Assembly: GCA_951812745.1 (NCBI GenBank)
Contig: OX638327.1
Location: 1 to 64,000, forward strand
DNA length: 64,000 bases
Origin: an uncultured Nitrospirales bacterium
Lineage (GTDB): Bacteria > Nitrospirota > Nitrospiria > Nitrospirales > UBA8639
Direction of reading: 5' to 3'
In this document: one piece after another, positions 1-64,000 of the stretch
Position numbering within the stretch: the first letter of the stretch is position 1
Layout: each line of letters starts with the position of its first letter
Position numbers and translations under genes: made by a program
Notes under the pieces: generated by a model
The model's database searches: none
What the model was told of the DNA's origin: nothing
Seen by the model: the letters and a program-made list of their open reading frames with translations, nothing else

Positions 1-1
1 C

Positions 2-160
2 GAGTTTCCCTTGGAGGAGGGCCGTTCAATCACGGTCAGCCTGGACTGGCGATACTTCGGGACTCAGGCCCCGACATTCAAAGGGGACGTGAGTGGCGAT
101 GACTTCGAAGCCACAATCAACGGACATGACATCGGCATCGGGCTCATCTACGGGTTTTAG
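2..160 (+). CDS. C-terminal end of an outer-membrane beta-barrel protein (partial)
   Basis: Only the last 52 codons and the TAG stop lie inside the window, so the gene begins upstream. The reading frame shows alternating polar/hydrophobic strands: one around SLDWRYFG, and a final strand IGIGLIYGF that ends in phenylalanine. A terminal aromatic residue preceded by alternating hydrophobic positions is the usual signal recognised by the BAM machinery in outer-membrane barrels. The exact family (OmpA-like, opacity-like or other small porin) cannot be decided from this fragment. Confidence 0.6.
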   Translation, partial: EFPLEEGRSITVSLDWRYFGTQAPTFKGDVSGDDFEATINGHDIGIGLIYGF

Positions 161-187
161 CCCTGCTTAAGGAACCGGGTGGCAGGT

Positions 188-1441
188 TCACCCGCTGCCG
201 CCCCGGTTCTCCAACCGGTCAATCACCGCCGATCCCGCGGCGTCTCCCCAAACGTTGACCGTGGTGCGGCAGCGGTCCAGGAACCAGTCGATCACCAGAA
301 TGAGCGCAATGCCTTCGATGGGCAGGTTGACGGATTTGAGCACGATCACCATCGTGACGAGACCGGCTTCGGGGATGCCGGCCGCGCCGACCGCGGCCAG
401 GGTCGCCGTCAGCACGATGATCACCGTCTGCGCGAACCCGAGTTCAATCCCATAGGACTGCGCAATGAACACGGCCGCCACCGCTTCGTAGAGGGCCGTG
501 CCGTCCATGTTGATCGTGGCGCCCAGGGGCAGCACAAAGCGCGCGGTTCGCGGCGAGACCTTGTTTTCCTCGATGACGGCTTCCATGGTGAGCGGAAGCG
601 TGGCCGAACTCGAACTGGTGGAAAACGCCGTGGTCAGGGCGGTCCCGATGTTTCTGGCGTACGTGAAGACGTGCTGTTTCCCGATAAAGTGGAGGAGCAG
701 GGGAATCACGATCAAACCGTGGATCAACAAGCCCAGGATGACGGTGCCGGCATAGGCCCCTAATTGCACTAATTGCGGCCAAAAGCCGCTGAACCCGCCT
801 GCCTCGCCCAAACGGCCGGCGATCAACCCGCCGATGCCCACCGGCGCAAACCACATCAGCAAATGGACCATGGCCATGATGGCCTCGTTCACGCCTTCGA
901 TGACTTGAATCACGAGCCTGCCCCGTTCTCCCACCGTCGTCAGGATCCCGCCGAACACCAAAGAAAAAATAATCAGCGGCAGGACGTCGGCATTGGCCAT
1001 GGCCGAAAACAGATTTTTTGGGATGAGCCCGGTCAGGATCGCCCGGAGTAGCTCGGGCACGCTGTCGGGTTTATCTACCAATCGTTCGGACACGGTGGTC
1101 ATGTCGCCGCCAGCGGATTCACCCGATCCCGGGGTACCCGGCTGGATCAGGAGGACCAGGACCAGCCCGATGACGACCGCGATGCCCGTGGTCGTCATGA
1201 AGTACAGGACCGCACGGCCTCCCAGCGGGCCGAGTCTCCGCACGTCGCCGAGGCTGGTGACCCCGACGATGATGGAACACATGACCAGGGGAACCACGAG
1301 GACGAATAAGGCTTTGAGAAACAATTCCCCGAGGAACGCAACGGAATGACCGGCTTCCGGCCAGGTCCCCCCGAGGATCGTGCCGGACACGATACCCGTC
1401 AGGATGGCCCACAGCAGCGTGTTTGTTGATTTCGTTTTCAT
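188..1441 (-). CDS. Dicarboxylate/amino acid:cation symporter (DAACS family)
   Basis: This is a 417-residue integral membrane transporter of the GltP/DctA type, which imports glutamate, aspartate or C4-dicarboxylates with H+ or Na+. The family hallmarks are all visible: the serine-rich re-entrant loop SSSSATLP (about residues 276-283), [10 protein letters not shown] (about 311-320) in transmembrane segment 7, and the C-terminal [12 protein letters not shown] segment that binds substrate carboxylates. Length matches the family. The gene stands alone, with its start 40 bp from the end of gcvP on the same strand. Whether it prefers glutamate or a dicarboxylate cannot be told from these motifs. 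Confidence 0.9.
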
Positions 1442-1481
1442 AGTGCCTTCGGTTGCCCTCCGTCGTCAGGGCGTTCGGAGG

Positions 1482-4361
1482 TTATTGATAATGCTCGATC
1501 GGAGGACACGTGCAGACCACATTGCGATCTCCGTACGCACTGTCGATGCGTGACACGGCCGGCCAGAATTTCAAGTCCCGGAGCCACGGCAGGGGGAAGG
1601 CCGCCCGTTCGCGGCTGTAGGCATGATTCCAGTCCGGTCTCGTGACGTCTTCAATCGTATGCGGGGCGTGTTTCAAAGGATTGTCGTCTCGCGGGAGTCG
1701 CCCTTCTTCAATGTCTGCAATCTCTTTTCGAATCGCCAAAAGCGCATCGCAATACTGATCGAGTTCCGACTTGGATTCGCTTTCCGTGGGTTCAATCATC
1801 ATCGTGCCGGCCACGGGCCATGATATGGTCGGGGCGTGGAAGCCAAAGTCCATGAGGCGTTTGGCCACGTCTTCCACTTCGACGCCGGCGGACTTCTTGA
1901 ATGGTCGCAAATCCACAATGAATTCGTGAGCGCACAAGCCGCCCTTCCCGGTGTACAGGATGAAAAAATCCTTTTCCAATCGCTTGGCCATGTAGTTGGC
2001 ATTCAGAATGGCGACGCTCGTGGCTCGGGTCAATCCCTTTGCGCCCATGAGCGCAATAAAGGCCCAGGAAATCGGGAGGATGCTCGGGCTTCCCTGAGGC
2101 GCGGCGGAGACTGGCCCGATGCCGTGCGCTCCACCCGTGTCGCGGATCGGATGCCCGGGTAAAAACGGGGCCAGGTGCGCGGCCGCGGCAATCGGTCCCA
2201 TCCCGGGTCCGCCCCCGCCGTGGGGAATGCAAAAGGTCTTGTGCAGGTTGAGATGACAAACGTCGGCGCCGATGTCGGCCGGCCGGCACAGCCCGACCAT
2301 CGCGTTCATGTTGGCGCCGTCCATATAGACCTGACCGCCGTGCTCGTGCACGATGCGGCAGATTTCCTGAATCGTTTCTTCGAAGACCCCGTGCGTCGAA
2401 GGATACGTCACCATGAGCGCGGCCAGCGTCTCGTGGTGGTGCTCGGCCTTGGCGCGCAAATCCACGATATCGATGTTTCCGTGTTCGTCACAGGCCACGG
2501 GCACGACTTGCAGGCCGGCAATCGCCGCGCTCGCGGGGTTGGTCCCGTGAGCCGACGCCGGGATCAGACACGTGTTCCGGTGCCCTTGCCCGAGGCTCTC
2601 GTGATACGCCCGGATGACCAGCAGCCCGGCATATTCCCCTTGAGAGCCGGCGTTGGGTTGGAGTGAGACTGCCGGATACCCCGTGATTTCCGAAAGCCAG
2701 GTCTCCAATTCCCGGAACAGTTGGGTGTACCCTTCCGTTTGTTTCGGAGGGGCAAACGGATGCAGATGACTGAATTCCGGCCATGTCACGGGAAGCATTT
2801 CCGCCGTCGCGTTGAGCTTCATGGTGCAGGAGCCCAGGGGAATCATGGAATGCACCAGCGAGAGATCCCGCGACTGGAGCCGATGCATGTAGCGTAACAA
2901 CTCGTGTTCGGAATGATACCGGTGAAAGATTTCATGAGTCAGAAAGGGGGTCGTGCGGGCAAAAAGTGCCGGCAGCGAGACGGAGCGGGTTTCCGCGAGT
3001 TCTCTTGCCGTAAACCACACCTGACCGTCTTTCGAAAACGTCTTCCACAGGGTCTCCACGTCCTCCAGGGTCGTGGTTTCATCCAAGGAGATGCCGAAGG
3101 AGCCGTCTTCAAATTCTCGAAGGTTGAGACGATGCTGTTCCGCCCGGTCGCGGACCCGATCCGTCGGGAGCACGTCGGTGGACACCCGCAACGTATCGAA
3201 AAAGAGTTCGTCCGGAACGCGACATCCGAGACGGGTCAAGCCCTCGGCGAGGACGAGGGTCAAGCCATGGACGCGCTCGGCCATGCGTTTCAACCCAGCA
3301 GCCCCGTGATACACGGCATACATGCCGGCAATATTGGCCAACAGGACTTGCGCGGTACAGATGTTACTCGTGGCCCGGTCGCGACGAATGTGTTGCTCCC
3401 GGGTTTGTAACGCCAGCCGGTACGCCGTTCGCCCTTGGCTGTCTTTGGACACGCCGACGATTCGTCCGGGTATTTGGCGCTTGTAGTCGTCGCGTGTGGC
3501 CAGGAACGCGGCATGCGGGCCGCCGAATCCCAAGGGTACTCCAAATCGCTGGCTGGATCCCACGGCGATATCCGCGCCGAATTCTCCCGGTGGCTTGAAG
3601 AGAGTGAGCGCGAGCAGGTCCGTGGCCACGACGACCCGTGTGCCTGCGTCATGGGCTCGCCGGACCAGATCGTGGTCATTGCGAAACGTGCCGTCCGTAG
3701 TGGGATATTGCAGGAGAAGCCCGCCATACGACGCCCGTTCCCAGTCGATCTCATCGACAGAGCCGATATCCAAATCCAGACCGAGCGACGCGGCGCGAGT
3801 CCGGACTACGGCCAGCGTTTGCGGGTGACAGTCTTGCGACGCGAAAAACGCCTGCCGGCCGGTGATGGCTTTGCACATGGCCATGGCTTCCGCCGCCGCA
3901 GTCCCTTCATCCAGCAGGGACGCGTTGGCCAACGGGAGGCCGGTGAGATCCGCCACCATCGTTTGAAAATTGAGAAGGGCTTCCAGGCGTCCTTGGGCAA
4001 TTTCCGCCTGGTAGGGCGTGTACTGGGTGTACCACGCCGGATTTTCCAGCATGTTACGGAGAATCACCGGGGGCGTGTGACAATCGTAATATCCCATCCC
4101 GATAAACGAACGGAACACGTGATTCTTTCGGGCCATGCGCCGGAGGTCGGATAACACCTCCTGTTCGCTCCGTGGGGTCGGCAAGTTGAGCGATTCACGC
4201 AGGCGAATGTCCTCAGGGACCGTGGCGTGGACCAACGTCTCCAGCGACGGGAACCCGAGGACGTTCAGCATCTCCCGCATTTCGGCGTCCGTCGGCCCGA
4301 CGTGTCGATCAGGAAACGTCTTGGCGGGCGTCAACCAATTCTGTGCGGTGCGGTCAGTCAT
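1482..4361 (-). CDS. gcvP: Glycine dehydrogenase (decarboxylating), P-protein
   Basis: The product is the PLP-dependent P-protein of the glycine cleavage system, which decarboxylates glycine and passes the aminomethyl group to lipoyl-GcvH. At 959 residues it is the long, fused form (N- and C-halves in one chain). The N-terminal [13 protein letters not shown], the [12 protein letters not shown] segment and the cofactor-binding lysine in HLNLHKTF (about residue 708), followed by a glycine-rich loop, are intact. No gcvT or gcvH is next to it, so the other subunits must be encoded elsewhere. In the window it connects with serine synthesis (serC, serA) and glycerate kinase in one-carbon metabolism. 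Confidence 0.97.
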
Positions 4362-4588
4362 GAAGCGAGGAAAGGACGAGGGTCAGTCAGGATGAAAACG
4401 GCTCATCATGGTCTTTTCAGCGCGAAGTCGGGAAAAAGTAGAGACGGCAAATGCGATTGCGTTCAACCAAAGAAGTTGATGCGGCGGTGGCTGGCGTTCG
4501 TGGCCGGTCGCACGCGTTCTCGACGTCAACCATCAGCCTATCATGGTCTCGCGGACCCTGCCAAGTTCTCCACCGCCGTCAGAGATTC

Positions 4589-5389
4589 TTACCGATGCAC
4601 GTGGACGGTGATGATCATCGATTCTTTGGCGTCCCCTATCCGAATGCCGGATATAGGCGCGGCGTCTCTGTAATCAAGACCCGTTGCCACGCGCACGTAG
4701 CGCTCATCCGGCGAGATGCCGTTTGACACGTCGAACCCGGTCCAGCCCAGGCTCTCGACCCATGCTTCCGCCCAGGCATGACTTGCATCCTGTTCCACGC
4801 GGTCGTCCATCATGAGATACCCGCTGACGTATCGAGCCGGGAAGCCAAGAAGACGTGCCGCACTGAGAAAAACATGCGTTTGATCCTGGCAAACGCCGTA
4901 CCCTGCCCGTAGCGCGTCTTCCGCCGTGGTTTGGGGGGTTGTCTGTCCCTTCTTGTAGGAAAGGGCCTTCGCAACGAGGCCGGAGAGCGCGTGTAGTCTC
5001 GTCAGGTCGTCACGTGTATGAACGACCGGCGATGTGACGAGATCGTGAATCTGCTCGCCCGGCTTGGTGAGTGTGGTCGATCGTTTGAAATACCACAACG
5101 GCGTGTCGCCGTACTGTTGGCCGACTATCCCGCTTTGCTCGATCGTTTCGACCTCCCCTTGGCAATGGATGCCGATCTCCGACTGCTCTTCATCAAGGCT
5201 GATCAGGGTCACGAGGTTATCGTGTTGATCTGTAAACTCGAGCTCTTTACGACCGCCTTCAACCGTAATGTCCCACGTTAGCACGGTCTGCGACACATGG
5301 GACTTCGGCGTCAGACGAACTTGTTGTAACGCATAATGGACGGGCTTGTCGTATTCATATTTCGTAAGATGGGAAATGTTCAGTCTCAT
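4589..5389 (-). CDS. Transglutaminase-like cysteine protease-fold protein
   Basis: This 266-residue protein has an N-terminal all-beta domain, typical of bacterial transglutaminase-like proteins, followed by the catalytic domain. The candidate triad is Cys167 in GYGVCQDQTH, His204 in DASHAWAEAW and Asp220 in GWTGFDVSNG. The ATG at 5389 was chosen because it begins the conserved MRLNISHLTKYEYD strand and lies four bases after the stop of the alpha-E gene; upstream codons in frame would read into that gene. It is the last gene of a three-gene unit with the alpha-E and ATP-grasp genes. In such clusters (discussed in comparative-genomic work on amidoligases) the enzyme is predicted to make or cut amide bonds; the substrate is unknown. 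Confidence 0.88.
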   Translation of the reverse strand: MRLNISHLTKYEYDKPVHYALQQVRLTPKSHVSQTVLTWDITVEGGRKELEFTDQHDNLVTLISLDEEQSEIGIHCQGEVETIEQSGIVGQQYGDTPLWYFKRSTTLTKPGEQIHDLVTSPVVHTRDDLTRLHALSGLVAKALSYKKGQTTPQTTAEDALRAGYGVCQDQTHVFLSAARLLGFPARYVSGYLMMDDRVEQDASHAWAEAWVESLGWTGFDVSNGISPDERYVRVATGLDYRDAAPISGIRIGDAKESMIITVHVHR

Positions 5390-5393
5390 CCTG

Positions 5394-6335
5394 CTATCCG
5401 TAAAAGCGGTAATCTTTTTCGATCTGTCGTCCCAGGGCATTGTTGTCCCGGATGTAGTCCTGGATGAATTCGTGCAGCCCGGATTCAAAAATCTCGTCGA
5501 TGGAGCGGTCCGTCAGCCTGGCAAACACCGTTTCCGCCTGGTCAATGGAGGATTGGCGAAGCCCGTAATCTTTGGCGAGATACGTGAGATTATCCACGAT
5601 CTTCGAATAGCAGAAGGCGAGAGAACGTGGCATTCGGAGATCGAGCATCAAGAAATTCGCGATCTCCCTTGGGCGAACGTCACCTTTATGGAGCCGGTGG
5701 TAGGAGCGTTGGGCCGAGACCGACCTGAGAATGGTTTCCCACTGAACGTTATCCAAAGAACTGCCGACTAACGAGACGGACGGCAACAGCAAATAATATT
5801 TGACGTCGAGGATGCGCGCCGTGTTGTCCGCCCGTTCCAGGAACGTGCCGAGCCGGGCGAAATTGAATATGTCGTTTCGCATCATGGTGCCGTGAAGCGT
5901 GCCGCCGAGCAAGGCGTTTTGCTGTTGGATCGTGCTGAGGACAAAGGGCAACTCCCGTTCTCGCACGGGACGGGCGAGTAATTCCCTGAGGGTCAGCCAG
6001 CATTCATTGGTGGCCGACCACAGCTCACGCGTCAGCGCGGTGCGCAGGCGCCGGGCATTGCCGCGTGCGGTCTGAATCACCGACATGACACTGGACGGAT
6101 TGGCCTGCTCGCGTAACAGGAAATCAATGACGTGGGCCGTCTCCATCCGTTCGTATTTTTCCAGGAAGGCCTGCTTGACGCCGACCGTGGTGAGCACGGA
6201 AGCCCACTCGTTCTCCGCGGCAGCGGCGCGGGTCAGGGCTATGCGAAACCCGGCGTCGAGCAGGCGTGCGGTGTTTTCGTTTCGTTCAAGGTACCGAAAC
6301 ATCCAGAACAGGCCGTCGGCAGTTTTCCCGAGCAT
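5394..6335 (-). CDS. Alpha-E domain-containing protein (DUF403)
   Basis: The 313-residue product is an all-helical alpha-E protein, recognised by the N-terminal MLGKTADGLFWMFRYLERNE and the later YLLLPS and RIAxxLDxRxPRSL-type segments (here IANFLMLDLRMPRSL). No catalytic role is established for this family. It almost always occurs beside a circularly permuted ATP-grasp protein and a transglutaminase, as here, with 5 bp to the upstream gene and 4 bp to the downstream one, so the three are very probably co-transcribed and act together. A structural or scaffold role for an ATP-grasp ligase is inference only. Confidence 0.9.
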   Translation of the reverse strand: MLGKTADGLFWMFRYLERNENTARLLDAGFRIALTRAAAAENEWASVLTTVGVKQAFLEKYERMETAHVIDFLLREQANPSSVMSVIQTARGNARRLRTALTRELWSATNECWLTLRELLARPVRERELPFVLSTIQQQNALLGGTLHGTMMRNDIFNFARLGTFLERADNTARILDVKYYLLLPSVSLVGSSLDNVQWETILRSVSAQRSYHRLHKGDVRPREIANFLMLDLRMPRSLAFCYSKIVDNLTYLAKDYGLRQSSIDQAETVFARLTDRSIDEIFESGLHEFIQDYIRDNNALGRQIEKDYRFYG

Positions 6336-6340
6336 CCGGG

Positions 6341-7765
6341 CTATTCCTCCAAGACCCAGGTGTCCTTGGTGCCGCCGCCTTGGCTGGAATTGACGACCAG
6401 CGACCCCTTGTTCAACGCCACGCGGGTCAGCCCGCCCGGGGTCATATGAATCTCCTCCGGCGCAACCAGGACAAAAACACGCAGGTCCACGTGTCGTGGA
6501 TCCAGGCCGTTCTTGGTCAGAATCGGGGTCGTAGAAAGGGAAAGGGTAGGCTGGGCAATATACTTGCTGGGTGTTGCCTCCAACTTGTTCCGGAACGCGA
6601 CACGTTCTTCGTTGCTTGCGGTCGGCCCGATCAGCATGCCGTACCCGCCCGAACCATGCACTTCCTTGACGACCAACTCAGACAGGTGGTCCAGCACGTA
6701 GCGCAACGCATCGGGCTCGCAGCACCGCCAGGTCGGCACGTTCTTCAGCAACGCCTTTTCGCCCGTATAGAACTGGATGATGTCCGGCATATACGAATAG
6801 ACGGCCTTATCATCGGCAATGCCCGTGCCGGGGGAGTTGGCGATGGTGACCCCACCGGCCCTGTAGACGTCGAACATACCCGGCACCCCCAGGAGTGACT
6901 GCGGGTTGAAGTTGAGTGGATCAAGGTAATCGTCGTCCACGCGTCGGTAAATGACGTCAATGGGTGCATACCCTTGGGTGGTCCGCATGGCGACGCGTCC
7001 ATCGACCACGCGCAGGTCATGACCTTCGACTAGTTCCGCGCCCATCTGGGCGGCAAGGAACGCGTGCTCAAAATAAGCCGAATTGTAAATGCCGGGCGTC
7101 AGCACCGCGATGACCGGCGTCCCCTCGCACGAACGTGGCGCGCAGTTGCCCAGCGAGCGTTGCAGGTTTTTGGGATAGTTGCCGACGGCCTGCACGTTGA
7201 CCCGCGCAAACAGTTCCGGAAACATCTGAATCATAATTTCCCGATTCTCCAGCATGTAGGACACTCCGGACGGCGTGCGGGCGTTGTCCTCCAGGACGTA
7301 GAATTCGTTTTCGCCGGTGCGGATGATATCGACGCCGACGATGTGGGTATAGACGTTCCCCGGTGGCGAGACGCCGATCATCTGTGGGAGAAACGCTTCA
7401 TTGTCAGCGATCAATGCTACGGGAACGCGACCCGCCCGGATGATTTCCTGTCGGTGATACACGTCGTACAAAAAAGCATTCATCGCCTGGACTCGTTGCC
7501 TAATCCCGCGAACGAGCCGTGACCATTCACGACTCGAAATGATGCGCGGCACAACGTCGAACGGGATCAGTCGCTCACTGGCTTCTTCCTCTCCATACAC
7601 GCTGAAGGTGATCCCGATCCTGCGAAACACGGTCTCGGCTTCATCCGACTTCCGATGCAGCCACGCCGTGTCCTGGGACTCAAACCAGTGATGATAGTCA
7701 CGATAGGACTCGCGATGCGTATCACCCGTCCCGAACATTTCGTCGAAATGCATAAAGTCAGTCAT
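6341..7765 (-). CDS. Circularly permuted ATP-grasp protein (DUF404/DUF407)
   Basis: This is a roughly 474-residue ATP-grasp enzyme of the circularly permuted type 2 family, predicted to form amide bonds by way of an acyl-phosphate. Typical segments include RRIGITFSVYGEEEASERLIPFD near the N-terminus (positions quoted in part), the metal/nucleotide segment LEDNARTPSGVSYML and the C-terminal DLRVFVLV. A longer version beginning at a TTG at 7810 is possible, but the ATG at 7765 (MTDFMHFDEMF) fits the usual family start better; neither has a strong ribosome-binding site. It is first in the unit with the alpha-E and transglutaminase genes. The substrate is unknown. Confidence 0.9.
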   Translation of the reverse strand: MTDFMHFDEMFGTGDTHRESYRDYHHWFESQDTAWLHRKSDEAETVFRRIGITFSVYGEEEASERLIPFDVVPRIISSREWSRLVRGIRQRVQAMNAFLYDVYHRQEIIRAGRVPVALIADNEAFLPQMIGVSPPGNVYTHIVGVDIIRTGENEFYVLEDNARTPSGVSYMLENREIMIQMFPELFARVNVQAVGNYPKNLQRSLGNCAPRSCEGTPVIAVLTPGIYNSAYFEHAFLAAQMGAELVEGHDLRVVDGRVAMRTTQGYAPIDVIYRRVDDDYLDPLNFNPQSLLGVPGMFDVYRAGGVTIANSPGTGIADDKAVYSYMPDIIQFYTGEKALLKNVPTWRCCEPDALRYVLDHLSELVVKEVHGSGGYGMLIGPTASNEERVAFRNKLEATPSKYIAQPTLSLSTTPILTKNGLDPRHVDLRVFVLVAPEEIHMTPGGLTRVALNKGSLVVNSSQGGGTKDTWVLEE

Positions 7766-8320
7766 ACGATCAGCAATGGTTACGCTGGGTGATGGCCAAT
7801 TGTTGGTCAATACAGAATCGTTTTCGTTCGATGTCGTCAGGGAGCATGACGCCGATTACCTCGTGGAGAGGGGAAGTGGCCACAAGAACGGGAAGCAAGC
7901 CAAGCCCCATTATCCAGATATTTCAGCATTTTTCAATCTAGGAGTACGGCATCCGGCACCGACAGGCCGTACGCCGGTCTCATAAACACGCCAGACCGCA
8001 GGAGACCTTTGCCTACCCGTCATTGATACGAAAATACGCTCACTCTTCTGTCATCGGGATCCAGGGTGGTAGGTTGGGGTAGCGGAGCGTAACCCGACAA
8101 CCTCCTTCGTTTAGGAGGGCAACACGTCTCACGGCATTGTTGGATGACGCTGCGCTCAGGGAAGGCAAAGGAGAGGAACGAATAGCGTCAATGCTGCTCC
8201 CTCTCCCCGCTGAGGGAGAGGGTTGGGGTGAGGGGGCGAAGCGCTTGATTTTCGTTGCTTGAGAAATTTTCGAGGTTCCGGTACACAAGAGACCTTCCGG
8301 CTTCCACGCAGGATGACACG
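7766..8320. other. Intergenic stretch with repeat mosaic, no gene seen
   Basis: About 550 bp lie between the divergently oriented ATP-grasp and amidohydrolase genes. No convincing coding sequence is visible. The right half (8067-8236) is a patchwork of short palindromic repeats, described separately. Promoters for both flanking genes must lie here, but no clear -35/-10 pair stands out. Confidence 0.5.
8067..8236. repeat. Mosaic of short palindromic dispersed repeats
   Basis: Three elements follow one another. The first, at about 8070-8105, pairs GGTTGGGGT with AACCCGACAACC around a GCGGAGCG core and resembles repeats seen in many bacterial genomes. The second is a small hairpin, CCTCCT/AGGAGG (8101-8117). 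The third is a perfect 9-bp palindrome, CCCTCTCCC (8199-8207) with GGGAGAGGG (8214-8222), followed by TTGGGGTGAGGG. The last motif recurs near 18856, 35585 and 43821. Confidence 0.7.
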
Positions 8321-9628
8321 ATGATCGTTTTCTCCAACGTCAAGAAATTGTATGACGGTACCTCAGGCACCGATGCCGCGGTTCATGAAGGGGTGGACGT
8401 GTGGGTGGAAGGGGGTAAGATAGAAGCGGTGAAACCGCACCGGGTCCGGTCCGGTCTCGACGTTCGCTACGTTGATTGTTCTGCACTCACCGCGACCCCG
8501 GGGCTCGTCGACTGCCATGGGCACGTCACGGTGTTGGGCATCCACGACGAAGACCTGACGGCCATGAACGGACCCGCCGGTCTGCTCTATACCGAGCGGA
8601 TCCTCTATGCCACGTTGGTCCATGGCGGCGTCACGACCGTGCGTGACGTGGGTGGGGCCACACACGTGGTGAAACGCTTGGTGGAGGACGGGGTCATCAT
8701 CGGGCCTCGATTAAAAATTGCCATTTGCATGTTGTCCACGACCGGCGGCCATGCGGATTTTCGAGGCACGGACCGGTGCCATGACACGGTGTCACGGTTA
8801 TGGCCTCCTGGCCCAGGTCGTCCTTCGAGCATTGTGGACGGGCCTTGGGAATGTCGAAAGCGTGTGCGTGAGATCGCCGCGTGTGGCGGGGACTTGGTGA
8901 AAATTTGTACGAGCCCCGGGGTCGTGTCTCCCTCGGATAAACTGGAGCATCGGGATTTCACGCAAGCGGAAATCGAAGCGATTTGTGATGAAGCCGCCGG
9001 TCGCGGCATGATGGTCGCGGCTCATGCCCACAGTCGGCATGGGATCGAATTGGCCATTGATTGCGGGGTGCACGATATTCAACACATCTCGTTTCTGAAT
9101 GAACCTTTGGCGGAAAAAGCCTATGCCAAAGGGTGTACGGTGACCCCAACGTCGTGGATCAATTATGAGTTGCCGAAAGTGGATGACCTCTCCCCGTTTG
9201 TCGCCGAGAAAGTGCATCAAGTGACTCAGGCCCATGCCGAGGCGGTCAGAATCGCGCAGGCGAGTGGTCTCACCCTCATCACGGGGACCGACCCCATCCT
9301 TCCCCATATGCATGGCCGGAATTATATGGAGATGGTCTCGTTGATCAGGGACGGGTTGCCTCCCCTGGTGGCGTGGTACAGCGGGACGGGGCTCGCTGCC
9401 GAGCGTATTGGACAAGACGATACCGGTAAATTGGCACCTGGGTATCGGGCCGATATCCTGTTCTGCCAAGGTGACGTAATAGCCGAACCGCATTTGTTCG
9501 ATCAGGGGGCGTTAGTGGAAGTGGTCAAAGACGGTATCGGCTATCGCGGCTATCTGAATGGAGTGCCTCAGAAAACCTTTCGTTCCGGCGTGGACGACCT
9601 GCTCACGGGCAAACAACCAGATAATTGA
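8321..9628 (+). CDS. Amidohydrolase-superfamily metal-dependent hydrolase
   Basis: The 435-residue product is a binuclear-metal amidohydrolase related to imidazolonepropionase and prolidase-type enzymes. Metal ligands are visible in order: HGH (residues 66-68), the probable carboxylated lysine in DLVKICTSPG (Lys194), HAH (235-237), His255 in IQHISF and the aspartate in TGTDPI. The C-terminal GYRADILF strand is the usual end of the small beta domain. The ATG at 8321 is preferred over an in-frame upstream ATG at 8255 because the latter lies in repeat-flanked sequence and the protein family starts at MIVFSNVKKL. The true substrate (dipeptide, hydantoin-like or other cyclic amide) is not decidable. 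Confidence 0.88.
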   Translation: MIVFSNVKKLYDGTSGTDAAVHEGVDVWVEGGKIEAVKPHRVRSGLDVRYVDCSALTATPGLVDCHGHVTVLGIHDEDLTAMNGPAGLLYTERILYATLVHGGVTTVRDVGGATHVVKRLVEDGVIIGPRLKIAICMLSTTGGHADFRGTDRCHDTVSRLWPPGPGRPSSIVDGPWECRKRVREIAACGGDLVKICTSPGVVSPSDKLEHRDFTQAEIEAICDEAAGRGMMVAAHAHSRHGIELAIDCGVHDIQHISFLNEPLAEKAYAKGCTVTPTSWINYELPKVDDLSPFVAEKVHQVTQAHAEAVRIAQASGLTLITGTDPILPHMHGRNYMEMVSLIRDGLPPLVAWYSGTGLAAERIGQDDTGKLAPGYRADILFCQGDVIAEPHLFDQGALVEVVKDGIGYRGYLNGVPQKTFRSGVDDLLTGKQPDN

Positions 9629-9651
9629 ATGAATCAGGGGGTCCTGGAGGG

Positions 9652-10233
9652 TCAGGACGGCTGGATTTCGGGCTTGGTGAAATCGTGCTCTTTAGGGTCG
9701 TCTTGCATGTCCACGACGAGTTCCCCCTTCGGCGAAAAAAAGCCCTGCCCGTCGATCTGGACAATTCCGTTACAGTTGTCCTGGAAAAATTCCAGGATCC
9801 ACCCGTTGAAATCGTACCCTTCCTCGGTGATGTCGTTTTTGAGCATCCGAGTCGCAAGAATAAAGTGGGCTCGCACGACGAATTCCTTCGCCAGTTCGGC
9901 CTCCACGTCACCAAAGGCGGACAGGTGCGCGGAAAACCCCGTCTGTTCTTGTTCAAAGACGTCCTGATAGGTGCCTTCATGGCGAATGCAAAACAGTTGA
10001 ATGGGTTTCTTCTCACGGTGATACCCGAGAGCCACTTGGACCCAGGAATAATCATCGAGCACTTCGGGAGCCATTTGGGGTATGAGAGGCACTTGGTTTT
10101 TCGATTTTAAAAAATCCAGCAACAGGCGGAGAGGAGGCGGGTCCTTGCGTTGGCAAAAGATCCGGGAATAGAGAAACTCGTTTCCCGCGTCATCGGACTT
10201 TGTCAGTGAAATTACGGATAATTCTTTTCCCAT
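9652..10233 (-). CDS. Conserved-looking hypothetical protein
   Basis: This 193-residue soluble protein has no signal peptide or membrane segment and I do not recognise its family. A good ribosome-binding site (AGAGGA, 6 bases before the ATG) supports the start. The sequence alternates beta-strand-like stretches (KELSVISLTK, IQLFCIRHEG) with a central segment FVVRAHFILATRMLKNDI, and it ends in an acidic tail. It is convergent with the amidohydrolase gene and divergent from hup. No function is proposed. Confidence 0.7.
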   Translation of the reverse strand: MGKELSVISLTKSDDAGNEFLYSRIFCQRKDPPPLRLLLDFLKSKNQVPLIPQMAPEVLDDYSWVQVALGYHREKKPIQLFCIRHEGTYQDVFEQEQTGFSAHLSAFGDVEAELAKEFVVRAHFILATRMLKNDITEEGYDFNGWILEFFQDNCNGIVQIDGQGFFSPKGELVVDMQDDPKEHDFTKPEIQPS

Positions 10234-10365
10234 GGTCGTTCCTCTTTAAGTGAATCACTCAGATGACTCACACTGTACCGTGGTTGGAGCCTAGGCTTCA
10301 AGGAACTCAATCGGTTGTTCGGGGAAGAATTGAGTGATGTCTCGCATCATGCACGGGTTTTGTAG

Positions 10366-10394
10366 TTGACAGGGTATGATGCTTTCGGTAGACT
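10366..10394 (+). promoter_or_regulatory. Near-consensus sigma70-type promoter upstream of hup
   Basis: TTGACA (10366-10371) is followed after exactly 17 bp by TAGACT (10389-10394). This would give a 5' leader of roughly 125 bases ahead of the HU gene. Confidence 0.6.
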
Positions 10395-10527
10395 CCCTTC
10401 CATCTTCTTGAATTTTTTCTATTCAGAGGCCGTTAAGCATTTAAGTTAGCTTCCAATTAGATAAGCTTGATTCTACACGTGTTGTATCCCACCGACACGG
10501 TACTTTTATGAAAAGAGGAGGTTCCTC

Positions 10528-10815
10528 ATGGCCAAAGCTATGACAAAGGCTCAGATCGTTGATCAGTTGGCGACAAGGTCTGGAGTGACCAAAAAAACCG
10601 CGAGTGAAATTCTCGATAACTTGGCTGCTCTGGCTTACAAAGAAGCGAAAAACACTTTTACTGTGCCCGGACTTGGAAAGTTAGTGCTGTCTCATCGGAA
10701 GGCGCGAACCGGAAGAAATCCCCAAACCGGCGCACCGATTAAAATTCCGGCGAAGAAAGTGGTGAAGTTCCGGGTTGCCAAAGTCGCGAAAGATTCTATC
10801 TTAGGCAAAAAGTAA
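10528..10815 (+). CDS. HU-family DNA-binding protein
   Basis: The 95-residue product is a nucleoid-associated HU/IHF-fold protein that bends DNA as a dimer. The N-terminal helical part (MTKAQIVDQLATRSGVTKK) and the arm sequence GRNPQTGAPIKIPAKKVVKF with the DNA-intercalating proline in RNPQTG are typical of HU. A strong ribosome-binding site (AGAGGAGG, 10514-10521) precedes the ATG by six bases. The upstream promoter and a downstream hairpin make it a single-gene unit. HU rather than IHF is likely from the RNPxTG arm, but the two are hard to separate by sequence alone. It shares its nucleoid role with the H1-like genes at 40.6-41.1 kb. Confidence 0.93.
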   Translation: MAKAMTKAQIVDQLATRSGVTKKTASEILDNLAALAYKEAKNTFTVPGLGKLVLSHRKARTGRNPQTGAPIKIPAKKVVKFRVAKVAKDSILGKK

Positions 10816-10836
10816 ATCTGCCAAATGGGTAGCCCC

Positions 10837-10877
10837 AAGGGTTCGTTTTAATAAAACGAAGGCCCCAACCCTTTTGT
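10837..10877. terminator. Probable bidirectional terminator between hup and the MoaD-like gene
   Basis: An inner perfect hairpin, TTCGTTTT (10842-10849) with AAAACGAA (10853-10860), competes or nests with an outer pairing AAGGGTT (10837-10843)/AACCCTT (10867-10873) that is followed by TTTT. It lies at the convergent ends of both genes and covers the stop codon of the minus-strand gene. Confidence 0.5.
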
Positions 10878-11123
10878 ACTCATTCCATCATGAGCCACGA
10901 GGCTGATTTCGTCTCCATCGTGCACGGGTGTATCTTCGCTCGCCACCCGTCGATTGATGGTCACCAACACCTTATTTTCGCGTAAGAGTCTGGTCACCTG
11001 TCGAAGTTTGCGCCCTTGCTGTTTAATCAGGTGTTTCACCGCAAGGGGATCTTCCAGTTCACAGGACAAACTTCGTTCGCCGTCAGACGTTTCTAAATCG
11101 CCCATAAGGGTTATGGTGACCAT
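10848..11123 (-). CDS. MoaD/ThiS-like beta-grasp protein without a C-terminal diglycine
   Basis: This 91-residue product has the pattern of a small ubiquitin-like sulfur-carrier fold: an opening strand MVTITLMGDLE and a closing segment VLVTINRRVASEDTPVHDGDEISLVAHD, where DGDEISLV is the usual MoaD/ThiS signature. Unlike true sulfur carriers it does not end in Gly-Gly; the tail is GMSTKGLGPSFY. It therefore may not be activated and thiocarboxylated in the standard way, unless a tail is trimmed. The ATG at 11123 with the upstream AGAGGTGG is preferred over the GTG immediately before it. It ends convergently with hup. Confidence 0.7.
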   Translation of the reverse strand: MVTITLMGDLETSDGERSLSCELEDPLAVKHLIKQQGRKLRQVTRLLRENKVLVTINRRVASEDTPVHDGDEISLVAHDGMSTKGLGPSFY

Positions 11124-11304
11124 CACCCACCTCTCTCTTTTTTAGGTGCCGTGCTGCCTTCCCCGGGTCAGCCGGAACGACCTGAGCCTTTACATTGGCA
11201 TGAGGGGTTCATCCGAAACACGACGGCCACGCAGGATTGATTTCACGCCCCATCCTATCAGGACGAACGTCCCTCGGGCAATCGGGCGTGGGCGACCCAG
11301 GGCA

Positions 11305-11333
11305 TTGGCCAAGGGAAAAGAAATGAGTATACT
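11305..11333 (+). promoter_or_regulatory. Possible promoter for the YHS-domain gene
   Basis: TTGGCC (11305-11310) and TATACT (11328-11333) are separated by 17 bp, about 30 bp upstream of the YHS gene start. The -35 box matches only partly. Confidence 0.4.
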
Positions 11334-11365
11334 GGATTGAGGGCAACCCCCGGTAGACTCCGAAC

Positions 11366-11617
11366 ATGTGGCGCATCATCATCATTTTAGTTCTTTTGAT
11401 CATTTTGTTTTTGATGATCAGAAAATCCATTCGCGATTTTCGAAGCCGCAAATCCGGCGATCCCTCCTTGCCCTCGAAGGATATGATGGTGCAAGACCCC
11501 GTCTGCAAAACGTATATCACGGCGGGTGCAGCGGTGGTTGAAAAAATCGGGGGACAGCATTACCACTTTTGCAGCAACGAATGTGCCCATAAATTCAAAA
11601 GCTATATGTCCGGATAA
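11366..11617 (+). CDS. Membrane-anchored YHS-domain protein
   Basis: The 83-residue protein starts with one hydrophobic helix (IIIILVLLIILFLMI, about residues 4-18) followed by basic residues that would stay in the cytoplasm, then a YHS domain. The domain carries DPVCKTYI and HYHFCSNECAHKF, whose cysteines and histidine suit metal binding as in heavy-metal-related YHS modules. The start has no clear ribosome-binding site, but the ATG directly precedes the membrane segment. The role is probably metal sensing or handling at the membrane; this is family-level inference. Confidence 0.82.
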   Translation: MWRIIIILVLLIILFLMIRKSIRDFRSRKSGDPSLPSKDMMVQDPVCKTYITAGAAVVEKIGGQHYHFCSNECAHKFKSYMSG

Positions 11618-11654
11618 GGTCGGGGAAGCAACCGTCGAGGGCGGTAAGGAAGGA

Positions 11655-12635
11655 TCAGGCAAGCGCCCCGCCGCAGGATGATCCGGCACCGGCCGTGCAC
11701 CCATAACAATGTTGGCCGATGATGATCGAACGCCGGGCCAACGCTTCGAAATCAAACTCCGCGATGGTTTGTGGCAGGTCGCGGCCTACGGGTAAATCGA
11801 GCATCTGATTAAAATCGCAGTCGTACAGCCGTCCGTCCCATCCCACGCTCAGCAAGTTTCGGCACATGACGTTTTCGACCGAGTGCGGGTTGAAATTCTC
11901 GATCAGAAGACTCATGTACGCTTCATAGTTGCCTTGGGCGTACAGATCGTTCAGGAAACGGTTAATGGGCATATTGGTGATGGTATACAGTTGATTGAAC
12001 CTGATCCCGAAACGCGAGAGCAGTTGTTCCTTATAGGCTTCCTCCAATTCCCGTTGATCAGGAGGCAGATGCGGTCCCAACGGGTTATAGACGAGATTTA
12101 ACATCAGACCCGTGTCCTCGGTCCCATAGCCCAGCGCGTTCAATTCTCGTAAGGCGGCCAAGCTTCGCGTAAAGACCCCCTTGCCCCGTTGCTGATCCAC
12201 GTTCTCCTCGAGATAGCAGGGCAAGGAGGCGATGATCTCCACCTGGTGGTCAGCCAGAAATCGTGGCAGGTGTGTTTTCCCTTTGACCGAAAAGACCGTC
12301 AAATTGCAGCGGTCGAGCACCGTTCTCCCGAGGTCGCGAGCTTCTGAAACGAGATATTCAAAATGCGGATTCATTTCCGGGGCCCCGCCGGTCACGTCCA
12401 CGGCGGTGATCTCAGGATGGCGTCGAAGGACCGTGAGAATGCTTTCCATCGTCTCCCTGCTCATCAATTCCGTCCGGGAGGGTCCGGCATCGACGTGACA
12501 ATGATGACAGGATTGGTTGCAGAGTTTCCCGACGTTCACCTGCAACGTGTGAATGGTCTTCGCGCGGAGGGAGAGCATCCCATGTTCCGTCAGGGTTCGC
12601 GAGAAGAGACTGGGAAGTACGGGAATAGGAGTCAT
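11655..12635 (-). CDS. arsS: ArsS-type radical SAM/Cys-rich protein
   Basis: The 326-residue enzyme belongs to the radical SAM family with a C-terminal Cys-rich (DUF3641) domain, known as ArsS in arsenosugar biosynthesis. The [4Fe-4S]/SAM motif CNQSCHHC (Cys39, Cys43, Cys46) is intact, VDVTGGAPEMNPHF provides the SAM-binding glycines, and the chain ends with CYGCTAGAGSSCGG. Some relatives carry selenocysteine in the C-terminal motif; here all positions read as cysteine. No arsenic methyltransferase or ars operon is adjacent, so the arsenic link is by family only. Confidence 0.88.
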   Translation of the reverse strand: MTPIPVLPSLFSRTLTEHGMLSLRAKTIHTLQVNVGKLCNQSCHHCHVDAGPSRTELMSRETMESILTVLRRHPEITAVDVTGGAPEMNPHFEYLVSEARDLGRTVLDRCNLTVFSVKGKTHLPRFLADHQVEIIASLPCYLEENVDQQRGKGVFTRSLAALRELNALGYGTEDTGLMLNLVYNPLGPHLPPDQRELEEAYKEQLLSRFGIRFNQLYTITNMPINRFLNDLYAQGNYEAYMSLLIENFNPHSVENVMCRNLLSVGWDGRLYDCDFNQMLDLPVGRDLPQTIAEFDFEALARRSIIIGQHCYGCTAGAGSSCGGALA

Positions 12636-12813
12636 CCTGACACGCGTATGAGTGAATGGAAAGAACTTTGCATCAATAAAAAAACACTTGTATCAAGGCC
12701 GGAGCCCGTTGATCAAGGAATTTTACGAACCGGGAAAACGGAGCCTCAATCCATTGTACCACGGGGAAGTCTTTCAAAAGGCCGCAGGGCTTCCTTTTCC
12801 AGGAGACGCGTCC

Positions 12814-13575
12814 CTACCGCTGCAGGAAGTTCAGTGCGCCGGCGGCCTCCTGGTCCACGAACCACGTCAGGGTCCCTGTCTGCGGCCTGATGATTTGAGC
12901 AGGGAGGGCGTCAGGTTGAAAAGGTCCTTCAAGCACGGCGTGGAGTGCTTCGGCTTTGGCCTGGCCACAGATGAGAAACGTAACCTGTCGGGCGTGATTG
13001 AGAAGAGCCGGGGTGAAGGTGATCCGGGACGTCTGAAGCTCCTCGACCCAGGGAGCGGCAACGAGCCGGCGTGTTGCATGAACGGACGGGGTGCCTGGGA
13101 ACAGGGAAGCGGTATGACCGTCCGGTCCCATGCCCAACAGGATGAAATCGAAACGAGGGACGTCCGGGGCGGAAACCCCGAATTGCTTGCGCAGCTCGGC
13201 TTCATATTGGTCGGCAGCGGTTTGCGCATCAGGGAGTTCACTCGGCACGCGATGAACCTGCGCCATGGAAACGGGCAGGCGGCTGAGAAGCGCTTCACGG
13301 GCCATGCGATAATTACTGTCCGTATGATCTGGGGGGACGTGACGTTCATCTCCCCAAAAAAACCGGACTTTGGCCCAATCCAGTTGACTTTGGAACGGTG
13401 GGGCGGCCAGTCTCGAATAGAGGCCTTTTGGGGTTGAGCCCCCGGCCAGGGCGAGGGTGCACGCGTTCCGTGCCGCGATGGCCTGACGTGCATGATCAAG
13501 AAGGTGCTGTGCCGCGGCCTCCAGCAACGCTTGGGATGTCGGGTAAACGTGGATGTCCCGTTGAGAAGAAGGCAT
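12814..13575 (-). CDS. pgl: 6-phosphogluconolactonase
   Basis: The 253-residue product is a DevB-type 6-phosphogluconolactonase, the second step of the oxidative pentose-phosphate pathway. Diagnostic segments are LALAGGSTPKGLYSRLA near residues 42-58, FFWGDERHVPPDHTDSNYRMA and ILLGMGPDGHTASLFPGTP, which together form the phosphate-binding and catalytic site. No zwf or gnd is next to it, but a transaldolase-like aldolase lies about 0.7 kb away. The first ATG is used; length is normal for the family. Confidence 0.93.
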   Translation of the reverse strand: MPSSQRDIHVYPTSQALLEAAAQHLLDHARQAIAARNACTLALAGGSTPKGLYSRLAAPPFQSQLDWAKVRFFWGDERHVPPDHTDSNYRMAREALLSRLPVSMAQVHRVPSELPDAQTAADQYEAELRKQFGVSAPDVPRFDFILLGMGPDGHTASLFPGTPSVHATRRLVAAPWVEELQTSRITFTPALLNHARQVTFLICGQAKAEALHAVLEGPFQPDALPAQIIRPQTGTLTWFVDQEAAGALNFLQR

Positions 13576-13611
13576 GCGAGGCGTCAGGAAGGTGAACCCA
13601 TGGCCATACGT

Positions 13612-13929
13612 TCAGCAGCCGGAATAGCTTGAATCTTCGAGTGTACCCTCGTGATCGAAGTCTAAACGAATTTGGCATTCGGCGGGGATCATATTGAACA
13701 ACGGGAAAGATGATTTGCCGCCGGTGAGGCGGAAATATACCCAGGTCTCGCCTCCAAAGAACCGCTTTGCTTTGGCACCGGGCTGGCCCCAATGTTCTTG
13801 AAACCACGCTTGCGATTTTCCTTTGATTTCGACGGAGCCAGGTGCAGCTTCCTGATGAGGAGTGGCGCAGCCACCTGAGGCCAACGTCCCGAGAAGCGGT
13901 AAGCAAAGAAGCAATGTCGAGGCCTTCAT
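13612..13929 (-). CDS. Small putative lipoprotein
   Basis: This is a 105-residue secreted protein with a lipoprotein-type signal: MKASTLLLCLPLLGTLASGGCATP, where the cysteine after SGG is a plausible lipidation site. The ATG at 13929 places the signal at the exact N-terminus; a longer start at 13953 adds eight residues with no better ribosome-binding site. The mature part has the segment WFQEHWGQPGAKAKRFFGGE, reminiscent of SmpA/BamE-like outer-membrane proteins, but I cannot assign it. It lies just upstream of pgl on the same strand and could be co-transcribed. Confidence 0.65.
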   Translation of the reverse strand: MKASTLLLCLPLLGTLASGGCATPHQEAAPGSVEIKGKSQAWFQEHWGQPGAKAKRFFGGETWVYFRLTGGKSSFPLFNMIPAECQIRLDFDHEGTLEDSSYSGC

Positions 13930-14063
13930 GAAGGTTTCGAGGGGCATCGTCACTCAACTTTCATCATAAGAGAGGCGAGAAGAAAAGGCCGGAAACCCCC
14001 GACGCGATGATTTCCCTGAAACGCCCGGCAAAATCGTAACCTTGGCGCGACGTCCAGTCAAAT

Positions 14064-14110
14064 CCCCTTATCAGGGCGGAGAGGCTCTTTAACGTCCCCC
14101 TGATAAGGGG
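14064..14110. repeat. Perfect 12-bp inverted repeat
   Basis: CCCCTTATCAGG (14064-14075) is matched by CCTGATAAGGGG (14099-14110) across a 23-base loop. The surrounding 300-bp gap (13930-14257) has no gene. A repeat fragment, GTTCGACAGGCTC, follows at about 14136-14148. There is no T-tract, so it is more like a dispersed palindromic element than a terminator. Confidence 0.7.
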
Positions 14111-14257
14111 GATTGAGGGGGTTTGCGATTGTCAACGTTCGACAGGCTCAATTACAATACACGCGTTGAAGACGGTTTGGAAGGGAGATCATGGTGCCGT
14201 GCGATATCCATGTGACCGGAGAAAAAAGCTCCACCAACGTGATGAGGGAGGAAGACG

Positions 14258-14911
14258 ATGAAAATCTACTTGGATACCGGTAACGTCAAAGAAATTGCCG
14301 AAGCCGCTCGTATGGGGATTCTGGACGGGGTCACGACCAATCCCTCATTGGTCTCTAAGGAGGGGCGGGACTTCAAGGATTTGATCCTGGAAATTTGTCA
14401 ACTCGTGGATGGTCCCGTCAGTGCGGAGGTCGTGAGCGTTGAGGCTGAGGCCATGGTCAAGGAGGGTCGGGAATTGGCCCGCATTCACCCCAACGTCGTG
14501 GTCAAGTGCCCGTTGATTCCGGAAGGGCTGGCCGCAACCAAACGCCTGTCCGGTGAGGGTATTCGCGTGAACGTCACGTTGTGTTTTTCGCCGACCCAAG
14601 CCCTCCTGGCCGCCAAAGCCGGCGCGTGGTGCGTATCGCCGTTTATCGGCCGCCTGGATGACATCAGCAGCGACGGCATGGAACTTATCCGGCAGATCGT
14701 GACCATTTTTCACAATTACGATTTTCCCACCCTGGTGCTTGTGGCAAGCGTGAGACATCCACAGCACGTGGCGGACGCCGCGTTGGCCGGCGGCGACATT
14801 TGCACCATGCCCTATGGGGTTTTTCAACAATTGGCCAAGCATCCGCTCACGGACATCGGCCTCAAGAAATTCCTGGCCGATTGGGAAGCCCGGAACGCGC
14901 CGAAAGGGTAA
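14258..14911 (+). CDS. Transaldolase-family protein (fructose-6-phosphate aldolase type)
   Basis: At 217 residues this is the short subclass of the transaldolase family, which includes fructose-6-phosphate aldolase and small bacterial transaldolases. The Schiff-base lysine is Lys83 in [12 protein letters not shown], and [13 protein letters not shown] and GVTTNPSLV are the usual N-terminal markers. A ribosome-binding site (GAGGGAGGA) precedes the ATG. Sequence alone does not separate true transaldolase from fructose-6-phosphate aldolase activity. It is convergent with the uracil-DNA glycosylase gene, 5 bp apart. Confidence 0.9.
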
Positions 14912-14916
14912 CTCCT

Positions 14917-15603
14917 TCAGGGCAGCCCGTCCACCAACTGCCTGGCGCGTTGAAACACGCGATGAAACATGGGCCGGGTGAGTTTTCCGGTAAAGGTGTT
15001 TTGTTGGCTGGGGTGGTAGGACCCCAACAAGGTGACGCCCCAGGCCATGGCATGACTGGTTCCGTGCCCGAACGTGGGTTTGCCGCTGATACGTCCCGGC
15101 GATCCGGCGGCCTTCACATATTCGTCGAAGGCAATTTTCCCCAGGGCCACGACGACAGCGACGCGTTTCAACAATCGAAGTTCTTCGAGGACGTAAGGCC
15201 GGCATGTTTCAAATTCTTCTCTCGATGGTTTATTGCCCGGTGGAGCGCAGCGCACGGCCGCGCCCACGTAACAATCCGTCAACTTGAGCCCATCGTCCCG
15301 ATGGGTGGACTCGGCCTGGTTGGCGAATCCGAAGCGGAACAGGGCCTCATAGAGCCAATCGCCGCTGCGGTCACCGGTGAACACGCGTCCGGTCCGATTC
15401 CCGCCATGCGCTGCCGGAGCCAACCCAATGACGTAGAGTCTCGCACGGGGATCTCCAAACCCGGGAACAGGCCGTCCCCAATACTCCCACTCCTGAAACC
15501 GTTTCACCTTCGTGGCGGCGACCTCTCGACGATAGGCAGTCAAGCGCGGACAATGCGTGCAATCGGCGATGGTCTGATGTAAAACCTTGAGGTTACGCAT
15601 CAT
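14917..15603 (-). CDS. Uracil-DNA glycosylase, family 5 (UDGb-like)
   Basis: The 228-residue enzyme removes uracil and related deaminated bases from DNA. The block VIGLAPAAHGGNRTGRVFTGDRSGDWL (key residues GLAPA, NRTGR, FTGD) is characteristic of family 5, and the cysteines in CTHCPRL, RCAPPGNKP and the following FETCRPYV would bind a [4Fe-4S] cluster. LGSYHPSQQNTFTG is motif 2. The tandem ATGs at 15603 and 15600 are chosen because the family starts near LKVLHQTIADCTHC. Its start is only 35 bp from that of the divergent glycerate kinase gene, so the two share a very short promoter region. Confidence 0.9.
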   Translation of the reverse strand: MMRNLKVLHQTIADCTHCPRLTAYRREVAATKVKRFQEWEYWGRPVPGFGDPRARLYVIGLAPAAHGGNRTGRVFTGDRSGDWLYEALFRFGFANQAESTHRDDGLKLTDCYVGAAVRCAPPGNKPSREEFETCRPYVLEELRLLKRVAVVVALGKIAFDEYVKAAGSPGRISGKPTFGHGTSHAMAWGVTLLGSYHPSQQNTFTGKLTRPMFHRVFQRARQLVDGLP

Positions 15604-15638
15604 GGAAATCGTATCATAACGAGCGATCGGGTACACAC

Positions 15639-16982
15639 ATGCCAATCCAAATCGATTGCCCCGACAAAAAAGCCCGGACGATTCTCAAACAACTGCTCCT
15701 CGCCGGGCTGGATGCCGCCGATCCCGAGACGGCGATTCAACGCGCCGTCCGAATCAGGAACAATCGCCTCAAGGTGAGCACGCGGGAGTACGACCTCGCC
15801 GGATTTTCGCGCATCGTGTGCATCGGGGCAGGGAAAGCCTCGGGTGCCATGGCGGCTGCGGTGGAACGACAATTCGGCTCGCGGTTGGAAGGGGGCCTGG
15901 TTGTGGTCAACGACGGCCAGACAGGGAAAACGAAACGGATACGACTGCTCGAAGCGCGGCATCCGGTCCCCGATCACCGCAGTGAGAGGGCCGCGAAAAG
16001 GATGGTACGCCTTCTTGAGTCGTTGACGAAACGCGATCTGGTTGTGATGGTGCTGTCCGGTGGAGCCTCGAGCCTGTTGGCCGCCCCGGCCGCGGGTCTG
16101 ACCTTGAAAGAGAAACAACTTACCACCCGCGTACTGCTCCGAAGCGGAGCCACCATTCAAGAGATCAACACGGTGCGCAAGCACCTGTCCGGGATCAAGG
16201 GCGGGCGCCTTGCGGGTGCCACGACGGCCACGGTCATTGCGCTCGTTCTTTCGGACGTACCCGGCGATGATCCGGGAACGATCGGTTCGGGCCCCATGGC
16301 TCCGGATCCCTCGACGTTTGCAGATGCGAAAAGGGTACTCGACATGGTCGGGGTCCGAAACCGGATTCCGCCGGCCGTTCGACGACACGTGAACCGCGGA
16401 GTTCAGGGACGCGTGCCCGAGACGCCCAAACCCGGTGAGGCGCTGTTTTCCCGGATCCAGCATCACGTCATCGGCAATAACCACGCTGTCATCCAACGGA
16501 TGGCCGAACGAGCCAAGGCATTGGGGATCCGTTCCCTGATCATGACCACGACCCTGTCCGGGGAAGCGCGTGAGATCGGAAAACTCTTTGCAGAGCTCGC
16601 CCGGGAAATGCACGTTTCAGGAAACCCCATCAAGCCGCCCGCGTGTCTTCTGGCAGGCGGAGAACTCACCGTGACCGTGAAAGGGAAGGGGCTGGGGGGC
16701 CGCGCCCAGGAATTTGCCTTGGCTGCCGCTCATTCGCTCCAAGGGGTACCGCGCGTGTTTGTGATCGGGTTCGGCACCGATGGGACCGATGGTCCGACGG
16801 AAGCTGCGGGGGCCGTTGTGGATGGGGGAACCATCAGCCGCGCCAGGGAAAAGGGAGTGAGCCATGAAGCGGCGCTTCGGGAAAATGACAGCTATCGTTT
16901 TTTTGACCGGACGAGCGGACACGTCATCACCGGACCGACCGGCACGAACGTGAACGACGTCTATATGATTCTGGTCTTGTAA
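15639..16982 (+). CDS. Glycerate 2-kinase (DUF4147/MOFRL type)
   Basis: The 447-residue enzyme phosphorylates D-glycerate to 2-phosphoglycerate. The N-terminal DUF4147 domain has IVCIGAGKASGAMA and VVMVLSGGASSLLAAP, and the C-terminal MOFRL domain has LAGGELTVTVKGKGLGGRAQEFALA and FGTDGTDGPTEAAGAVVD. In the window it fits with glycine decarboxylase and serine synthesis, feeding glycerate back to lower glycolysis. The next gene follows 25 bp later on the same strand. Confidence 0.92.
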   Translation: MPIQIDCPDKKARTILKQLLLAGLDAADPETAIQRAVRIRNNRLKVSTREYDLAGFSRIVCIGAGKASGAMAAAVERQFGSRLEGGLVVVNDGQTGKTKRIRLLEARHPVPDHRSERAAKRMVRLLESLTKRDLVVMVLSGGASSLLAAPAAGLTLKEKQLTTRVLLRSGATIQEINTVRKHLSGIKGGRLAGATTATVIALVLSDVPGDDPGTIGSGPMAPDPSTFADAKRVLDMVGVRNRIPPAVRRHVNRGVQGRVPETPKPGEALFSRIQHHVIGNNHAVIQRMAERAKALGIRSLIMTTTLSGEAREIGKLFAELAREMHVSGNPIKPPACLLAGGELTVTVKGKGLGGRAQEFALAAAHSLQGVPRVFVIGFGTDGTDGPTEAAGAVVDGGTISRAREKGVSHEAALRENDSYRFFDRTSGHVITGPTGTNVNDVYMILVL

Positions 16983-17007
16983 GCAATATTTGACGAAAGG
17001 ACGGGGC

Positions 17008-17385
17008 ATGTACGAAGCGCAAAAAATGGTTCGGGAATTCCACAAGGAGTTCGACATCCACGTCGCGGAGAGCCCCGGTGTGCCGGACGCGAAAACCACG
17101 GCCCTGCGCGAGCGGCTCATTCAGGAAGAGTTCGACGAATTGAAGGAAGCCATGAAAGCAGAACGCCTTCCCGGCATTGCCAAAGAACTCGCCGACCTTC
17201 TCTACGTGGTGTACGGCACGGCCGTCTCCTATGGGATCGACATGGCGCCGGTGTTCCGGGAAGTGCAGCGTTCAAACATGAGCAAGGTGGGCGGGTATAA
17301 ACGAGACGACGGCAAGTGGATCAAACCACCGACCTATTCACCGGCCAGGATTGAGCCCATTCTCGAACGGCAGCGGAGACGGTGA
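17008..17385 (+). CDS. MazG-like nucleotide pyrophosphohydrolase domain protein
   Basis: The 125-residue product shows the all-alpha NTP pyrophosphohydrolase fold: RLIQEEFDELKEA supplies the first pair of metal-binding acidic residues (ExxE), and IAKELADLLYVVYGTAVSYGID supplies the E/D pair of the second helix. The probable role is hydrolysis of a nucleoside triphosphate or phosphoribosyl-ATP-like compound; the substrate is not clear. The ATG at 17008 with AAAGGA a few bases upstream was chosen over a TTG at 16990. It probably forms a two-gene transcript with glycerate kinase. Confidence 0.85.
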   Translation: MYEAQKMVREFHKEFDIHVAESPGVPDAKTTALRERLIQEEFDELKEAMKAERLPGIAKELADLLYVVYGTAVSYGIDMAPVFREVQRSNMSKVGGYKRDDGKWIKPPTYSPARIEPILERQRRR

Positions 17386-17442
17386 CACTCGACGCGTTGA
17401 GAGGTGGTCCATAACCCACATTATGGCGACAATGCCCGGGCT

Positions 17443-18018
17443 TTAGGGCTGGTGCTTGCTCTCGTGAACCAGTAACGCATCTTTAATCGAGAGCCCGCCT
17501 CCATAGCCGACCAGTTTCCCGTTGCTGCCGATGACCCGATGACAGGGGACGATGATCGAAATGGGGTTCTGTCCGTTTGCCGCGCCCACGGCGCGGGCGG
17601 CCGTGGGCTTGCCGATGGCTTTCGCAATCTCTCCGTAGGACAGCGTTTGTCCATAGGGGATGGTCTGAAGGGCCTGCCAGACGCGTTGTTGGAACGGGGT
17701 GCCCTTTGGGGTCAGTGGGATCGAGAACGTTTTCCGTTTTCCGGAAAAATATTCGTTGAGTTGCCGCATCGGTCGTTGAAACGGCTGTTCGGAATAGATC
17801 CACCGGGGGTCCGGGTCCATCGGATGCCGTCCATCCTGAAACGAGAGGTGTGTCAATGTGCGGGCATTCCCTGCCAGGAGGATCCTGCCGACGGGGCTCT
17901 GCACGACACAATAGGATAGGGCATCGCGTTGAACGTGACTTTCGGCAGGGGAAGCTTTTTGACGGGAGATGGCTGAAGGCATGTTCACCGGTCGTTTAGA
18001 CGGGTTAAATTGTAGCAT
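17443..18018 (-). CDS. Methylated-DNA--protein-cysteine methyltransferase
   Basis: The 191-residue suicide enzyme repairs O6-alkylguanine by transferring the alkyl group to Cys159 in the IIVPCHRVIGSNG motif. The helix-turn-helix part GTPFQQRVWQALQTIPYGQTLSYGEIA is complete. It is the Ogt/MGMT length class, with no Ada-type regulatory domain. The start is uncertain: an internal ATG at 17982 would trim 12 residues, and neither has a strong ribosome-binding site. The upstream HD-GYP gene ends 8 bp before it on the same strand, so the two may be co-transcribed. Confidence 0.93.
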   Translation of the reverse strand: MLQFNPSKRPVNMPSAISRQKASPAESHVQRDALSYCVVQSPVGRILLAGNARTLTHLSFQDGRHPMDPDPRWIYSEQPFQRPMRQLNEYFSGKRKTFSIPLTPKGTPFQQRVWQALQTIPYGQTLSYGEIAKAIGKPTAARAVGAANGQNPISIIVPCHRVIGSNGKLVGYGGGLSIKDALLVHESKHQP

Positions 18019-18025
18019 AAGCGCG

Positions 18026-18703
18026 TCAACTCACCAAATTGCCGACCCGGGAATAGTGAGACAGGGAAAATTCGAGCTCATTGCCCACGTTGAACAAATT
18101 GGGGATGAGGAGCAGGAATTGTTCCGTCAAGTCCGGGTCGAATCGCATGCCGGAGCCCCCCTTGAGGACCTGAACGGCTTTTTCAAAGGGTTGTCCTTCT
18201 CCATGAGGACAGGGAGAAGTCAATTTATCAAACGCGTCGGCAATGCTCAGGATCCGGGATCCAAGCGGGATGAGCGTTCCCCGAAGTCCATAGGGATACC
18301 CATAGCCGTCCCATCGTTCATGATGGTGAGCGATCAGGACGGACGCGGTATTGAGACTGGGCCATTGTTGAAGAATGGCGGCGCCGACCCGAGGGTGGCA
18401 TTGATGTTTCATCTCTTCTTCCGGCGATAAATTGGTGCCGGTTCGGACACGAGGAGGGAGCAAAAATTTCCCGAGATCGTGTAGCAGCGCGGCATAGTGA
18501 AGCTGGAGCAGTTCTTGGTCCGCTAACTCGATGGCATGTCCGAGGGCCAAGACAAATTGGGCCGTCCGTTCGCAATGGCCGACAATAAGCGGGTCATGGC
18601 TTTCCATGAGTTGCAGAAATCCTCGAACCAGACAAAACGGATTTTCTTTATTGGAGATGGGAGCAGCAGGTTGTCGAAGCGTCAGGGTGTAGGAACCTTT
18701 CAT
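18026..18703 (-). CDS. HD-GYP domain protein (probable cyclic di-GMP phosphodiesterase)
   Basis: The 225-residue protein is almost entirely one HD domain. It carries HDLGK (His75, Asp76) and the extended motif HHHERWDGYGYP (residues 126-137), which includes the GYP triad typical of cyclic di-GMP-degrading HD-GYP enzymes. There is no receiver, PAS or membrane domain, so regulation must come from partners or expression. The ATG is followed by MKGSYTLTLRQP and preceded by GAGGACT. A palindromic operator-like site lies 85 bp upstream of its start. Confidence 0.85.
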   Translation of the reverse strand: MKGSYTLTLRQPAAPISNKENPFCLVRGFLQLMESHDPLIVGHCERTAQFVLALGHAIELADQELLQLHYAALLHDLGKFLLPPRVRTGTNLSPEEEMKHQCHPRVGAAILQQWPSLNTASVLIAHHHERWDGYGYPYGLRGTLIPLGSRILSIADAFDKLTSPCPHGEGQPFEKAVQVLKGGSGMRFDPDLTEQFLLLIPNLFNVGNELEFSLSHYSRVGNLVS

Positions 18704-18787
18704 CGATGAGTCCTCCTTTGTTCTCTTGGGATAACGCGTGGGATTTCTCGAACAGCGGAACCTTCCTTGCTTTGCGCTATTCTATAA

Positions 18788-18808
18788 TAATGATTATGAC
18801 AATCATTA
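18788..18808. promoter_or_regulatory. Operator-like palindrome, Fur-family style
   Basis: Arms TAATGATT (18788-18795) and AATCATTA (18801-18808) are perfect inverted repeats around ATGAC, and symmetry extends outward at several more positions. A TATAAT at 18810-18815 adjoins it. The AT-rich TGATTAT core resembles Fur/Zur/PerR-type boxes but is not an exact consensus. It lies between the divergent HD-GYP and PhoX-like genes and could control either. Confidence 0.45.
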
Positions 18809-18855
18809 CTATAATAGGTCGGCTCTGTCAAGGGGGCTCGCAAGAAATTACAGAA

Positions 18856-18897
18856 CCCTCTCCGATTTCCTGCATTAAGCGGGAAATAGGGAGAGGG
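18856..18897. repeat. Palindromic repeat of the CCCTCTCC family
   Basis: CCCTCTCC-G-ATTTCC (18856-18870) pairs with GGGAAAT (18881-18887) and GGAGAGGG (18890-18897), forming a long hairpin. CAGGGTGAG follows. It belongs to the same family as the palindromes near 8199, 35585 and 43821. Confidence 0.65.
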
Positions 18898-18996
18898 CAG
18901 GGTGAGAGGAGAAGGAGGATTTTTCCCACGGTTGCATAAACCGCAGGGATATGAAACGGTCGATTTTTTGAAGACGTCTTCGCAATAAGAAGAAAC

Positions 18997-20748
18997 GTGT
19001 TACCGGTGAATGGGCTGGTATTAAATCACACTCCGAAGGTTGTAGCGCTAGCCTTCCTTTTGGTGGTCTTGACGGGTTTCGCGTCCCAGCACCCATCCCC
19101 GGTTTCCATGCTGAATGGTCAGGGAACGTGGGAAGTGCGTTCCCTGTTGACGATCGGAGACCGTTTGTCTTCCCGTGATCCTCGTTTTGCCGATCAGGGG
19201 TATCAGCCCGTGGGAGCACTGGACGGCCTCGGAGCCTATCGGTTGGATGACGGGACCTTCCGGGTTCTGGTGAATCATGAGGTGGATGGCAAGGCCGGCT
19301 ACCCGTACCGGCTTGACAACGGCACGATGTTGACAGGGGCTCGCATCAGCTTTCTGGATATCGATCGCCGGACCTTACAGATTCTCGACAGCGGAATTGC
19401 GTATCGGACTATTCGTGACCGCCAAGGCCGGATCGTCGAAGCGGGATTCCAGATCAATGAGATCTCTCAGACCGAACAAGGCCTGTCACGCCTGTGTTCG
19501 AGCCAATTGATCGCCAAGGGCACGTTCAATTTTGTCGATACGATCTACATGACCCAGGAAGAACTCTCGGATCCCCTGGGCCATCCGTATGGAGGAACGG
19601 TCTGGGCCTTGGACGTGGAACGCCGGACCCTTCACGCGGTACCGGCGATGGGGCGAATGGCCGGAGAAAATACCACGCCGCTGTCCGGCACGCTCGATTC
19701 GGTGGCCCTCCTGATTGGGGACGATACGATACCGCAGACCGACGAGGCAGAGGCCCTTGGACAAATAGCAGACCTGCACACGTTTCCGGACCATATTGTG
19801 ACGGCGCCTCTCTGGTTGTACGTGGGTCAAAAAAACGCCTCGACGGTTGAAAGGGCGCTTCCTCACGCCGTTGGTCCGGCAAACGCGACGTTCCTGAACC
19901 GGAACGGATTACTCGTGGGGCAATTGTATTACTTCGTGGCAGAAAATGGAGTACGGACGGTGGCGCAATTCAACGGGACGGGCTCAACCCTAAGAGGCGA
20001 TTGGAAAAAGATCGAGGTGTTGGACAAGGCGAAGGCCGGAGAAAGAGGATATGACCCATCGGGTTATAAAACGGGATTGACGCTTCGGCGAGAGGCGAAA
20101 GCCGGTGGGGCCTTTCAATTTTCCCGGCCGGAAGACGTGAGCACGCATCCGTCCATCGGCACGAGAGCGGTCCTGGCCTCGACGGGACGGGATACGGTGT
20201 TTCCCGGTCATGACGCGTGGGGAACCATGTATCAAATCGACGTCGACCTGAAGGGGCTGAAGGCCACGCTCAAGATTTTATACGATGGTGATAATGCCGT
20301 CGGTGCCCGGTTCTCACACCCCGACGAGGGGATTCGCAATCCGGATAACCTGGTTTGGGCAGGAGATGGATCGATCTACGTCCAGGAAGACAAGGCGAAA
20401 CAGCGAGATCCGCTGTTCGGGAGTCACTCCGGGCAAGAATCCTCGCTTTGGCGTTTGGATTCTCTCACGGGCGAGGTGCAACGCATTGCCCGGATCGATC
20501 GCTCCGTCGTGTTGCCCGAAGGCAGCACCGATAATAGGCCCGACGCGATTGGAGAATGGGAGTCGGCCGGGATTCTCGACGTCACGCATCTCTTCGAATC
20601 CCGCCTTGGTGAACGAGTACTGCTGGCCACGGTCCAGGCGCACACGATACGAGACGGCATGATCGAAAAGCGTCAGTTGGTCGAAGGCGGCCAACTCATC
20701 CTGCTCAGGAACCCCCCGAAAGAATCTTCCGAACGGGCCGGCAAGTGA
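18997..20748 (+). CDS. PhoX-like (DUF839) secreted phosphatase
   Basis: The 583-residue protein has an N-terminal signal segment (VVALAFLLVVLTGFASQ, about residues 15-31) and then the DUF839/PhoX beta-propeller type sequence. Typical parts are VLVNHEVDGKAG, FSRPEDVSTHPSIGTRAVLASTG, SHPDEGIRNPDNLVWAGDGSIYVQED and a C-terminal SAGILDVTHLF. PhoX enzymes are calcium/iron alkaline phosphatases acting outside the cytoplasm. The gene starts at GTG; another in-frame GTG at 19006 is possible. It overlaps the following FGE-like gene by four bases, so they are translated together. Substrate specificity is not established. Confidence 0.8.
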   Translation: MLPVNGLVLNHTPKVVALAFLLVVLTGFASQHPSPVSMLNGQGTWEVRSLLTIGDRLSSRDPRFADQGYQPVGALDGLGAYRLDDGTFRVLVNHEVDGKAGYPYRLDNGTMLTGARISFLDIDRRTLQILDSGIAYRTIRDRQGRIVEAGFQINEISQTEQGLSRLCSSQLIAKGTFNFVDTIYMTQEELSDPLGHPYGGTVWALDVERRTLHAVPAMGRMAGENTTPLSGTLDSVALLIGDDTIPQTDEAEALGQIADLHTFPDHIVTAPLWLYVGQKNASTVERALPHAVGPANATFLNRNGLLVGQLYYFVAENGVRTVAQFNGTGSTLRGDWKKIEVLDKAKAGERGYDPSGYKTGLTLRREAKAGGAFQFSRPEDVSTHPSIGTRAVLASTGRDTVFPGHDAWGTMYQIDVDLKGLKATLKILYDGDNAVGARFSHPDEGIRNPDNLVWAGDGSIYVQEDKAKQRDPLFGSHSGQESSLWRLDSLTGEVQRIARIDRSVVLPEGSTDNRPDAIGEWESAGILDVTHLFESRLGERVLLATVQAHTIRDGMIEKRQLVEGGQLILLRNPPKESSERAGK

Positions 20749-21740
20749 GCGAGCGGATCGCCCCATCGACCAGGGCTTCCTCCAGGACCGTCTCGCCATA
20801 CCTGGGGGTTGTGACTGTTTTCCTTGTCTGCTGTGTCGTGAGCTTGGAAAGCGCTGCTAAGGAAAACAACGATCCGGCTCCGCCGCCGGAGTTGGAGCAG
20901 CATCTGGCGGCGATCGCCGGGTTGTCTCGACCATCTCCGATGGTGCAGATTCCCGCGGGGCGGTTCCTCATGGGGACCGTGCGGAAAGATGATGATCCGT
21001 TCGGGTTGGAAACGCAGTATGACGACACGGAGTTTCCGCAACGACGCATCTGGCTGGATGCGTATACACTCGATCGCGATGAAGTCAGCATGGCGGAGTA
21101 TCTGGCGTTTCTGTACCGGCAAGGGCTTCCGGTTCCGCTCAAACTGCGCCATCTGATTTGGCATCTGATCGACGTCCATGTTCTCCCGGATTACGTGATG
21201 GCGCGTTGGCCGGCCCTGTACGTGACGTGGGACGAAGCGGACCAGTTTTGTCGAACGCATGGCAAACGGTTGCCCACCGAGGCTGAATGGGAAAAAGCCG
21301 CTCGAGGGACCGAAGGCCGGGTGTTTCCCTGGGGCGCCGATCCGCCCACTCCGGACTTGGCGGTGTTCGGGTTGTATCACGTTCACCAGATCCCCTTGGT
21401 CGCGGCCGTGGATAGCTTTGAGGAGGGACGGAGCCCGTACGGGCTTCATCACATGGCCGGCAACGTGCGAGAATGGGTGCAGGATTGGTTCGGCCCGGAC
21501 TCGTATCCTCTGATGCCCGAACGGAATCCGCAGGGCTCCGAGGCCGGGCGGTATAAGAGCGTCCGCGGCGGGTCGTGGCGCAGCCGGCCGCAACTCCTGA
21601 GAACGGCCACCCGCAACGGCGCGACGCCGGCCACGCGTTCGCCCAATATCGGGTTCCGGTGTGCCCGCACCTTATCGTCGAATCCGGACGATGAGATTAT
21701 CGATAAAGCGAACCCCGCCGATCCTGATCGCGCCGAGTAG
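20745..21740 (+). CDS. Formylglycine-generating-enzyme-like (SUMF1) secreted protein
   Basis: The 331-residue product has an N-terminal hydrophobic export segment (YLGVVTVFLVCCVVSLESAA) followed by a complete SUMF1/FGE-sulfatase fold: VQIPAGRFLMGT, LPTEAEWEKAARG, GNVREWVQDWF, VRGGSWRSRPQLLR and NIGFRCAR. The catalytic cysteine pair of true formylglycine-generating enzymes is not obvious, and many family members have other roles. The GTG start sits in the GTGA overlap with the upstream PhoX-like stop codon. Its 3' end overlaps the convergent panC gene by 69 bp. Confidence 0.85.
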   Translation: MSERIAPSTRASSRTVSPYLGVVTVFLVCCVVSLESAAKENNDPAPPPELEQHLAAIAGLSRPSPMVQIPAGRFLMGTVRKDDDPFGLETQYDDTEFPQRRIWLDAYTLDRDEVSMAEYLAFLYRQGLPVPLKLRHLIWHLIDVHVLPDYVMARWPALYVTWDEADQFCRTHGKRLPTEAEWEKAARGTEGRVFPWGADPPTPDLAVFGLYHVHQIPLVAAVDSFEEGRSPYGLHHMAGNVREWVQDWFGPDSYPLMPERNPQGSEAGRYKSVRGGSWRSRPQLLRTATRNGATPATRSPNIGFRCARTLSSNPDDEIIDKANPADPDRAE

Positions 21741-22523
21741 GACGACGGTGCCTCTAAGACGTGAAAGAGGTTCGAGCGTGCGGGCGTCACAACACGCCAG
21801 GTAGTCGACGGCGAGGCCGTGCCTCGCGTCGAGGACCTTCGCCATGTTCTTTTCGACCAGATCTGCGCGGCGCAGGCCTCCTGCGATCGCGGCTTTCCCG
21901 GCCGACAGGGCCTGATAGAGCGACAGGGCCCGTTGGCGTTGCGATTTCGTCACGTAGTCATTGCGTGAACTCAGGGCGAACCCGTCGGACTCCCGAATGG
22001 TCGGGCACAGGATGACTCGCGTGTCGACGTCGAGGTCCTTCACCAATTGCCGGATCACGCAAAATTGCTGGTAGTCTTTTTGCCCGAAGAACGCGCGGGC
22101 CGGACGGACAAGGTTCAACAGTTTAGTCACGACCGTGGTCACACCTTGAAAATGCTCGGGCCGCTGTTCTCCCTCCCATCGTTGCGCAAGCGTGCTGACG
22201 GCGACGGTCGTTTGAAAATCCTGAGGGTACAAGGTGTTCAAATTCGGAATGAAGACGAGATCGACGTTTTCTTCCCGACAGCATGCGAGATCCTGCGACT
22301 GGGCTCTCGGATAGCGCCCGTAATCCTCGGCTGGACCGAACTGGAGCGGGTTCACGAACAGGCTCACCACGACCGTTTGGCACGTGCGACGCGCGCGTTG
22401 AATCAACGACCGGTGGCCCGCGTGCAATGCTCCCATGGTCGGCACCAGCCCGATCGAGGTCCCGAGCGGATCGTGCCGGCGTCGCCAGACTTGCATGGCC
22501 TGAGTCGTTCGGATGATACGCAT
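21672..22523 (-). CDS. panC: Pantothenate synthetase
   Basis: The 283-residue enzyme condenses pantoate and beta-alanine using ATP to make pantothenate. The nucleotidyl-transferase HIGH-like motif is in MGALHAGH (residues 30-37), NPLQFGPAEDYGRYPR binds substrate, and FGQKDYQQF and VILCPTIRESDGFALSSRN complete the signature. It starts directly after the stop codon of folK (TGA-ATG), indicating translational coupling. Its last 22 codons overlap the convergent FGE-like gene. Confidence 0.96.
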   Translation of the reverse strand: MRIIRTTQAMQVWRRRHDPLGTSIGLVPTMGALHAGHRSLIQRARRTCQTVVVSLFVNPLQFGPAEDYGRYPRAQSQDLACCREENVDLVFIPNLNTLYPQDFQTTVAVSTLAQRWEGEQRPEHFQGVTTVVTKLLNLVRPARAFFGQKDYQQFCVIRQLVKDLDVDTRVILCPTIRESDGFALSSRNDYVTKSQRQRALSLYQALSAGKAAIAGGLRRADLVEKNMAKVLDARHGLAVDYLACCDARTLEPLSRLRGTVVLLGAIRIGGVRFIDNLIVRIRR

Positions 22524-23081
22524 TCAGTCAGCGGGAGGCACCGTGCAGGACGGCTGGTTGGCGAAACGAGAACCGGGGACCACGTCAAGCTTTCGCACGT
22601 GATGCGTATCCGTCAGCCTGTCGAGCAGAGCTTGCATCGTTTGGTCGTATTGGGGATGGATCCAATCCGGAGCGATCTCGGCCATCGGCACGAGGACGAA
22701 TCGCCGCTGATGGAGCCGGGGATGCGGAATGGTCAGCCGTGGGGTCTCGAAGATCCGCTGTCCATAAAACAGAATGTCCAAATCAATAGGGCGGGAGGCG
22801 TTGCGTGACTCGGGGTCACGACCGAGTCCCCGTTCCGTTTCCCGGCAAATGGCCAACAGGTGTTCCGGTTGGAGTTGCGTCTCGAGACGAACGACCCCGT
22901 TGTAAAACCACGTGTCGTCGTGCCCGCGAGCCATGTCGATGGGTTCGGTCTCGTAATACGACGAGACGCCCGTCAGCGTGGATTGCGGGAGCAGCCTCAT
23001 CAAGGCCACGGCGCGGTCACAAAAGTCCTGCCGGTCCCCCTGGTTCGATCCGAAGGCGATAAAGACGGTTTCGACGCTCAC
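22524..23081 (-). CDS. folK: 2-amino-4-hydroxy-6-hydroxymethyldihydropteridine diphosphokinase
   Basis: The 185-residue HPPK transfers pyrophosphate from ATP to 6-hydroxymethyl-dihydropterin in folate synthesis. AFGSNQGDR near the N-terminus, FYNGVVRLET, ERGLGRDPESRNASRPIDLDILFYG and TIPHPRLHQRRFVLVPM are the standard motifs in order. It is directly upstream of panC with no gap. Together with the pabB/pabC-like pair near 32-34 kb it gives two separate parts of folate synthesis in the window. Confidence 0.96.
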   Translation of the reverse strand: MSVETVFIAFGSNQGDRQDFCDRAVALMRLLPQSTLTGVSSYYETEPIDMARGHDDTWFYNGVVRLETQLQPEHLLAICRETERGLGRDPESRNASRPIDLDILFYGQRIFETPRLTIPHPRLHQRRFVLVPMAEIAPDWIHPQYDQTMQALLDRLTDTHHVRKLDVVPGSRFANQPSCTVPPAD

Positions 23082-23139
23082 CGTATTCAGGTCCCCGCGT
23101 TTCGTCGTCGTGACGGCATACGCGAAAATGGAGGAATGA

Positions 23140-24315
23140 TCACCACCCGATTTGTTTGAGCCGGTCCACGGCTTCGGCCAATCGCTCTTTCGTCGTGGTG
23201 AGGGCCATGCGGATATAGCCTTCGCCCGGAGCCCCGAACCCGTTTCCCGGCGTGGTCACGATCCCGGCCTTTTCCAACAGGTGTGCCGTAAAAGACGCAG
23301 AGGTATAGCCTTGGGGCACCTCGATCCAGACGTAGAACGTCGCCGCGGGCGTTTCAAACTCCAGCCCGAGATTTCTCAAGCCCGCGACCAACACGTCACG
23401 GCGTTTCTGGTAAATGGCCCGGAGGCCGGCGGTGAGTCGATCGTCGGACTCCAAGGCCGTGATCCCGGCTTCTTGAACGGCTTGAAATTGTCCCGAATCC
23501 AAATTGCTCTTGATCTGGCTCAACCCTGCAATCACTTCGGCACGGCCCACGGCGAACCCGAGGCGCCATCCCGTCATGTTGAACGTCTTGGACAACGAGT
23601 GAAACTCGATCCCCACGTCCATGGCGCCTTCCGCTTCCAGAAAACTCGATGGGCGAAGATCGTCGTAGAAAATTTCCGAATACGCCGCGTCGTGGCACAC
23701 GATGACGTGATGCTCTTTCGCAAACGCAATCACGCGAGAAAAAAACGCCGTGTCCGCAATGACCGATGTGGGATTGTTCGGCGAATTCAAAAACATCAGT
23801 TTGGCTTTTCGGGCCACGTCCGGGGGAATCGCATCCAGATCGGGAAGGAACCCGTTCTGCTTCAACAAGGGCATCTCATGGGCAATGCCGCCGGCAAAGC
23901 CGGTAGCCACCGGATACACCGGATATCCGGGGCTTGGGACCAGCACGACGTCGCCCGGGTCGATAAAGGCCAAGGGGACGTGGCCGATGCCTTCCTTGGA
24001 CCCGATGAGTGTGACCACCTCGGACTTGGGATCCACGGTCACGTTGAATCGTCGCTTGTACCAGTCGGCGACCGCGGTGCGAAACGACAACATCCCGCTC
24101 GAGGAAGGATATTGATGATGCTGCGGATCGGTCACCGCCTTTTGCATGCGTTCCAGAATAGGATCGGGTGTGGGCAGGTCGGGGTCGCCGATTCCCAGGT
24201 TGATGATATCCACCCCGCGAGCGACGGCCTGCTGCTTCATCTCGTCGATGGCCGCAAACAGATACGGGGGTAACGTTTTGATGCGTTCGGCATAGGTGAT
24301 GGGAACACCGCTCAT
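23140..24315 (-). CDS. dapL: LL-diaminopimelate aminotransferase
   Basis: The 391-residue PLP enzyme converts tetrahydrodipicolinate directly to LL-diaminopimelate for lysine and peptidoglycan synthesis. The PLP lysine lies in SLSKTFNMTGWRLGFAVG, and NLGIGDPDLPTP, SSSGMLSFRTAVADWY, PSPGYPVYPVATGFAGG and NSPNNPTSV are characteristic of the DapL/class I aminotransferase group. The ATG at 24315, with AAGGAG eight bases upstream, is preferred to the GTG nine bases earlier. A more general aspartate-type aminotransferase is the only serious alternative. It lies 58 bp upstream of folK, possibly in the same transcript. Confidence 0.88.
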   Translation of the reverse strand: MSGVPITYAERIKTLPPYLFAAIDEMKQQAVARGVDIINLGIGDPDLPTPDPILERMQKAVTDPQHHQYPSSSGMLSFRTAVADWYKRRFNVTVDPKSEVVTLIGSKEGIGHVPLAFIDPGDVVLVPSPGYPVYPVATGFAGGIAHEMPLLKQNGFLPDLDAIPPDVARKAKLMFLNSPNNPTSVIADTAFFSRVIAFAKEHHVIVCHDAAYSEIFYDDLRPSSFLEAEGAMDVGIEFHSLSKTFNMTGWRLGFAVGRAEVIAGLSQIKSNLDSGQFQAVQEAGITALESDDRLTAGLRAIYQKRRDVLVAGLRNLGLEFETPAATFYVWIEVPQGYTSASFTAHLLEKAGIVTTPGNGFGAPGEGYIRMALTTTKERLAEAVDRLKQIGW

Positions 24316-24451
24316 TCCTGCCACTCCTTCTTCAATGATCGAACAAGTTTTCAGAGTTTCGTTTTCAAAAACACGGAGGGTTCACGTTACTGCACAGGTA
24401 GGGTGACAAGCAAGGAATGTGCCGCGAGGGTTTTCTGAGACGCGCAGTTGA

Positions 24452-24643
24452 TCAGTTCCCAGAATTTATCTCTTCTTCAGCCAGTTGCCGGTTTGCCTGC
24501 AACACGAGTTGTATGGCCTCAACCAAATTAGCCTTGGTCTCTTCCAAGGTTGCGCCTTGCGTATTGGCACCGGGCAATTCCTCAACGTACCCAATGTATC
24601 CTTGCGGAGATTTCTCAAATACTGCCGGCAAACCTTCTTTCAT
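24452..24643 (-). CDS. HicB-family antitoxin-like protein, orphan
   Basis: The 63-residue product matches the short HicB partial RNase-H-like fold: FEKSPQGYIGYVEELPGANTQGATLEETKANLVEAIQLVL. A ribosome-binding site (AGGAGA) precedes the start. HicB normally pairs with a HicA toxin, but no HicA reading frame with the conserved histidine motif is recognisable on either side, so it may be a stand-alone regulator or a relic. It has no DNA-binding tail. Confidence 0.8.
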   Translation of the reverse strand: MKEGLPAVFEKSPQGYIGYVEELPGANTQGATLEETKANLVEAIQLVLQANRQLAEEEINSGN

Positions 24644-24858
24644 GTTGTGTCTCCTTTATCAAACGGGTGGAGAGAAGGCCATTTCGTTATGTAGTCTGAG
24701 ACAGTCGTTGTAATTTTTGCAACAACTTGTCCCTTTTCAGCTTGGCAGATGACCACATTTTTTTATGGGCTCCCTTCTCTTCATGACTTTTTCTCCAACG
24801 GACAGTTTTTGGCAATAGCAATGCCTGTCGATTTTCAGCCACCGTCGGCAACATCGGA

Positions 24859-25536
24859 TCAGGTTGCCAGGTGGGCGATGAGGCGGTCGGCGAGTCGGTG
24901 GCATTCGGGCAGAACGGTCTTTGCCGATGCCAATAAGGCTTCTGTCGTGGTTTGTGCCCGTTGCACGTCGGTGACACATTCACGGCAGAGGGCTTCGACG
25001 CCGTCGATTTCCAATTCCACATGAAACAGGAGCCCGTAGGCGCGGTCGCCATATCGAAAGGCTTGAACCGGATAGGATTCGGACGAGGCGAGGACACATG
25101 CCCCCGGTGGCAAGGTGAGCCCTTCGCCGTGCCATTCAAACACCGTGAACTGGCGGGGAAACGTGCCAAAAACGGCGTCGGCGTCTTCTTCGACGGTGCG
25201 CGTGATTGGGACAGGCCCGATTTCCAGGCGAGGGCCGGGACGCACGTGTCCTCCCAAAGCCTTGGCCATGAATTGAGAGCCCAGGCACACGCCGACCACC
25301 GGAATGCCCGCCTCGATCGCGCGTCGAATGAACTCTTGTTCTTTGTCAATCCAGGGGTCGGCGTCATTCACCGACATGGGCCCCCCCATGACCAACAGGA
25401 AATCCGGAAGCGTGGCGGGAAGGTCCTCTTGAGGGACGAGCCGCGTGTCGGTCCGATACTGGCGTTCCGCCAGCGCCTGCCGAAACACGCCAGGGCCTTC
25501 AAATGGAACGTGTTGGAGGCACAGGGCCTGCTTCAT
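24859..25536 (-). CDS. Class I glutamine amidotransferase-like protein
   Basis: The 225-residue protein has the GMP-synthase-type glutaminase fold. The nucleophile is Cys84 in VVGVCLGSQFMA, FLLVMGGPMSVND is the oxyanion segment, and the FHVELE motif supplies the histidine and glutamate. It has no synthetase domain, so it acts alone or with an unidentified partner; such proteins include gamma-glutamyl hydrolases that act on modified glutamine compounds. The 5' part of the gene is 32 bp from the upstream methyltransferase gene on the same strand. Confidence 0.87.
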   Translation of the reverse strand: MKQALCLQHVPFEGPGVFRQALAERQYRTDTRLVPQEDLPATLPDFLLVMGGPMSVNDADPWIDKEQEFIRRAIEAGIPVVGVCLGSQFMAKALGGHVRPGPRLEIGPVPITRTVEEDADAVFGTFPRQFTVFEWHGEGLTLPPGACVLASSESYPVQAFRYGDRAYGLLFHVELEIDGVEALCRECVTDVQRAQTTTEALLASAKTVLPECHRLADRLIAHLAT

Positions 25537-25568
25537 GGGGACGACGGTTTGAGGAAGGGATCAGGTTG

Positions 25569-26243
25569 TTACGATGACGAATGGGAATAGCCGTTTTTGG
25601 CATTCACGCATTCCACCAAATACCAATACTGGAAGGGGTCCATCTTTTCCTTTTTCGTGACCTCAAGGGGCGTGCCATCGAGTACGTGATCCAAAGACAA
25701 ATCCGTACGGAACCCGATCCGCTGGCATATGGGGGAAATCAGTTTCTCCACGGCGGCGATGAATTTATTCCCGTTGCTGAAGTGGTTCAGCATGACGATG
25801 CGGCCGCCGGGGCGGCACACGCGAATCATCTCCGACACGACCTGCCGGTAATCCGGGACAGCGGTCACGACGTAGGCGGCCATGACCACGTTGAAGGTAT
25901 CGTCCGGGAAAGACATTTGCCCCGCATCCATGCGCTGGAGCGTGACATGGTCAAGGCCGTAGTTGGTAATGCGCTCCTCGGCTTTTTTCAGCATCCCTTC
26001 CGAGAGGTCGATCCCCACGATTCGACAATGGGCTGGATACAGGGGCAAGGCCATGCCCGTGCCGACGCCGACTTCCAGCACGTGATCATCGGGAGCGATG
26101 TGAAGGCCTTTCACCGCCGATTCACGCGATTGATCAAAGGCCTTCCCGAAGGTTTGGTCATAGACCGAAGAATAATTCGTATAGACCCGCTCGAGGTTTT
26201 CGAGGTTCATGGCCTGTTCCTGTTGGTTTATCCCATTTCCCAT
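25569..26243 (-). CDS. Class I SAM-dependent methyltransferase
   Basis: The 224-residue enzyme has the SAM-binding motif I VLEVGVGTGMALPLYP, the acidic end of strand 2 in IVGIDLSEGMLKKAEER, and motifs FPDDTFNVVMAAYVVTAVPDY and RVCRPGGRIVMLNHF. The overall pattern resembles bacterial phosphatidylethanolamine N-methyltransferases (PmtA-type), including the C-terminal hydrophobic segment, but the substrate is not certain. The ATG at 26243 with AAGGGG six bases upstream is chosen over more distant in-frame starts. It may be co-transcribed with the amidotransferase gene. Confidence 0.85.
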   Translation of the reverse strand: MGNGINQQEQAMNLENLERVYTNYSSVYDQTFGKAFDQSRESAVKGLHIAPDDHVLEVGVGTGMALPLYPAHCRIVGIDLSEGMLKKAEERITNYGLDHVTLQRMDAGQMSFPDDTFNVVMAAYVVTAVPDYRQVVSEMIRVCRPGGRIVMLNHFSNGNKFIAAVEKLISPICQRIGFRTDLSLDHVLDGTPLEVTKKEKMDPFQYWYLVECVNAKNGYSHSSS

Positions 26244-26420
26244 GCCATACCCCTTGCTTGTTTGAGCGGCCGGTTGACTTGCGGCTACAATAACGTTAGT
26301 TCGGGAGAGCGTAATACGGGAGTGATCCCGTTCTGCCCAAGAACCGTTGGAAGGCCCATCTGAAGCGGGCACGATTGGGACGGAAATTTAACACTACGCC
26401 CCACGATGAGTCAACCATTT

Positions 26421-26454
26421 GCTTGCCCGTCGTTTCTCGGCCGATCGGGCAAGC
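26421..26454. repeat. Inverted repeat in the intergenic region 26244-26576
   Basis: GCTTGCCCG (26421-26429) and CGGGCAAGC (26446-26454) are perfect 9-bp inverted repeats with a 16-base loop. The rest of this 333-bp gap, between divergent genes, holds no gene that I can support. Confidence 0.5.
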
Positions 26455-26576
26455 GGGAGCTGATAGGCGTTGAAAAGAGGCAGAGAGGTTTCTTACAATT
26501 CAGCCTGGCAGTCTGGTCTGTATTGAACCTGCGTGATCCATGCCAATTCCAATCTAACCGAAGAAGGAGAGACCGC

Positions 26577-27245
26577 ATGAGCTCATATGGACGATACCAC
26601 CACCGGAACAACGGACTCGGGCTCATGCTCATGCTGCTCTTCGTCTTAGGAGGAATGGGTTCTCCGGCGTTTGCCATCGACGTGGAGTTGACGATGGAGC
26701 AAGCCAAGCAGATCATGGCCTCAGCCCGGGGACCCATGGAGCAGGCGGCTTCCAATGAAGAAATGTTCAGCATCATCCAAGCCGCGGACAAAACTACCCG
26801 CATCGGGGACGATCCGGCAATCAAACCATGTGGAAGCAGCGCGATTTTACGAACGAAAACCTATTGGTTCGAATATTTCGGACGCGAAGAAGGCCGCCGG
26901 TCCAAAGTCGCGCAACAGGAAGTCCGGATGCCGGAAGCCAAAATCCAGGAAATTCTGAACATGCCCAATCTTGAAATGGAAATCGGGCTGTGCGGGCAGG
27001 AGGAGTTTTTTGCCGAAGGGGCCGACGTGGCGCTGCAACAAGGGTCGACGAACGTGATGGCCGTGGATAAGGGCAAGCCCAGTCGCGGCCGGAAAATTCC
27101 CGGGTCCGAGATGGACTACGTCTCCCGGTTTTCCGCCAGGTTCGCGTATCAGGAATTTGACCCGCAGGCCGAGACGAACATTGTCGTGTTTTTCCCCGAT
27201 GGGAAATTGGTCACGATTGAGGCGGATTTTTCCAAGATCAAATAA
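26577..27245 (+). CDS. Exported hypothetical protein
   Basis: The 222-residue product has a clear Sec signal peptide (LGLMLMLLFVLGGMGSPAFA, cleavage after AFA) and a mature domain that I do not recognise. The mature sequence begins with an acidic helix, IDVELTMEQAKQIMASARG, and contains two cysteines that could form a disulfide (IKPCGS and LCGQEE). The ATG at 26577 has a good ribosome-binding site (AAGGAGAG) and starts right before the signal; a longer in-frame extension upstream lacks these. It is convergent with the ABC exporter gene, 15 bp away. Confidence 0.78.
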   Translation: MSSYGRYHHRNNGLGLMLMLLFVLGGMGSPAFAIDVELTMEQAKQIMASARGPMEQAASNEEMFSIIQAADKTTRIGDDPAIKPCGSSAILRTKTYWFEYFGREEGRRSKVAQQEVRMPEAKIQEILNMPNLEMEIGLCGQEEFFAEGADVALQQGSTNVMAVDKGKPSRGRKIPGSEMDYVSRFSARFAYQEFDPQAETNIVVFFPDGKLVTIEADFSKIK

Positions 27246-27260
27246 GGCTTGACGATCTCC

Positions 27261-29006
27261 TCAAGGTGCCGACGCCGGCGTTTCCAATTCCACCATCCGG
27301 AGCGTATACAAATGGCGGTACAGGCCGTCCTGTTGCATGAGTGCCGCGTGCGTGCCTTCCTCGACGATCCTGCCCTTGTTGAGCACGAAAATCCGGTCGG
27401 CATCCTGAATGGTCGTGAGGCGGTGGGCGATCACCACGGTCGTCCGTCCCGCCATGAGTCCTTGTAAGGCACGTTGGACCAGCATCTCGGATTCGGAATC
27501 CAGGGCCGAGGTCGCTTCGTCCAGAATCAGGAGCCGGGGATTTTTGAGGATGGCCCGGGCAATGGCAATGCGTTGCCGTTGCCCACCTGATAGATTGACG
27601 CCTTTTTCCCCGACCATCGTGGCATACCCATCCGGGAGCGCCGAAATGAAGTCATGAGCATGAGCCGCCAGGCTCGCGGCCATAATGTCCTCTTCCGATG
27701 CGTCTTCCCGTCCGTATCGAATGTTTTCCAGGATCGTGTCTCCGAACAAGACGGTTTCTTGAGGTACGATGGCCAGTTGTTGATACAAACCGGCCAATTG
27801 CACGTCCCGCAGGTCCTGGTGGTCAATCGTGACGGCTCCTTCCGTGGGATCATAAAACCGGTGCAACAGGTTCGCGATCGTACTCTTCCCCGAACCGGTC
27901 GGACCCACCAACGCCACGATTTCGCCCGGACGCACTTCGAAGGAGAGATCGGCGAGCACCGGGTGACGCGGGTCATACGCGAAACTCACGTGTGAAAATT
28001 TGACGTGGCCTTGCACGTCGCGCAAGGGCCGGGCTTGGGGGGCGTCCGTCACCTCCGGCGTGGTGTCGAGCAATTCGAAGACGCGTTCCAGGGCGCCCTG
28101 TCCCTCCTTCATTTGGGAAAAGATCCGGGCCGCGGCGCCGAACGGCCCGATTAAAATCCCCGCAAACAACACGAAGGCCAGGAGGTCTCCGGGCGTCATG
28201 GCCCCGTCGATGACTTGCTTGCCGCCGTACCACAGGACGACGCCCGCCATCATCAACGTCAGGAGAGTGATGACGGGAATAAAGACGGAAAGGATTTTGG
28301 CGCGGCGGAGCGTCCCGGCCACCAGCGAGTCCACCGCGATGCCGAATCGTCCTTCCTCCCGGCCCGTTCGGACAAAGGATTTCACGACGCGAATACCCGA
28401 AATCACTTCTTCGATGAGGGTGGACAGGGCGGCCGTGTGATCCTGTATCTGCGTGGAAAGGGATTTCAAGCGCTTTCCGAACAGCCGGGCCACCAGGACC
28501 AGGAAGGGAAGCAACAGGACGATCAGCAGGCACAGTTTCCAATTCATGTACAACAGGAACGCAAGGCCGCCCACCAGCGTCACCAGTTGTTTGGCGGAGT
28601 CAATGGGAGTTTCGGTCACCAGGTTCTGGATCACGCCCACGTCGTTCATCAGTCGCGAGAGAATTTCTCCCGTGCGCCGTTTGGCAAAGAAGCTGAGAGA
28701 CAGGGTTTGCAGGTGACGAAACAGGTGGGTGCGAAAATCCGCGACGATCAGTTGAGACAGGCGGGTGGTCAGGTAGCTTTGGCCCATGCTCAAGACGCTT
28801 TGAATGACGGCGATCACCAGGAACAGCAGGATCGTCTGCGTCATGCGTTCCACGTTTCGTTGAACCGTGATGAGGTCCCACAGCGTCCCGCCGAGTTTCA
28901 GCAACGTCAGGTTGAGGGCCGCGACACCCATGATCAGGACGCCGGCCAATGCCAATTGAGAAAAATACGGACGGACAAACGGGAGCAGGCGGGAGAATTG
29001 ACTCAT
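27261..29006 (-). CDS. MsbA-like ABC exporter (fused membrane and ATPase domains)
   Basis: This 581-residue half-transporter has about six membrane helices in residues 1-310 and a nucleotide-binding domain after that. Walker A is GPTGSGKST, the signature is LSGGQRQRIAIARA, Walker B is LLILDEATSALD and the switch histidine is in VIAHRLTTI. It would work as a homodimer, probably flipping lipids such as lipid A or other lipophilic compounds as in MsbA. Substrate is inferred from family only. The nearest upstream gene on the same strand is the tiny COX24/bS22-like gene 209 bp away. Confidence 0.9.
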   Translation of the reverse strand: MSQFSRLLPFVRPYFSQLALAGVLIMGVAALNLTLLKLGGTLWDLITVQRNVERMTQTILLFLVIAVIQSVLSMGQSYLTTRLSQLIVADFRTHLFRHLQTLSLSFFAKRRTGEILSRLMNDVGVIQNLVTETPIDSAKQLVTLVGGLAFLLYMNWKLCLLIVLLLPFLVLVARLFGKRLKSLSTQIQDHTAALSTLIEEVISGIRVVKSFVRTGREEGRFGIAVDSLVAGTLRRAKILSVFIPVITLLTLMMAGVVLWYGGKQVIDGAMTPGDLLAFVLFAGILIGPFGAAARIFSQMKEGQGALERVFELLDTTPEVTDAPQARPLRDVQGHVKFSHVSFAYDPRHPVLADLSFEVRPGEIVALVGPTGSGKSTIANLLHRFYDPTEGAVTIDHQDLRDVQLAGLYQQLAIVPQETVLFGDTILENIRYGREDASEEDIMAASLAAHAHDFISALPDGYATMVGEKGVNLSGGQRQRIAIARAILKNPRLLILDEATSALDSESEMLVQRALQGLMAGRTTVVIAHRLTTIQDADRIFVLNKGRIVEEGTHAALMQQDGLYRHLYTLRMVELETPASAP

Positions 29007-29215
29007 GGCACGGGCTGGTCGTCAGGCGCGACAGGAGACGCGTACGGGAAGACAGGTGGCCATGGACGGTCGCAGGCTCGAAGAGTAGAGGGATAGCGCT
29101 GCCGATGCATTCACCGGCTCAACCGACGTGGCCCGGGGTGTCGAAAAGCCGGTGCGGTCGTTTCGTCCAAGGGATTGTATTGGTGCCGGCCCACCTAGTG
29201 CTGGAATGGTGAATC

Positions 29216-29311
29216 TCAGTTCCGCCGACGGGCGAATTTCATGCGTCGGCGAAGTTTTTTATGCTTATGCTTCCGCATTTTTTTTCGTCGTTTTTTGACT
29301 ACACTGGCCAT
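29216..29311 (-). CDS. Tiny AURKAIP1/COX24 (bS22-like) basic protein
   Basis: Read on the minus strand, an ATG at 29311 opens a 31-codon frame: MASVVKKRRKKMRKHKHKKL, followed by RRRMKFARRRN and TGA. It is almost entirely basic and shows the SVxKKRRKKMxxHKHKKLxRRxxxxRR pattern of the AURKAIP1/COX24 family, which includes small bacterial ribosome-associated proteins (bS22). A strong ribosome-binding site, GAAGGAG, lies seven bases before the start. Such genes are usually missed because of their size. The ribosomal role is from family knowledge. Confidence 0.82.
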   Translation of the reverse strand: MASVVKKRRKKMRKHKHKKLRRRMKFARRRN

Positions 29312-29466
29312 TCACACTCCTTCACTTCTTCCTCGGGCGGAAGCCGTCAACGGCACGACGGTCCGGGTCTCACTGGTCGAGAGCCACGTGATCAAGACAG
29401 TCATAAAGAATGCAGAGGTAACACAGCGTCCCGAGAAGTGTCAAGAAAATGCGCGATTGAGGGCTT

Positions 29467-29495
29467 TTGTGGTTTTATCACGCTCTCGCTATAAT
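29467..29495 (+). promoter_or_regulatory. Promoter directly abutting the lipoprotein start codon
   Basis: TTGTGG (29467-29472) and a perfect TATAAT (29490-29495) are spaced 17 bp apart. The ATG of the following gene is at 29502, where transcription would be expected to begin, implying a leaderless transcript. Confidence 0.55.
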
Positions 29496-29501
29496 GGCCC
29501 C

Positions 29502-29966
29502 ATGGTTCGATCCCATCTCTCCTTGTTCAGCCTGTTGCTGCTCCTCGTTGTGGCGGCGGCGGGGTGCCAGTTCTTCTCCTCAGACAAGAAAGTTTCCGCT
29601 GACCATGCGCGATTTGAGCGAATCGTGCAGGCGGTTGAAGCCCTACGCTTGGCGTATGAGAAACACAATTTCGACGCGATCCGAAAATTGACGTTGCCAT
29701 TAAAGGGCTTTCAGCGATTCGAAGGTCAGATACAACGGGACTTCGATACGTATCCGACGATTTCTCTGAACGTCACGATTGAGCGGATTTACATTCAAGG
29801 AGACCGGATCAGGGTCAACGTACGATGGGAGGGAACATGGCAACGCTCCCCCCAAGAAACGCCGGTGACGGATCAAGGCCACGGGGTGTGGGTGTGGAGT
29901 GGCACACAGGACATTTTGTTGGCGAGTGTGGAAGGAGCGATGCCGTTCGGAAAGGCCGGCCGTTAA
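29502..29966 (+). CDS. Putative lipoprotein of unknown family
   Basis: The 154-residue product starts with a lipoprotein signal (SLFSLLLLLVVAAAGC; Cys at residue 22) and a mature part predicted to be a helix pair followed by a beta-rich domain, with YIQGDRIRVNVRWEGTW reminiscent of nuclear-transport-factor-2-like or lipocalin-type folds. I do not recognise the family. The ATG at 29502 is chosen because the signal starts there; a longer frame from 29241 would have no signal at its N-terminus and covers the promoter. No ribosome-binding site is present. Confidence 0.75.
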   Translation: MVRSHLSLFSLLLLLVVAAAGCQFFSSDKKVSADHARFERIVQAVEALRLAYEKHNFDAIRKLTLPLKGFQRFEGQIQRDFDTYPTISLNVTIERIYIQGDRIRVNVRWEGTWQRSPQETPVTDQGHGVWVWSGTQDILLASVEGAMPFGKAGR

Positions 29967-30075
29967 GCCCCGTTGCCGGTTCTTTCTGCGGCCGCCATGA
30001 GGCCCGAGACCAACTCCCGTTTTTGATGCCCCCGATTGTGCCGACCGGCCTCAACGCCAATCCATCTTTATTTCC

Positions 30076-31698
30076 ATGAAAAAAAGCACGACACGGTATC
30101 GTTGGGGGCCGGAGGCTGACTTCCTGGTGATCGGGAGCGGGATCGCAGGATTGCGTGCCGCGATCGAGTTGGGTCGATACGGACGGGTGTTGATCGTGAC
30201 AAAAGGCAGCCGCCTGGAAAGCAACTCCATATACGCCCAGGGCGGAGTCGCCGTGGCCCTGAACGCCGAAGACGACGTGAACCTGCATTTCTCCGACACG
30301 ATCCGGGCTGGGCATCAGCTGGGCCGAGAAGAGGCGGCTCGGGTCCTGGTGGAGGAAGGGCCGACCCGAATCCAGGAACTCATCACCTGGGGCACGCAGT
30401 TCGATAAGGTCGGTGGGAAATTCGCCTTTACCAAGGAAGGGGCGCACAGCCGGAACCGCGTGCTGCGGGCCCGGGGCGATGCGACGGGCAATGAAATGAT
30501 TCGCGTCTTGCTGGAGCGGGCCCGGCAGCATCCCAATATTCAATGGTTTGATCGTCATTTTACCAAGGACCTGTTGGTCGTGGATGGCCGGTGCTGCGGC
30601 GCAGTGGCGGTGAATGAAGCCACGGGGGACGTCAAACTCCTCGCGGCCACGGCCGTGATTCTGACCACCGGCGGCGCAGGCCAGATTTACGGGAGGACCA
30701 CCAATACGGGGAACGCCACGGGCGACGGCATGGCCATGGCTTATCGGGCGGGTGTCGTGTTGGAGGACATGGAGTTCGTTCAATTTCATCCCACGTCTTT
30801 GTACCTGCCCTCCAGCCCGCCGTTTCTGTTGTCCGAAGCCATGCGGGGCGAAGGCGGGGTGCTCCGCAATCGGAAAGGAGCGTTGTTCCTGTCACGGCAT
30901 CATCCGGCTGCGGAAATGGCTTCCCGGGATATCGTGGCCCGGGCGATCTGGTCGGAAATGGCCGCGTCCCGGTCGCGCCACGTGTATTTGGACGTCACCC
31001 ATTTGGGGAAAGGCTTTATCAAAAAACGGTTCCCGACGATTTACCGGACCTGCTTGCAGTTCGACATCGACATCACGGAGGAGTGGATTCCGGTATCTCC
31101 GAGCGCCCATTATTTCATGGGCGGCCTGAAAGCGGGGATCGATGGTGAGACGACCCTGTCCGGCCTGTTTGCCGCGGGAGAAGTGGCCTGCAATGGGGTG
31201 CACGGGGCGAATCGGTTGGCGAGCAATTCCTTGTTGGAAGGGCTGGTCTTCGGATACCGTGCCGCCATGGCCGCGACCTCCCTTCCGGCGGCTCCCAAGC
31301 GTGCGCACCTGAAAAGTCTGGCTGCGCGGTTGGCCGCAGAACCGGTCGGCGCGTTGGAAGACAGCGAAAAACTCAGGAACTCCTTACGCCGGCTGATGTG
31401 GACCAAAGTCGGGCTGGTCAGGACCGGTGATTCCTTGATCCAGGCACTGACGCAGTTTTCCCGGTGGGATCCGCAAATCCAGGCTTCGTTGCAGACGCGG
31501 TCCGATTTGGAAGTCAGGAATATGATCCAAGTGGCGCGGTGCGTGACCGAGGCCGCCTTGTGGAGGGAAAACAGCCTGGGGACGCATTACCGGGAGGACT
31601 TCCCGAGTTGTAAGGGGCCGGCGTGGAAGACCCACAGTCAGGTTAGTCTGGACGAATCTCTGGATTTTTCTCCAAAAACCCGGCGGCGCGCCGGATAA
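30076..31698 (+). CDS. nadB: L-aspartate oxidase
   Basis: The 540-residue flavoprotein oxidises L-aspartate to iminoaspartate, the first step of NAD synthesis. The FAD-binding motif VIGSGIAGLRAAIELG (about residues 18-33), SIYAQGGVAVAL, the active-site region EGAHSRNRVLRARGDATGNE, QFHPTSLY and the C-terminal HYREDFPS segment all match NadB rather than fumarate reductase or succinate dehydrogenase flavoprotein. No nadA or nadC is adjacent. The start ATG is the first in frame after the preceding gene. Confidence 0.95.
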   Translation: MKKSTTRYRWGPEADFLVIGSGIAGLRAAIELGRYGRVLIVTKGSRLESNSIYAQGGVAVALNAEDDVNLHFSDTIRAGHQLGREEAARVLVEEGPTRIQELITWGTQFDKVGGKFAFTKEGAHSRNRVLRARGDATGNEMIRVLLERARQHPNIQWFDRHFTKDLLVVDGRCCGAVAVNEATGDVKLLAATAVILTTGGAGQIYGRTTNTGNATGDGMAMAYRAGVVLEDMEFVQFHPTSLYLPSSPPFLLSEAMRGEGGVLRNRKGALFLSRHHPAAEMASRDIVARAIWSEMAASRSRHVYLDVTHLGKGFIKKRFPTIYRTCLQFDIDITEEWIPVSPSAHYFMGGLKAGIDGETTLSGLFAAGEVACNGVHGANRLASNSLLEGLVFGYRAAMAATSLPAAPKRAHLKSLAARLAAEPVGALEDSEKLRNSLRRLMWTKVGLVRTGDSLIQALTQFSRWDPQIQASLQTRSDLEVRNMIQVARCVTEAALWRENSLGTHYREDFPSCKGPAWKTHSQVSLDESLDFSPKTRRRAG

Positions 31699-31704
31699 TT
31701 ATAG

Positions 31705-31760
31705 GGGACGGCCCCCGTGCCGTCCCGCCCCCTTCCTTGGGCCGCTACAGGGAGCGGCCC
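31705..31760. repeat. Double hairpin between nadB and the pabC-like gene
   Basis: GGGACGG (31705-31711)/CCGTCCC (31720-31726) and GGGCCGCT (31739-31746)/AGCGGCCC (31753-31760) are two perfect hairpins of a common dispersed type. They lie between convergent genes and include the last codons and stop codon of the pabC-like gene, so they may serve as a bidirectional transcription end. Confidence 0.65.
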
Positions 31761-32671
31761 CTACAGGATCGACTCTGAGCTCTCAAGAGGTGTTCGTAGC
31801 GGGTTTGAAGCACGGCCACCCAGGAACGGGCGGTTTGTTTCGGGAAGGAACGGCCGTCGATTGTGTGAACCGGTAGTATGCCCAACCCGCTACTCGTCAG
31901 AAAACATTCATCCGCTTCATACAGAACTTCGGGACGGTAGCGGCCTTCCCGGGTTTGCAGGCCCAAGGTCGGGGCCACTTTCAGCACGACTCCCCGGGTG
32001 ATGCCGGGCAGGACGCCGCATGCCAGCGACGGCGTGTACAGTGTCTTGTCTCTGATAAAAAAAAGGTTGCTCATCGAGCATTCGGCCACATGCCCGCCGG
32101 TGGTCAACATCAACCCTTCAAAGGCGCCACGTTCCTCAGCCTCCCGTTTGGCCAACAGATTATGGAGATAGTTCAGGGTTTTGGCTTGAGCCGGATACGA
32201 ACGCGGTGACGGCCTGCGGCCCGTGGCGAGGGCGAGCTTCACCCCCTTGCGGCGTTGGGAGGGTGTCACGTGCGGGAGGGGCCGTGGAAACAGCACAATC
32301 GTGGTGGTGCTCTGGAGCCTGTCCTGAGCGGAGCGAAGGATCGCCCCGGCCCCGGCGGCCGGGGTTGCCGATTCCCGGGTCTGGGGGGTGCCGGGCCCAC
32401 GGGAGACCGTCAGGCGAATCAACGCGTCGTCCACACGGTTCTTGTCGATCACCTTCTGAAAAATCACCGGCCACTGTTTTTCGGGTAGCGGCAGCCGGAT
32501 CTGCCGGCAGGAGCGGGCGAGCCGCTCGAGATGACGGTCCAGCCAGACCGGGCGCCCGTCATGGATCCGGACGGTTTCGAAGAGGCCGTCGCCGTACAGG
32601 AACCCGCGATCAAAGACGGAGATCCGCGCCCGTTCTGCCTGCACGATCCGGTCATTCAGATACACCCACAT
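31745..32671 (-). CDS. Class IV aminotransferase, probable 4-amino-4-deoxychorismate lyase
   Basis: The 308-residue PLP enzyme belongs to fold type IV (IlvE/PabC/D-amino-acid aminotransferase). FDRGFLYGDGLFETVRI near the N-terminus, the PLP lysine in QAKTLNYLHNLL, ECSMSNLFF and CGVLPGITR are the family markers. It directly follows a pabB/trpE-like gene (18 bp gap), which favours the PabC role in folate synthesis. Two oddities are visible: an internal segment of about 16-20 residues, AGAILRSAQDRLQS, encoded by a dispersed repeat, and a C-terminal tail SRSCRGRSL encoded by a hairpin repeat. The ATG at 32671 is chosen over an upstream TTG. Confidence 0.85.
   Translation of the reverse strand: MWVYLNDRIVQAERARISVFDRGFLYGDGLFETVRIHDGRPVWLDRHLERLARSCRQIRLPLPEKQWPVIFQKVIDKNRVDDALIRLTVSRGPGTPQTRESATPAAGAGAILRSAQDRLQSTTTIVLFPRPLPHVTPSQRRKGVKLALATGRRPSPRSYPAQAKTLNYLHNLLAKREAEERGAFEGLMLTTGGHVAECSMSNLFFIRDKTLYTPSLACGVLPGITRGVVLKVAPTLGLQTREGRYRPEVLYEADECFLTSSGLGILPVHTIDGRSFPKQTARSWVAVLQTRYEHLLRAQSRSCRGRSL
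32318..32342. repeat. Dispersed repeat embedded in frame in the pabC-like gene
   Basis: The stretch reading CCTGTCCTGAGCGGAGCGAA (then GGATC) on the plus strand matches a short repeat type found in intergenic regions of many bacteria. Here it is inside a reading frame and adds residues such as LRSAQDRLQ without breaking it. Confidence 0.6.
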
Positions 32672-32689
32672 GGAAGGCAACGCGGCGTC

Positions 32690-34177
32690 TTATTCCAACG
32701 CTTCAAACAGGGCTTGGGCTTTGTAAAGGGTTTCCTGGTACTCGCGATGGGGATCGGAGTCCGCGACGATGCCGGCACCCACTTGCAGGTAGGCCCGTTG
32801 CTGCGCCAACACCATGGTGCGAATCAGAATGTTGAAGTCTACGTCGCCGGTCCAACTCACGTATCCCAGGGACCCGGTATAGGGTCCGCGACGTACGGGT
32901 TCCAGTTCTTCGATGATCTCCATGCAGCGGATCTTGGGGGTGCCGGTGATCGTGCCGCCCGGGAACACGGATCGGATGAGGTCCAGGGTGGAACACGCGG
33001 GCCGCAGCGTACCGCCGACCTCGGACACCAAATGCGCCACGTGCGAATACTGCTCGATCGTCATGAATTCCTCAACGTGCACCGACCCGTATTCGCAGAC
33101 CCGGCCCAGGTCATTCCGGGCCAAGTCCACCAGCATCACGTGTTCCGCGCGCTCTTTGGCATCGAGCCGCAGGTTGTCCATGAGTGCGTGATCTTCACCC
33201 GCGGTTCGGCCTCGCGGCTTGGTGCCGGCAATGGGACGTGCCGTCACCCGGTTGCCGGTGACTTGCACGAGCCGTTCGGGCGAGGACGAGACCAACGCGA
33301 GATTCCCGGTCACGAACAATCCGGAAAACGGCGACGGGTTCACCGTGCGCAGGCGGTGATACAGGTTTTGGCCGACCGTGTGCAGTGCATGGTCTTCCGC
33401 CGGATTGAAGGCGACGGAAAAGCGTTGGGCGAGATTGGCCTGATAAATGTCGCCGGCGCCGATGAACGCCTGGCATTGTTGCACGCGTTCGACGTACTCC
33501 CGTTCGGAATGGGTGCCCTCCATGGTGGAGGCCTTGATCGGAGACCTCCATGGGCCGGTCTTCACGAATGGAGAATCCAAGCGGCTGTCCAATTCGTCCA
33601 TGCGGGCCGTGCCTTCACAATGCAAGACCTCATGGGATTCGGACAGCAACCGGTCTGGGGGCGGGGTGAACACGATATGCCGCATCCGGGTGTGGTGATC
33701 GATCACGACCACAAGATCGAAAAACAGAAACTCCAGATCGGGCAGGGGAAGGTCCGGGCGGGCCAGCGACGGGAGCACTTCGTAGTGCCGAACGGCATCA
33801 TAACTCAGATACCCGACGGCGCCACCGATAAACGGCGGCAGAGAGTCGGAACGAGGCACCAGGCACGGTCCCAGCATTTTGAATAGTGCGGGCAATGGCT
33901 CCCCTTGATGCCGCGTCATGCCATGCGCCGTTTCCAGGGTATGCCAGCCCGGGCCTCCGGACACGATCAGGTACGGGTCGGCGGCCACGAATGAATAGCG
34001 GGCTTGGCTGGAGGATTGTTTTCCGCTTTCCAGCAAAACGGACGGCCGGTGCGGAACGGCGATCCGTTGGTAGACGTCCCAGGGACTTTCTGCATGCAAG
34101 GTCCTTGTCCGGACCAGCGGGAACCGCCCGGTGCCGGGATACGTGGACGAACCTGAAGAAAGGACGGGCTGGCTCAT
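32690..34177 (-). CDS. Anthranilate/aminodeoxychorismate synthase component I
   Basis: The 495-residue chorismate-binding enzyme aminates chorismate. The core contains DIYQANLAQRFS, FSGLFV, SSSPERLVQV, PIAGTKPRG, RAEHVMLVDLARNDLGRV, SHVAHLVSEV and FPGGTITGTPKIR. The neighbouring pabC-like gene suggests the folate (PabB) role. However, the motif reads PIAGT, as in anthranilate synthase TrpE, instead of PIKGT of typical PabB, so its product, or a dual role, is uncertain. No glutamine amidotransferase partner (PabA/TrpG) is adjacent. Confidence 0.88.
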   Translation of the reverse strand: MSQPVLSSGSSTYPGTGRFPLVRTRTLHAESPWDVYQRIAVPHRPSVLLESGKQSSSQARYSFVAADPYLIVSGGPGWHTLETAHGMTRHQGEPLPALFKMLGPCLVPRSDSLPPFIGGAVGYLSYDAVRHYEVLPSLARPDLPLPDLEFLFFDLVVVIDHHTRMRHIVFTPPPDRLLSESHEVLHCEGTARMDELDSRLDSPFVKTGPWRSPIKASTMEGTHSEREYVERVQQCQAFIGAGDIYQANLAQRFSVAFNPAEDHALHTVGQNLYHRLRTVNPSPFSGLFVTGNLALVSSSPERLVQVTGNRVTARPIAGTKPRGRTAGEDHALMDNLRLDAKERAEHVMLVDLARNDLGRVCEYGSVHVEEFMTIEQYSHVAHLVSEVGGTLRPACSTLDLIRSVFPGGTITGTPKIRCMEIIEELEPVRRGPYTGSLGYVSWTGDVDFNILIRTMVLAQQRAYLQVGAGIVADSDPHREYQETLYKAQALFEALE

Positions 34178-34449
34178 GACTTGTGATCGGGCTCGGACGA
34201 TTGTGTGCGTATCATACGGGAGCGGGTAGGGAAGAGAAAGCCCTTCCGTGAAAAACGCGAGGAAGACGTACAGGCTTCACCTTGCGTCATTCGCTCCACA
34301 CCTGTTCCCACAATTTGTAGCAGGATCTATCGGAGAGTGGTGGCCCCATACAAGGGTTGGACATTTGATTATTGGAATGCCACAATCCTGGGCTGACAGC
34401 GGAAGTGAACGCTGGTCCCTTTCTTACGCAAACTTCGCTTATAAGGATC

Positions 34450-35520
34450 ATGCTCATCATGACACGGTTACCTTTGCTGTTTTGGCCACGCCACGCCATA
34501 TCCACCGTCTTCATTTGTGTGTTCGTCATCCCTGTGTTGTGGCCGTCTGTCGCCACGTCGGGTGAGTTTGACGAAGACGCGGTTGCCATGCCCCTGCGCA
34601 TCGTTAACCTGAACCCCTTTTTTGTTCCCTACGGCGTCCCGGTTTCCGTCGGTACGCGCACGGTGCCACCGGGGTCGTCGCAGCTCACCTTCGCCGTGGA
34701 TACCGCGTCTTATTTGAGTGCCGCGGCCTCAGGTTCCGAGTATCTTTTGCTCGATGGTGAGACCTACCGCAGCAGTCTCATGCTGCGCCGCGGTTTCCGG
34801 CCCGGGTGGGAATATTTCCTGGAACTGTCCGCCGTGGGTCACCACGGCGGGTTGTTCGACGGCTTCATCGAGAATTGGCACGACTTCTTCGGCCTCCCGC
34901 AAGGTGGGCGGGACGCTGCTCCGCGTGACCACCTGGCCCTGATCTACGAGGACGGTGCCGGCACCCGCGTGAATCTACGACAGGACGTGTTCTCGCTGGG
35001 CGACTTGGTGCTCGGCGTCGGGTACGCGGTGCCGGAGTGGCCGATCCAGAATGACGGGCTGACGATTCGGGGCAATATCAAGATCCCGACCGGGAACGCC
35101 GGCTCCTTTGCGGGCCTGGGCCGCTTGTCGACGTCGCTCTGGGCGGAGACCTCGGGTGCGCTGCCTTGGTCGGAAACCTCCCGCGCGTGGTTGTATACGG
35201 CGACGTTGGGCCTCCTGGTCGCCGAGCCGCCGAAGCGCCTGTCGAGCGTGGGCGACCCGTTCATCGGATTCGGACGGGCCAGCGTCACCTGGCGCGCCCT
35301 GTCCCGCTTGAATCTCACCGTGCAGGTCGATGTCCATTCCTCGCCCTATCGGTCCTCGAATTTGGACGAGATGGCCGATCCAGTCGTCATCCTTGGCTTC
35401 GGCGGTTCCGTGAAAGTGACTGAGAACGCGACACTTGAAATCGCAGTCACTGAAGATGACGGCATGCATCGTGCCGCACCGGATATCGGTCTGCATACGG
35501 CTTTACGCTGGAGGCTATAG
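34450..35520 (+). CDS. DUF3187-family putative outer-membrane protein
   Basis: The 356-residue protein begins with a hydrophobic export segment (HAISTVFICVFVIPVLWPSVATSG) and then has the DUF3187 pattern: PLRIVNLNPFFVPYGVPV, followed by repeated amphipathic beta strands such as LEFLLFVG-like and LTVQVDVHSSPYRS, and a final strand GLHTALRWRL. This suggests an outer-membrane beta-barrel, but function is unknown. The start at 34450 (AAGGATC just before) is not firm; ATG at 34459 is possible. The 270-bp gap before it holds nothing else clear. Confidence 0.7.
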   Translation: MLIMTRLPLLFWPRHAISTVFICVFVIPVLWPSVATSGEFDEDAVAMPLRIVNLNPFFVPYGVPVSVGTRTVPPGSSQLTFAVDTASYLSAAASGSEYLLLDGETYRSSLMLRRGFRPGWEYFLELSAVGHHGGLFDGFIENWHDFFGLPQGGRDAAPRDHLALIYEDGAGTRVNLRQDVFSLGDLVLGVGYAVPEWPIQNDGLTIRGNIKIPTGNAGSFAGLGRLSTSLWAETSGALPWSETSRAWLYTATLGLLVAEPPKRLSSVGDPFIGFGRASVTWRALSRLNLTVQVDVHSSPYRSSNLDEMADPVVILGFGGSVKVTENATLEIAVTEDDGMHRAAPDIGLHTALRWRL

Positions 35521-35570
35521 CAGTAGCAGATTCCTCGCTTCGCCTGGAATGACAACTCCCCTCACCCTGG

Positions 35571-35606
35571 CTCCCTCACCCCAACCCTCTCCCAGAGGGA
35601 GAGGGG
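35571..35606. repeat. CCCTCTCCC palindrome with CCCTCACCCCAA flank
   Basis: CCCTCTCCC (35585-35593) and GGGAGAGGG (35597-35605) form a perfect hairpin with a 3-base loop, preceded by CTCCCTCACCCCAA. It is the same family as at 8199, in opposite orientation, and lies between the DUF3187 gene and the atp genes. Confidence 0.7.
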
Positions 35607-35694
35607 AAAACGGCTACGAAAGACAAAGAAACTGGAGCCCCGATCAGGTCGGGGATGATAGAGAAGAGAAGGCGGGGAGAACGAAACCAATTAC

Positions 35695-35724
35695 TTGACA
35701 GTCGAATCGGGATTTTGATTGAAT
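35695..35724 (+). promoter_or_regulatory. Probable promoter of the atp Fo genes
   Basis: A perfect TTGACA (35695-35700) is followed after 18 bp by TTGAAT (35719-35724), about 30 bp before the first gene (AtpI/AtpZ-like). Spacing and position fit a sigma70-type promoter. Confidence 0.5.
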
Positions 35725-35753
35725 AGCCTGCCCGGAATCGAGAGGCCGGGCCT

Positions 35754-35975
35754 ATGCCTTCGTCACCAGATCCATTGTTTGCGGGGTTAGGGCAAGCCGT
35801 GCGCATCGGCACGAATTTGCTTGCGACGTTGATGGTGGGCGGAGGGTTGGGGTGGAGCATCGACTCCTACGTGTTGCCCACTGAACCTTGGGGTTTGGTG
35901 GGAGGTTTGATCCTCGGGGTGATTGCCGGTATTCGAAACGCCTACCGTACTGCCCAACGCTGGGATCACTCGTAG
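35754..35975 (+). CDS. AtpI/AtpZ-family ATP synthase accessory protein
   Basis: The 73-residue membrane protein has two hydrophobic helices: GTNLLATLMVGGGLGWSIDSYV and PWGLVGGLILGVIAGIRNAY. It matches the AtpZ/AtpI family of small proteins encoded ahead of F-ATPase Fo genes and implicated in c-ring assembly or Mg2+ transport. Its place immediately upstream of atpB, with the promoter just before it, supports this. Confidence 0.82.
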   Translation: MPSSPDPLFAGLGQAVRIGTNLLATLMVGGGLGWSIDSYVLPTEPWGLVGGLILGVIAGIRNAYRTAQRWDHS

Positions 35976-36018
35976 CGTTTCCCTAAAACATTTTCTCTAA
36001 CGCGAAGACGAGATTCCA

Positions 36019-36744
36019 TTGGAAGATCCACTCCATCCTTTTGAGCTTCATACGATTGTCCCGTTGTCCCTGTTCGGCCTCGACGTGTCCATCAACAAGG
36101 CCGTGATCATGATGTTTGTCGTGGTGGGACTGGTCACCCTGTTGCTGACGAAAGCGCGTTCGTCGGGCTCCCTTATCCCCACGAAATTGCAGAGCGTGGC
36201 CGAATTGCTGGTGGAATTTATTCGCGGGATGATTCACGAGACCATGGGCCCGGAGGGGATGCGGTTTTTCCCCCTGATCGCCACCCTGTTCTTATTTATT
36301 TTATTTTGTAATCTCCTGGGGCTCATGCCCGGTGCGTATACGGTCACCAGTCAACTCGTGGTCACGGGTGCGTTTGCCCTGGGGGTCTATACACTCAGTC
36401 TCCTGGTCGGATTCAAAGTACACGGGGTGAAGTTTCTGGGGATCCTCGTCCCGTCGGGGACACCGGCTTGGCTGTTGCCGCTCATGATTCCCATTGAAAT
36501 CATCAGTCAACTGGCCCGCCCGGTTTCCTTGTCCGTGCGATTGTTTGCCAACATGACCGCCGGGCACGTGATTCTCGGGGTCCTCTTCGGGTTGACGATC
36601 AGCGGCGGGTTGTTGATCGGCTGGCTGCCGTTTTCTTTTACGGTGGCGTTATACGGATTGGAAGTCGGGATCGCCTTTATTCAAGCCTACATCTTTACGA
36701 TTTTGACGTGTGTCTATATGGGAGACGCCTTTCATCTCCATTAA
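36019..36744 (+). CDS. atpB: ATP synthase Fo subunit a
   Basis: The 241-residue membrane subunit forms the proton half-channels of F-ATPase. The essential arginine is in RPVSLSVRLFANMTAGH, and helices such as LFLFILFCNLLGLMPG and FIQAYIFTILTCVYM are typical. It starts with TTG (MEDPLHPFELH), 43 bp after the AtpZ/I-like gene; the first ATG is far inside, which makes the TTG necessary. The ribosome-binding site is weak. Confidence 0.95.
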   Translation: MEDPLHPFELHTIVPLSLFGLDVSINKAVIMMFVVVGLVTLLLTKARSSGSLIPTKLQSVAELLVEFIRGMIHETMGPEGMRFFPLIATLFLFILFCNLLGLMPGAYTVTSQLVVTGAFALGVYTLSLLVGFKVHGVKFLGILVPSGTPAWLLPLMIPIEIISQLARPVSLSVRLFANMTAGHVILGVLFGLTISGGLLIGWLPFSFTVALYGLEVGIAFIQAYIFTILTCVYMGDAFHLH

Positions 36745-36803
36745 ACCGAATCGTCTGTTCGACGTACTGTTATTAACGATTTCACCAGGGAGACCAACAC
36801 ATC

Positions 36804-37034
36804 ATGGATTCTGCAGCGTCAGCGTTATTGGGCATGGGGCTTGCGGCCGCGGGGTTTGCCGGCGCCGGGGTGGGTATCGGGTATATTTTCGGAAAAATGA
36901 TCGAGGCCGTGGCCCGTCAACCGGAGGCGGAGGGACGGGTCGGCAAGTATATGTGGATCGGCTTCGCGTTGGTGGAAGCGATCGCCCTGTATGGGTTGGT
37001 GATCGCCTTTATCATTATGGGTTTGCGGAAATAG
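36804..37034 (+). CDS. atpE: ATP synthase Fo subunit c
   Basis: The 76-residue two-helix subunit forms the rotor ring. The polar loop has ARQPE (37-41), and the ion-binding carboxylate is Glu58 in FALVEAIALY. The N-terminal helix is glycine/alanine-rich (GMGLAAAGFAGAGVGIGY). The lack of the extra Na+-ligand pattern suggests H+ coupling, though this is not certain. A clear AGGGAG precedes the ATG. Confidence 0.96.
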   Translation: MDSAASALLGMGLAAAGFAGAGVGIGYIFGKMIEAVARQPEAEGRVGKYMWIGFALVEAIALYGLVIAFIIMGLRK

Positions 37035-37046
37035 GACGCGCACGCT

Positions 37047-37556
37047 ATGCCTCAATTTGACGTCCATTTCTTTTCGTCCCTGATTTTTTGGGAAGTCATC
37101 TCGTTCGGCATCCTGTTCTGGGTCCTGTACAAATTTGCGTTTCCGCCGATTTTGGAAGCCCTCGAAACGCGTGAACGCAAGATCCGTGACAGCATCGAGC
37201 AGGCGGAGCAGAACCGGGTCGCGGCCGAACAACGCCTGGCCGCATACGAGGCGAAACTGAGCGGCGCGGCGCAGGAAGCCGAGGCGATCGTGGCGGAAGC
37301 CAAAGCCAAGGCCCAACGACTGCTGGAAGAGAACGAGCAGCGGCTGCGCACCGAGTCGGAGCGGATCCAGGCCGAGACGGCGCGGGAAATCGAACGGGAG
37401 CGACGAAAAGCCCTGCAAGACATTCGCAACGAAGCCGCGGACCTAGCCTTGACGGTGGCGGAAAAAGTCTTGGAGCGGAGCCTGTCGGATGACGATCATC
37501 GTCGCCTCGCCCGGGAAGCCGTGCAAACCGTAGCCGCCGGCGAATCTCAAAAATAA
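37047..37556 (+). CDS. atpF: ATP synthase Fo subunit b
   Basis: The 169-residue peripheral-stalk subunit has one N-terminal membrane helix (LIFWEVISFGILFWVLY) followed by a long charged coiled coil rich in E, A, R and Q. It is 12 bp after atpE. The set stops here: the next gene is on the opposite strand, so atpH and the F1 genes atpA, G, D and C are not linked. Confidence 0.95.
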   Translation: MPQFDVHFFSSLIFWEVISFGILFWVLYKFAFPPILEALETRERKIRDSIEQAEQNRVAAEQRLAAYEAKLSGAAQEAEAIVAEAKAKAQRLLEENEQRLRTESERIQAETAREIERERRKALQDIRNEAADLALTVAEKVLERSLSDDDHRRLAREAVQTVAAGESQK

Positions 37557-37560
37557 CTCT

Positions 37561-38388
37561 TTACCTCACGCTGCCTCCCGGGCGGTAGCCTTCCAGGTCC
37601 ACCGTGACGAATTGAAACCCGAGGGCTTTCAGGCTTTGGGTGACGCGGTCACGCAGAACGGGTTCGAGAAGGGCGGGAAGTTCGTTGCAATCCACCTCGA
37701 TGCGCGCGATGCCTTCATGATCGCGGACGCGTACCTGCCTGAACCCTTCTTCCTTCAACACCCGTTCGGCTTGGTCCACGCGCTGTAATTTCTGTTCGGT
37801 AATTCTCGTGCCTCGCGGAATCCGGGAGGACAGGCACGCGGCCGCGGGTTTGTCCCAGTTGGACAAGCCCAGGGCTTGGGCCAGGGTGCGCACGTCGGCC
37901 TTGCGAAAACCGGCTTCCACCAGCGGGCTGCGGACGCCGAATTCCCGGGCCGCTTGCATCCCCGGCCGGTCATCCCCCAGGTCGTCCACGTGGGCGCCGT
38001 CCACGATCGTGGCAATGCCCGTGTCTTGTTGGATGGGTGCCAAGAGCCTGTACAGGTCGGTTTTGCAGTGATAACACCGCATCGCGTCGTTCTGCACGAA
38101 CTCCTCGATGTCCAATTGATTCGTGGAGGCCACGATCAGCCGCGCCCCGATTTCTTCACTCAGTTGCCGGACCGCGTCCAACTCGTCGTGCGGTAGGGTC
38201 GGCGACGCCGCCGTGACGGCGATCGCCCGGGAGCCCGACACCTCCGCGGCGATCTTGAGCACGAGCGTGCTGTCCACGCCGCCGGAGAACGCGACCAGCA
38301 CGCCGTCCAGCCCCTGAAAACAGTCAAGCAGCGTCGCGGTTTTGTGCCGGAGATCTTGGGGAATGGGAAGAAGGTGCAGCGCTTGCAT
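37561..38388 (-). CDS. larE: ATP-dependent sacrificial sulfur transferase LarE-type
   Basis: The 275-residue PP-loop protein has SGGVDS (residues 35-40), the CYHCKTDLY segment and KPAAACLSSRIPRGTRI. LarE enzymes donate sulfur from a cysteine to make the nickel-pincer cofactor of lactate racemase; the ACLSSR cysteine probably corresponds to the sacrificial residue, while the extra CxxC could suggest an iron-sulfur variant. Both statements are inference from the family. The ATG at 38388 overlaps the rlmN stop (TGATG), so translation is coupled. No larB or larC is adjacent. Confidence 0.88.
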   Translation of the reverse strand: MQALHLLPIPQDLRHKTATLLDCFQGLDGVLVAFSGGVDSTLVLKIAAEVSGSRAIAVTAASPTLPHDELDAVRQLSEEIGARLIVASTNQLDIEEFVQNDAMRCYHCKTDLYRLLAPIQQDTGIATIVDGAHVDDLGDDRPGMQAAREFGVRSPLVEAGFRKADVRTLAQALGLSNWDKPAAACLSSRIPRGTRITEQKLQRVDQAERVLKEEGFRQVRVRDHEGIARIEVDCNELPALLEPVLRDRVTQSLKALGFQFVTVDLEGYRPGGSVR

Positions 38389-39461
38389 CAGGTCCTTGTT
38401 TGGAGAGACGCCGGAGCCATTCGCGCGGGCAGGGTACCCAGTTGCCCGCAGGCTCCCCACACGTCACTCCCGCGATTGTGTCTGACGTACACATCATACC
38501 CTTTTTGCCGGAGGATCGTCTGGAACGTCGCAATGACGGGGTCCGCCGGCCGGCGAAACGGGCTGTTTGGAAATTCGTTGAACGGGATAAGATTGATTTT
38601 ACACCGGATGCCGCGAAGCAGCCGGCTCAGGCGGACGGCGTCGTCCGTTGAATCGTTTTCCCCGGCCAACAAGACGTACTCGAACGTCAGGGAACGGTTC
38701 GCCGGTACGGGATACGCCCGGCACGCCGCGAGGAGACCGGGCAGGGGATGTAAGCGGTTCATCATCGGCATGAGCCGGTCCCGCTGTTCGGATGTCGAGG
38801 CGTTCAACGACACCGCCAGGTTCACCCCAAGCCCGGCGACGTCGTGGAGTCGTGGCGAAAACCCCGCCGTTGAAATCGTGATCCGTCGTTTGGGAAAGCC
38901 CACCCCCCAATCGGTATCGGTCAGCCGGGTGAGGGCCTCGGACAGTTCATCGAAATTCGCCAGGGGTTCGCCCATGCCCATGAACACCAGGGACGTGATC
39001 CGGTGTCCGGGTTGGAGTCGATCCTGGGCCGTCAGAATTTGATCGACGATTTCATGCGCCTTCAGGTTTCGCTTGAGTCCCATTTGTCCCGTGACGCAGA
39101 ACCCGCAGTCCAGGGTGCACCCGACCTGGGTTGATACGCACAGCGTCAACCGCTCGCCATCCGGGATGAGCACGCTTTCGACCGCCAGCCCGTCTTTCAG
39201 GGAAAACAGGAATTTCCGGGTCCCGTCCACGCTTTGGAGAAGCGTGGGAGACGCCAATCGTTCAATGACGGCCTCATGCCCGAGCGTTTCCCGATCTTTG
39301 TGGGAAAGATTGCTTATCCCGGCAATGTCTCGAACGCGGTGTTGGTAAATCCACTGGAGGATTTGTCTCGTCCGATAGGACGGCCACCCCAACCGCGCCA
39401 CCAGGGAAGCCATGGTCGCAAAATCGAGCGTGACGAGATTGATCGGGGCCGGCGAGGTCAT
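38388..39461 (-). CDS. rlmN: Dual-specificity 23S rRNA/tRNA adenine-C2 methyltransferase RlmN
   Basis: The 357-residue radical SAM enzyme methylates C2 of A2503 in 23S rRNA and A37 in tRNAs. CTLDCGFC (CxxxCxxC) binds the cluster, QVGCTLDCGFCVTG and MGMGEPLANFDEL are signatures, and a conserved cysteine near the C-terminus (GSDVWGACGQLG) is the methyl-carrying residue. The ATG at 39461 is preferred; frames that extend further upstream run into a repeat element. It is coupled to larE. Confidence 0.93.
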   Translation of the reverse strand: MTSPAPINLVTLDFATMASLVARLGWPSYRTRQILQWIYQHRVRDIAGISNLSHKDRETLGHEAVIERLASPTLLQSVDGTRKFLFSLKDGLAVESVLIPDGERLTLCVSTQVGCTLDCGFCVTGQMGLKRNLKAHEIVDQILTAQDRLQPGHRITSLVFMGMGEPLANFDELSEALTRLTDTDWGVGFPKRRITISTAGFSPRLHDVAGLGVNLAVSLNASTSEQRDRLMPMMNRLHPLPGLLAACRAYPVPANRSLTFEYVLLAGENDSTDDAVRLSRLLRGIRCKINLIPFNEFPNSPFRRPADPVIATFQTILRQKGYDVYVRHNRGSDVWGACGQLGTLPARMAPASLQTRT

Positions 39462-39516
39462 GGCAAGGATAGGTGAATGAGTAACAAACCCTATCATAGG
39501 CGGGAAATGCACGACA

Positions 39517-39750
39517 ACACACCCAAAAGAGAAGTTCTCGCGGGGTTTCGTCCCCGCACGACGAGGTCCTTTTGTTTCGGCAAAAGGACCCAAAACTATT
39601 GGCGCCCGGGCGTGGCCCTCCGGGTGCCTTTGCCCCAGTCCCGATTACTGGGGCTGCGGAACTCGCTTCGCTCAGACAGTCCTCGCCCTCAAACCGGTGT
39701 CGGGACCGGGTCGCAGCCACGCCCGCAGGCGCTGGGACATGGCGCCTACA
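39517..39750 (+). repeat. Dispersed 230-bp multi-hairpin element, copy 1
   Basis: The element contains, in order, GCGGGG/CCCCGC (39540-39545/39552-39557), a perfect 10-bp hairpin GGTCCTTTTG/CAAAAGGACC (39565-39574/39581-39590) with loop TTTCGG, a hairpin CCCCAGT/ACTGGGG (39633-39639/39647-39653), and a long-range pairing GGGCGTGGC (39608-39616)/GCCACGCCC (39716-39724). A second copy, inverted, lies at 61843-62072. It sits immediately upstream of rlmN. Any reading frame through it (e.g. with RSFCFGKRTQN) is a by-product of the repeat. Confidence 0.88.
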
Positions 39751-39769
39751 AATTCAAGGACACTGGATT

Positions 39770-39963
39770 TTGTTGATCTGTTTGAAAACATACCAAATAT
39801 AGGCTTAGAAATATTGCATGACAGCAAGTTCATATATTATGTAGTTGATGAATAATAAATTGAGTTAGAAGTGTATTCATTGACGTAGATGTTAATATGC
39901 AAAAATTTATTATTGACTTGCTTTTGAATTAATGATAAAAGCAAGCAACATAAAAGCTTGCTT
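39770..39963. other. AT-rich intergenic stretch before the HARE-HTH gene
   Basis: This roughly 190-bp stretch is far richer in A and T than everything around it. It ends with an 8-bp hairpin, AAGCAAGC (39940-39947 approx.)/GCTTGCTT, just before the start codon of the next gene, and holds a possible -35 TTGACT (39913-39918). No gene is seen. The change in base use suggests either acquired DNA or a nucleoid-protein-bound promoter. Confidence 0.6.
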
Positions 39964-40500
39964 ATGCAAATGGAAGAAGTCAAAGATGAACTCAGAGATA
40001 TTATTGTCGGCTTGGAGCAGCGCATTACTGCCTACGAAACCAAGCTCAAAGACTTCAAGAAAAAAAGGGAGAGGCTCAATGAAGAAATTGCGACCATTGA
40101 GAAATACTTGGAGTTGGCAAAGACGTTATATCGAGTTGAAGCGGACAAAGCGAAATTGGCCAGTCTCTCCAGCCAAATCATTTCGGATGAAACGGGCGCA
40201 CCACCATTACCGGTCACGGATGTCACGGATCAATCCAAGGAAATCCTTCTGGGGCGCAGCAAGTACGTCGGGATGAGCGTTCCCGATGCCGCGTCCATCA
40301 TTTTCCGGGAAACGCGAGGGCCGATGCATGCCAAAGAATTGTGCCGGCGTCTCATCGAAGGGGGCATGCAGATCAGAGGCAAAACGCCGGTCACGTCGAT
40401 TGCCACCTCCCTCAAACGTGACCCCCGGTTCAGAAAAGTGGGACCGAATACCTTTGAACACGCGGAGTCGACGGACAAACCCATGAACGCGTCCGGATAA
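39964..40500 (+). CDS. Coiled-coil protein with a HARE-HTH domain
   Basis: The 178-residue protein has an N-terminal coiled coil (about residues 5-70, heptad pattern in KDELRDIIVGLEQRITAYETK and following) and a C-terminal winged-helix HARE-HTH domain: SVPDAASIIFRETRGPMHAKELCRRL with SIATSLKRDPRFRKVGPNTFEHA. HARE-HTH domains occur in chromatin proteins, RNA polymerase delta and restriction enzymes and are predicted to bind modified or bent DNA. Start choice among TTG 39958, ATG 39964 and ATG 39970 is not firm. It lies immediately before two histone-like genes on the same strand. Confidence 0.75.
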   Translation: MQMEEVKDELRDIIVGLEQRITAYETKLKDFKKKRERLNEEIATIEKYLELAKTLYRVEADKAKLASLSSQIISDETGAPPLPVTDVTDQSKEILLGRSKYVGMSVPDAASIIFRETRGPMHAKELCRRLIEGGMQIRGKTPVTSIATSLKRDPRFRKVGPNTFEHAESTDKPMNASG

Positions 40501-40585
40501 CGTGGAAACATCCGGACAAGAATGAGGCGATGAAGGAACGCGTCGTGAATCATCATTGCCGCAACACTGGAAGGAGGTGAGACGG

Positions 40586-40720
40586 TTGGCAACAGCAAAG
40601 AAGAAGGCACCGGCCAAGAAGGCCGCGAAGAAGAAAGCTCCCGCCAAGAAAGCTGCCAAGAAGAAGGCTCCAGCTAAGAAGGCTGCCAAGAAAAAGGCTC
40701 CCGCCAAGAAGAAGAGGTGA
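40586..40720 (+). CDS. Histone H1-like Lys/Ala/Pro-rich protein, copy A
   Basis: A TTG start with a near-perfect ribosome-binding site (AAGGAGGTGA, 8 bases before) opens a 44-residue frame: MATAKKKAPAKKAAKKK, then more units of APAKKAAKKK, ending in APAKKKR. It has no hydrophobic core and matches the repetitive C-terminal tails of bacterial H1-like proteins (Hc1/AlgP style) that bind DNA. An alternative in-frame GTG at 40577 overlaps the ribosome-binding site and is less likely. It is followed by its own hairpin. Confidence 0.82.
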   Translation: MATAKKKAPAKKAAKKKAPAKKAAKKKAPAKKAAKKKAPAKKKR

Positions 40721-40744
40721 ACATTCTCCACGCTTCACGATACT

Positions 40745-40784
40745 GCTGGGAGTAGACCAGTCTACTCCCAGCCAGCCTTCTTTC
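40745..40784 (+). terminator. Hairpin terminator after H1-like copy A
   Basis: GCTGGGAGTAGAC (40745-40757) and GTCTACTCCCAGC (40760-40772) are a perfect 13-bp stem with a minimal loop, followed by CAGCCTTCTTTCT, a modest T-rich tail. Confidence 0.6.
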
Positions 40785-40966
40785 TCATGTTCTCAAGACC
40801 GGAACACGCTATGAGCTTTCTCGTGACCAACGACAAACGTGTGTCATGAAGAAAAAAGATTGAAAAATGGTATTTAGGAGAGTAAGAAGCACTCAGGGTT
40901 TTAGACTTCGCTGTGATGATTGAGAACGACGTAGTCTCGGAAAAAACCTGAAAGGAGGTGAGACTA

Positions 40967-41101
40967 TTGGCAACAGCCAAGAAGAAAGCCCCGGCTAAGA
41001 AGGCTGCCAAGAAGAAAGCTCCAGCTAAGAAGGCCGCCAAGAAGAAAGCTCCGGCCAAGAAGGCCGCCAAGAAGAAAGCCCCGGCCAAGAAAAAGAAATA
41101 G
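40967..41101 (+). CDS. Histone H1-like Lys/Ala/Pro-rich protein, copy B
   Basis: A second 44-residue frame, again starting with TTG behind AAAGGAGGTGAGAC, repeats the APAKKAAKKK unit and ends in APAKKKK. It differs from copy A mainly at synonymous third positions (e.g. GCC/GCT), so the protein is conserved while the DNA has drifted, a sign of selection. It is followed by a strong terminator. Both copies probably coat or compact DNA; this is inferred from composition. Confidence 0.82.
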   Translation: MATAKKKAPAKKAAKKKAPAKKAAKKKAPAKKAAKKKAPAKKKK

Positions 41102-41123
41102 ATTCTCTCGCATGTTGAATACG

Positions 41124-41160
41124 CGGCGGAAGAAGGACCCTTCTTCCGCCGTTGTTTTTT
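41124..41160 (+). terminator. Intrinsic terminator after H1-like copy B
   Basis: CGGCGGAAGAAGG (41124-41136) and CCTTCTTCCGCCG (41139-41151) form a perfect GC-rich 13-bp stem with a minimal loop, followed by TTGTTTTTT (41152-41160). Confidence 0.85.
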
Positions 41161-41569
41161 ATGAGGGCGCGCTTTATCAGTGTCTATGACGAAGAGAAGA
41201 AGCGCCATGAGGCATGGCCCGGACTTTGACCCGGGATGGCGCGGCCGCAGAGCGCCGCCCCCCGGGACACTGGGCGGCTGATCTGAGGTTGGTCCGGACC
41301 TACGGCCAAGCCCTCCCACCCTCCGTGAACGCCACTCCCACCTCCTGATCGCGCCCCGGCCGCCCGGCCAGGCTTCATACTCATGACAAATGGAACGTGC
41401 CAGCCTGCCTACCGGACCCATTCCGGTCTGGTCCTTTCGTTGGATAGGACTGGGGCTTTCGATTGATTGCGTCGAATGCCGGTTGTCTCTAAAATCTACG
41501 GTTTGGTATCTGGAGCAGGCGTTTTTGTCTGTTCGTACACAATGTTGAATATAGATAGAGGAGGAACCC
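41161..41569. other. Intergenic region upstream of isocitrate dehydrogenase, no gene seen
   Basis: About 410 bp with no convincing gene on either strand. The right end carries a good ribosome-binding site for icd (AGAGGAGGA). No clear promoter pair is visible. A long minus-strand frame across this stretch and the H1-like genes is a shadow of the repetitive Lys/Ala codons. Confidence 0.5.
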
Positions 41570-43804
41570 ATGTCAGCAGAACCTGATATTATTTACACAA
41601 AAGTCGACGAAGCTCCCGAACTGGCGAGTGGATCGTTTCTGCCGATCATCCAGGCCTTTGCCAAGACCGCAGGCGTGAACGTCGGCAGGAAAGATATTTC
41701 GTTGGCCGGCCGAATCATTTCGCAATTTCCCGATTGCTTGAAGCCGGAACAACGGCAGCCCGACGATCTCGGCCTCCTGGGTGAAATGGTGGAAACGCCG
41801 GACGCCAACGTCATCAAACTTCCGAATATCAGCGCATCGATTCCTCAAATCAAAGGCGCCGTGGCCGAATTGCAGTCCCAGGGATATGCCATTCCCGACT
41901 ACCCGGAAGATCCCAAGACCGACGAAGAAAAGGACATCAAAGCGAAATTCGACAAGGTGAAGGGCAGCGCGGTCAACCCGGTGTTGCGACAAGGCAATTC
42001 CGATCGTCGCGCGTCGACCTCCGTAAAACAATACGCCCAGAAAAATCCGCACAAAATGGGGACATGGGGCAAAGATTCCCGGACCCACGTCTCGCATATG
42101 TCGGGCGGGGACTTCTTTGCCAATGAAAAATCAACCACGATAACCGAACAGACGGCCGGAAAGGGCCGCATCGAGTTTGTGGGCGCGGACGGCGGCACGA
42201 CGGTGTTGAAAGATAACCTGAAGCTCGACAAAGGCGACGTGGTCGACGCCACGAAGATGAGCGCCGGCACGTTACGTCAATTCTTCAACGAACAGATCGA
42301 AGACGCCAAGAATAGCGGTATTTTATTATCGCTCCACATGAAGGCCACCATGATGAAGGTCTCGGATCCCATCATTTTCGGGCATTGCGTGTCCGTCTAT
42401 TTTGAAGACGTCTTTAAAAAACATGAAAAGGTTTTTGCCGAACTCGGCGTCAATCCCAACAACGGGGTGGGGGACGTGTATGCCAAGATCGGTACCTTGC
42501 CGGCTTCGCAGCAGGAGGAAATCAAAGCCGACCTGCAAGCGGCCATGCAACAGGGCCCGGATCTCGCCATGGTGGACTCCGACCGGGGCATTACCAACCT
42601 GCACGTGCCGAGTGACATCATCATCGATGCGTCGATGGCCGCCGCGCTCCGCGTCGGCGGGAAAATGTGGGGCCCGGACGGCAAGGAATACGACATGAAA
42701 GCCATGATCCCGGACCGCAGTTATGCGGGCATTTATCAAGCCGTCGTCGACTTCTGCCGTGACAACGGAGCATTCAATCCGGCCACCATGGGCAGCGTGC
42801 CCAACGTGGGCCTCATGGCTCAAAAAGCCGAAGAATACGGATCGCACGACAAGACCTTCGAAGCTCCCGGGAAAGGCACTATCCGTATGATTGATGGAGC
42901 GGGGAACGTCCTGCACGAACAGGACGTGGAAAAAGATGATATCTTCCGCGCGTGCACGGTCAAGGATATCCCGATTCAGGACTGGGTGAAGTTGGCCGTG
43001 AATCGCGCCAAGGCGTCTTCAACGCCCGTGGTGTTCTGGTTGAACAAGAACAGGTCTCACGATGCACAACTCATCGAAAAACTGAACCGCTATTTGAAGG
43101 ATCATGATACCACGGGCCTGGATATTCAAATCATGGCGCCGGTGGATGCCATGAAGCATTCGCTCCAACGGGCCAAAGACGGGCAGGACACCATTGCCGC
43201 CACCGGCAACGTCCTGCGGGATTATCTCACCGACCTGTTCCCGATCCTGGAATTGGGCACCAGCGCCAAGATGCTCTCCATTGTTCCACTCATCAATGGC
43301 GGTGGCTTGTTTGAAACGGGTGCCGGCGGATCAGCTCCGAAACACGTCCAGCAGTTTGTGAAAGAAGGGCACTTGCGATGGGATTCTCTGGGCGAATTTC
43401 TCGCTCTGGCGGAATCCTTTGCCCATTTGGCCAGAACCCACGACAATAAGAGAGCGCAAGTCCTCGCGGATACCCTGGATCGGGCCACGGGCAAACTCAT
43501 GGAGAACCGTAAGTCACCCGGCCGGGTGCTTGGTGAGTTGGACAACATCGGCAGCCACCTGTACGAAGCCCTGTATTGGGCACAGGAACTCGCCGCGCAA
43601 AACGACGATCCGGAATTGAAGGACAAATTTGCTCCGGTCGCGAAAGAACTCGAGGCTAACATCGAGAAAATCCTCGAAGAAGTGAAGGCCGCTAAGGGCA
43701 AGTCCATGGACGTCGGCGGCTATTATCACCCCGATTCGGCCAAGGTTGCAGTGGCAATGCGCCCCAGCCCTACGTTCAACAACATCCTGGCTACCCTGGG
43801 ATGA
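41570..43804 (+). CDS. icd: Isocitrate dehydrogenase (NADP+), monomeric type
   Basis: The 744-residue enzyme is the large monomeric form of NADP-isocitrate dehydrogenase, converting isocitrate to 2-oxoglutarate. Markers include [18 protein letters not shown] near the N-terminus, [44 protein letters not shown] and [21 protein letters not shown] strong ribosome-binding site precedes the ATG. In an organism using a reductive TCA cycle the enzyme may run in the carboxylating direction; direction cannot be read from sequence. It is followed by a perfect 17-bp palindrome. Confidence 0.96.
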
Positions 43805-43812
43805 CACTCATC

Positions 43813-43852
43813 ATGCAGCGCCCTCTCCCCTTTACGGGAGAGGGCGCTGCAT
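43813..43852. repeat. Perfect 17-bp palindrome after icd
   Basis: ATGCAGCGCCCTCTCCC (43813-43829) pairs with GGGAGAGGGCGCTGCAT (43836-43852) around CTTTAC. It contains the CCCTCTCCC core of the dispersed family and lies 8 bp after the icd stop codon. No T-tract follows, so it may act in mRNA stability as well as or instead of termination. Confidence 0.75.
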
Positions 43853-43879
43853 GAACATTCGATCAATGCACGCCGCCAA

Positions 43880-44248
43880 TCAATTCTCCGGCGACTCCTC
43901 ACTCACGTCCAGCTTCTCCACATAAAAACTCAGGCAATCCTTGATCTGCGCCACGGAGTCGATGGGGGTTTCATAGGTCCAGACGGCGTTGTCGGCTATT
44001 TCGTTCCCGACGCGAACGGAAAAATATGACGCATTGCCTTTGAACGGGCAATGGGTGGAGTGGTCCGTCCGCTGGAGATAAGACATCTGCACGTCTTCAC
44101 GAGGAATATACGTGGCCGGCGGCAGCGGGCCTTCCTTCAGGACCAATGCCCGGGTGGTCTCGGCAATGACGGTTCCGTTAAACGCGACTTTTATGCAATT
44201 GGGGTTGTTCTCGATGGTAATCGCATGGGGGTGACCTGAGCTACTCAT
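43880..44248 (-). CDS. DUF427 domain protein
   Basis: The 122-residue protein matches the short DUF427 family: IKVAFNGTVIAETTRALVL, YIPREDVQMSYLQRTDHSTHCPFKGNASYFSVRV and WTYETPIDSVAQIKDCLSFY. The conserved THCPFKG segment is the hallmark. The function of the family is unknown. It converges on icd across the palindrome and diverges from the MFS gene. Confidence 0.88.
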   Translation of the reverse strand: MSSSGHPHAITIENNPNCIKVAFNGTVIAETTRALVLKEGPLPPATYIPREDVQMSYLQRTDHSTHCPFKGNASYFSVRVGNEIADNAVWTYETPIDSVAQIKDCLSFYVEKLDVSEESPEN

Positions 44249-44410
44249 ACGGTTTCTCCTTTCTTTATTGCTCGAACGGGCGCATAATCGGCGCTATCCT
44301 GACGCTGTTTCTCACCGCTTCATCCATATTATGTGACGTGATCGGATTTCGGCAATTATAGACGTTTCCGTGAAAAGAAACTTCCTCCGAAATGAACACA
44401 GAGGAAGTAG

Positions 44411-46045
44411 ATGCACATGAACGTCGGCCCCGATTCCGAAGCCACTGCCGACCAATCGGTCGCTGGCGATTTCGTCCTTCTTCCTCGAAGACAGCTCCTG
44501 CCGGCGCTGACCGGGGTAATGCTGGCGATGCTCCTGGCCGCGCTCAGCCAGACCATCGTCGCCACCGCAATGCCCCGCATCATCACCGACTTGGGCGGAT
44601 TCGACCGCTACACGTGGGCTTCGACCGCCTACCTGGTGGCATCCGCGGTCGCGGTCCCGATCGTAGGCAGGCTCTCCGACTTCTACGGGCGCAGGATTTT
44701 CTTCCTGCTGGGTATCGCCATCTTCATGTTGGGTTCGGTTCAGACCGGCCTGAGCCGAACAATGACCCAGCTTATCGCGTTCCGCGCCATCCAGGGCATC
44801 GGAGGCGGTATCATCATGACCACGAGCCTCGTGGCCATCGCCGACCTGTTCCCACCCCAAGAACGAGGCAAGTTTCAAGGATTGATCGCCCTCATGTACG
44901 GCACGGCCTCGGTGATCGGGCCCACCCTGGGCGGCTTCATTACCGACAACTTGTCCTGGAATTGGATATTCCTGTTCAACGTGCCGGCCGGGATTCCGGT
45001 GCTGCTGCTCGCGTGGACATTCCCACGCATCAGGCCCGAGGTCGAGAAACGCAATCTGGATTATCCAGGAATGGCGACCCTGGTACTCGCCGTCGTGCCT
45101 ATCCTGCTCGCGCTGTCATGGGGCGGCGTCCAGTACGCGTGGAGTTCGCCGCAGACCATCGGCTTCCTGGCATTCGGGCTGGCCATGGCCGCTGCGTTCG
45201 TGGTCATCGAGTCACGATCTGATGCTCCCATCATGCCTCTGGACGTCTACCGAACCCGGACGGTGGCCGTCTCGGTGATCGTCATGTTCCTGAGCGGGCT
45301 CGCCCTGTACGGCAGCATCATGTTCGTCCCTCTGTTCTTTCAGGGAGTGCTGGGCGCTTCCGCGACCAGCAGCGGCAGTTTCCTGACGCCCATGATGCTC
45401 GCGGTCGTGTTCGGGGCCGTTCTGTCCGGACTCCTGTTGCGCAGGACCGGGCGCTACCGGATACAAGCCCTCTTCAGCACGGGACTCATGACGATGGGGA
45501 TGTTGCTCATCTCCACCATGGACGAACGGACGAGCTTCGTCGGCGCCGTGGGATACATCGTGATCATGGGGCTTGGTTTGGGCGGGACGTTGCCCGTGTT
45601 CACCGTGGCCGTGCAGAACTCGGTTCCGTTCAGATTCAGGGGATTGGCCACTTCCATGCTTCTGTTCTACCGGTTGGTGGGCGGGATGCTGGGTCTCGCC
45701 GTGCTGGGCGTCGTCTTGACGAAAAGGTTCTCCTGGAGGCTGGAGGGGGCACTCTCCGATACCGTGAGGGCCGCGCTCTCTCCGGGCCGGCTCGACGCCA
45801 TCAAGAACAACCCGCGGGTGCTGTTCGATCCGTCCACTACCGACACGCTCAGAGCCGAATTCGCGGAGGCAGGGACTGACGGCGTTCGGATGACGGACAT
45901 GCTGCTCGACTCTCTCAACTCCGCGCTGGCCGGAGCGGTCGGCGATACGCTCACGGTCGGCGCCGTCGCGATATCGCTGTCCATCGTCGCCGTGCTGTTC
46001 CTGGGCACGCCGGGCAGTTCGGCGCAGCCACCGGAGCGCGGATGA
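44411..46045 (+). CDS. MFS drug-efflux transporter, DHA2 (EmrB/QacA) family
   Basis: The 544-residue protein shows the 14-helix DHA2 pattern. GRLSDFYGRRIFFLLGI is motif A, AFRAIQGIGGGIIMTTSLVAIADLFPPQERGKFQG matches the DHA2 motif B region, and LIALMYGTASVIGPTLGGFITD is motif C. The likely role is proton-driven export of drugs or other toxic compounds. AGGAAG precedes the ATG. Codon choice looks richer in G/C at third positions than its neighbours and no regulator is adjacent, which hints at acquisition. The next gene on the other strand is a broken FGE-like frame. Confidence 0.9.
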   Translation: MHMNVGPDSEATADQSVAGDFVLLPRRQLLPALTGVMLAMLLAALSQTIVATAMPRIITDLGGFDRYTWASTAYLVASAVAVPIVGRLSDFYGRRIFFLLGIAIFMLGSVQTGLSRTMTQLIAFRAIQGIGGGIIMTTSLVAIADLFPPQERGKFQGLIALMYGTASVIGPTLGGFITDNLSWNWIFLFNVPAGIPVLLLAWTFPRIRPEVEKRNLDYPGMATLVLAVVPILLALSWGGVQYAWSSPQTIGFLAFGLAMAAAFVVIESRSDAPIMPLDVYRTRTVAVSVIVMFLSGLALYGSIMFVPLFFQGVLGASATSSGSFLTPMMLAVVFGAVLSGLLLRRTGRYRIQALFSTGLMTMGMLLISTMDERTSFVGAVGYIVIMGLGLGGTLPVFTVAVQNSVPFRFRGLATSMLLFYRLVGGMLGLAVLGVVLTKRFSWRLEGALSDTVRAALSPGRLDAIKNNPRVLFDPSTTDTLRAEFAEAGTDGVRMTDMLLDSLNSALAGAVGDTLTVGAVAISLSIVAVLFLGTPGSSAQPPERG

Positions 46046-46046
46046 C

Positions 46047-46280
46047 TTACGGCGTCCCGACCAGGCGAACTCCGACGTCGTCGCGCAGGAAGGCGGACAG
46101 ATTCCAGTAGCGATTCAAGGCACGCAGGTACCTCGGGTAGCTGGTCCCGGCACCGCCACGCAACATGTGCCGTGTACAATCTCTGCTCTTCCACGCACTC
46201 CCATCAGTCGGCAGCCGATAGTGTTCTCCCGTCAGCGCGTTCAATTTCTTGAGAAACATTTCTGATGCGGTCTGAAGCAC
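46047..46280 (-). pseudogene. Internally deleted remnant of an FGE/SUMF1-like gene
   Basis: The frame encodes FLKKLNALTGEHYRLPTDG, which matches the segment ahead of LPTEAEWE in SUMF1 proteins, then jumps to HMLRGGAGTSYPRYLRALNR, matching the later VLRGGSW…P..LR..NR region, and ends with DDVGVRLV, matching the terminal GFRLV strand. The domain between (including the GNVxEW motif) is absent, as are the N-terminal strands. This is best read as a deletion derivative. The closest intact relative in the window is the FGE-like gene at 20745. Confidence 0.6.
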
Positions 46281-46297
46281 GGGGGGAGGCCCCGGCC

Positions 46298-46567
46298 TCA
46301 GAGTTCCTGAATGGATTGCCGGAGCATGGACATCTGTTGGGAGGAATCGCCGATTTTCAGTAATTCGGCTTTGATTTGGTCTTTGAGGTAAGAAGAATAG
46401 CCGATCCGGTCCAGGAAAAATTCCAGAAATGTGCCGCCCGACACCGTGCTTTGCTTTTTTAACTCTTCCACGTCCTCGTCACTGATCGGCACGTACGTGC
46501 TCCCGATGTGCAGGATGACCTTGTAATAATCGCCGTCGCCGCGACGTTCGAATCGTAACCCGTCCAT
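46298..46567 (-). CDS. Small hypothetical protein
   Basis: An 89-residue soluble protein starts at ATG 46567 behind a GGGGGAGAG ribosome-binding site. It has a beta-strand opening (MDGLRFERRGDGDYYKVILH) and a helical second half ending in QQMSMLRQSIQEL. I do not recognise the family. A longer upstream in-frame extension lacks a ribosome-binding site and is not used. Confidence 0.65.
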   Translation of the reverse strand: MDGLRFERRGDGDYYKVILHIGSTYVPISDEDVEELKKQSTVSGGTFLEFFLDRIGYSSYLKDQIKAELLKIGDSSQQMSMLRQSIQEL

Positions 46568-46898
46568 TATTCTCTCTCCCCCATTACCGAAACTCTCACA
46601 GGGGTCGTATTGTAGGCAAACTGCTGTTCTCGTGACAAGAGTGGTTTCTCGTGTATGAAAGTTGAGGCTTTGGGCGCGGTTGCCGCAAGGAAACGCTTCT
46701 CCTCCTTGACCGGTGTCAGACCGTGTGATAGCGTACCTTCCTTTCCATTCCCGGCATGAGTCGACACTCAGATTCCTCATTGCCAAGCCGCGTTTCGTGC
46801 CGGTTTTACATGATGCACAAGGCGTATGGCCGGATGAATCCGGATGTTCAGGGAACGCCTGATGAGTGATTTCCTGCTTCATAATCCAGAGGTGTTGT
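46568..46898. other. Intergenic region upstream of serC, no gene seen
   Basis: These 331 bp lie between the divergent small hypothetical gene and serC. I see no gene, clear promoter pair or repeat in it. Confidence 0.4.
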
Positions 46899-47981
46899 AT
46901 GTCGCGAGTGTATAACTTCAGCGCGGGGCCGGCCATGTTGCCTGAGGCCGTGTTGCAACGCGCTCAGGCCGAATTGACGGATTGGCACGGGGCCGGGGCC
47001 TCCATTATGGAGATGAGCCACCGTGGAAAAGAATTTGTGTCGGTCCATGCCGAGGCGGAACAAGATGTCCGTGACTTATTGGGCGTGCCCGATACGTATA
47101 AGGTGCTCTTTTTGCAAGGGGGCGCTACCGGGCAATTTGCCGCGGTTCCCATGAACCTGTTGCGCGGGAAACGCAAGGCGGATTACATCCTGACCGGGGC
47201 CTGGGGCAAAAAGGCCATTGCTGAGGCCCAGAAATATTGCGACGTGAACGTCGCGGCTTCTTCCGAGAGCCGGACATTCACCACGACCCCCCCGATTGAC
47301 GATTGGGCGTTGAGTGCGGAGGCGGCCTACGTGCATTACACCCCGAATGAAACGATTGACGGCGTCGAGTTTCATTGGGTGCCCGAGACCGGCGACGTTC
47401 CGCTCGTCGGCGATTTTTCTTCCACCATTCTCTCCCGCCCCATCGAGGTCAGCCGGTTCGGCGTGATTTACGCGGGTGCACAAAAGAACATCGGCCCGGC
47501 CGGCGTGACGTTGGTGATCGTGCGGGACGATCTGATCGGTGACGTGCTGCCGACGACGCCCGGTGTATTTGATTACGCGCAACAGGCGAAAGCGGATTCC
47601 ATGCTGAATACCCCACCGACCTATAGCCTGTACATGGCGGGCCTGGTGTTTCAATGGGTGAAGGAGCAGGGTGGGCTTTCGGCCATGGCCGAACGCAACG
47701 AACGGAAGGCCAAGAAGCTGTATGCCGCGATCGACGGGTCCGGTTTCTATCGGAACCCGGTGGACCCATCCTGTCGATCATGGATGAACGTGCCGTTCGT
47801 CCTGGCCGATCCGGAATTGGACCGCGAGTTTCTCGATGGAGCGGCCCAGGCCGGATTGACCACGTTGCAAGGGCATCGGTCGGTAGGCGGGATGCGTGCG
47901 AGTATCTATAATGCCATGCCGGAGGCCGGCGTGGATGCGTTAATCGACTATATGGCGGATTTTCACAAACGGAAAGCGTAG
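46899..47981 (+). CDS. serC: Phosphoserine aminotransferase
   Basis: The 360-residue PLP enzyme converts 3-phosphohydroxypyruvate to phosphoserine. The opening VYNFSAGPAMLPEAVLQRAQ, ISHRGKEF-like EMSHRGKEFVSVH, LFLQGGATGQFAAVPMNLL and the PLP lysine in IYAGAQKNIGPAGVTLVIV are typical. The ATG at 46899 with AGAGGTG upstream is used. It is 10 bp upstream of serA, forming an operon. Confidence 0.97.
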   Translation: MSRVYNFSAGPAMLPEAVLQRAQAELTDWHGAGASIMEMSHRGKEFVSVHAEAEQDVRDLLGVPDTYKVLFLQGGATGQFAAVPMNLLRGKRKADYILTGAWGKKAIAEAQKYCDVNVAASSESRTFTTTPPIDDWALSAEAAYVHYTPNETIDGVEFHWVPETGDVPLVGDFSSTILSRPIEVSRFGVIYAGAQKNIGPAGVTLVIVRDDLIGDVLPTTPGVFDYAQQAKADSMLNTPPTYSLYMAGLVFQWVKEQGGLSAMAERNERKAKKLYAAIDGSGFYRNPVDPSCRSWMNVPFVLADPELDREFLDGAAQAGLTTLQGHRSVGGMRASIYNAMPEAGVDALIDYMADFHKRKA

Positions 47982-47991
47982 GGACTGTTCC

Positions 47992-49584
47992 ATGAAGATT
48001 CTGGTCAGTGACAGTTTGTCGGAACGAGGCGTCGCCGTTCTTGAACAGGGCGGATTTGGCGTTGACGTGAAAACCAAGTTGCCCAAGGAACGGCTTCTGG
48101 AAGAAATCAAAGCCTATGACGGTATCATCGTTCGGTCGGGCACGAAGGTGACGGCCGACGTCATTGACGCCGGCGACCGTCTCAAGATCATCGGACGTGC
48201 CGGGACGGGCCTTGACAACGTCGATTGTGAAGCCGCCACCCGTCGGGGCATCGTCGTGATGAATACGCCCGGTGGGAATACGATCACGACGGCGGAGCAC
48301 ACGATGGCCCTGCTCGTGAGCATGAGTCGTAAAATTCCCCAGGCCGTCGTTTCGACCAAGTCGGGCAAGTGGGAGAAAAGCAAATTCATGGGCACGGAGT
48401 TGTACAACAAGACCCTCGGTCTCGTGGGGATAGGGCAGATCGGAACCTACGTGACCAAGTTGGCGCAGGGCTTGGCCATGCAGGTGATCGGCTATGATCC
48501 CTACTTGGCTCCGGGGCGCGCGCGGGAGTTGGGCATCCAGACCGTGGAATTGGACGAGTTGTTCAGACGAGCCGATTTCATCTCGGTTCATACCCCGTTG
48601 ACCAATGAGACCCGGTCTTTGATCAACGGCCAGGCCATCCGGCAAATGAAAGACGGCGTCATGATCGTCAATTGCGCGCGTGGCGGTATCATCAATGAAC
48701 ACGATCTCCACGAGGCCCTCAAGAGCCGAAAAGTCGCCGCCGCGGCATTCGACGTGTTCGAGGAAGAGCCTGTGAAGCCGGATCATCCCTTGCTCACTCT
48801 GGATAATTTCATCTGTACGCCTCATATCGGCGCCTCGACCGAGGAAGCCCAGGAAAACGTTGCCGTCGGCATTGCCGAACAATTTGTCGACTATTTCGAA
48901 AAAGGCGTGGCTCGGGGTGCGGTGAATATTCCGTCGGTGCCCCCTGACGCCTTGCTTCAACTCCAGCCCTACCTCGGGTTGGCCGAGCGGATGGGGTTGT
49001 TTCAGGCGCAACTGATTGATGGAGGCATTGAAGAAGTGACGGTGGAATATCGGGGAGAGGTGGCGGCTCTTTCCTTGGCGCCCCTGACGGTCGCGTTCTT
49101 GAAGGGCTTGTTGACCCCGATTTTACAGGATACGGTGAATGACGTGAATGCGCCCTTTATTGCGAAGCAACGCGGCATCGAGGTCAAGGAAGTCAAGTGG
49201 AGCGACGCGGGAGATTATACGAGCTTGCTTCGTCTTCACGTGAAAGCCGGTGCGCACATGCATCAATTGACCGGAACCCTGTATAACAAAAAGGATCCTC
49301 GCATCGTTGAAAGCAACGCGTACGCGGTCGAGGTCATACCCGAAGGCCATATGTTGCTGATCTATAACTTCGACCGTCCCGGTGTCATCGGCACGGTCGG
49401 GCACATTCTCGGGGAACACGACATGAATATTGCCCGGATGCAATGTTCCCGTGCGCAAAAAGGCAGCAATGCGTTATTGATCATTGGGTTAGATGAACCG
49501 CCACCGCTTCCCGTGTTGGACAACATCAAACGCGAACCGCACATTCTTTCGGTTCGCCTGGTCGATCTTTCACGCGTGTCTTAA
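47992..49584 (+). CDS. serA: D-3-phosphoglycerate dehydrogenase
   Basis: The 530-residue enzyme oxidises 3-phosphoglycerate, the first step of serine synthesis. The NAD-binding fold has LGLVGIGQIGTYVTKLAQGL, the catalytic histidine is in TPHIGASTEEAQ, and the C-terminus has an intervening domain followed by an ACT regulatory domain (LLIYNFDRPGVIGTVGHILGEHDMNIARM), where serine feedback would act. It is the long form of SerA. It follows serC closely and is followed by hisZ after 17 bp. Confidence 0.97.
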   Translation: MKILVSDSLSERGVAVLEQGGFGVDVKTKLPKERLLEEIKAYDGIIVRSGTKVTADVIDAGDRLKIIGRAGTGLDNVDCEAATRRGIVVMNTPGGNTITTAEHTMALLVSMSRKIPQAVVSTKSGKWEKSKFMGTELYNKTLGLVGIGQIGTYVTKLAQGLAMQVIGYDPYLAPGRARELGIQTVELDELFRRADFISVHTPLTNETRSLINGQAIRQMKDGVMIVNCARGGIINEHDLHEALKSRKVAAAAFDVFEEEPVKPDHPLLTLDNFICTPHIGASTEEAQENVAVGIAEQFVDYFEKGVARGAVNIPSVPPDALLQLQPYLGLAERMGLFQAQLIDGGIEEVTVEYRGEVAALSLAPLTVAFLKGLLTPILQDTVNDVNAPFIAKQRGIEVKEVKWSDAGDYTSLLRLHVKAGAHMHQLTGTLYNKKDPRIVESNAYAVEVIPEGHMLLIYNFDRPGVIGTVGHILGEHDMNIARMQCSRAQKGSNALLIIGLDEPPPLPVLDNIKREPHILSVRLVDLSRVS

Positions 49585-49601
49585 CGGTCCGCTTTTGTTC
49601 G

Positions 49602-50963
49602 ATGGCTCGCCGTCTCCAACCACACTCGGAGCGTCACACGGTTTCTTCAGCGACAACGCCCCGTTCCCTGATCCCGATCGGGATGACGACCCTGTTGCCT
49701 GATGCGGCTGAACGCGTGCGTCATTTGGAACGGGCGTTGTTTGAGGGGTTTGCCCGATGGGGTTATCGCGAAATCATCCCGCCGACCTTTGAATACTTAG
49801 ACGTGCTCTCTGCCGGATTGCCGGCCGACGTTCTCGAAAAATGTTACAAAGTCGCCGATTGGACGACCGGCCGCATTTTGGTGCTTCGCCCGGACGTGAC
49901 CGCGCAGATTGCGAAAATTGTGGCGATGGGGATGGCCGGGCGAGACCTGCCCCTTCGGTTGAGTTATCGTTCCACGGTGTTTCGCTATGAGCCCGAACAC
50001 GCGGGCCGGGAACGGGAAGTGTTTCAGTTGGGGGTGGAATTGATCGGAGCCGATGACGCGTCGATGGATGCCGAAATTTTGACCTTGCTCATCGAGTCGC
50101 TGAAGGCCGTGGGGCTGTCGGATTTTAAAATTTCACTCGGCCACGTGGGCTTCTACCAGGCCTTGCTGGCGCAGTCAGGCATGTCGGAGCAGGGACGCAA
50201 GCAAGCGGAACTCGCGGCGGCGCATAAAGACTTGCCGAAGCTTGAACGCATCTTGAAAGCCGAACGCGTGTCACCCAAGCAGGCCCGACCCATCCTTGAG
50301 GCACCGGGGCGGTATGGGCGGGAAGAAGTGTTGCAATGGGGAAGGGGCGTCGCGGGTCGTCATGCCCGGTTGCTGACCCCCATTGAGCGGTTGACCAAAG
50401 TCTACGCGCTTCTCGATGCGGCCGGTGTCAAGGAGCATCTGCTCCTGGATCTCGGAGAATTTCGTGGCTTCGACTACTATGACGGCGTCGTGTTCGACGT
50501 GTTTTCCGCCAACGTCGGCTGTGAACTGGGCGGGGGTGGACGCTATAACCATTTAATCGGACAATTCGGACAAGATCTCCCATCGACGGGCTTTGCCCTG
50601 GACCTCGATCGTTTGTTCCTGGCGTTTGGGCGAAGGGCAGAACAATGGGCCCTGGAAACCCCCAGCGTGTTGGTGGCCGCGCCTGATTCTCATTTTGGGC
50701 AGGCGTTTCAAACGAGTCAGTTCCTTCGCTCGCATGGGTTGGTGGTGTATCAGGAAACCGTGCCCCGGTGGGATTCGACCCGACGCCGAAGGATGCAAAC
50801 CCGTGTCCGGGCTACCGGCGCGGCATGGGCCGTGATGGTGGGCGTGCCTTCTGTATCGAGCCAGGAAGCCGAGGTCATGGCGAAACAATCAAAGACTTCA
50901 CGAACAGTCCGTATCCAAGACCTTCCAAACTTGCTCCTCAAAGGTACGCATGCTCACGTCTGA
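49602..50963 (+). CDS. hisZ: ATP phosphoribosyltransferase regulatory subunit
   Basis: The 453-residue protein is a histidyl-tRNA-synthetase paralogue that lacks tRNA-charging function and serves as the histidine-sensing partner of short-form HisG. Class II synthetase motif 2 is in LPLRLSYRSTVFRYEPEHAGREREVFQLGVELIG, and GRYNHLIGQFG is motif 3-like. The length and the altered C-terminal part favour HisZ over HisS. It is placed between serA and dnaB rather than with his genes. Its end overlaps dnaB by 14 bp. Confidence 0.88.
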   Translation: MARRLQPHSERHTVSSATTPRSLIPIGMTTLLPDAAERVRHLERALFEGFARWGYREIIPPTFEYLDVLSAGLPADVLEKCYKVADWTTGRILVLRPDVTAQIAKIVAMGMAGRDLPLRLSYRSTVFRYEPEHAGREREVFQLGVELIGADDASMDAEILTLLIESLKAVGLSDFKISLGHVGFYQALLAQSGMSEQGRKQAELAAAHKDLPKLERILKAERVSPKQARPILEAPGRYGREEVLQWGRGVAGRHARLLTPIERLTKVYALLDAAGVKEHLLLDLGEFRGFDYYDGVVFDVFSANVGCELGGGGRYNHLIGQFGQDLPSTGFALDLDRLFLAFGRRAEQWALETPSVLVAAPDSHFGQAFQTSQFLRSHGLVVYQETVPRWDSTRRRRMQTRVRATGAAWAVMVGVPSVSSQEAEVMAKQSKTSRTVRIQDLPNLLLKGTHAHV

Positions 50964-52296
50964 CGTCTCCGACCTTCGTCTGCCTCCTCAGAACCTCGAT
51001 GCCGAGCAATCCATCCTCGGGGCCGTGCTGCTGGAAAACAGCGCGCTCAATAAGGCGCTCGAGGTCATTGTCGAAGACGACTTTCATCGTGGGGCGCATC
51101 GAACTATTTTTGCGGGGATGATCGAACTGGCCGACCGAAATGAAGTGGTTGATCAGATCACGCTCACGGAATTGCTGAAAACCAAAGGCCAACTGGAGCA
51201 GGTGGGCGGCGCGGCGTACGTGGCCGAATTGGTGCAGGCGGTGCCCAGTGCGTCGAATATCCGGCACCACTGCAAGATCGTGCGGGAAAAATCTTTGTTG
51301 CGCGGATTGATCCGAACCGCCACGGAAATCGTGACGAAAGGGTACGACGGACTCGGGGAGTCGGAAGACCTCCTGGAATATGCGGAACGGGAGATCTTTA
51401 GACTGGCCCAAGGTCGGTTGGGCCGAGCGTTTGTCCCTATGCATCAAATCGTCAAGGAAAGCATCGAGATTGTCGATCGACTCTTCAGCCGTAAAGAACG
51501 CATTACGGGTGTGCCCACCGGGTACCGCGTGATTGACGACATCACGGCCGGGCTGCAGCCGTCCGATCTTATTATTATTGCCGGTCGTCCCAGTATGGGG
51601 AAAACCAGTTTGGCTCTGGGCATGGCCGAATATGCCGCGATTCGCGCGAATTTAACCGTGGGTATTTTCAGCCTGGAAATGTCTCAGGCCCAGCTCGTCC
51701 TTCGGATGCTCAGTTCCCAGGCTTTCCTGGACTCTCATGCCTTGAGGACGGGGCAGTTAACTTCTGAACATTGGCATGCGTTATGTGCCGCGGCCGACCG
51801 CCTGGAAAGGGCTAAGATTTTCATCGATGATTCCGGAGGGCTCACGGTACAACAAATGCGCGGTAAGGCCCGGCGCCTTACAGCAGAGCACGGCCTGGAC
51901 CTGTTGATCATCGATTATCTCCAACTCATGCAGGGACGCAGTGATTCCGAATCGCGCCAACAAGAAATTTCCGACATCAGTCGATCGTTAAAAGCCTTGG
52001 CCAAGGAATTGGAAATACCTGTGGTGGCGCTGTCCCAGTTGAGCCGGGCCGTGGAAAACAGGACGGACAAACGGCCCGTCCTCTCTGATTTGCGGGAATC
52101 CGGGGCCATTGAGCAGGACGCGGACGTGGTGATGTTCATTTATCGTGAGGAAGTTTATAATCCGGATACAGAGGAAAAAAAAGGCATTGCCGATATTTTG
52201 ATTCGGAAACATCGTAATGGTCCGACGGGTGACCGGCTACTGACGTTCCAGGAGCAGTATGCGAAATTTGCCGATCTTGAGATCCAGCACTCCTGA
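50950..52296 (+). CDS. dnaB: Replicative DNA helicase
   Basis: The 448-residue hexameric helicase unwinds DNA at the replication fork. The N-terminal DnaB domain begins PPQNLDAEQSILGAVLLEN, Walker A is GRPSMGKTSLAL, Walker B is LDLLIIDYLQLMQG, and LSQLSRAVENRTDKRPVLSDLRESGAIEQDADVV contains the arginine finger region. No intein is present. Translation is probably coupled to hisZ through the 14-bp overlap. Confidence 0.97.
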   Translation: MLTSDVSDLRLPPQNLDAEQSILGAVLLENSALNKALEVIVEDDFHRGAHRTIFAGMIELADRNEVVDQITLTELLKTKGQLEQVGGAAYVAELVQAVPSASNIRHHCKIVREKSLLRGLIRTATEIVTKGYDGLGESEDLLEYAEREIFRLAQGRLGRAFVPMHQIVKESIEIVDRLFSRKERITGVPTGYRVIDDITAGLQPSDLIIIAGRPSMGKTSLALGMAEYAAIRANLTVGIFSLEMSQAQLVLRMLSSQAFLDSHALRTGQLTSEHWHALCAAADRLERAKIFIDDSGGLTVQQMRGKARRLTAEHGLDLLIIDYLQLMQGRSDSESRQQEISDISRSLKALAKELEIPVVALSQLSRAVENRTDKRPVLSDLRESGAIEQDADVVMFIYREEVYNPDTEEKKGIADILIRKHRNGPTGDRLLTFQEQYAKFADLEIQHS

Positions 52297-52314
52297 TACT
52301 TTGGATAGGGGAAC

Positions 52315-54168
52315 ATGATGCAGCCGGGACGAAGGTGGTGTTCTCCAAGAGCGGGCGTGTTGCCCGGTGGATGGCGGGAACGGGTACGGGTCATGTTCCT
52401 GCTGGTTCCCCTGGTGGTGGTGTCGTGTGCCGCGGTCCCTGCCCCTGAATCCGACACCGGCACCCAGCCCGAATTCGTCTCACCACCCAAGCCGTCTCCG
52501 GCGTATTATCATTTTTTAAAAGGCTATCTGGCGGAACTCGCGCGTGACGTCCCCAAGGCCGTTTTCGAGTATCGCGCCGCCCTGCAATTTGACCCGGAGT
52601 CGGCCTTCCTGCGCGTGAGGTTGGCCGCGCTGCAATTTTTGTCGGGGCAGATGCAACGAGCCGTGGCCACGTTGGATCACATCCAGTCCAGTCGGGTCCA
52701 GGATGCGCCCGTGTTGGTTGAAATGGCCAAAATCTACGCGGGCGGAGGACGATTCGACCGCGCGTTAGGGTTGTATGACGAAGCGATCGGCTTAAATTCT
52801 GAACGCGGGGAGACCTATTTCGACAAAGGCGTCTTGCTGCTCAATCTCAAACGACCCCAGCAGGCCGAAGCGGTCTTCGTCCAGGGTATTGCCCAGGCAC
52901 CGGAGTCTCATTTCGGATATTTCTACCAAGGAAAAGCCTTGGAGGCCCAAGGAAAAGGTCCTGAAGCCAAGGACGCCTACCGCCAAGCGATCACAAGGGC
53001 CGACCGGTTTGAACCGGCTTATCAGGCTTTGCTCAAGCTCTATGAGTCCGACGGGGACCTTCAGGAAGCCATTCACCTGTACCAGCAGTTCGTGTCGTCG
53101 GTGACGCCTCGCGACACGACGTTCCGTAAGGACTTTGTCCGTTTTTTGGTGCAACAAAAAGACTACGAGCGAGCCTTGGCCGTTCTGGATCAGATGATTG
53201 CGGATGACCCCCAGGACGTGAAAGTGCAAATCCAAAGGGCTCTGGTTTACGTCGAGATGAAAGACCATCCCCGCGCCGTGACGGAGTTGAAACGGATCGT
53301 CCAGGCCCATCCCTCCGAGCTTCGGGTTCGCGATTATCTGGGATGGTTGTACGAACAAATTGACGACGTCGAGGGGGCGATTCAAGCGTATCGGACCAAT
53401 ATCGATATGGATTCGACGTTTTTCGACAGTCGTCTTCACTTGGGCATTCTGCTGTATCGACTCACGCGCTATGAGGAAGCGGCGCTGCATTTGGTTCAAG
53501 CGGTCGGGCTGAAACCCGGTAATGCGGAGACGCATCTTTTGCTGGGCTTGAGTTACCTGCAAGCAGAGAATTTTGAACAAGCGACGTCTGCGTTTGAACA
53601 GGGACTGGAATATCACCCCAACGATGAAAATTTGCGATTTAATCTTGGCGCCGCGTATGACAAGCTCGATCGGTTCCCCGACGTGGTTCGGGAAATGGAA
53701 GCGGTACTGGCCCTCAACCCTGATCATACCGACGCGCTCAATTATCTGGGCTATAGTTACGCCGATCGTGGCATCAACGGGGAAGCGGCCGTGGAATTGA
53801 CGCGACGCGCTGTTGCGCTCAAACCGGACAATGGGGCGTACGTCGATAGTTTGGGGTGGGCGTTGTTCAAAGTCGGGCGGGTGGCTGAAGCCCTTCGAGA
53901 AATTCAGCGAGCGGCCGAACTCGTCAAAGATGATCCGGTCATTTTTGAACACTTGGGCGAAATTTACCTGATACAGGAGCATCAAGAGGCGGCCAAGGAG
54001 GCTTGGCTTCGTGCGCTGACATTAGATCCTCACAATGAGAAACTCATCAAACGATTTCGTGACGAAGGCTTCGGGAATCCGCTCCATCTGCAAGAGGCGC
54101 CGTTGAAGGACGACGCTCAAGTGAGCCAATACGCCGATCCCGTCATGCCCGGATCCCCCGTCGAGTGA
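52315..54168 (+). CDS. TPR-repeat lipoprotein
   Basis: The 617-residue protein starts with a lipoprotein-type signal (VMFLLVPLVVVSCAAVP; Cys at about residue 38) and then is built almost wholly of tetratricopeptide repeats, seen as regularly spaced A/Y/G/A/P signatures such as AIGLNSERGETYFDKGVLLL and LDPHNEKLIKRF. Such proteins act as scaffolds at the outer membrane, often for pilus or export machines. The next gene, a type IV pilin, overlaps or abuts its stop, making a pilus-related role plausible but unproved. ATG 52318 is an alternative start. Confidence 0.85.
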   Translation: MMQPGRRWCSPRAGVLPGGWRERVRVMFLLVPLVVVSCAAVPAPESDTGTQPEFVSPPKPSPAYYHFLKGYLAELARDVPKAVFEYRAALQFDPESAFLRVRLAALQFLSGQMQRAVATLDHIQSSRVQDAPVLVEMAKIYAGGGRFDRALGLYDEAIGLNSERGETYFDKGVLLLNLKRPQQAEAVFVQGIAQAPESHFGYFYQGKALEAQGKGPEAKDAYRQAITRADRFEPAYQALLKLYESDGDLQEAIHLYQQFVSSVTPRDTTFRKDFVRFLVQQKDYERALAVLDQMIADDPQDVKVQIQRALVYVEMKDHPRAVTELKRIVQAHPSELRVRDYLGWLYEQIDDVEGAIQAYRTNIDMDSTFFDSRLHLGILLYRLTRYEEAALHLVQAVGLKPGNAETHLLLGLSYLQAENFEQATSAFEQGLEYHPNDENLRFNLGAAYDKLDRFPDVVREMEAVLALNPDHTDALNYLGYSYADRGINGEAAVELTRRAVALKPDNGAYVDSLGWALFKVGRVAEALREIQRAAELVKDDPVIFEHLGEIYLIQEHQEAAKEAWLRALTLDPHNEKLIKRFRDEGFGNPLHLQEAPLKDDAQVSQYADPVMPGSPVE

Positions 54169-54176
54169 GGGAACGT

Positions 54177-54620
54177 ATGGTTCATGCCATTCGCAATCGG
54201 CGAGGGTTCAGTTTGACGGAGTTGATGATCGTCGTGGCCATTATCGGCATTTTGGCGGTGATTGCCATTCCCAATTTTCTGAAATATCAAGCTCGGGCCA
54301 AACAATCGGAAGCGAAACACAACCTGGTGGCCATTCATGCCAGCGAGCTGGCTTATTTCGCCGAGAAGAATACCTACGTCGCCGATTTCAATGCGATAGG
54401 GTTTGCCGTGACAGGGTCCCAATTGTATTACTATGAGTTGGGCACCAGCAGTTCCGGAACGCTGCCGCCCGGCTGTACGGCTTCGACCTTGGATAACGTA
54501 TCGGCTACGGGGTTTACGGCCGTGGCAACCGCCAATATCGATGGCGATTCGACCTGTGACGTGTGGACTATCGATGAGAAGAAAACGTTGCTGAACGTGA
54601 CGAATGACGTGGCCTTATAG
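54177..54620 (+). CDS. Type IV prepilin, PilA-like
   Basis: The 147-residue precursor has a short basic leader MVHAIRNRRG, a prepilin peptidase site G|FSLTE with Glu at mature position 5, and the long hydrophobic helix LMIVVAIIGILAVIAIPNFL. The globular part has two cysteines (PPGCTA and STCDVW) placed for a C-terminal disulfide loop. The shape and size suit a major or minor pilin. An in-frame GTG at 54165 would overlap the upstream TPR stop codon by GTGA; the ATG at 54177 gives the more usual leader. Confidence 0.9.
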   Translation: MVHAIRNRRGFSLTELMIVVAIIGILAVIAIPNFLKYQARAKQSEAKHNLVAIHASELAYFAEKNTYVADFNAIGFAVTGSQLYYYELGTSSSGTLPPGCTASTLDNVSATGFTAVATANIDGDSTCDVWTIDEKKTLLNVTNDVAL

Positions 54621-54731
54621 GTTCCCAGCGATTGAAAGAAGACGGCCTGGGGAGTGAGGGAACGGAATTTGGAACGTCTAATCCGTGAACGTCCTTCGCT
54701 CGCGCTCGTTTTTCCCCGATGAGTAATATCC

Positions 54732-54761
54732 TTGACTCTCTTCAAGAGGGTCTGTTATAAG
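54732..54761 (+). promoter_or_regulatory. Probable promoter upstream of shc
   Basis: TTGACT (54732-54737) is followed after 17 bp by TTATAA (54755-54760) or after 18 bp by TATAAG (54756-54761). It lies about 110 bp before the shc start codon and after the end of the pilin gene. The rest of the 250-bp gap shows nothing else. Confidence 0.6.
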
Positions 54762-54869
54762 CCACCAACCCACTCCTGATTATAGGGAGAATCCGTAGAG
54801 TTTCTCGTCGTTGGCTCTGCACACGTTTCTCGACGCACCCTGTCGATACTAGTTGGTTTAATTTAGATT

Positions 54870-57032
54870 ATGGATCTCCTCATAAATTTTCTGGGGCGGC
54901 TGTCTGAGAGTTTTTTCCCCTCGGCTCCCCATGAGGCCCAGCCTCGTCACCGAAAACCGCACAACCCTTCCCTGAAGCTTGTCTCGAATAATCCGGACGT
55001 GGCGCGGGAGGTGGAGTTCATTCGGAACCGACCCGTCCCATCCACCGTCGGCCATGCGGAAGCCGTAGAAGAAGCCTTGTCGCGGAGCACGAGGTGGCTG
55101 CTCGAAGAACAGCATCCTGAACACGGCTATTGGGTGCAGGAATTAGAGGCGGATACGACGTTGACCTCGGAGTATCTGATGTTGCGCCGGTATATCGGTG
55201 CCGTCGACAAAGAGCGGGAAGCCCGAATGGTTCGCTATCTGCAAGGCGCTCAACTCGAAGACGGCGGATGGCCGATTTACACCGGAGCCCCCATGGACGT
55301 CAGTGCCTCGGTTAAAGCCTACTTTGCCTTGAAATTGGCCGGGGTCCCACAAGATGATCCGGGAATGCGTCGAGCCCGGGAAGCCATCCTGGCAAGAGGC
55401 GGCGTCGTGTCGGCCAACGTGTTTACGAAAATTGCGCTGGCCCTGTTCGGGCAATACGAGTGGAGAGGGCTTCCGAGCATGCCTCCCGAAATCGTGCTGG
55501 CGCCCAAGAAGTTTGCTTTCAACATGTACGCCATCTCGTACTGGTCCAGAGCCGTCGTTATTCCTTTGCTGATTGTGTTTGCCGTTCGCCGGGAATGCCG
55601 GATTTCCCCGGAACAAGGGATTGCAGAGTTGTTCTGCACGCCCAAGGATCAAATCAACTATCGCCACGCCCCGCCCTTTCAAAAGGATCCCGAGTTTATC
55701 AGTTGGCGGAACTTTTTTGTCTGGGTCGACCGGATTCTCAAGATCTACGAAAAATATCCTCTGCGGTCCGTACGAAAGAAAGCGATCAAGAAAGCCGAGG
55801 CTTGGTTGCTGGAGCACATGCGGGGTGATGGGGGACTTGGGGCGATTTACCCGGCCATGGCCAATTCGCTCTTTGCCTTGATGGCGCTCGGATACCCCGC
55901 GACGCATCCGTTCATTCAAAAGGCCCTTCGGGAAATCGAGGCCTTGGAAATCGACACGCCGGTGTCAGTCGATGGACCGTCCACGCTTCATCTGCAGCCG
56001 TGTCATTCTCCAATTTGGGATACGGCGTTAACCATCAATGCGCTCGTTGAACGAGGCCTTCCCGTTGACCATGGAGCGCTGTCGCACGCCTCGTCCTGGC
56101 TGCGTTCCCGTCAAACGCGCAAGGTAGGGGATTGGATCGTGTCCGCGCCCTGGGCCACGCCCGGCGGATGGTATTTTCAGTTCGAGAATGAGTTGTATCC
56201 CGACGTCGATGATACGGCCGCCGTCCTGACCGCCTTGGCGAAAGTTTCGTCTCTTCAGCCCGCCGACCGGGATGAGGCCATTCAGCGAGGGTTGAAATGG
56301 ACGTTGGCCATGCAAAGCTCCAATGGGGGGTGGGGAGCCTATGATCGAGATAATGACAAACTGATTTTCAACAAGATTCCCTTTGCGGATCATCAAGCGT
56401 TGCTCGATCCTCCCACGGCTGACCTCACGGGTCGGTGCCTGGAGATGCTCGGCGCCCTGGGCTATGACCGGTCCCACCCCGCCGTAGCGCCGGCGCTGGA
56501 GTTTCTGCGGCGAGAGCAGGAACCCGACGGCAGTTGGTACGGGCGATGGGGAGTCAATTACCTGTACGGGACTTGGTGCGTCGTCGTCGGCCTTCAGGCG
56601 ATTGGAGAGGATATGACCGCTCCGTGGATTCGGCGCGCCGTCGCCTGGGTGGAATCCAAACAAAATATGGATGGCGGGTGGGGAGAATCCTGCTTGTCAT
56701 ACGCCGACCGGGCGTGGGCCGGACAAGGCGAAAGTACCTCCTCACAAACGTCGTGGGCCCTCCTGACCTTATTGACCGCGGGTCTGTCCGATTCCTTGAG
56801 CGTCGCGCGAGGAATAAACTTTTTGCTCCGCCGTCAACTGGACGACGGAACCTGGGCCGAACCGTTCCACGCCGGCACCGGGTTTCCCCGCGTGTTCTAT
56901 CTTCGCTATCATGGTTACAGCAAGTATTTCCCCATGTGGGCATTAGCCATGTATCGTAACGTTCAGATGCACGGGGAAACGAAAGCCGAAGCGTTGCAAC
57001 ACATCGCGCAATCGGCCAGGCACCGGCAATAG
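54870..57032 (+). CDS. shc: Squalene-hopene cyclase
   Basis: The 720-residue enzyme cyclises squalene to hopene and hopanol at the membrane. The catalytic DXDD motif reads DVDD (residues 445-448, in YPDVDDTAAVL), and several QW repeats are present (e.g. QDGGW-like QLEDGGWPIY, QSSNGGWGAYDRD, QNMDGGWGESC, QLDDGTWAE). Length is typical. It heads a hopanoid block: the next two genes are hpnG-like and hpnM-like. Confidence 0.97.
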   Translation: MDLLINFLGRLSESFFPSAPHEAQPRHRKPHNPSLKLVSNNPDVAREVEFIRNRPVPSTVGHAEAVEEALSRSTRWLLEEQHPEHGYWVQELEADTTLTSEYLMLRRYIGAVDKEREARMVRYLQGAQLEDGGWPIYTGAPMDVSASVKAYFALKLAGVPQDDPGMRRAREAILARGGVVSANVFTKIALALFGQYEWRGLPSMPPEIVLAPKKFAFNMYAISYWSRAVVIPLLIVFAVRRECRISPEQGIAELFCTPKDQINYRHAPPFQKDPEFISWRNFFVWVDRILKIYEKYPLRSVRKKAIKKAEAWLLEHMRGDGGLGAIYPAMANSLFALMALGYPATHPFIQKALREIEALEIDTPVSVDGPSTLHLQPCHSPIWDTALTINALVERGLPVDHGALSHASSWLRSRQTRKVGDWIVSAPWATPGGWYFQFENELYPDVDDTAAVLTALAKVSSLQPADRDEAIQRGLKWTLAMQSSNGGWGAYDRDNDKLIFNKIPFADHQALLDPPTADLTGRCLEMLGALGYDRSHPAVAPALEFLRREQEPDGSWYGRWGVNYLYGTWCVVVGLQAIGEDMTAPWIRRAVAWVESKQNMDGGWGESCLSYADRAWAGQGESTSSQTSWALLTLLTAGLSDSLSVARGINFLLRRQLDDGTWAEPFHAGTGFPRVFYLRYHGYSKYFPMWALAMYRNVQMHGETKAEALQHIAQSARHRQ

Positions 57033-57082
57033 CCGCTGCTTGGCGTCGTCCTTTCTCACTTCAACGGTTTCCGGAGCGTTTC

Positions 57083-57838
57083 CTGGAGAATATCGCCGTC
57101 TTCGCCGCGACCCCTTGGGAGGTGAACGCCATTACGCACGCCTTGCCCGGGAACCATGTCGTGCGGGTGGATGGGGTCAAATGGCGTCAGTGGGCTAGTG
57201 AGACCCACTTCGTCGCCGTGATCCAAACCGGGATTGGGCCGGCGAATGCGCAGGACGCGTGTGAGGCGGTTGTTGGCAAGAGACCGTGGACCGCGTTTAT
57301 CGCATCAGGGTTTGCCGGGGCCTTGGTTCCCTCACAAATCGGGGATTTGGTGATTCCCGAGCAGGTTGTCTGTCAGGATTCGAAGATCACGGGTTGTTCA
57401 GCCGCGATTTCGTGTAGTTCCTTGCACCGACAACAAGCTTGGAATACCACACAATCAGTCAAGAATACGGTTCTGTCCGGACGGTTGGTCACGGCCGGAG
57501 AAATTGTGTGGTTGGCCAGAGACAAGCAGGCCATAGGCGCGGCTTTTGCGGCAAGCAGTCTGGACATGGAAAGTGCGGCCATAGGAGCGACTGCTGTCCG
57601 GCAGGGCATACCGTTCTTCGTGGTCCGGTCGGTTTCCGATCGCGTGGAGGAGGATTTGCCTCTCGACCTCAACCTGTTTTGCCGGACAGGTGCGTTCTGG
57701 CAAGGGGTATGGACGGTCGCCACGACGCCGGGTCTATGGCCGAAGTTTAACCGACTGCGCCGGCAAAAAAACGTGGCGTCGGCCAGTCTGAGTCAATTCT
57801 ACGAGAACTACTTCTCAAGAGCAGAAAATAGGGCCTGA
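57083..57838 (+). CDS. HpnG-like phosphorylase-superfamily protein, likely CTG start
   Basis: This protein belongs to the purine/uridine phosphorylase superfamily. In hopanoid clusters such an enzyme (HpnG) removes adenine from adenosylhopane. Motifs are GIGPANAQDACEAVV, FIASGFAGALVP and SSLDMESAAIGATAVRQGIPF, the last giving the ribose-binding MES triad. The first usual start in frame is GTG at 57122, but the conserved N-terminal strand ENIAVFAATPWEVNAI is encoded upstream of it and only a CTG at 57083 could begin it; GGAG lies six bases before that CTG. With CTG the product is 251 residues. It follows shc after 50 bp. Confidence 0.75.
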   Translation: MENIAVFAATPWEVNAITHALPGNHVVRVDGVKWRQWASETHFVAVIQTGIGPANAQDACEAVVGKRPWTAFIASGFAGALVPSQIGDLVIPEQVVCQDSKITGCSAAISCSSLHRQQAWNTTQSVKNTVLSGRLVTAGEIVWLARDKQAIGAAFAASSLDMESAAIGATAVRQGIPFFVVRSVSDRVEEDLPLDLNLFCRTGAFWQGVWTVATTPGLWPKFNRLRRQKNVASASLSQFYENYFSRAENRA

Positions 57839-57904
57839 ACCATTGATCAACCACTCGATTTGTGTAAAGGTTGAGAAAGTGTGTTGACAAGAAAGGAGAT
57901 GGGT

Positions 57905-58561
57905 ATGCCTCAGCTACCTTCAGGATTCGCAAGAACGGTTGAACCACGAGTCCGAACCCTGATCGGTGCATTGGTTCTTGGGTTGTCGGTTTTTGGATTT
58001 TCTTCAGCCCTTGCAGCGGAGGTGGAGACAGATTCCGCCACGGAGGCTATGAAAGGGACCATCGATCAGGCCTTGAAGGTCTTGAGGGATGAGTCTCTCA
58101 AGGCACCGGATAGATCCCAGAAACGTGTGGAAATCCTGGAAAACATCATCGGAAAGCGTTTCGACTATCAAGAAATGGGGAAACGAACCCTGGGGCAGCA
58201 TTGGCAGAAGATGAGCGAAGCCGACCGGGAAGAATTCGTGCGCCTGTTCCAGCGCTTCCTCTCCAAGACGTATGCCGGCAGGGTCGAGGGCTATTCCGAT
58301 GAACAGGTTCAATACCTCAAGGAACGCAGAAAAGGGGATTTTGCCGAGGTGCAAACGGCGGTGGCTGGCGCCAAGTCGACCATCGCCATCCATTACCGCA
58401 TGCTGAAGCGCGCGAATACCTGGAAGGTGTATGACGTGGTCCTGGACGGCGTCAGTCTGGTCAAGAATTTTCGAAGCCAATTCGGGCGGATCATCGAAAG
58501 CGAGTCGGTCGAAGGCCTGCTGAAAAAATTACGCGTCAAGACCGAACGGACTCAGTCTTAG
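57905..58561 (+). CDS. MlaC/HpnM-like periplasmic lipid-binding protein
   Basis: The 218-residue protein has a signal peptide (TLIGALVLGLSVFGFSSALAAE) and an MlaC/Ttg2D domain: IIGKRFDYQEMGKRTLGQHWQKMSEADREEFVRLFQRFLSKTYAGRVEGY, with the final DVVLDGVSLVKNFRSQFGRII. These proteins shuttle lipids across the periplasm; in hopanoid clusters the homologue HpnM is linked to hopanoid transport. The ATG at 57905 with AAGGAG upstream is used. Its place after shc and the hpnG-like gene supports the hopanoid link. Confidence 0.87.
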   Translation: MPQLPSGFARTVEPRVRTLIGALVLGLSVFGFSSALAAEVETDSATEAMKGTIDQALKVLRDESLKAPDRSQKRVEILENIIGKRFDYQEMGKRTLGQHWQKMSEADREEFVRLFQRFLSKTYAGRVEGYSDEQVQYLKERRKGDFAEVQTAVAGAKSTIAIHYRMLKRANTWKVYDVVLDGVSLVKNFRSQFGRIIESESVEGLLKKLRVKTERTQS

Positions 58562-58672
58562 GGTGTCCCGTCATCAACCTGCGTCGTTGGGGCCTGGTTC
58601 TTCAGGCGGGTTCCCGGGCGCACCACCGGAACGCTTCGGTAAGATCTCCTAGTGTGGATTTCTTGACAGTGC

Positions 58673-58701
58673 GGTCTGATTCTGTGAAACTGTCATAGTA
58701 C
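58673..58701 (+). promoter_or_regulatory. Probable dxs promoter with inverted repeat
   Basis: TTGACA (58673-58678) has a possible -10 TAGTAC (58696-58701) after 17 bp, about 60 bp upstream of the dxs start. TGACAGT (58674-58680) and ACTGTCA (58689-58695) are perfect inverted repeats within the promoter spacer, which could be a regulator site. Confidence 0.5.
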
Positions 58702-58762
58702 GTTTGCGGCTTTCCCGGAGAGGGAAAAGTGTTTCTGCATTGCCCAGAAGGAAGATACAGTG

Positions 58763-60661
58763 ATGTCTCTCCTGAAAGGAATCGAAGGGCCGTCCGACCT
58801 CAAGAAATTGTCTCCTGAACAATTTCCGGATTTGTGCCAGGAAATTCGCGACCAGATTATTGCCGTCATCTCGAACGTCGGCGGGCATCTCGCGTCCAAT
58901 CTTGGCGTGGTCGAATTGACCGTCGCGCTTCATTACCTCTTGAACACTCCCGAGGACCTGATTGTCTGGGATACCAGCAATCAAACCTATGCCCATAAAT
59001 TGTTGACCGGGCGCCGGGAACAGTTTCATACCATCCGGCAATTCGGCGGGATCAGCGGATTTTGTAAACGGGAAGAAAGTGTGTATGACACGTTTAATGC
59101 CGGTCATGCGGGCACGGGTGTCTCCGCCGCGGTGGGCTTTGTAGAAGCCCGCGAGCAGCAAAAGCAATCGCATAAGGTCGTCTGCGTCGTCGGAGACGGC
59201 GCGTTGACGTCGGGGCTGACCCTTGAGGGTCTTCAGCAAGCAGGGGATAGCCGGAAAGACCTGTTGGTGATTTTGAACGATAATCAAATGTCGATTTCGA
59301 AAAACGTCGGAGCGATATCCGCCTATCTGAATCGGACCATCACCGGCGAGTTAGGCGTACGCCTGCAGGAAAAGGCGAACCGGCTCCTGGAGACGATCCC
59401 CCGCATCGGCGGGCAGGTGAAGAAGGTGGCTGGCCGGGCGCAATCGCTGGCCAAGGGGCTGGTATCGCCCGGGATGCTGTTCGAGGAATTGGGGTTTCGG
59501 TACGTCGGGCCGCTTGATGGCCACACATTTGAATATTTGCTGCCCACCTTGGAGAACGTGCTCAAGCTGGAGGGTCCTACCTTATTGCACGTGCTCACCA
59601 AAAAGGGATTGGGCTACAAACCGGCCATGAACGATCCCGTGTGGTTTCATGCAAGTTCACCATTCGACCTCGACACGGGCAAACCCAAAAGCAAATCCGC
59701 GCGGCTCTCCTACAGCAGCGTCGCGGTCGACACCCTCATTCGGCTGGCGGAGGAAGACCGGCGCATCGTGACGATCACGGCGGCGATGTGCGAAGGCACG
59801 GGGTTGAACGCCTTTGAAAAAGTCTTTCCCGACCGGCTCTACGACGTCGGGATCGCCGAGCAGCATGCCGTGACGTTTGCCGCGGGAATGTCCGCGCGCG
59901 GCATGCGGCCGGTGATTCCCATCTATTCGACCTTCCTGCAGCGCGCCTACGACCAGGTGATTCACGACGTGGCCACGCAGAACCTGCCGGTCACGTTCTG
60001 CATCGACCGCGGTGGACTTGTGGCGCAGGACGGCACGACCCACCATGGGGTGTTTGATTTTGCGTACCTCCGGCATATGCCGAACATGGTCATTATGGCT
60101 CCCAAGGATGAAAATGAATTACAGCATATGGTCAAGTCATGTATCAGCTACGACAGGCCTGCCGCCGTTCGTTACCCCCGGGGCTCGGGGTTGGGGGTGG
60201 AGCTGGATCAGGTCCCGGAAGCGCTGCCCCTGGGCAAAGGTGAATTGTTACGACAAGGCACGGACGTCGCCTTGGTGGTGATCGGTGCGACGGTGCACCA
60301 AGCGGTGACAGCGGCCGAGCGGTTGGGGCAGGAAGGGATTTCCGTTGCGGTGATCAATGCCCGGTTCGTCAAACCGCTGGACGGCGAGTTGCTCGGGACC
60401 GTGGCGAAGCAGGTGAAGTGCCTGCTCACCGTGGAAGAAGGCTCCGCCATGGGCGGATTCGGGTCAGCGGTGCTCGAGTTTCTCTCAGGGGAAGGCCTGC
60501 TGGTCAACCTACAGGCAAAGTGCGTGGGGTTGCCCGACTGGTTCATCGAACAGGGGCCGCAGGACATGCTCCGGGAGAAATACGGCTTGACCGCGGACGG
60601 CATCTATCAACAAGCCAAACAGTTATTTGCCCGCATCTCCGTCGGACCGGCGGTGACCTGA
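58763..60661 (+). CDS. dxs: 1-deoxy-D-xylulose-5-phosphate synthase
   Basis: The 632-residue thiamine-diphosphate enzyme condenses pyruvate and glyceraldehyde 3-phosphate, the first step of the MEP isoprenoid pathway. GGHLASNLGVVELTVALHY, VVGDGALTSGLTLEGLQQAG (ThDP motif GDGxLTxG), the DRGGLVAQDGTTHHGVFDF segment and ITAAMCEGTGLNAFEKVFP are conserved. ATG 58763 with AGGAAG is preferred to the adjoining GTG. IspG follows within 12 bp. It supplies precursors for squalene used by Shc. Confidence 0.96.
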   Translation: MSLLKGIEGPSDLKKLSPEQFPDLCQEIRDQIIAVISNVGGHLASNLGVVELTVALHYLLNTPEDLIVWDTSNQTYAHKLLTGRREQFHTIRQFGGISGFCKREESVYDTFNAGHAGTGVSAAVGFVEAREQQKQSHKVVCVVGDGALTSGLTLEGLQQAGDSRKDLLVILNDNQMSISKNVGAISAYLNRTITGELGVRLQEKANRLLETIPRIGGQVKKVAGRAQSLAKGLVSPGMLFEELGFRYVGPLDGHTFEYLLPTLENVLKLEGPTLLHVLTKKGLGYKPAMNDPVWFHASSPFDLDTGKPKSKSARLSYSSVAVDTLIRLAEEDRRIVTITAAMCEGTGLNAFEKVFPDRLYDVGIAEQHAVTFAAGMSARGMRPVIPIYSTFLQRAYDQVIHDVATQNLPVTFCIDRGGLVAQDGTTHHGVFDFAYLRHMPNMVIMAPKDENELQHMVKSCISYDRPAAVRYPRGSGLGVELDQVPEALPLGKGELLRQGTDVALVVIGATVHQAVTAAERLGQEGISVAVINARFVKPLDGELLGTVAKQVKCLLTVEEGSAMGGFGSAVLEFLSGEGLLVNLQAKCVGLPDWFIEQGPQDMLREKYGLTADGIYQQAKQLFARISVGPAVT

Positions 60662-60672
60662 GGAAGCACGGC

Positions 60673-61830
60673 ATGAGGATTACGCGAAGAAGAACCAGGC
60701 AGATTCAGGTGGGGTCCGTCAAGATCGGCGGCGGGGCGCCCATCGCGGTCCAGTCCATGACTGTCCCGCACCCGAGTGACGTCAAGGGAACCGTCGAACA
60801 AATTCATCAAATGGAGGAGGTGGGGTGTGAACTGGTACGGGTTGCCGTGCCCGATCAAGAGGCTGCGGATGCCCTTCCCAAAATCAAGGCCGAGATATCG
60901 ATCCCCTTAATAGCGGACGTGCACTTTGATCATCGGTTGGCGCTTAAAGCGGCCGAAGTCGTGGATTGTGTTCGCATCAATCCCGGAAACATCGGGCCGT
61001 GGTGGCGATTGGCCGAAGTGATCAAAGCGGTGCAGGACCGAGGCATTCCCCTTCGGGTCGGCGTCAACGGCGGTTCGTTGGAGCGCCCATTGTTGGAGAA
61101 GTACGGGTATCCCACGGCAGAGGCCTTGTCGGAATCGGCGTTGAACGCCGTCCACGCCATCGAGGACATGGGCTTCACGAACATGAAGGTATCGTTAAAA
61201 GCCTCCGACGTCCACATGGCCATTGACGCGTATTGGTTGTTTGCCCATCAATCGGACTATCCGCTTCATATCGGGATCACCGAGGCGGGGACGGCGAAGA
61301 CCGGTGCCGTCAAATCGGCCATTGGATTGGGGTGGTTGTTGTCCCACGGGATTGGCGATACCTTGAGAGTGTCGCTGGCCGCCGATCCCGTGGAAGAAGT
61401 GAAGGTCGGCTTTGAAATTCTCAAGTCCCTGGAGCTTCGTCATCGCGGGGTGAACGTCATTGCGTGTCCGACCTGTGGCCGGGTCGAAATCGACGTGGTG
61501 CGACTGGCCAATGAACTGGAAAAACGGTTGAGTCACATTAAAATGCCCTTGAACGTGTCCGTCCTGGGATGCGTGGTGAACGGTATCGGTGAAGGGAAAG
61601 AAGCGGATATCGGCATCGCGGGCGGGCAGGGCATGGGAATCTTGTTCAAAAAAGGGAAGCTGGTCAAAAAAGTGCCGTCGGAGCAATTGATGGATGTCCT
61701 TATTGATGAAGTCGAGTTGATGGCGTTGGAACAGAATGACTCACGTGAAGAAACCTCCTCCTCCTCGGATGCCTCCCAAGTCACCGCTCCTGCTGCATCC
61801 CCCAATCGCGAACTCCCCGTGCTCTCCTGA
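60673..61830 (+). CDS. ispG: (E)-4-hydroxy-3-methylbut-2-enyl-diphosphate synthase
   Basis: The 385-residue iron-sulfur enzyme (GcpE) performs the penultimate MEP step. GSVKIGGGAPIAVQSMT, ADVHFDHRLAL, RINPGNIG, GVNGGSLE, and the cluster cysteines in VIACPTCGRVEID and VLGCVVNGIGE are present. The ATG at 60673 has AGGAAG upstream. It is the compact bacterial form. A long serine/alanine-rich C-terminal tail ends the protein. It is operonic with dxs. Confidence 0.96.
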   Translation: MRITRRRTRQIQVGSVKIGGGAPIAVQSMTVPHPSDVKGTVEQIHQMEEVGCELVRVAVPDQEAADALPKIKAEISIPLIADVHFDHRLALKAAEVVDCVRINPGNIGPWWRLAEVIKAVQDRGIPLRVGVNGGSLERPLLEKYGYPTAEALSESALNAVHAIEDMGFTNMKVSLKASDVHMAIDAYWLFAHQSDYPLHIGITEAGTAKTGAVKSAIGLGWLLSHGIGDTLRVSLAADPVEEVKVGFEILKSLELRHRGVNVIACPTCGRVEIDVVRLANELEKRLSHIKMPLNVSVLGCVVNGIGEGKEADIGIAGGQGMGILFKKGKLVKKVPSEQLMDVLIDEVELMALEQNDSREETSSSSDASQVTAPAASPNRELPVLS

Positions 61831-61842
61831 TCCACCCCCTTG

Positions 61843-62072
61843 GTGTCATTCCCGGCGCCTTCGGGCGTGGCTGCGTCCTGGTCCCGAAGTCTATTTGGGG
61901 ACGAGGACTGTTTGAGCGAAGCGAGTTCCGCAATCCAAGCCATCGGGACTGGGGCAAAGGCATCCCTTGGGCCACGCCAGGGCGCTGATGGTTTTGGGTC
62001 CTTTTGCCGAAACAAAAGGACCTCGTCGGGCGGGGCGAAACCCCGCAAGAAAACATCCTTTGGGGTCTCCTC
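61843..62072 (-). repeat. Dispersed 230-bp multi-hairpin element, copy 2 (inverted)
   Basis: Read on the minus strand this stretch aligns along its whole length with 39517-39750. A core of about 34 bases, including GGTCCTTTTG/CAAAAGGACC and its loop, is identical; the GCGGGG/CCCCGC hairpin and the long-range GGCGTGGC/GCCACGCC pairing are kept, while the CCCCAGT hairpin of copy 1 is not. It lies between ispG and tRNA-Cys. Confidence 0.88.
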
Positions 62073-62079
62073 CCGTGCC

Positions 62080-62108
62080 TTGTCAGGGTTCGGGGTCCTC
62101 GTTATAAT
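62080..62108 (+). promoter_or_regulatory. Near-consensus promoter for tRNA-Cys
   Basis: TTGTCA (62080-62085) and a perfect TATAAT (62103-62108) are separated by 17 bp, ending nine bases before the tRNA gene. Confidence 0.75.
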
Positions 62109-62116
62109 GTCGCGCG

Positions 62117-62192
62117 GGCGCCGTACCCAAGTGGCTAAGGGAGCAGTCTGCAAAACTGCGATTCAGCGGTTCGATCCCGCTCGGCGCCTCCA
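62117..62192 (+). tRNA. tRNA-Cys (GCA)
   Basis: The acceptor stem is GGCGCCG/CGGCGCC, the anticodon stem GCAGT/ACTGC encloses a loop with anticodon GCA (62150-62152), the T-loop reads GGTTCGATCCC, and the discriminator is T (U73), all as expected for cysteine. The CCA end is encoded (62190-62192). The D-arm reads AAGTGGCTAAGGG. Confidence 0.95.
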
Positions 62193-62238
62193 TTTCGATT
62201 TTATCCTGTGAGTCGAGTAAAAAGGACCTTGAAAAACC

Positions 62239-63255
62239 ATGGCTGTTCCTCTCTCCCAGATGCTGACGGTCGTCGGCTACGTGATGTCGCAAAAACTCAA
62301 GGGCGTCGAACGCTATCCGCTGGTGTTGATGCTGGAGCCGCTCTTCCGGTGTAATCTGGCCTGCGCCGGTTGCGGAAAGATCCAGTATCCCGAGCACGTG
62401 CTGGATCGGCGGTTGACGCCGGAACAATGTTGGGCGGCGGCTGAAGAATGCGGCGCGCCCATTATCAGCATTCCCGGCGGGGAACCGCTCATTCATCCGG
62501 AGATGCCGGACATCGTTCGAGGACTGGTGCACCGCAACAAATTCGTCTATTTGTGCACGAATGCGATTCTGCTGGAACGCAAAATGGACGACTATGAACC
62601 CTCCAACCGTTTGATCTTCAGTATTCACATGGACGGGTTGCGCGAGGAACATGACCTCGCGGTGTGCCGCGACGGGGTGTATGACGTGGCGACGAAAGCG
62701 ATCAAGAGCGCCTTGAACAGAGGATTCAGGGTGACCACCAACACGACCCTGTTCAACGACGCGAATCCGCCGCGGGTCCGGGCCTTTTTCGACGAGATGA
62801 TGGATCTCGGCGTGGAGGGGATGATGATCTCCCCCGGCTACAGTTACGAAAAGGCACCGGACCAACACGGCTTTTTAAAGCGACATCGGACGCAGGAACT
62901 GTTTTCTCACGTACTCACGAAGCGGAAACGCCGGTGGCGGTTCAACCAGTCCCCCCTGTTTTTGGAATTTCTCATGGGCAAGCGTGAGTATCAATGCACG
63001 CCTTGGGGAAATCCCACCTATAATATTTTCGGCTGGCAGAAGCCCTGCTACCTCTTGCAGGACGGGTACGTGTCGAGTTTCAAGGAATTGCTCGAGACGA
63101 CGGCGTGGGAGCAGTACGGCGTCGGGCGCAATGAGAAATGTCGTGACTGCATGGTGCATTGCGGGTACGAAGCCTCAGCCGTGGCGGAAACGTTTGGGTC
63201 GTGGTCCGGGCTGACTGGAACCGTGAAGGCCATGCTGTTCCCCAACGCGACCTGA
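62239..63255 (+). CDS. hpnH: Adenosylhopene transferase, radical SAM
   Basis: The 338-residue enzyme joins an adenosyl group to hopene, the first step of extended hopanoid synthesis. The cluster motif CNLACAGC (Cys38, Cys42, Cys45) is at the expected place. SIPGGEPLIHPEM, YLCTNAILL, FSIHMDGLREEHD and the C-terminal CRDCMVHCGYEASAV are typical of HpnH. It continues the hopanoid block after the isoprenoid genes and the tRNA. Confidence 0.95.
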   Translation: MAVPLSQMLTVVGYVMSQKLKGVERYPLVLMLEPLFRCNLACAGCGKIQYPEHVLDRRLTPEQCWAAAEECGAPIISIPGGEPLIHPEMPDIVRGLVHRNKFVYLCTNAILLERKMDDYEPSNRLIFSIHMDGLREEHDLAVCRDGVYDVATKAIKSALNRGFRVTTNTTLFNDANPPRVRAFFDEMMDLGVEGMMISPGYSYEKAPDQHGFLKRHRTQELFSHVLTKRKRRWRFNQSPLFLEFLMGKREYQCTPWGNPTYNIFGWQKPCYLLQDGYVSSFKELLETTAWEQYGVGRNEKCRDCMVHCGYEASAVAETFGSWSGLTGTVKAMLFPNAT

Positions 63256-63289
63256 CGGCCCTCTTGCCGGTTTCGATGTCACGGTGCCC

Positions 63290-63643
63290 ATGTCTCAGGA
63301 TGGACGTGAAGAGTCTTCTGACCAAAGCCTCCATGGAGCCGTGTTTCGTCCAAACTCTGAGCAAGAGTTGCTGAAGGTCATTGAATTGGCTTTTGGGTAC
63401 CGAGGTGATCTGACCCTGGAACTGAAGTCCCGGGAATCCGTCAACGGCTATCTCTTTAATCGCGTGTGGGATGGCCCGCATTCCTACGTGGAGTTGTTTC
63501 AACCTGATCATTCCGCTTCCCGAAGAATTCCCTGCAGCGAGATTCACGCTTTCCATTTTACGGGGCACGATACGGCTTCGGGAGAATCCTGGGAAGCCTG
63601 GGTTCGGAAACGCCAGGAGGAGAAGAAAAACGAAGGGCATTAG
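63290..63643 (+). CDS. Small conserved-looking protein beside hpnH
   Basis: The 117-residue soluble protein has a beta-rich middle (GDLTLELKSRESVNGYLFNR, then SYVELFQP) and a basic tail (EAWVRKRQEEKKNEG). The pattern resembles small SM-like or Rof-like beta-barrel proteins of unknown function, including the closing IHAFHFTGHDTASGESWEAW. I cannot assign a role. It starts at ATG 63290, or at a GTG six bases before, 35 bp after hpnH, and is probably co-transcribed with it. Confidence 0.7.
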   Translation: MSQDGREESSDQSLHGAVFRPNSEQELLKVIELAFGYRGDLTLELKSRESVNGYLFNRVWDGPHSYVELFQPDHSASRRIPCSEIHAFHFTGHDTASGESWEAWVRKRQEEKKNEGH

Positions 63644-64000
63644 CCCTTTTCAGGAGCCTGATTATTGACAGACGAAAGCCCCTTATGCTAGAAGTCACCG
63701 ACCTTTTGCCTAGAATTTTCCTTCCTGTAAAACGGTTGCTTAAGGATTGAGGTGTGGTCTCTCCAAAGGAAAAGTGGATCATCTGGAAAGGCTCTCCCAC
63801 GTGGCAAGTTCCGAACTCGATTCTAGGCAGCCCATCACACGCTATCCCGCCCCGTTACCACGTTGTGGCTCGTCGAGGGGGCCATGGCGCTTGAGACCAT
63901 GACCGTCGGTCATCCTGACCCCAAATTGTGTAGGCCGATAGGGAGAAGAAGACAAAGGGAAAAGTTTGTCCAAATTGATATGTATTGTGGAGAAAGGATT
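63644..64000. other. Terminal intergenic stretch, probable leader of a gene outside the window
   Basis: No coding region is supported here. A TTGACA (63665-63670) is present, and the last bases read GAGAAAGGATT, which looks like a ribosome-binding site for a gene that starts beyond position 64000. Confidence 0.45.

What the first reader, a model, noticed from the sequence alone, without database searches (positions are those of the whole stretch)
39770..41160. HARE-HTH protein and twin H1-like genes in an AT-rich setting: a possible nucleoid module
A HARE-HTH coiled-coil protein is followed by two 44-residue Lys/Ala/Pro repeat proteins with the same TTG start, the same AAGGAGGTGA leader and separate terminators. 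The two proteins are nearly identical while third codon positions differ, indicating selection at protein level. HARE-HTH domains are known from chromatin-associated proteins, so these genes may form an uncharacterised DNA-compaction or DNA-marking module.
Basis: partly seen in the sequence, partly recalled or inferred. Interest (0 to 1): 0.62.

Follow-up and report, generated by a model that had tools for sequence, protein, structure and literature searches.

The report
Winged-helix gene with histone-tail-like micro-proteins
Across the bacterial phylum that includes the nitrite-oxidising Nitrospira, a gene for a likely DNA-binding protein is followed directly by a gene for a tiny, almost purely lysine-alanine(-proline) protein (as short as 11-12 residues) whose sequence is kept by natural selection, which points to an undescribed, probably chromosome-organising, pair of proteins.

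Summary
The window is from the order Nitrospirales (2.35 Mb genome). A HARE-HTH protein gene (~39970-40500) is followed by twin 44-codon Lys/Ala/Pro genes that differ by 20 synonymous and 1 non-synonymous changes. In 99 of 99 assessable orthologous loci, in Nitrospiria and one more family of the phylum, the HARE-HTH gene is followed by such a Lys-rich ORF behind a near-perfect Shine-Dalgarno sequence. Elsewhere in 837 kb of flanks there is one, and it is a second copy. Lengths run from 11 to 113 residues. In 26 Nitrospira-type genomes the 12-mer MATKKAAKKKKK is coded by 14 different DNA sequences. Flanking genes change, but the pair stays. In 22 of 22 other Nitrospirota genomes (19 families) the Lys-rich ORF follows an unrelated winged-helix protein (ArsR-like wHTH + nucleotidyltransferase-like domain); the two partners are mutually exclusive in the genomes tested. 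The HARE protein is predicted as coiled coil, disordered linker and winged helix, the plan of the Bacillus nucleoid protein Rok; its top Foldseek match is Rok, then RNA polymerase delta. Best explanation: a DNA-architecture module in which a dimeric winged-helix protein works with a free-standing H1-like polycation. DNA binding is inferred, not shown; a split-delta transcription role is the main rival.

The parts
39780..39960 (+). AT-rich promoter region of the HARE-HTH gene
   Evidence: GC 27-36%; AT-rich in the same place in 78/78 relatives, <=5th percentile in 77/78
39913..39946 (+). Promoter-like element TTGACT-N15-GATAAA followed by AAGCAAGC, with inverted repeat CTTGCTTTT (39917-39925) / AAAAGCAAG (39937-39945): conserved promoter, possible operator
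   Evidence: Same element (TTGACA-N17-TATAAAGCAAGCATGCTT in Nitrospira) 20-40 nt before the HARE gene in most loci; the 18-mer occurs at most once per genome, there, in the 20 genomes that have it
39970..40500 (+). HARE-HTH protein gene (start ATG 39970 or 39964): long helix/coiled coil (~39970-40182), disordered linker, winged helix (~40273-40461)
   Evidence: PF05066; AlphaFold2 model; orthologues in 55/60 relatives
40571..40580 (+). AAGGAGGTGA, extended Shine-Dalgarno sequence of copy 1
   Evidence: conserved in all relatives
40586..40720 (+). Lys/Ala/Pro H1-like micro-protein, copy 1 (44 aa, TTG start)
   Evidence: orthologue of the ORF that follows the HARE gene in 99/99 assessable loci
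40743..40775 (+). Hairpin after copy 1 (terminator-like, weak T-run)
   Evidence: -22.7 kcal/mol, z -3.5
40952..40961 (+). AAGGAGGTGA, extended Shine-Dalgarno sequence of copy 2
40967..41101 (+). Lys/Ala/Pro H1-like micro-protein, copy 2 (44 aa, TTG start); a duplicate present in several but not all relatives
41123..41160 (+). Intrinsic terminator after copy 2

Best explanation
A two-component chromosome-architecture (nucleoid-associated) module. SHOWN: a conserved gene unit in which a winged-helix protein is followed by a Lys-rich micro-protein under protein-level selection, with a conserved promoter upstream of the HARE gene and a terminator after the Lys-rich gene. PREDICTED: the HARE protein is a long coiled-coil helix (so probably a dimer) joined by a disordered linker to a basic HARE-type winged helix, the plan of Rok. 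INFERRED: the winged helix contacts DNA, the coiled coil lets one dimer hold two DNA segments or form filaments, and the Lys-rich peptide acts in trans as a free H1-like tail that neutralises DNA charge and condenses or loads the complex, as the PAKKA tail of mycobacterial HU does with Lsr2. The AAGCAAGC repeat at the promoter may be its autoregulatory site. In most other Nitrospirota families an ArsR-like winged-helix/nucleotidyltransferase-like protein takes the place of the HARE protein, so what is kept is 'winged helix + polycation'.
For: Gene order kept in 99/99 assessable HARE loci (79; 11; 2; 7) while flanking genes change (rlmN side in one family, IMPase/lpxC side in another). HARE stop codon TGA lies inside the Shine-Dalgarno sequence of the Lys-rich ORF in 5 class- or phylum-level loci, i.e. 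translational coupling. Peptide-level selection: 12-mer with 14 DNA versions and 1 peptide; pN/pS 0.03-0.10 in the 13-, 18-, 27- and 28-residue groups, 0.37 in four divergent 11-mers. Second, unrelated winged-helix partner upstream in 13/13 and then independently 9/9 new loci, including one genome in which the pair is on a different contig from lpxC (G064). Model: helix 2-73 at pLDDT mostly >95, linker 74-95 below 50, winged helix 106-166; top Foldseek match Rok DNA-binding domain 5zuz, prob 0.99. Winged helix mean net charge +6, coiled coil about 0, peptides +7 (12-mer) and +22 (44-mer). The HU proteins read in these genomes carry no Lys-rich tail. Rok as winged-helix nucleoid protein and Lsr2-HU(PAKKA): PMC6936261; DNA binding through the C-terminal domain of mycobacterial HbhA: PMC10665949.
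Against: No DNA-binding, expression or peptide data. Foldseek E-values are weak (5e-3 for Rok, 1e-2 to 8e-2 for delta), and winged helices also bind proteins, as in delta. Lys-rich peptides also bind RNA. A 12-residue peptide may be too short to condense DNA by itself. The unit is not universal: several phylum families (f9, f13, f15, f21, f27, f28, f30) showed neither partner in the genomes tested.
Confidence: 0.52

Rival explanations
1. Split RNA-polymerase-delta-like transcription factor: the HARE domain binds RNA polymerase as in Bacillus delta and the Lys-rich peptide tunes the polymerase-DNA/RNA contact.
For: Delta structures (8x6g, 7f75, 6zca, 2krc) fill ranks 2-5 of the Foldseek list with probability 0.97-1.00; delta's N-terminal domain is the best-studied bacterial HARE-HTH (own knowledge) and the 2020 structure shows it bound to RNA polymerase (PMC7749165).
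Against: Delta has no N-terminal coiled coil and carries an acidic C-terminal tail (net -47, PMC7749165); the Nitrospirota protein has a coiled coil, a basic winged helix and no acidic tail. In other families the partner is an ArsR-type winged helix without HARE.
Confidence: 0.17
2. The Lys-rich peptide is a ribosome- or RNA-associated small basic protein and the winged-helix gene is its regulator.
For: Very strong Shine-Dalgarno sequences suggest high output; composition would suit RNA binding; conserved promoter with a possible operator.
Against: Length varies ten-fold (11-113 aa) without any conserved fold or position, unlike known small ribosomal proteins; the neighbours are never ribosomal genes in the loci examined.
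Confidence: 0.14
3. Defence or toxin-antitoxin unit: winged-helix/MNT with HEPN and a small basic effector.
For: HARE-HTH domains occur in restriction and related defence proteins (PF05066 description; PMC10853773 and PMC12839542 listed); in families f14 and f18 a HEPN-like gene lies between the MNT protein and the Lys-rich ORF.
Against: Single-copy, vertically kept, one locus per genome, syntenic with housekeeping genes; the nucleotidyltransferase-like domain is barely recognisable outside f14/f18 and no HEPN gene is present in most families.
Confidence: 0.07
4. The Lys-rich ORF is not a protein gene but a leader/attenuator or a structured RNA element ahead of a terminator.
For: The shortest forms (11-18 codons) sit next to a strong, conserved hairpin terminator.
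Against: All DNA differences among the 26 12-mer loci are synonymous; ORFs of up to 113 codons; TTG replaced by ATG or GTG at the same place; the next gene is often convergent (lpxC) so there is nothing to attenuate; no Rfam match above threshold.
Confidence: 0.03

Closest known systems
Rok of Bacillus subtilis (H-NS/MvaT/Lsr2-type functional class of DNA-bridging proteins)
   Same: Oligomerising N-terminal part, linker, C-terminal winged helix; closest Foldseek match (PMC6936261)
   Different: No sequence homology shown; HARE-type winged helix; the NTR DNA-recognition triad of Rok was not examined; paired here with a separate polycation
RNA polymerase delta subunit (RpoE of Bacillota)
   Same: Structural match of its HARE-HTH domain
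   Different: Here an N-terminal coiled coil, a basic winged helix and no acidic tail
Histone H1-like bacterial proteins: chlamydial Hc2, AlgP, BpH1
   Same: Lys/Ala/Pro repeats with length variation by repeat number (Hc2: PMC2848022; the others from own knowledge)
   Different: As short as 11-12 residues; always downstream of a winged-helix gene; near-perfect SD with TTG start in most Nitrospirales
PAKKA-type tail of mycobacterial HU, and HbhA
   Same: PAKKA-like repeats; the HU tail binds the bridging protein Lsr2 (PMC6936261); HbhA binds DNA through its C-terminal domain (PMC10665949)
   Different: Here the tail is an independent gene product in trans and the HU proteins read lack tails

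Membership tests
HARE-HTH (PF05066) | Match to the curated profile above the gathering score | tested here: met
   35.9, 52.5, 35.9 and 31.3 bits against cut-off 25.9
HARE-HTH (PF05066) | Winged-helix fold | tested here: met
   AlphaFold2 model and Foldseek matches to delta and other winged helices
RNA polymerase delta | N-terminal HARE-HTH followed by a long acidic disordered tail | tested here: not met
   HARE domain is C-terminal after a coiled coil; no acidic tail
RNA polymerase delta | Bound to RNA polymerase | not testable with these tools
   needs a pull-down
Rok / H-NS-type bridging proteins (functional class) | Oligomerisation domain, linker, C-terminal DNA-binding domain | tested here: met
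   Helix 2-73, disordered 74-95, winged helix 106-166; dimerisation itself not modelled
Rok / H-NS-type bridging proteins (functional class) | Bridges DNA / silences AT-rich DNA | not testable with these tools
   needs bridging assay and ChIP-seq
Rok family by homology | Sequence homology to Rok | tested here: not met
   No Rok chain in the profile search of PDB sequences at E<=10; only coiled coils found
Histone H1-like (Hc2/AlgP-type) proteins | Low-complexity Lys/Ala/Pro repeats, strongly basic | tested here: met
   44 aa, net charge +22
Histone H1-like (Hc2/AlgP-type) proteins | Recognised by a curated family profile | tested here: not met
   No Pfam or NCBIfam match for either twin
Histone H1-like (Hc2/AlgP-type) proteins | Binds and condenses DNA | not testable with these tools
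   needs EMSA / single-molecule assay
MNT-HEPN toxin-antitoxin | Nucleotidyltransferase antitoxin next to a HEPN toxin | tested here: not met
   Absent at the HARE loci examined; HEPN-like gene (identified by eye) beside the MNT-like protein only in f14 and f18 and apparently f17

The most novel reading that the evidence does not exclude
Nitrospirota use a chromatin system made of a winged-helix bridging protein plus a free-standing, ultra-short 'histone tail' peptide (down to 11-12 residues) encoded as a separate gene; the winged-helix partner has been swapped during evolution while the polycation stayed.
Probability: 0.42. Interest if true: 0.82.

Novelty: new variant of a known kind. Interest (0 to 1): 0.68.

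Why it matters
An 11-12 residue peptide conserved by selection across many genomes is below the size that gene finders call and is probably unannotated in most Nitrospira genomes. If it is translated and binds the chromosome it would be among the smallest known architectural proteins, and it would split the 'DNA-bridging protein + basic tail' design of Lsr2-HU into two genes. It also gives a concrete, testable candidate for nucleoid organisation in a phylum of nitrifiers, for which no candidate was found in the papers searched here.

Tried and rejected
(1) Attenuator/leader-peptide reading: rejected by synonymous-only variation, lengths up to 113 aa and convergent downstream genes. (2) Linkage to lpxC rather than to the winged-helix gene: the Lys-rich ORF does sit convergent to lpxC in many families, but the HARE pair lies elsewhere in the window's family and the MNT pair is on a different contig from lpxC in G064. 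(3) Frameshift or readthrough fusion of HARE and tail: the TTG lies in different frames relative to the HARE stop in different loci. (4) Solved-structure profile search: only coiled coils, uninformative for the HARE part. (5) Rfam: nothing above threshold. (6) Literature linking HARE-HTH with Nitrospira or with H1-like proteins: nothing relevant; the original HARE-HTH paper is not held. (8) A DNA-marking role: no modification gene in the conserved unit.

Full report
WHAT IS THERE. The window is positions 1-64000 of a single-contig 2.35 Mb genome whose relatives are MAGs labelled Nitrospira/Nitrospirales. At 39970-40500 (alternative starts 39964 ATG, 39958 TTG) lies a gene for a ~176-residue protein with a C-terminal HARE-HTH domain (PF05066, 35.9 bits against a cut-off of 25.9), the only one in the genome. 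It is followed by two ORFs, 40586-40720 and 40967-41101, each 44 residues, MATAKKKAPAKKAAKKKAPAKKAAKKKAPAKKAAKKKAPAKKK(R/K), each behind AAGGAGGTGA and starting with TTG. Between the twins there are 20 synonymous and 1 non-synonymous differences (pS 0.70, pN 0.010). Neither twin matches a Pfam or NCBIfam model.

CONSERVATION OF THE PAIR. Orthologues of the HARE protein were found in 55 of 60 relatives, in 45 of 57 good-quality genomes of the class and in one further family of the phylum, f20. In the 80 loci, every one that could be assessed (79; one contig ends after 46 nt) has a Lys-rich ORF behind a strong Shine-Dalgarno sequence, usually 41-122 nt after the HARE stop (77 by pattern; L040, masked, and L046, Pro at position 2, by eye). 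The same holds for 11 class- or phylum-level genomes, two more f20 genomes (L141, L143) and seven genomes of families f2 and f4. Total 99 of 99. With the strict leader pattern, 87 such ORFs lie within 1.2 kb after the HARE gene and one elsewhere in 837 kb, and that one is a second copy 1.29 kb downstream. Flanking genes differ between families: rlmN/larE upstream and lipB, IDH or IMPase downstream in the window's family; IMPase upstream and convergent lpxC downstream in Nitrospira itself (lipB and IMPase names are my reading of the sequences). In five class- or phylum-level loci the TGA stop of the HARE gene is part of the Shine-Dalgarno sequence of the Lys-rich ORF (L131, L133, L137, L138, L139), so translation of the two is probably coupled there.

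THE LYS-RICH ORF IS A PROTEIN GENE. Its length ranges from 11 to 113 residues. In 26 genomes it encodes MATKKAAKKKKK with 14 different DNA sequences and no amino-acid change; in the 13-, 18-, 27- and 28-residue groups pN/pS is 0.03-0.10, and 0.37 in four divergent 11-mers. The start codon is TTG in 74, ATG in 2 and GTG in 1 of 77 loci and ATG or GTG in families f2 and f4. A hairpin terminator follows. Second copies occur in several but not all relatives, so the twin arrangement is a local elaboration.

A SECOND WINGED-HELIX PARTNER. All 30 HARE-less Nitrospirota genomes tested have lpxC, and in about half of them a Lys-rich ORF with strong Shine-Dalgarno sequence (mostly ATG start, 14-74 residues) lies convergent to it. 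I took 13 of these loci: in all 13 the upstream protein is of one ~185-residue family, with an N-terminal ArsR-like winged helix (HTH_5, 25.5 bits, over its cut-off) and a nucleotidyltransferase-like C-terminal domain (Polbeta 36.5 bits in f18, degenerate elsewhere). Because these loci had been chosen for the Lys-rich ORF, I searched the winged-helix protein independently in 32 other genomes: 9 full-length hits, 9 of 9 followed by a Lys-rich ORF (one read by eye). In G064 this pair is on a different contig from the two lpxC genes. HARE-bearing genomes G000, G054, G302, G223 and G083 have no such protein and G067 only a partial weak hit; the genomes with it have no full-length HARE hit (G264 has a weak partial one). 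So 22 of 22 genomes from 19 families pair a winged-helix protein with the Lys-rich ORF, and HARE-HTH and wHTH-MNT replace one another. In f14 and f18 a HEPN-like gene lies between the two.

ANATOMY AND LIKELY MECHANISM. AlphaFold2 with 38 aligned sequences gives a 72-residue helix (pLDDT mostly >95), a disordered linker (74-95, below 50) and a winged helix (106-166). pTM is 0.39 because the parts are flexibly joined. Foldseek against the PDB puts the Rok DNA-binding domain first (5zuz, E 5e-3, prob 0.99) and RNA polymerase delta next (ranks 2-5, prob 0.97-1.00). The winged helix is basic (mean +6 over 38 sequences), the coiled coil neutral. Rok is a nucleoid-associated protein with a winged-helix DNA-binding domain, and in mycobacteria the bridging protein Lsr2 binds the (P)AKKA-repeat tail of HU and changes the DNA complex (PMC6936261). 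HbhA of mycobacteria binds DNA through its C-terminal domain and is a nucleoid protein (PMC10665949). The HU proteins I read in this genome and in relatives lack Lys-rich tails. From this I infer a two-part architecture system: a dimeric winged-helix protein plus a free polycation. Shown: gene unit, selection, conserved promoter, partner exchange. Predicted: fold. Inferred: DNA binding, bridging, interaction between the two products.

REGULATION. The ~170 nt before the HARE gene is AT-rich in 78 of 78 loci and at or below the 5th percentile of local GC in 77. A promoter-like element TTGAC(A)-N15-17-(T/G)ATAAA followed by GCAAGC(ATGCTT) is conserved close to the start. In 41 genomes of the Nitrospira family the 18-mer occurs in 20 genomes, once each; the reversed control gave none, and wherever both coordinates are known it lies just upstream of the HARE gene. 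This fits a strong promoter with an autoregulatory site rather than a regulon.

LIMITS. No expression or binding data exist in the tools. The best rival is a split delta-like RNA-polymerase factor, then an RNA-binding peptide. Collection scans were capped, so presence outside Nitrospirota is untested. Several Nitrospirota families (f9, f13, f15, f21, f27, f28, f30) lack both partners in the genomes sampled. Window-scale 'AT-rich setting' applies only to the promoter region, and 'DNA-marking' has no support.

VERDICT. Observation confirmed; interpretation partly supported and widened: not a local curiosity but a conserved winged-helix + polycation unit of Nitrospirota with the shortest conserved H1-like peptides that I know of. 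New variant of a known kind (bacterial H1-like and bridging nucleoid proteins); interest 0.68.

Noticed in passing
39543-39737 and 61850-62044 (inverted): A dispersed ~195-nt intergenic repeat (85% identical, inverted orientation) lies directly upstream of the AT-rich promoter region and again 22 kb away.
   Followed up: partly
L230 (own genome C1:771260): A 251-residue protein with a Lys/Ala/Pro-rich N-terminal half and a strongly acidic C-terminal half: another H1-like protein of the same genome, the only other place with the KKA(A/P)AKK DNA motif.
   Followed up: partly
L119 / genome G185, C3:228219-228480: In one Nitrospira-family genome the HARE gene appears broken (only model positions 48-117 match, one stop inside) while the micro-ORF MATKKGAKKKKR and its leader remain.
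   Followed up: no
L188 (f14), L182 (f18), L238 and L239 (f17): The Lys-rich ORF operon carries a wHTH-MNT gene followed by a HEPN-like gene: an MNT/HEPN-type pair embedded in a vertically kept operon.
   Followed up: partly
about 10528-10815 (+): One of three HU/IHF-like genes of the genome, divergent from the other two, without a Lys-rich tail.
   Followed up: no
L182 (G065), L185 (G072), L237 (G040): Tandem duplicates of the Lys-rich micro-ORF, each with its own strong Shine-Dalgarno sequence (three copies in L182), arose in several lineages.
   Followed up: no
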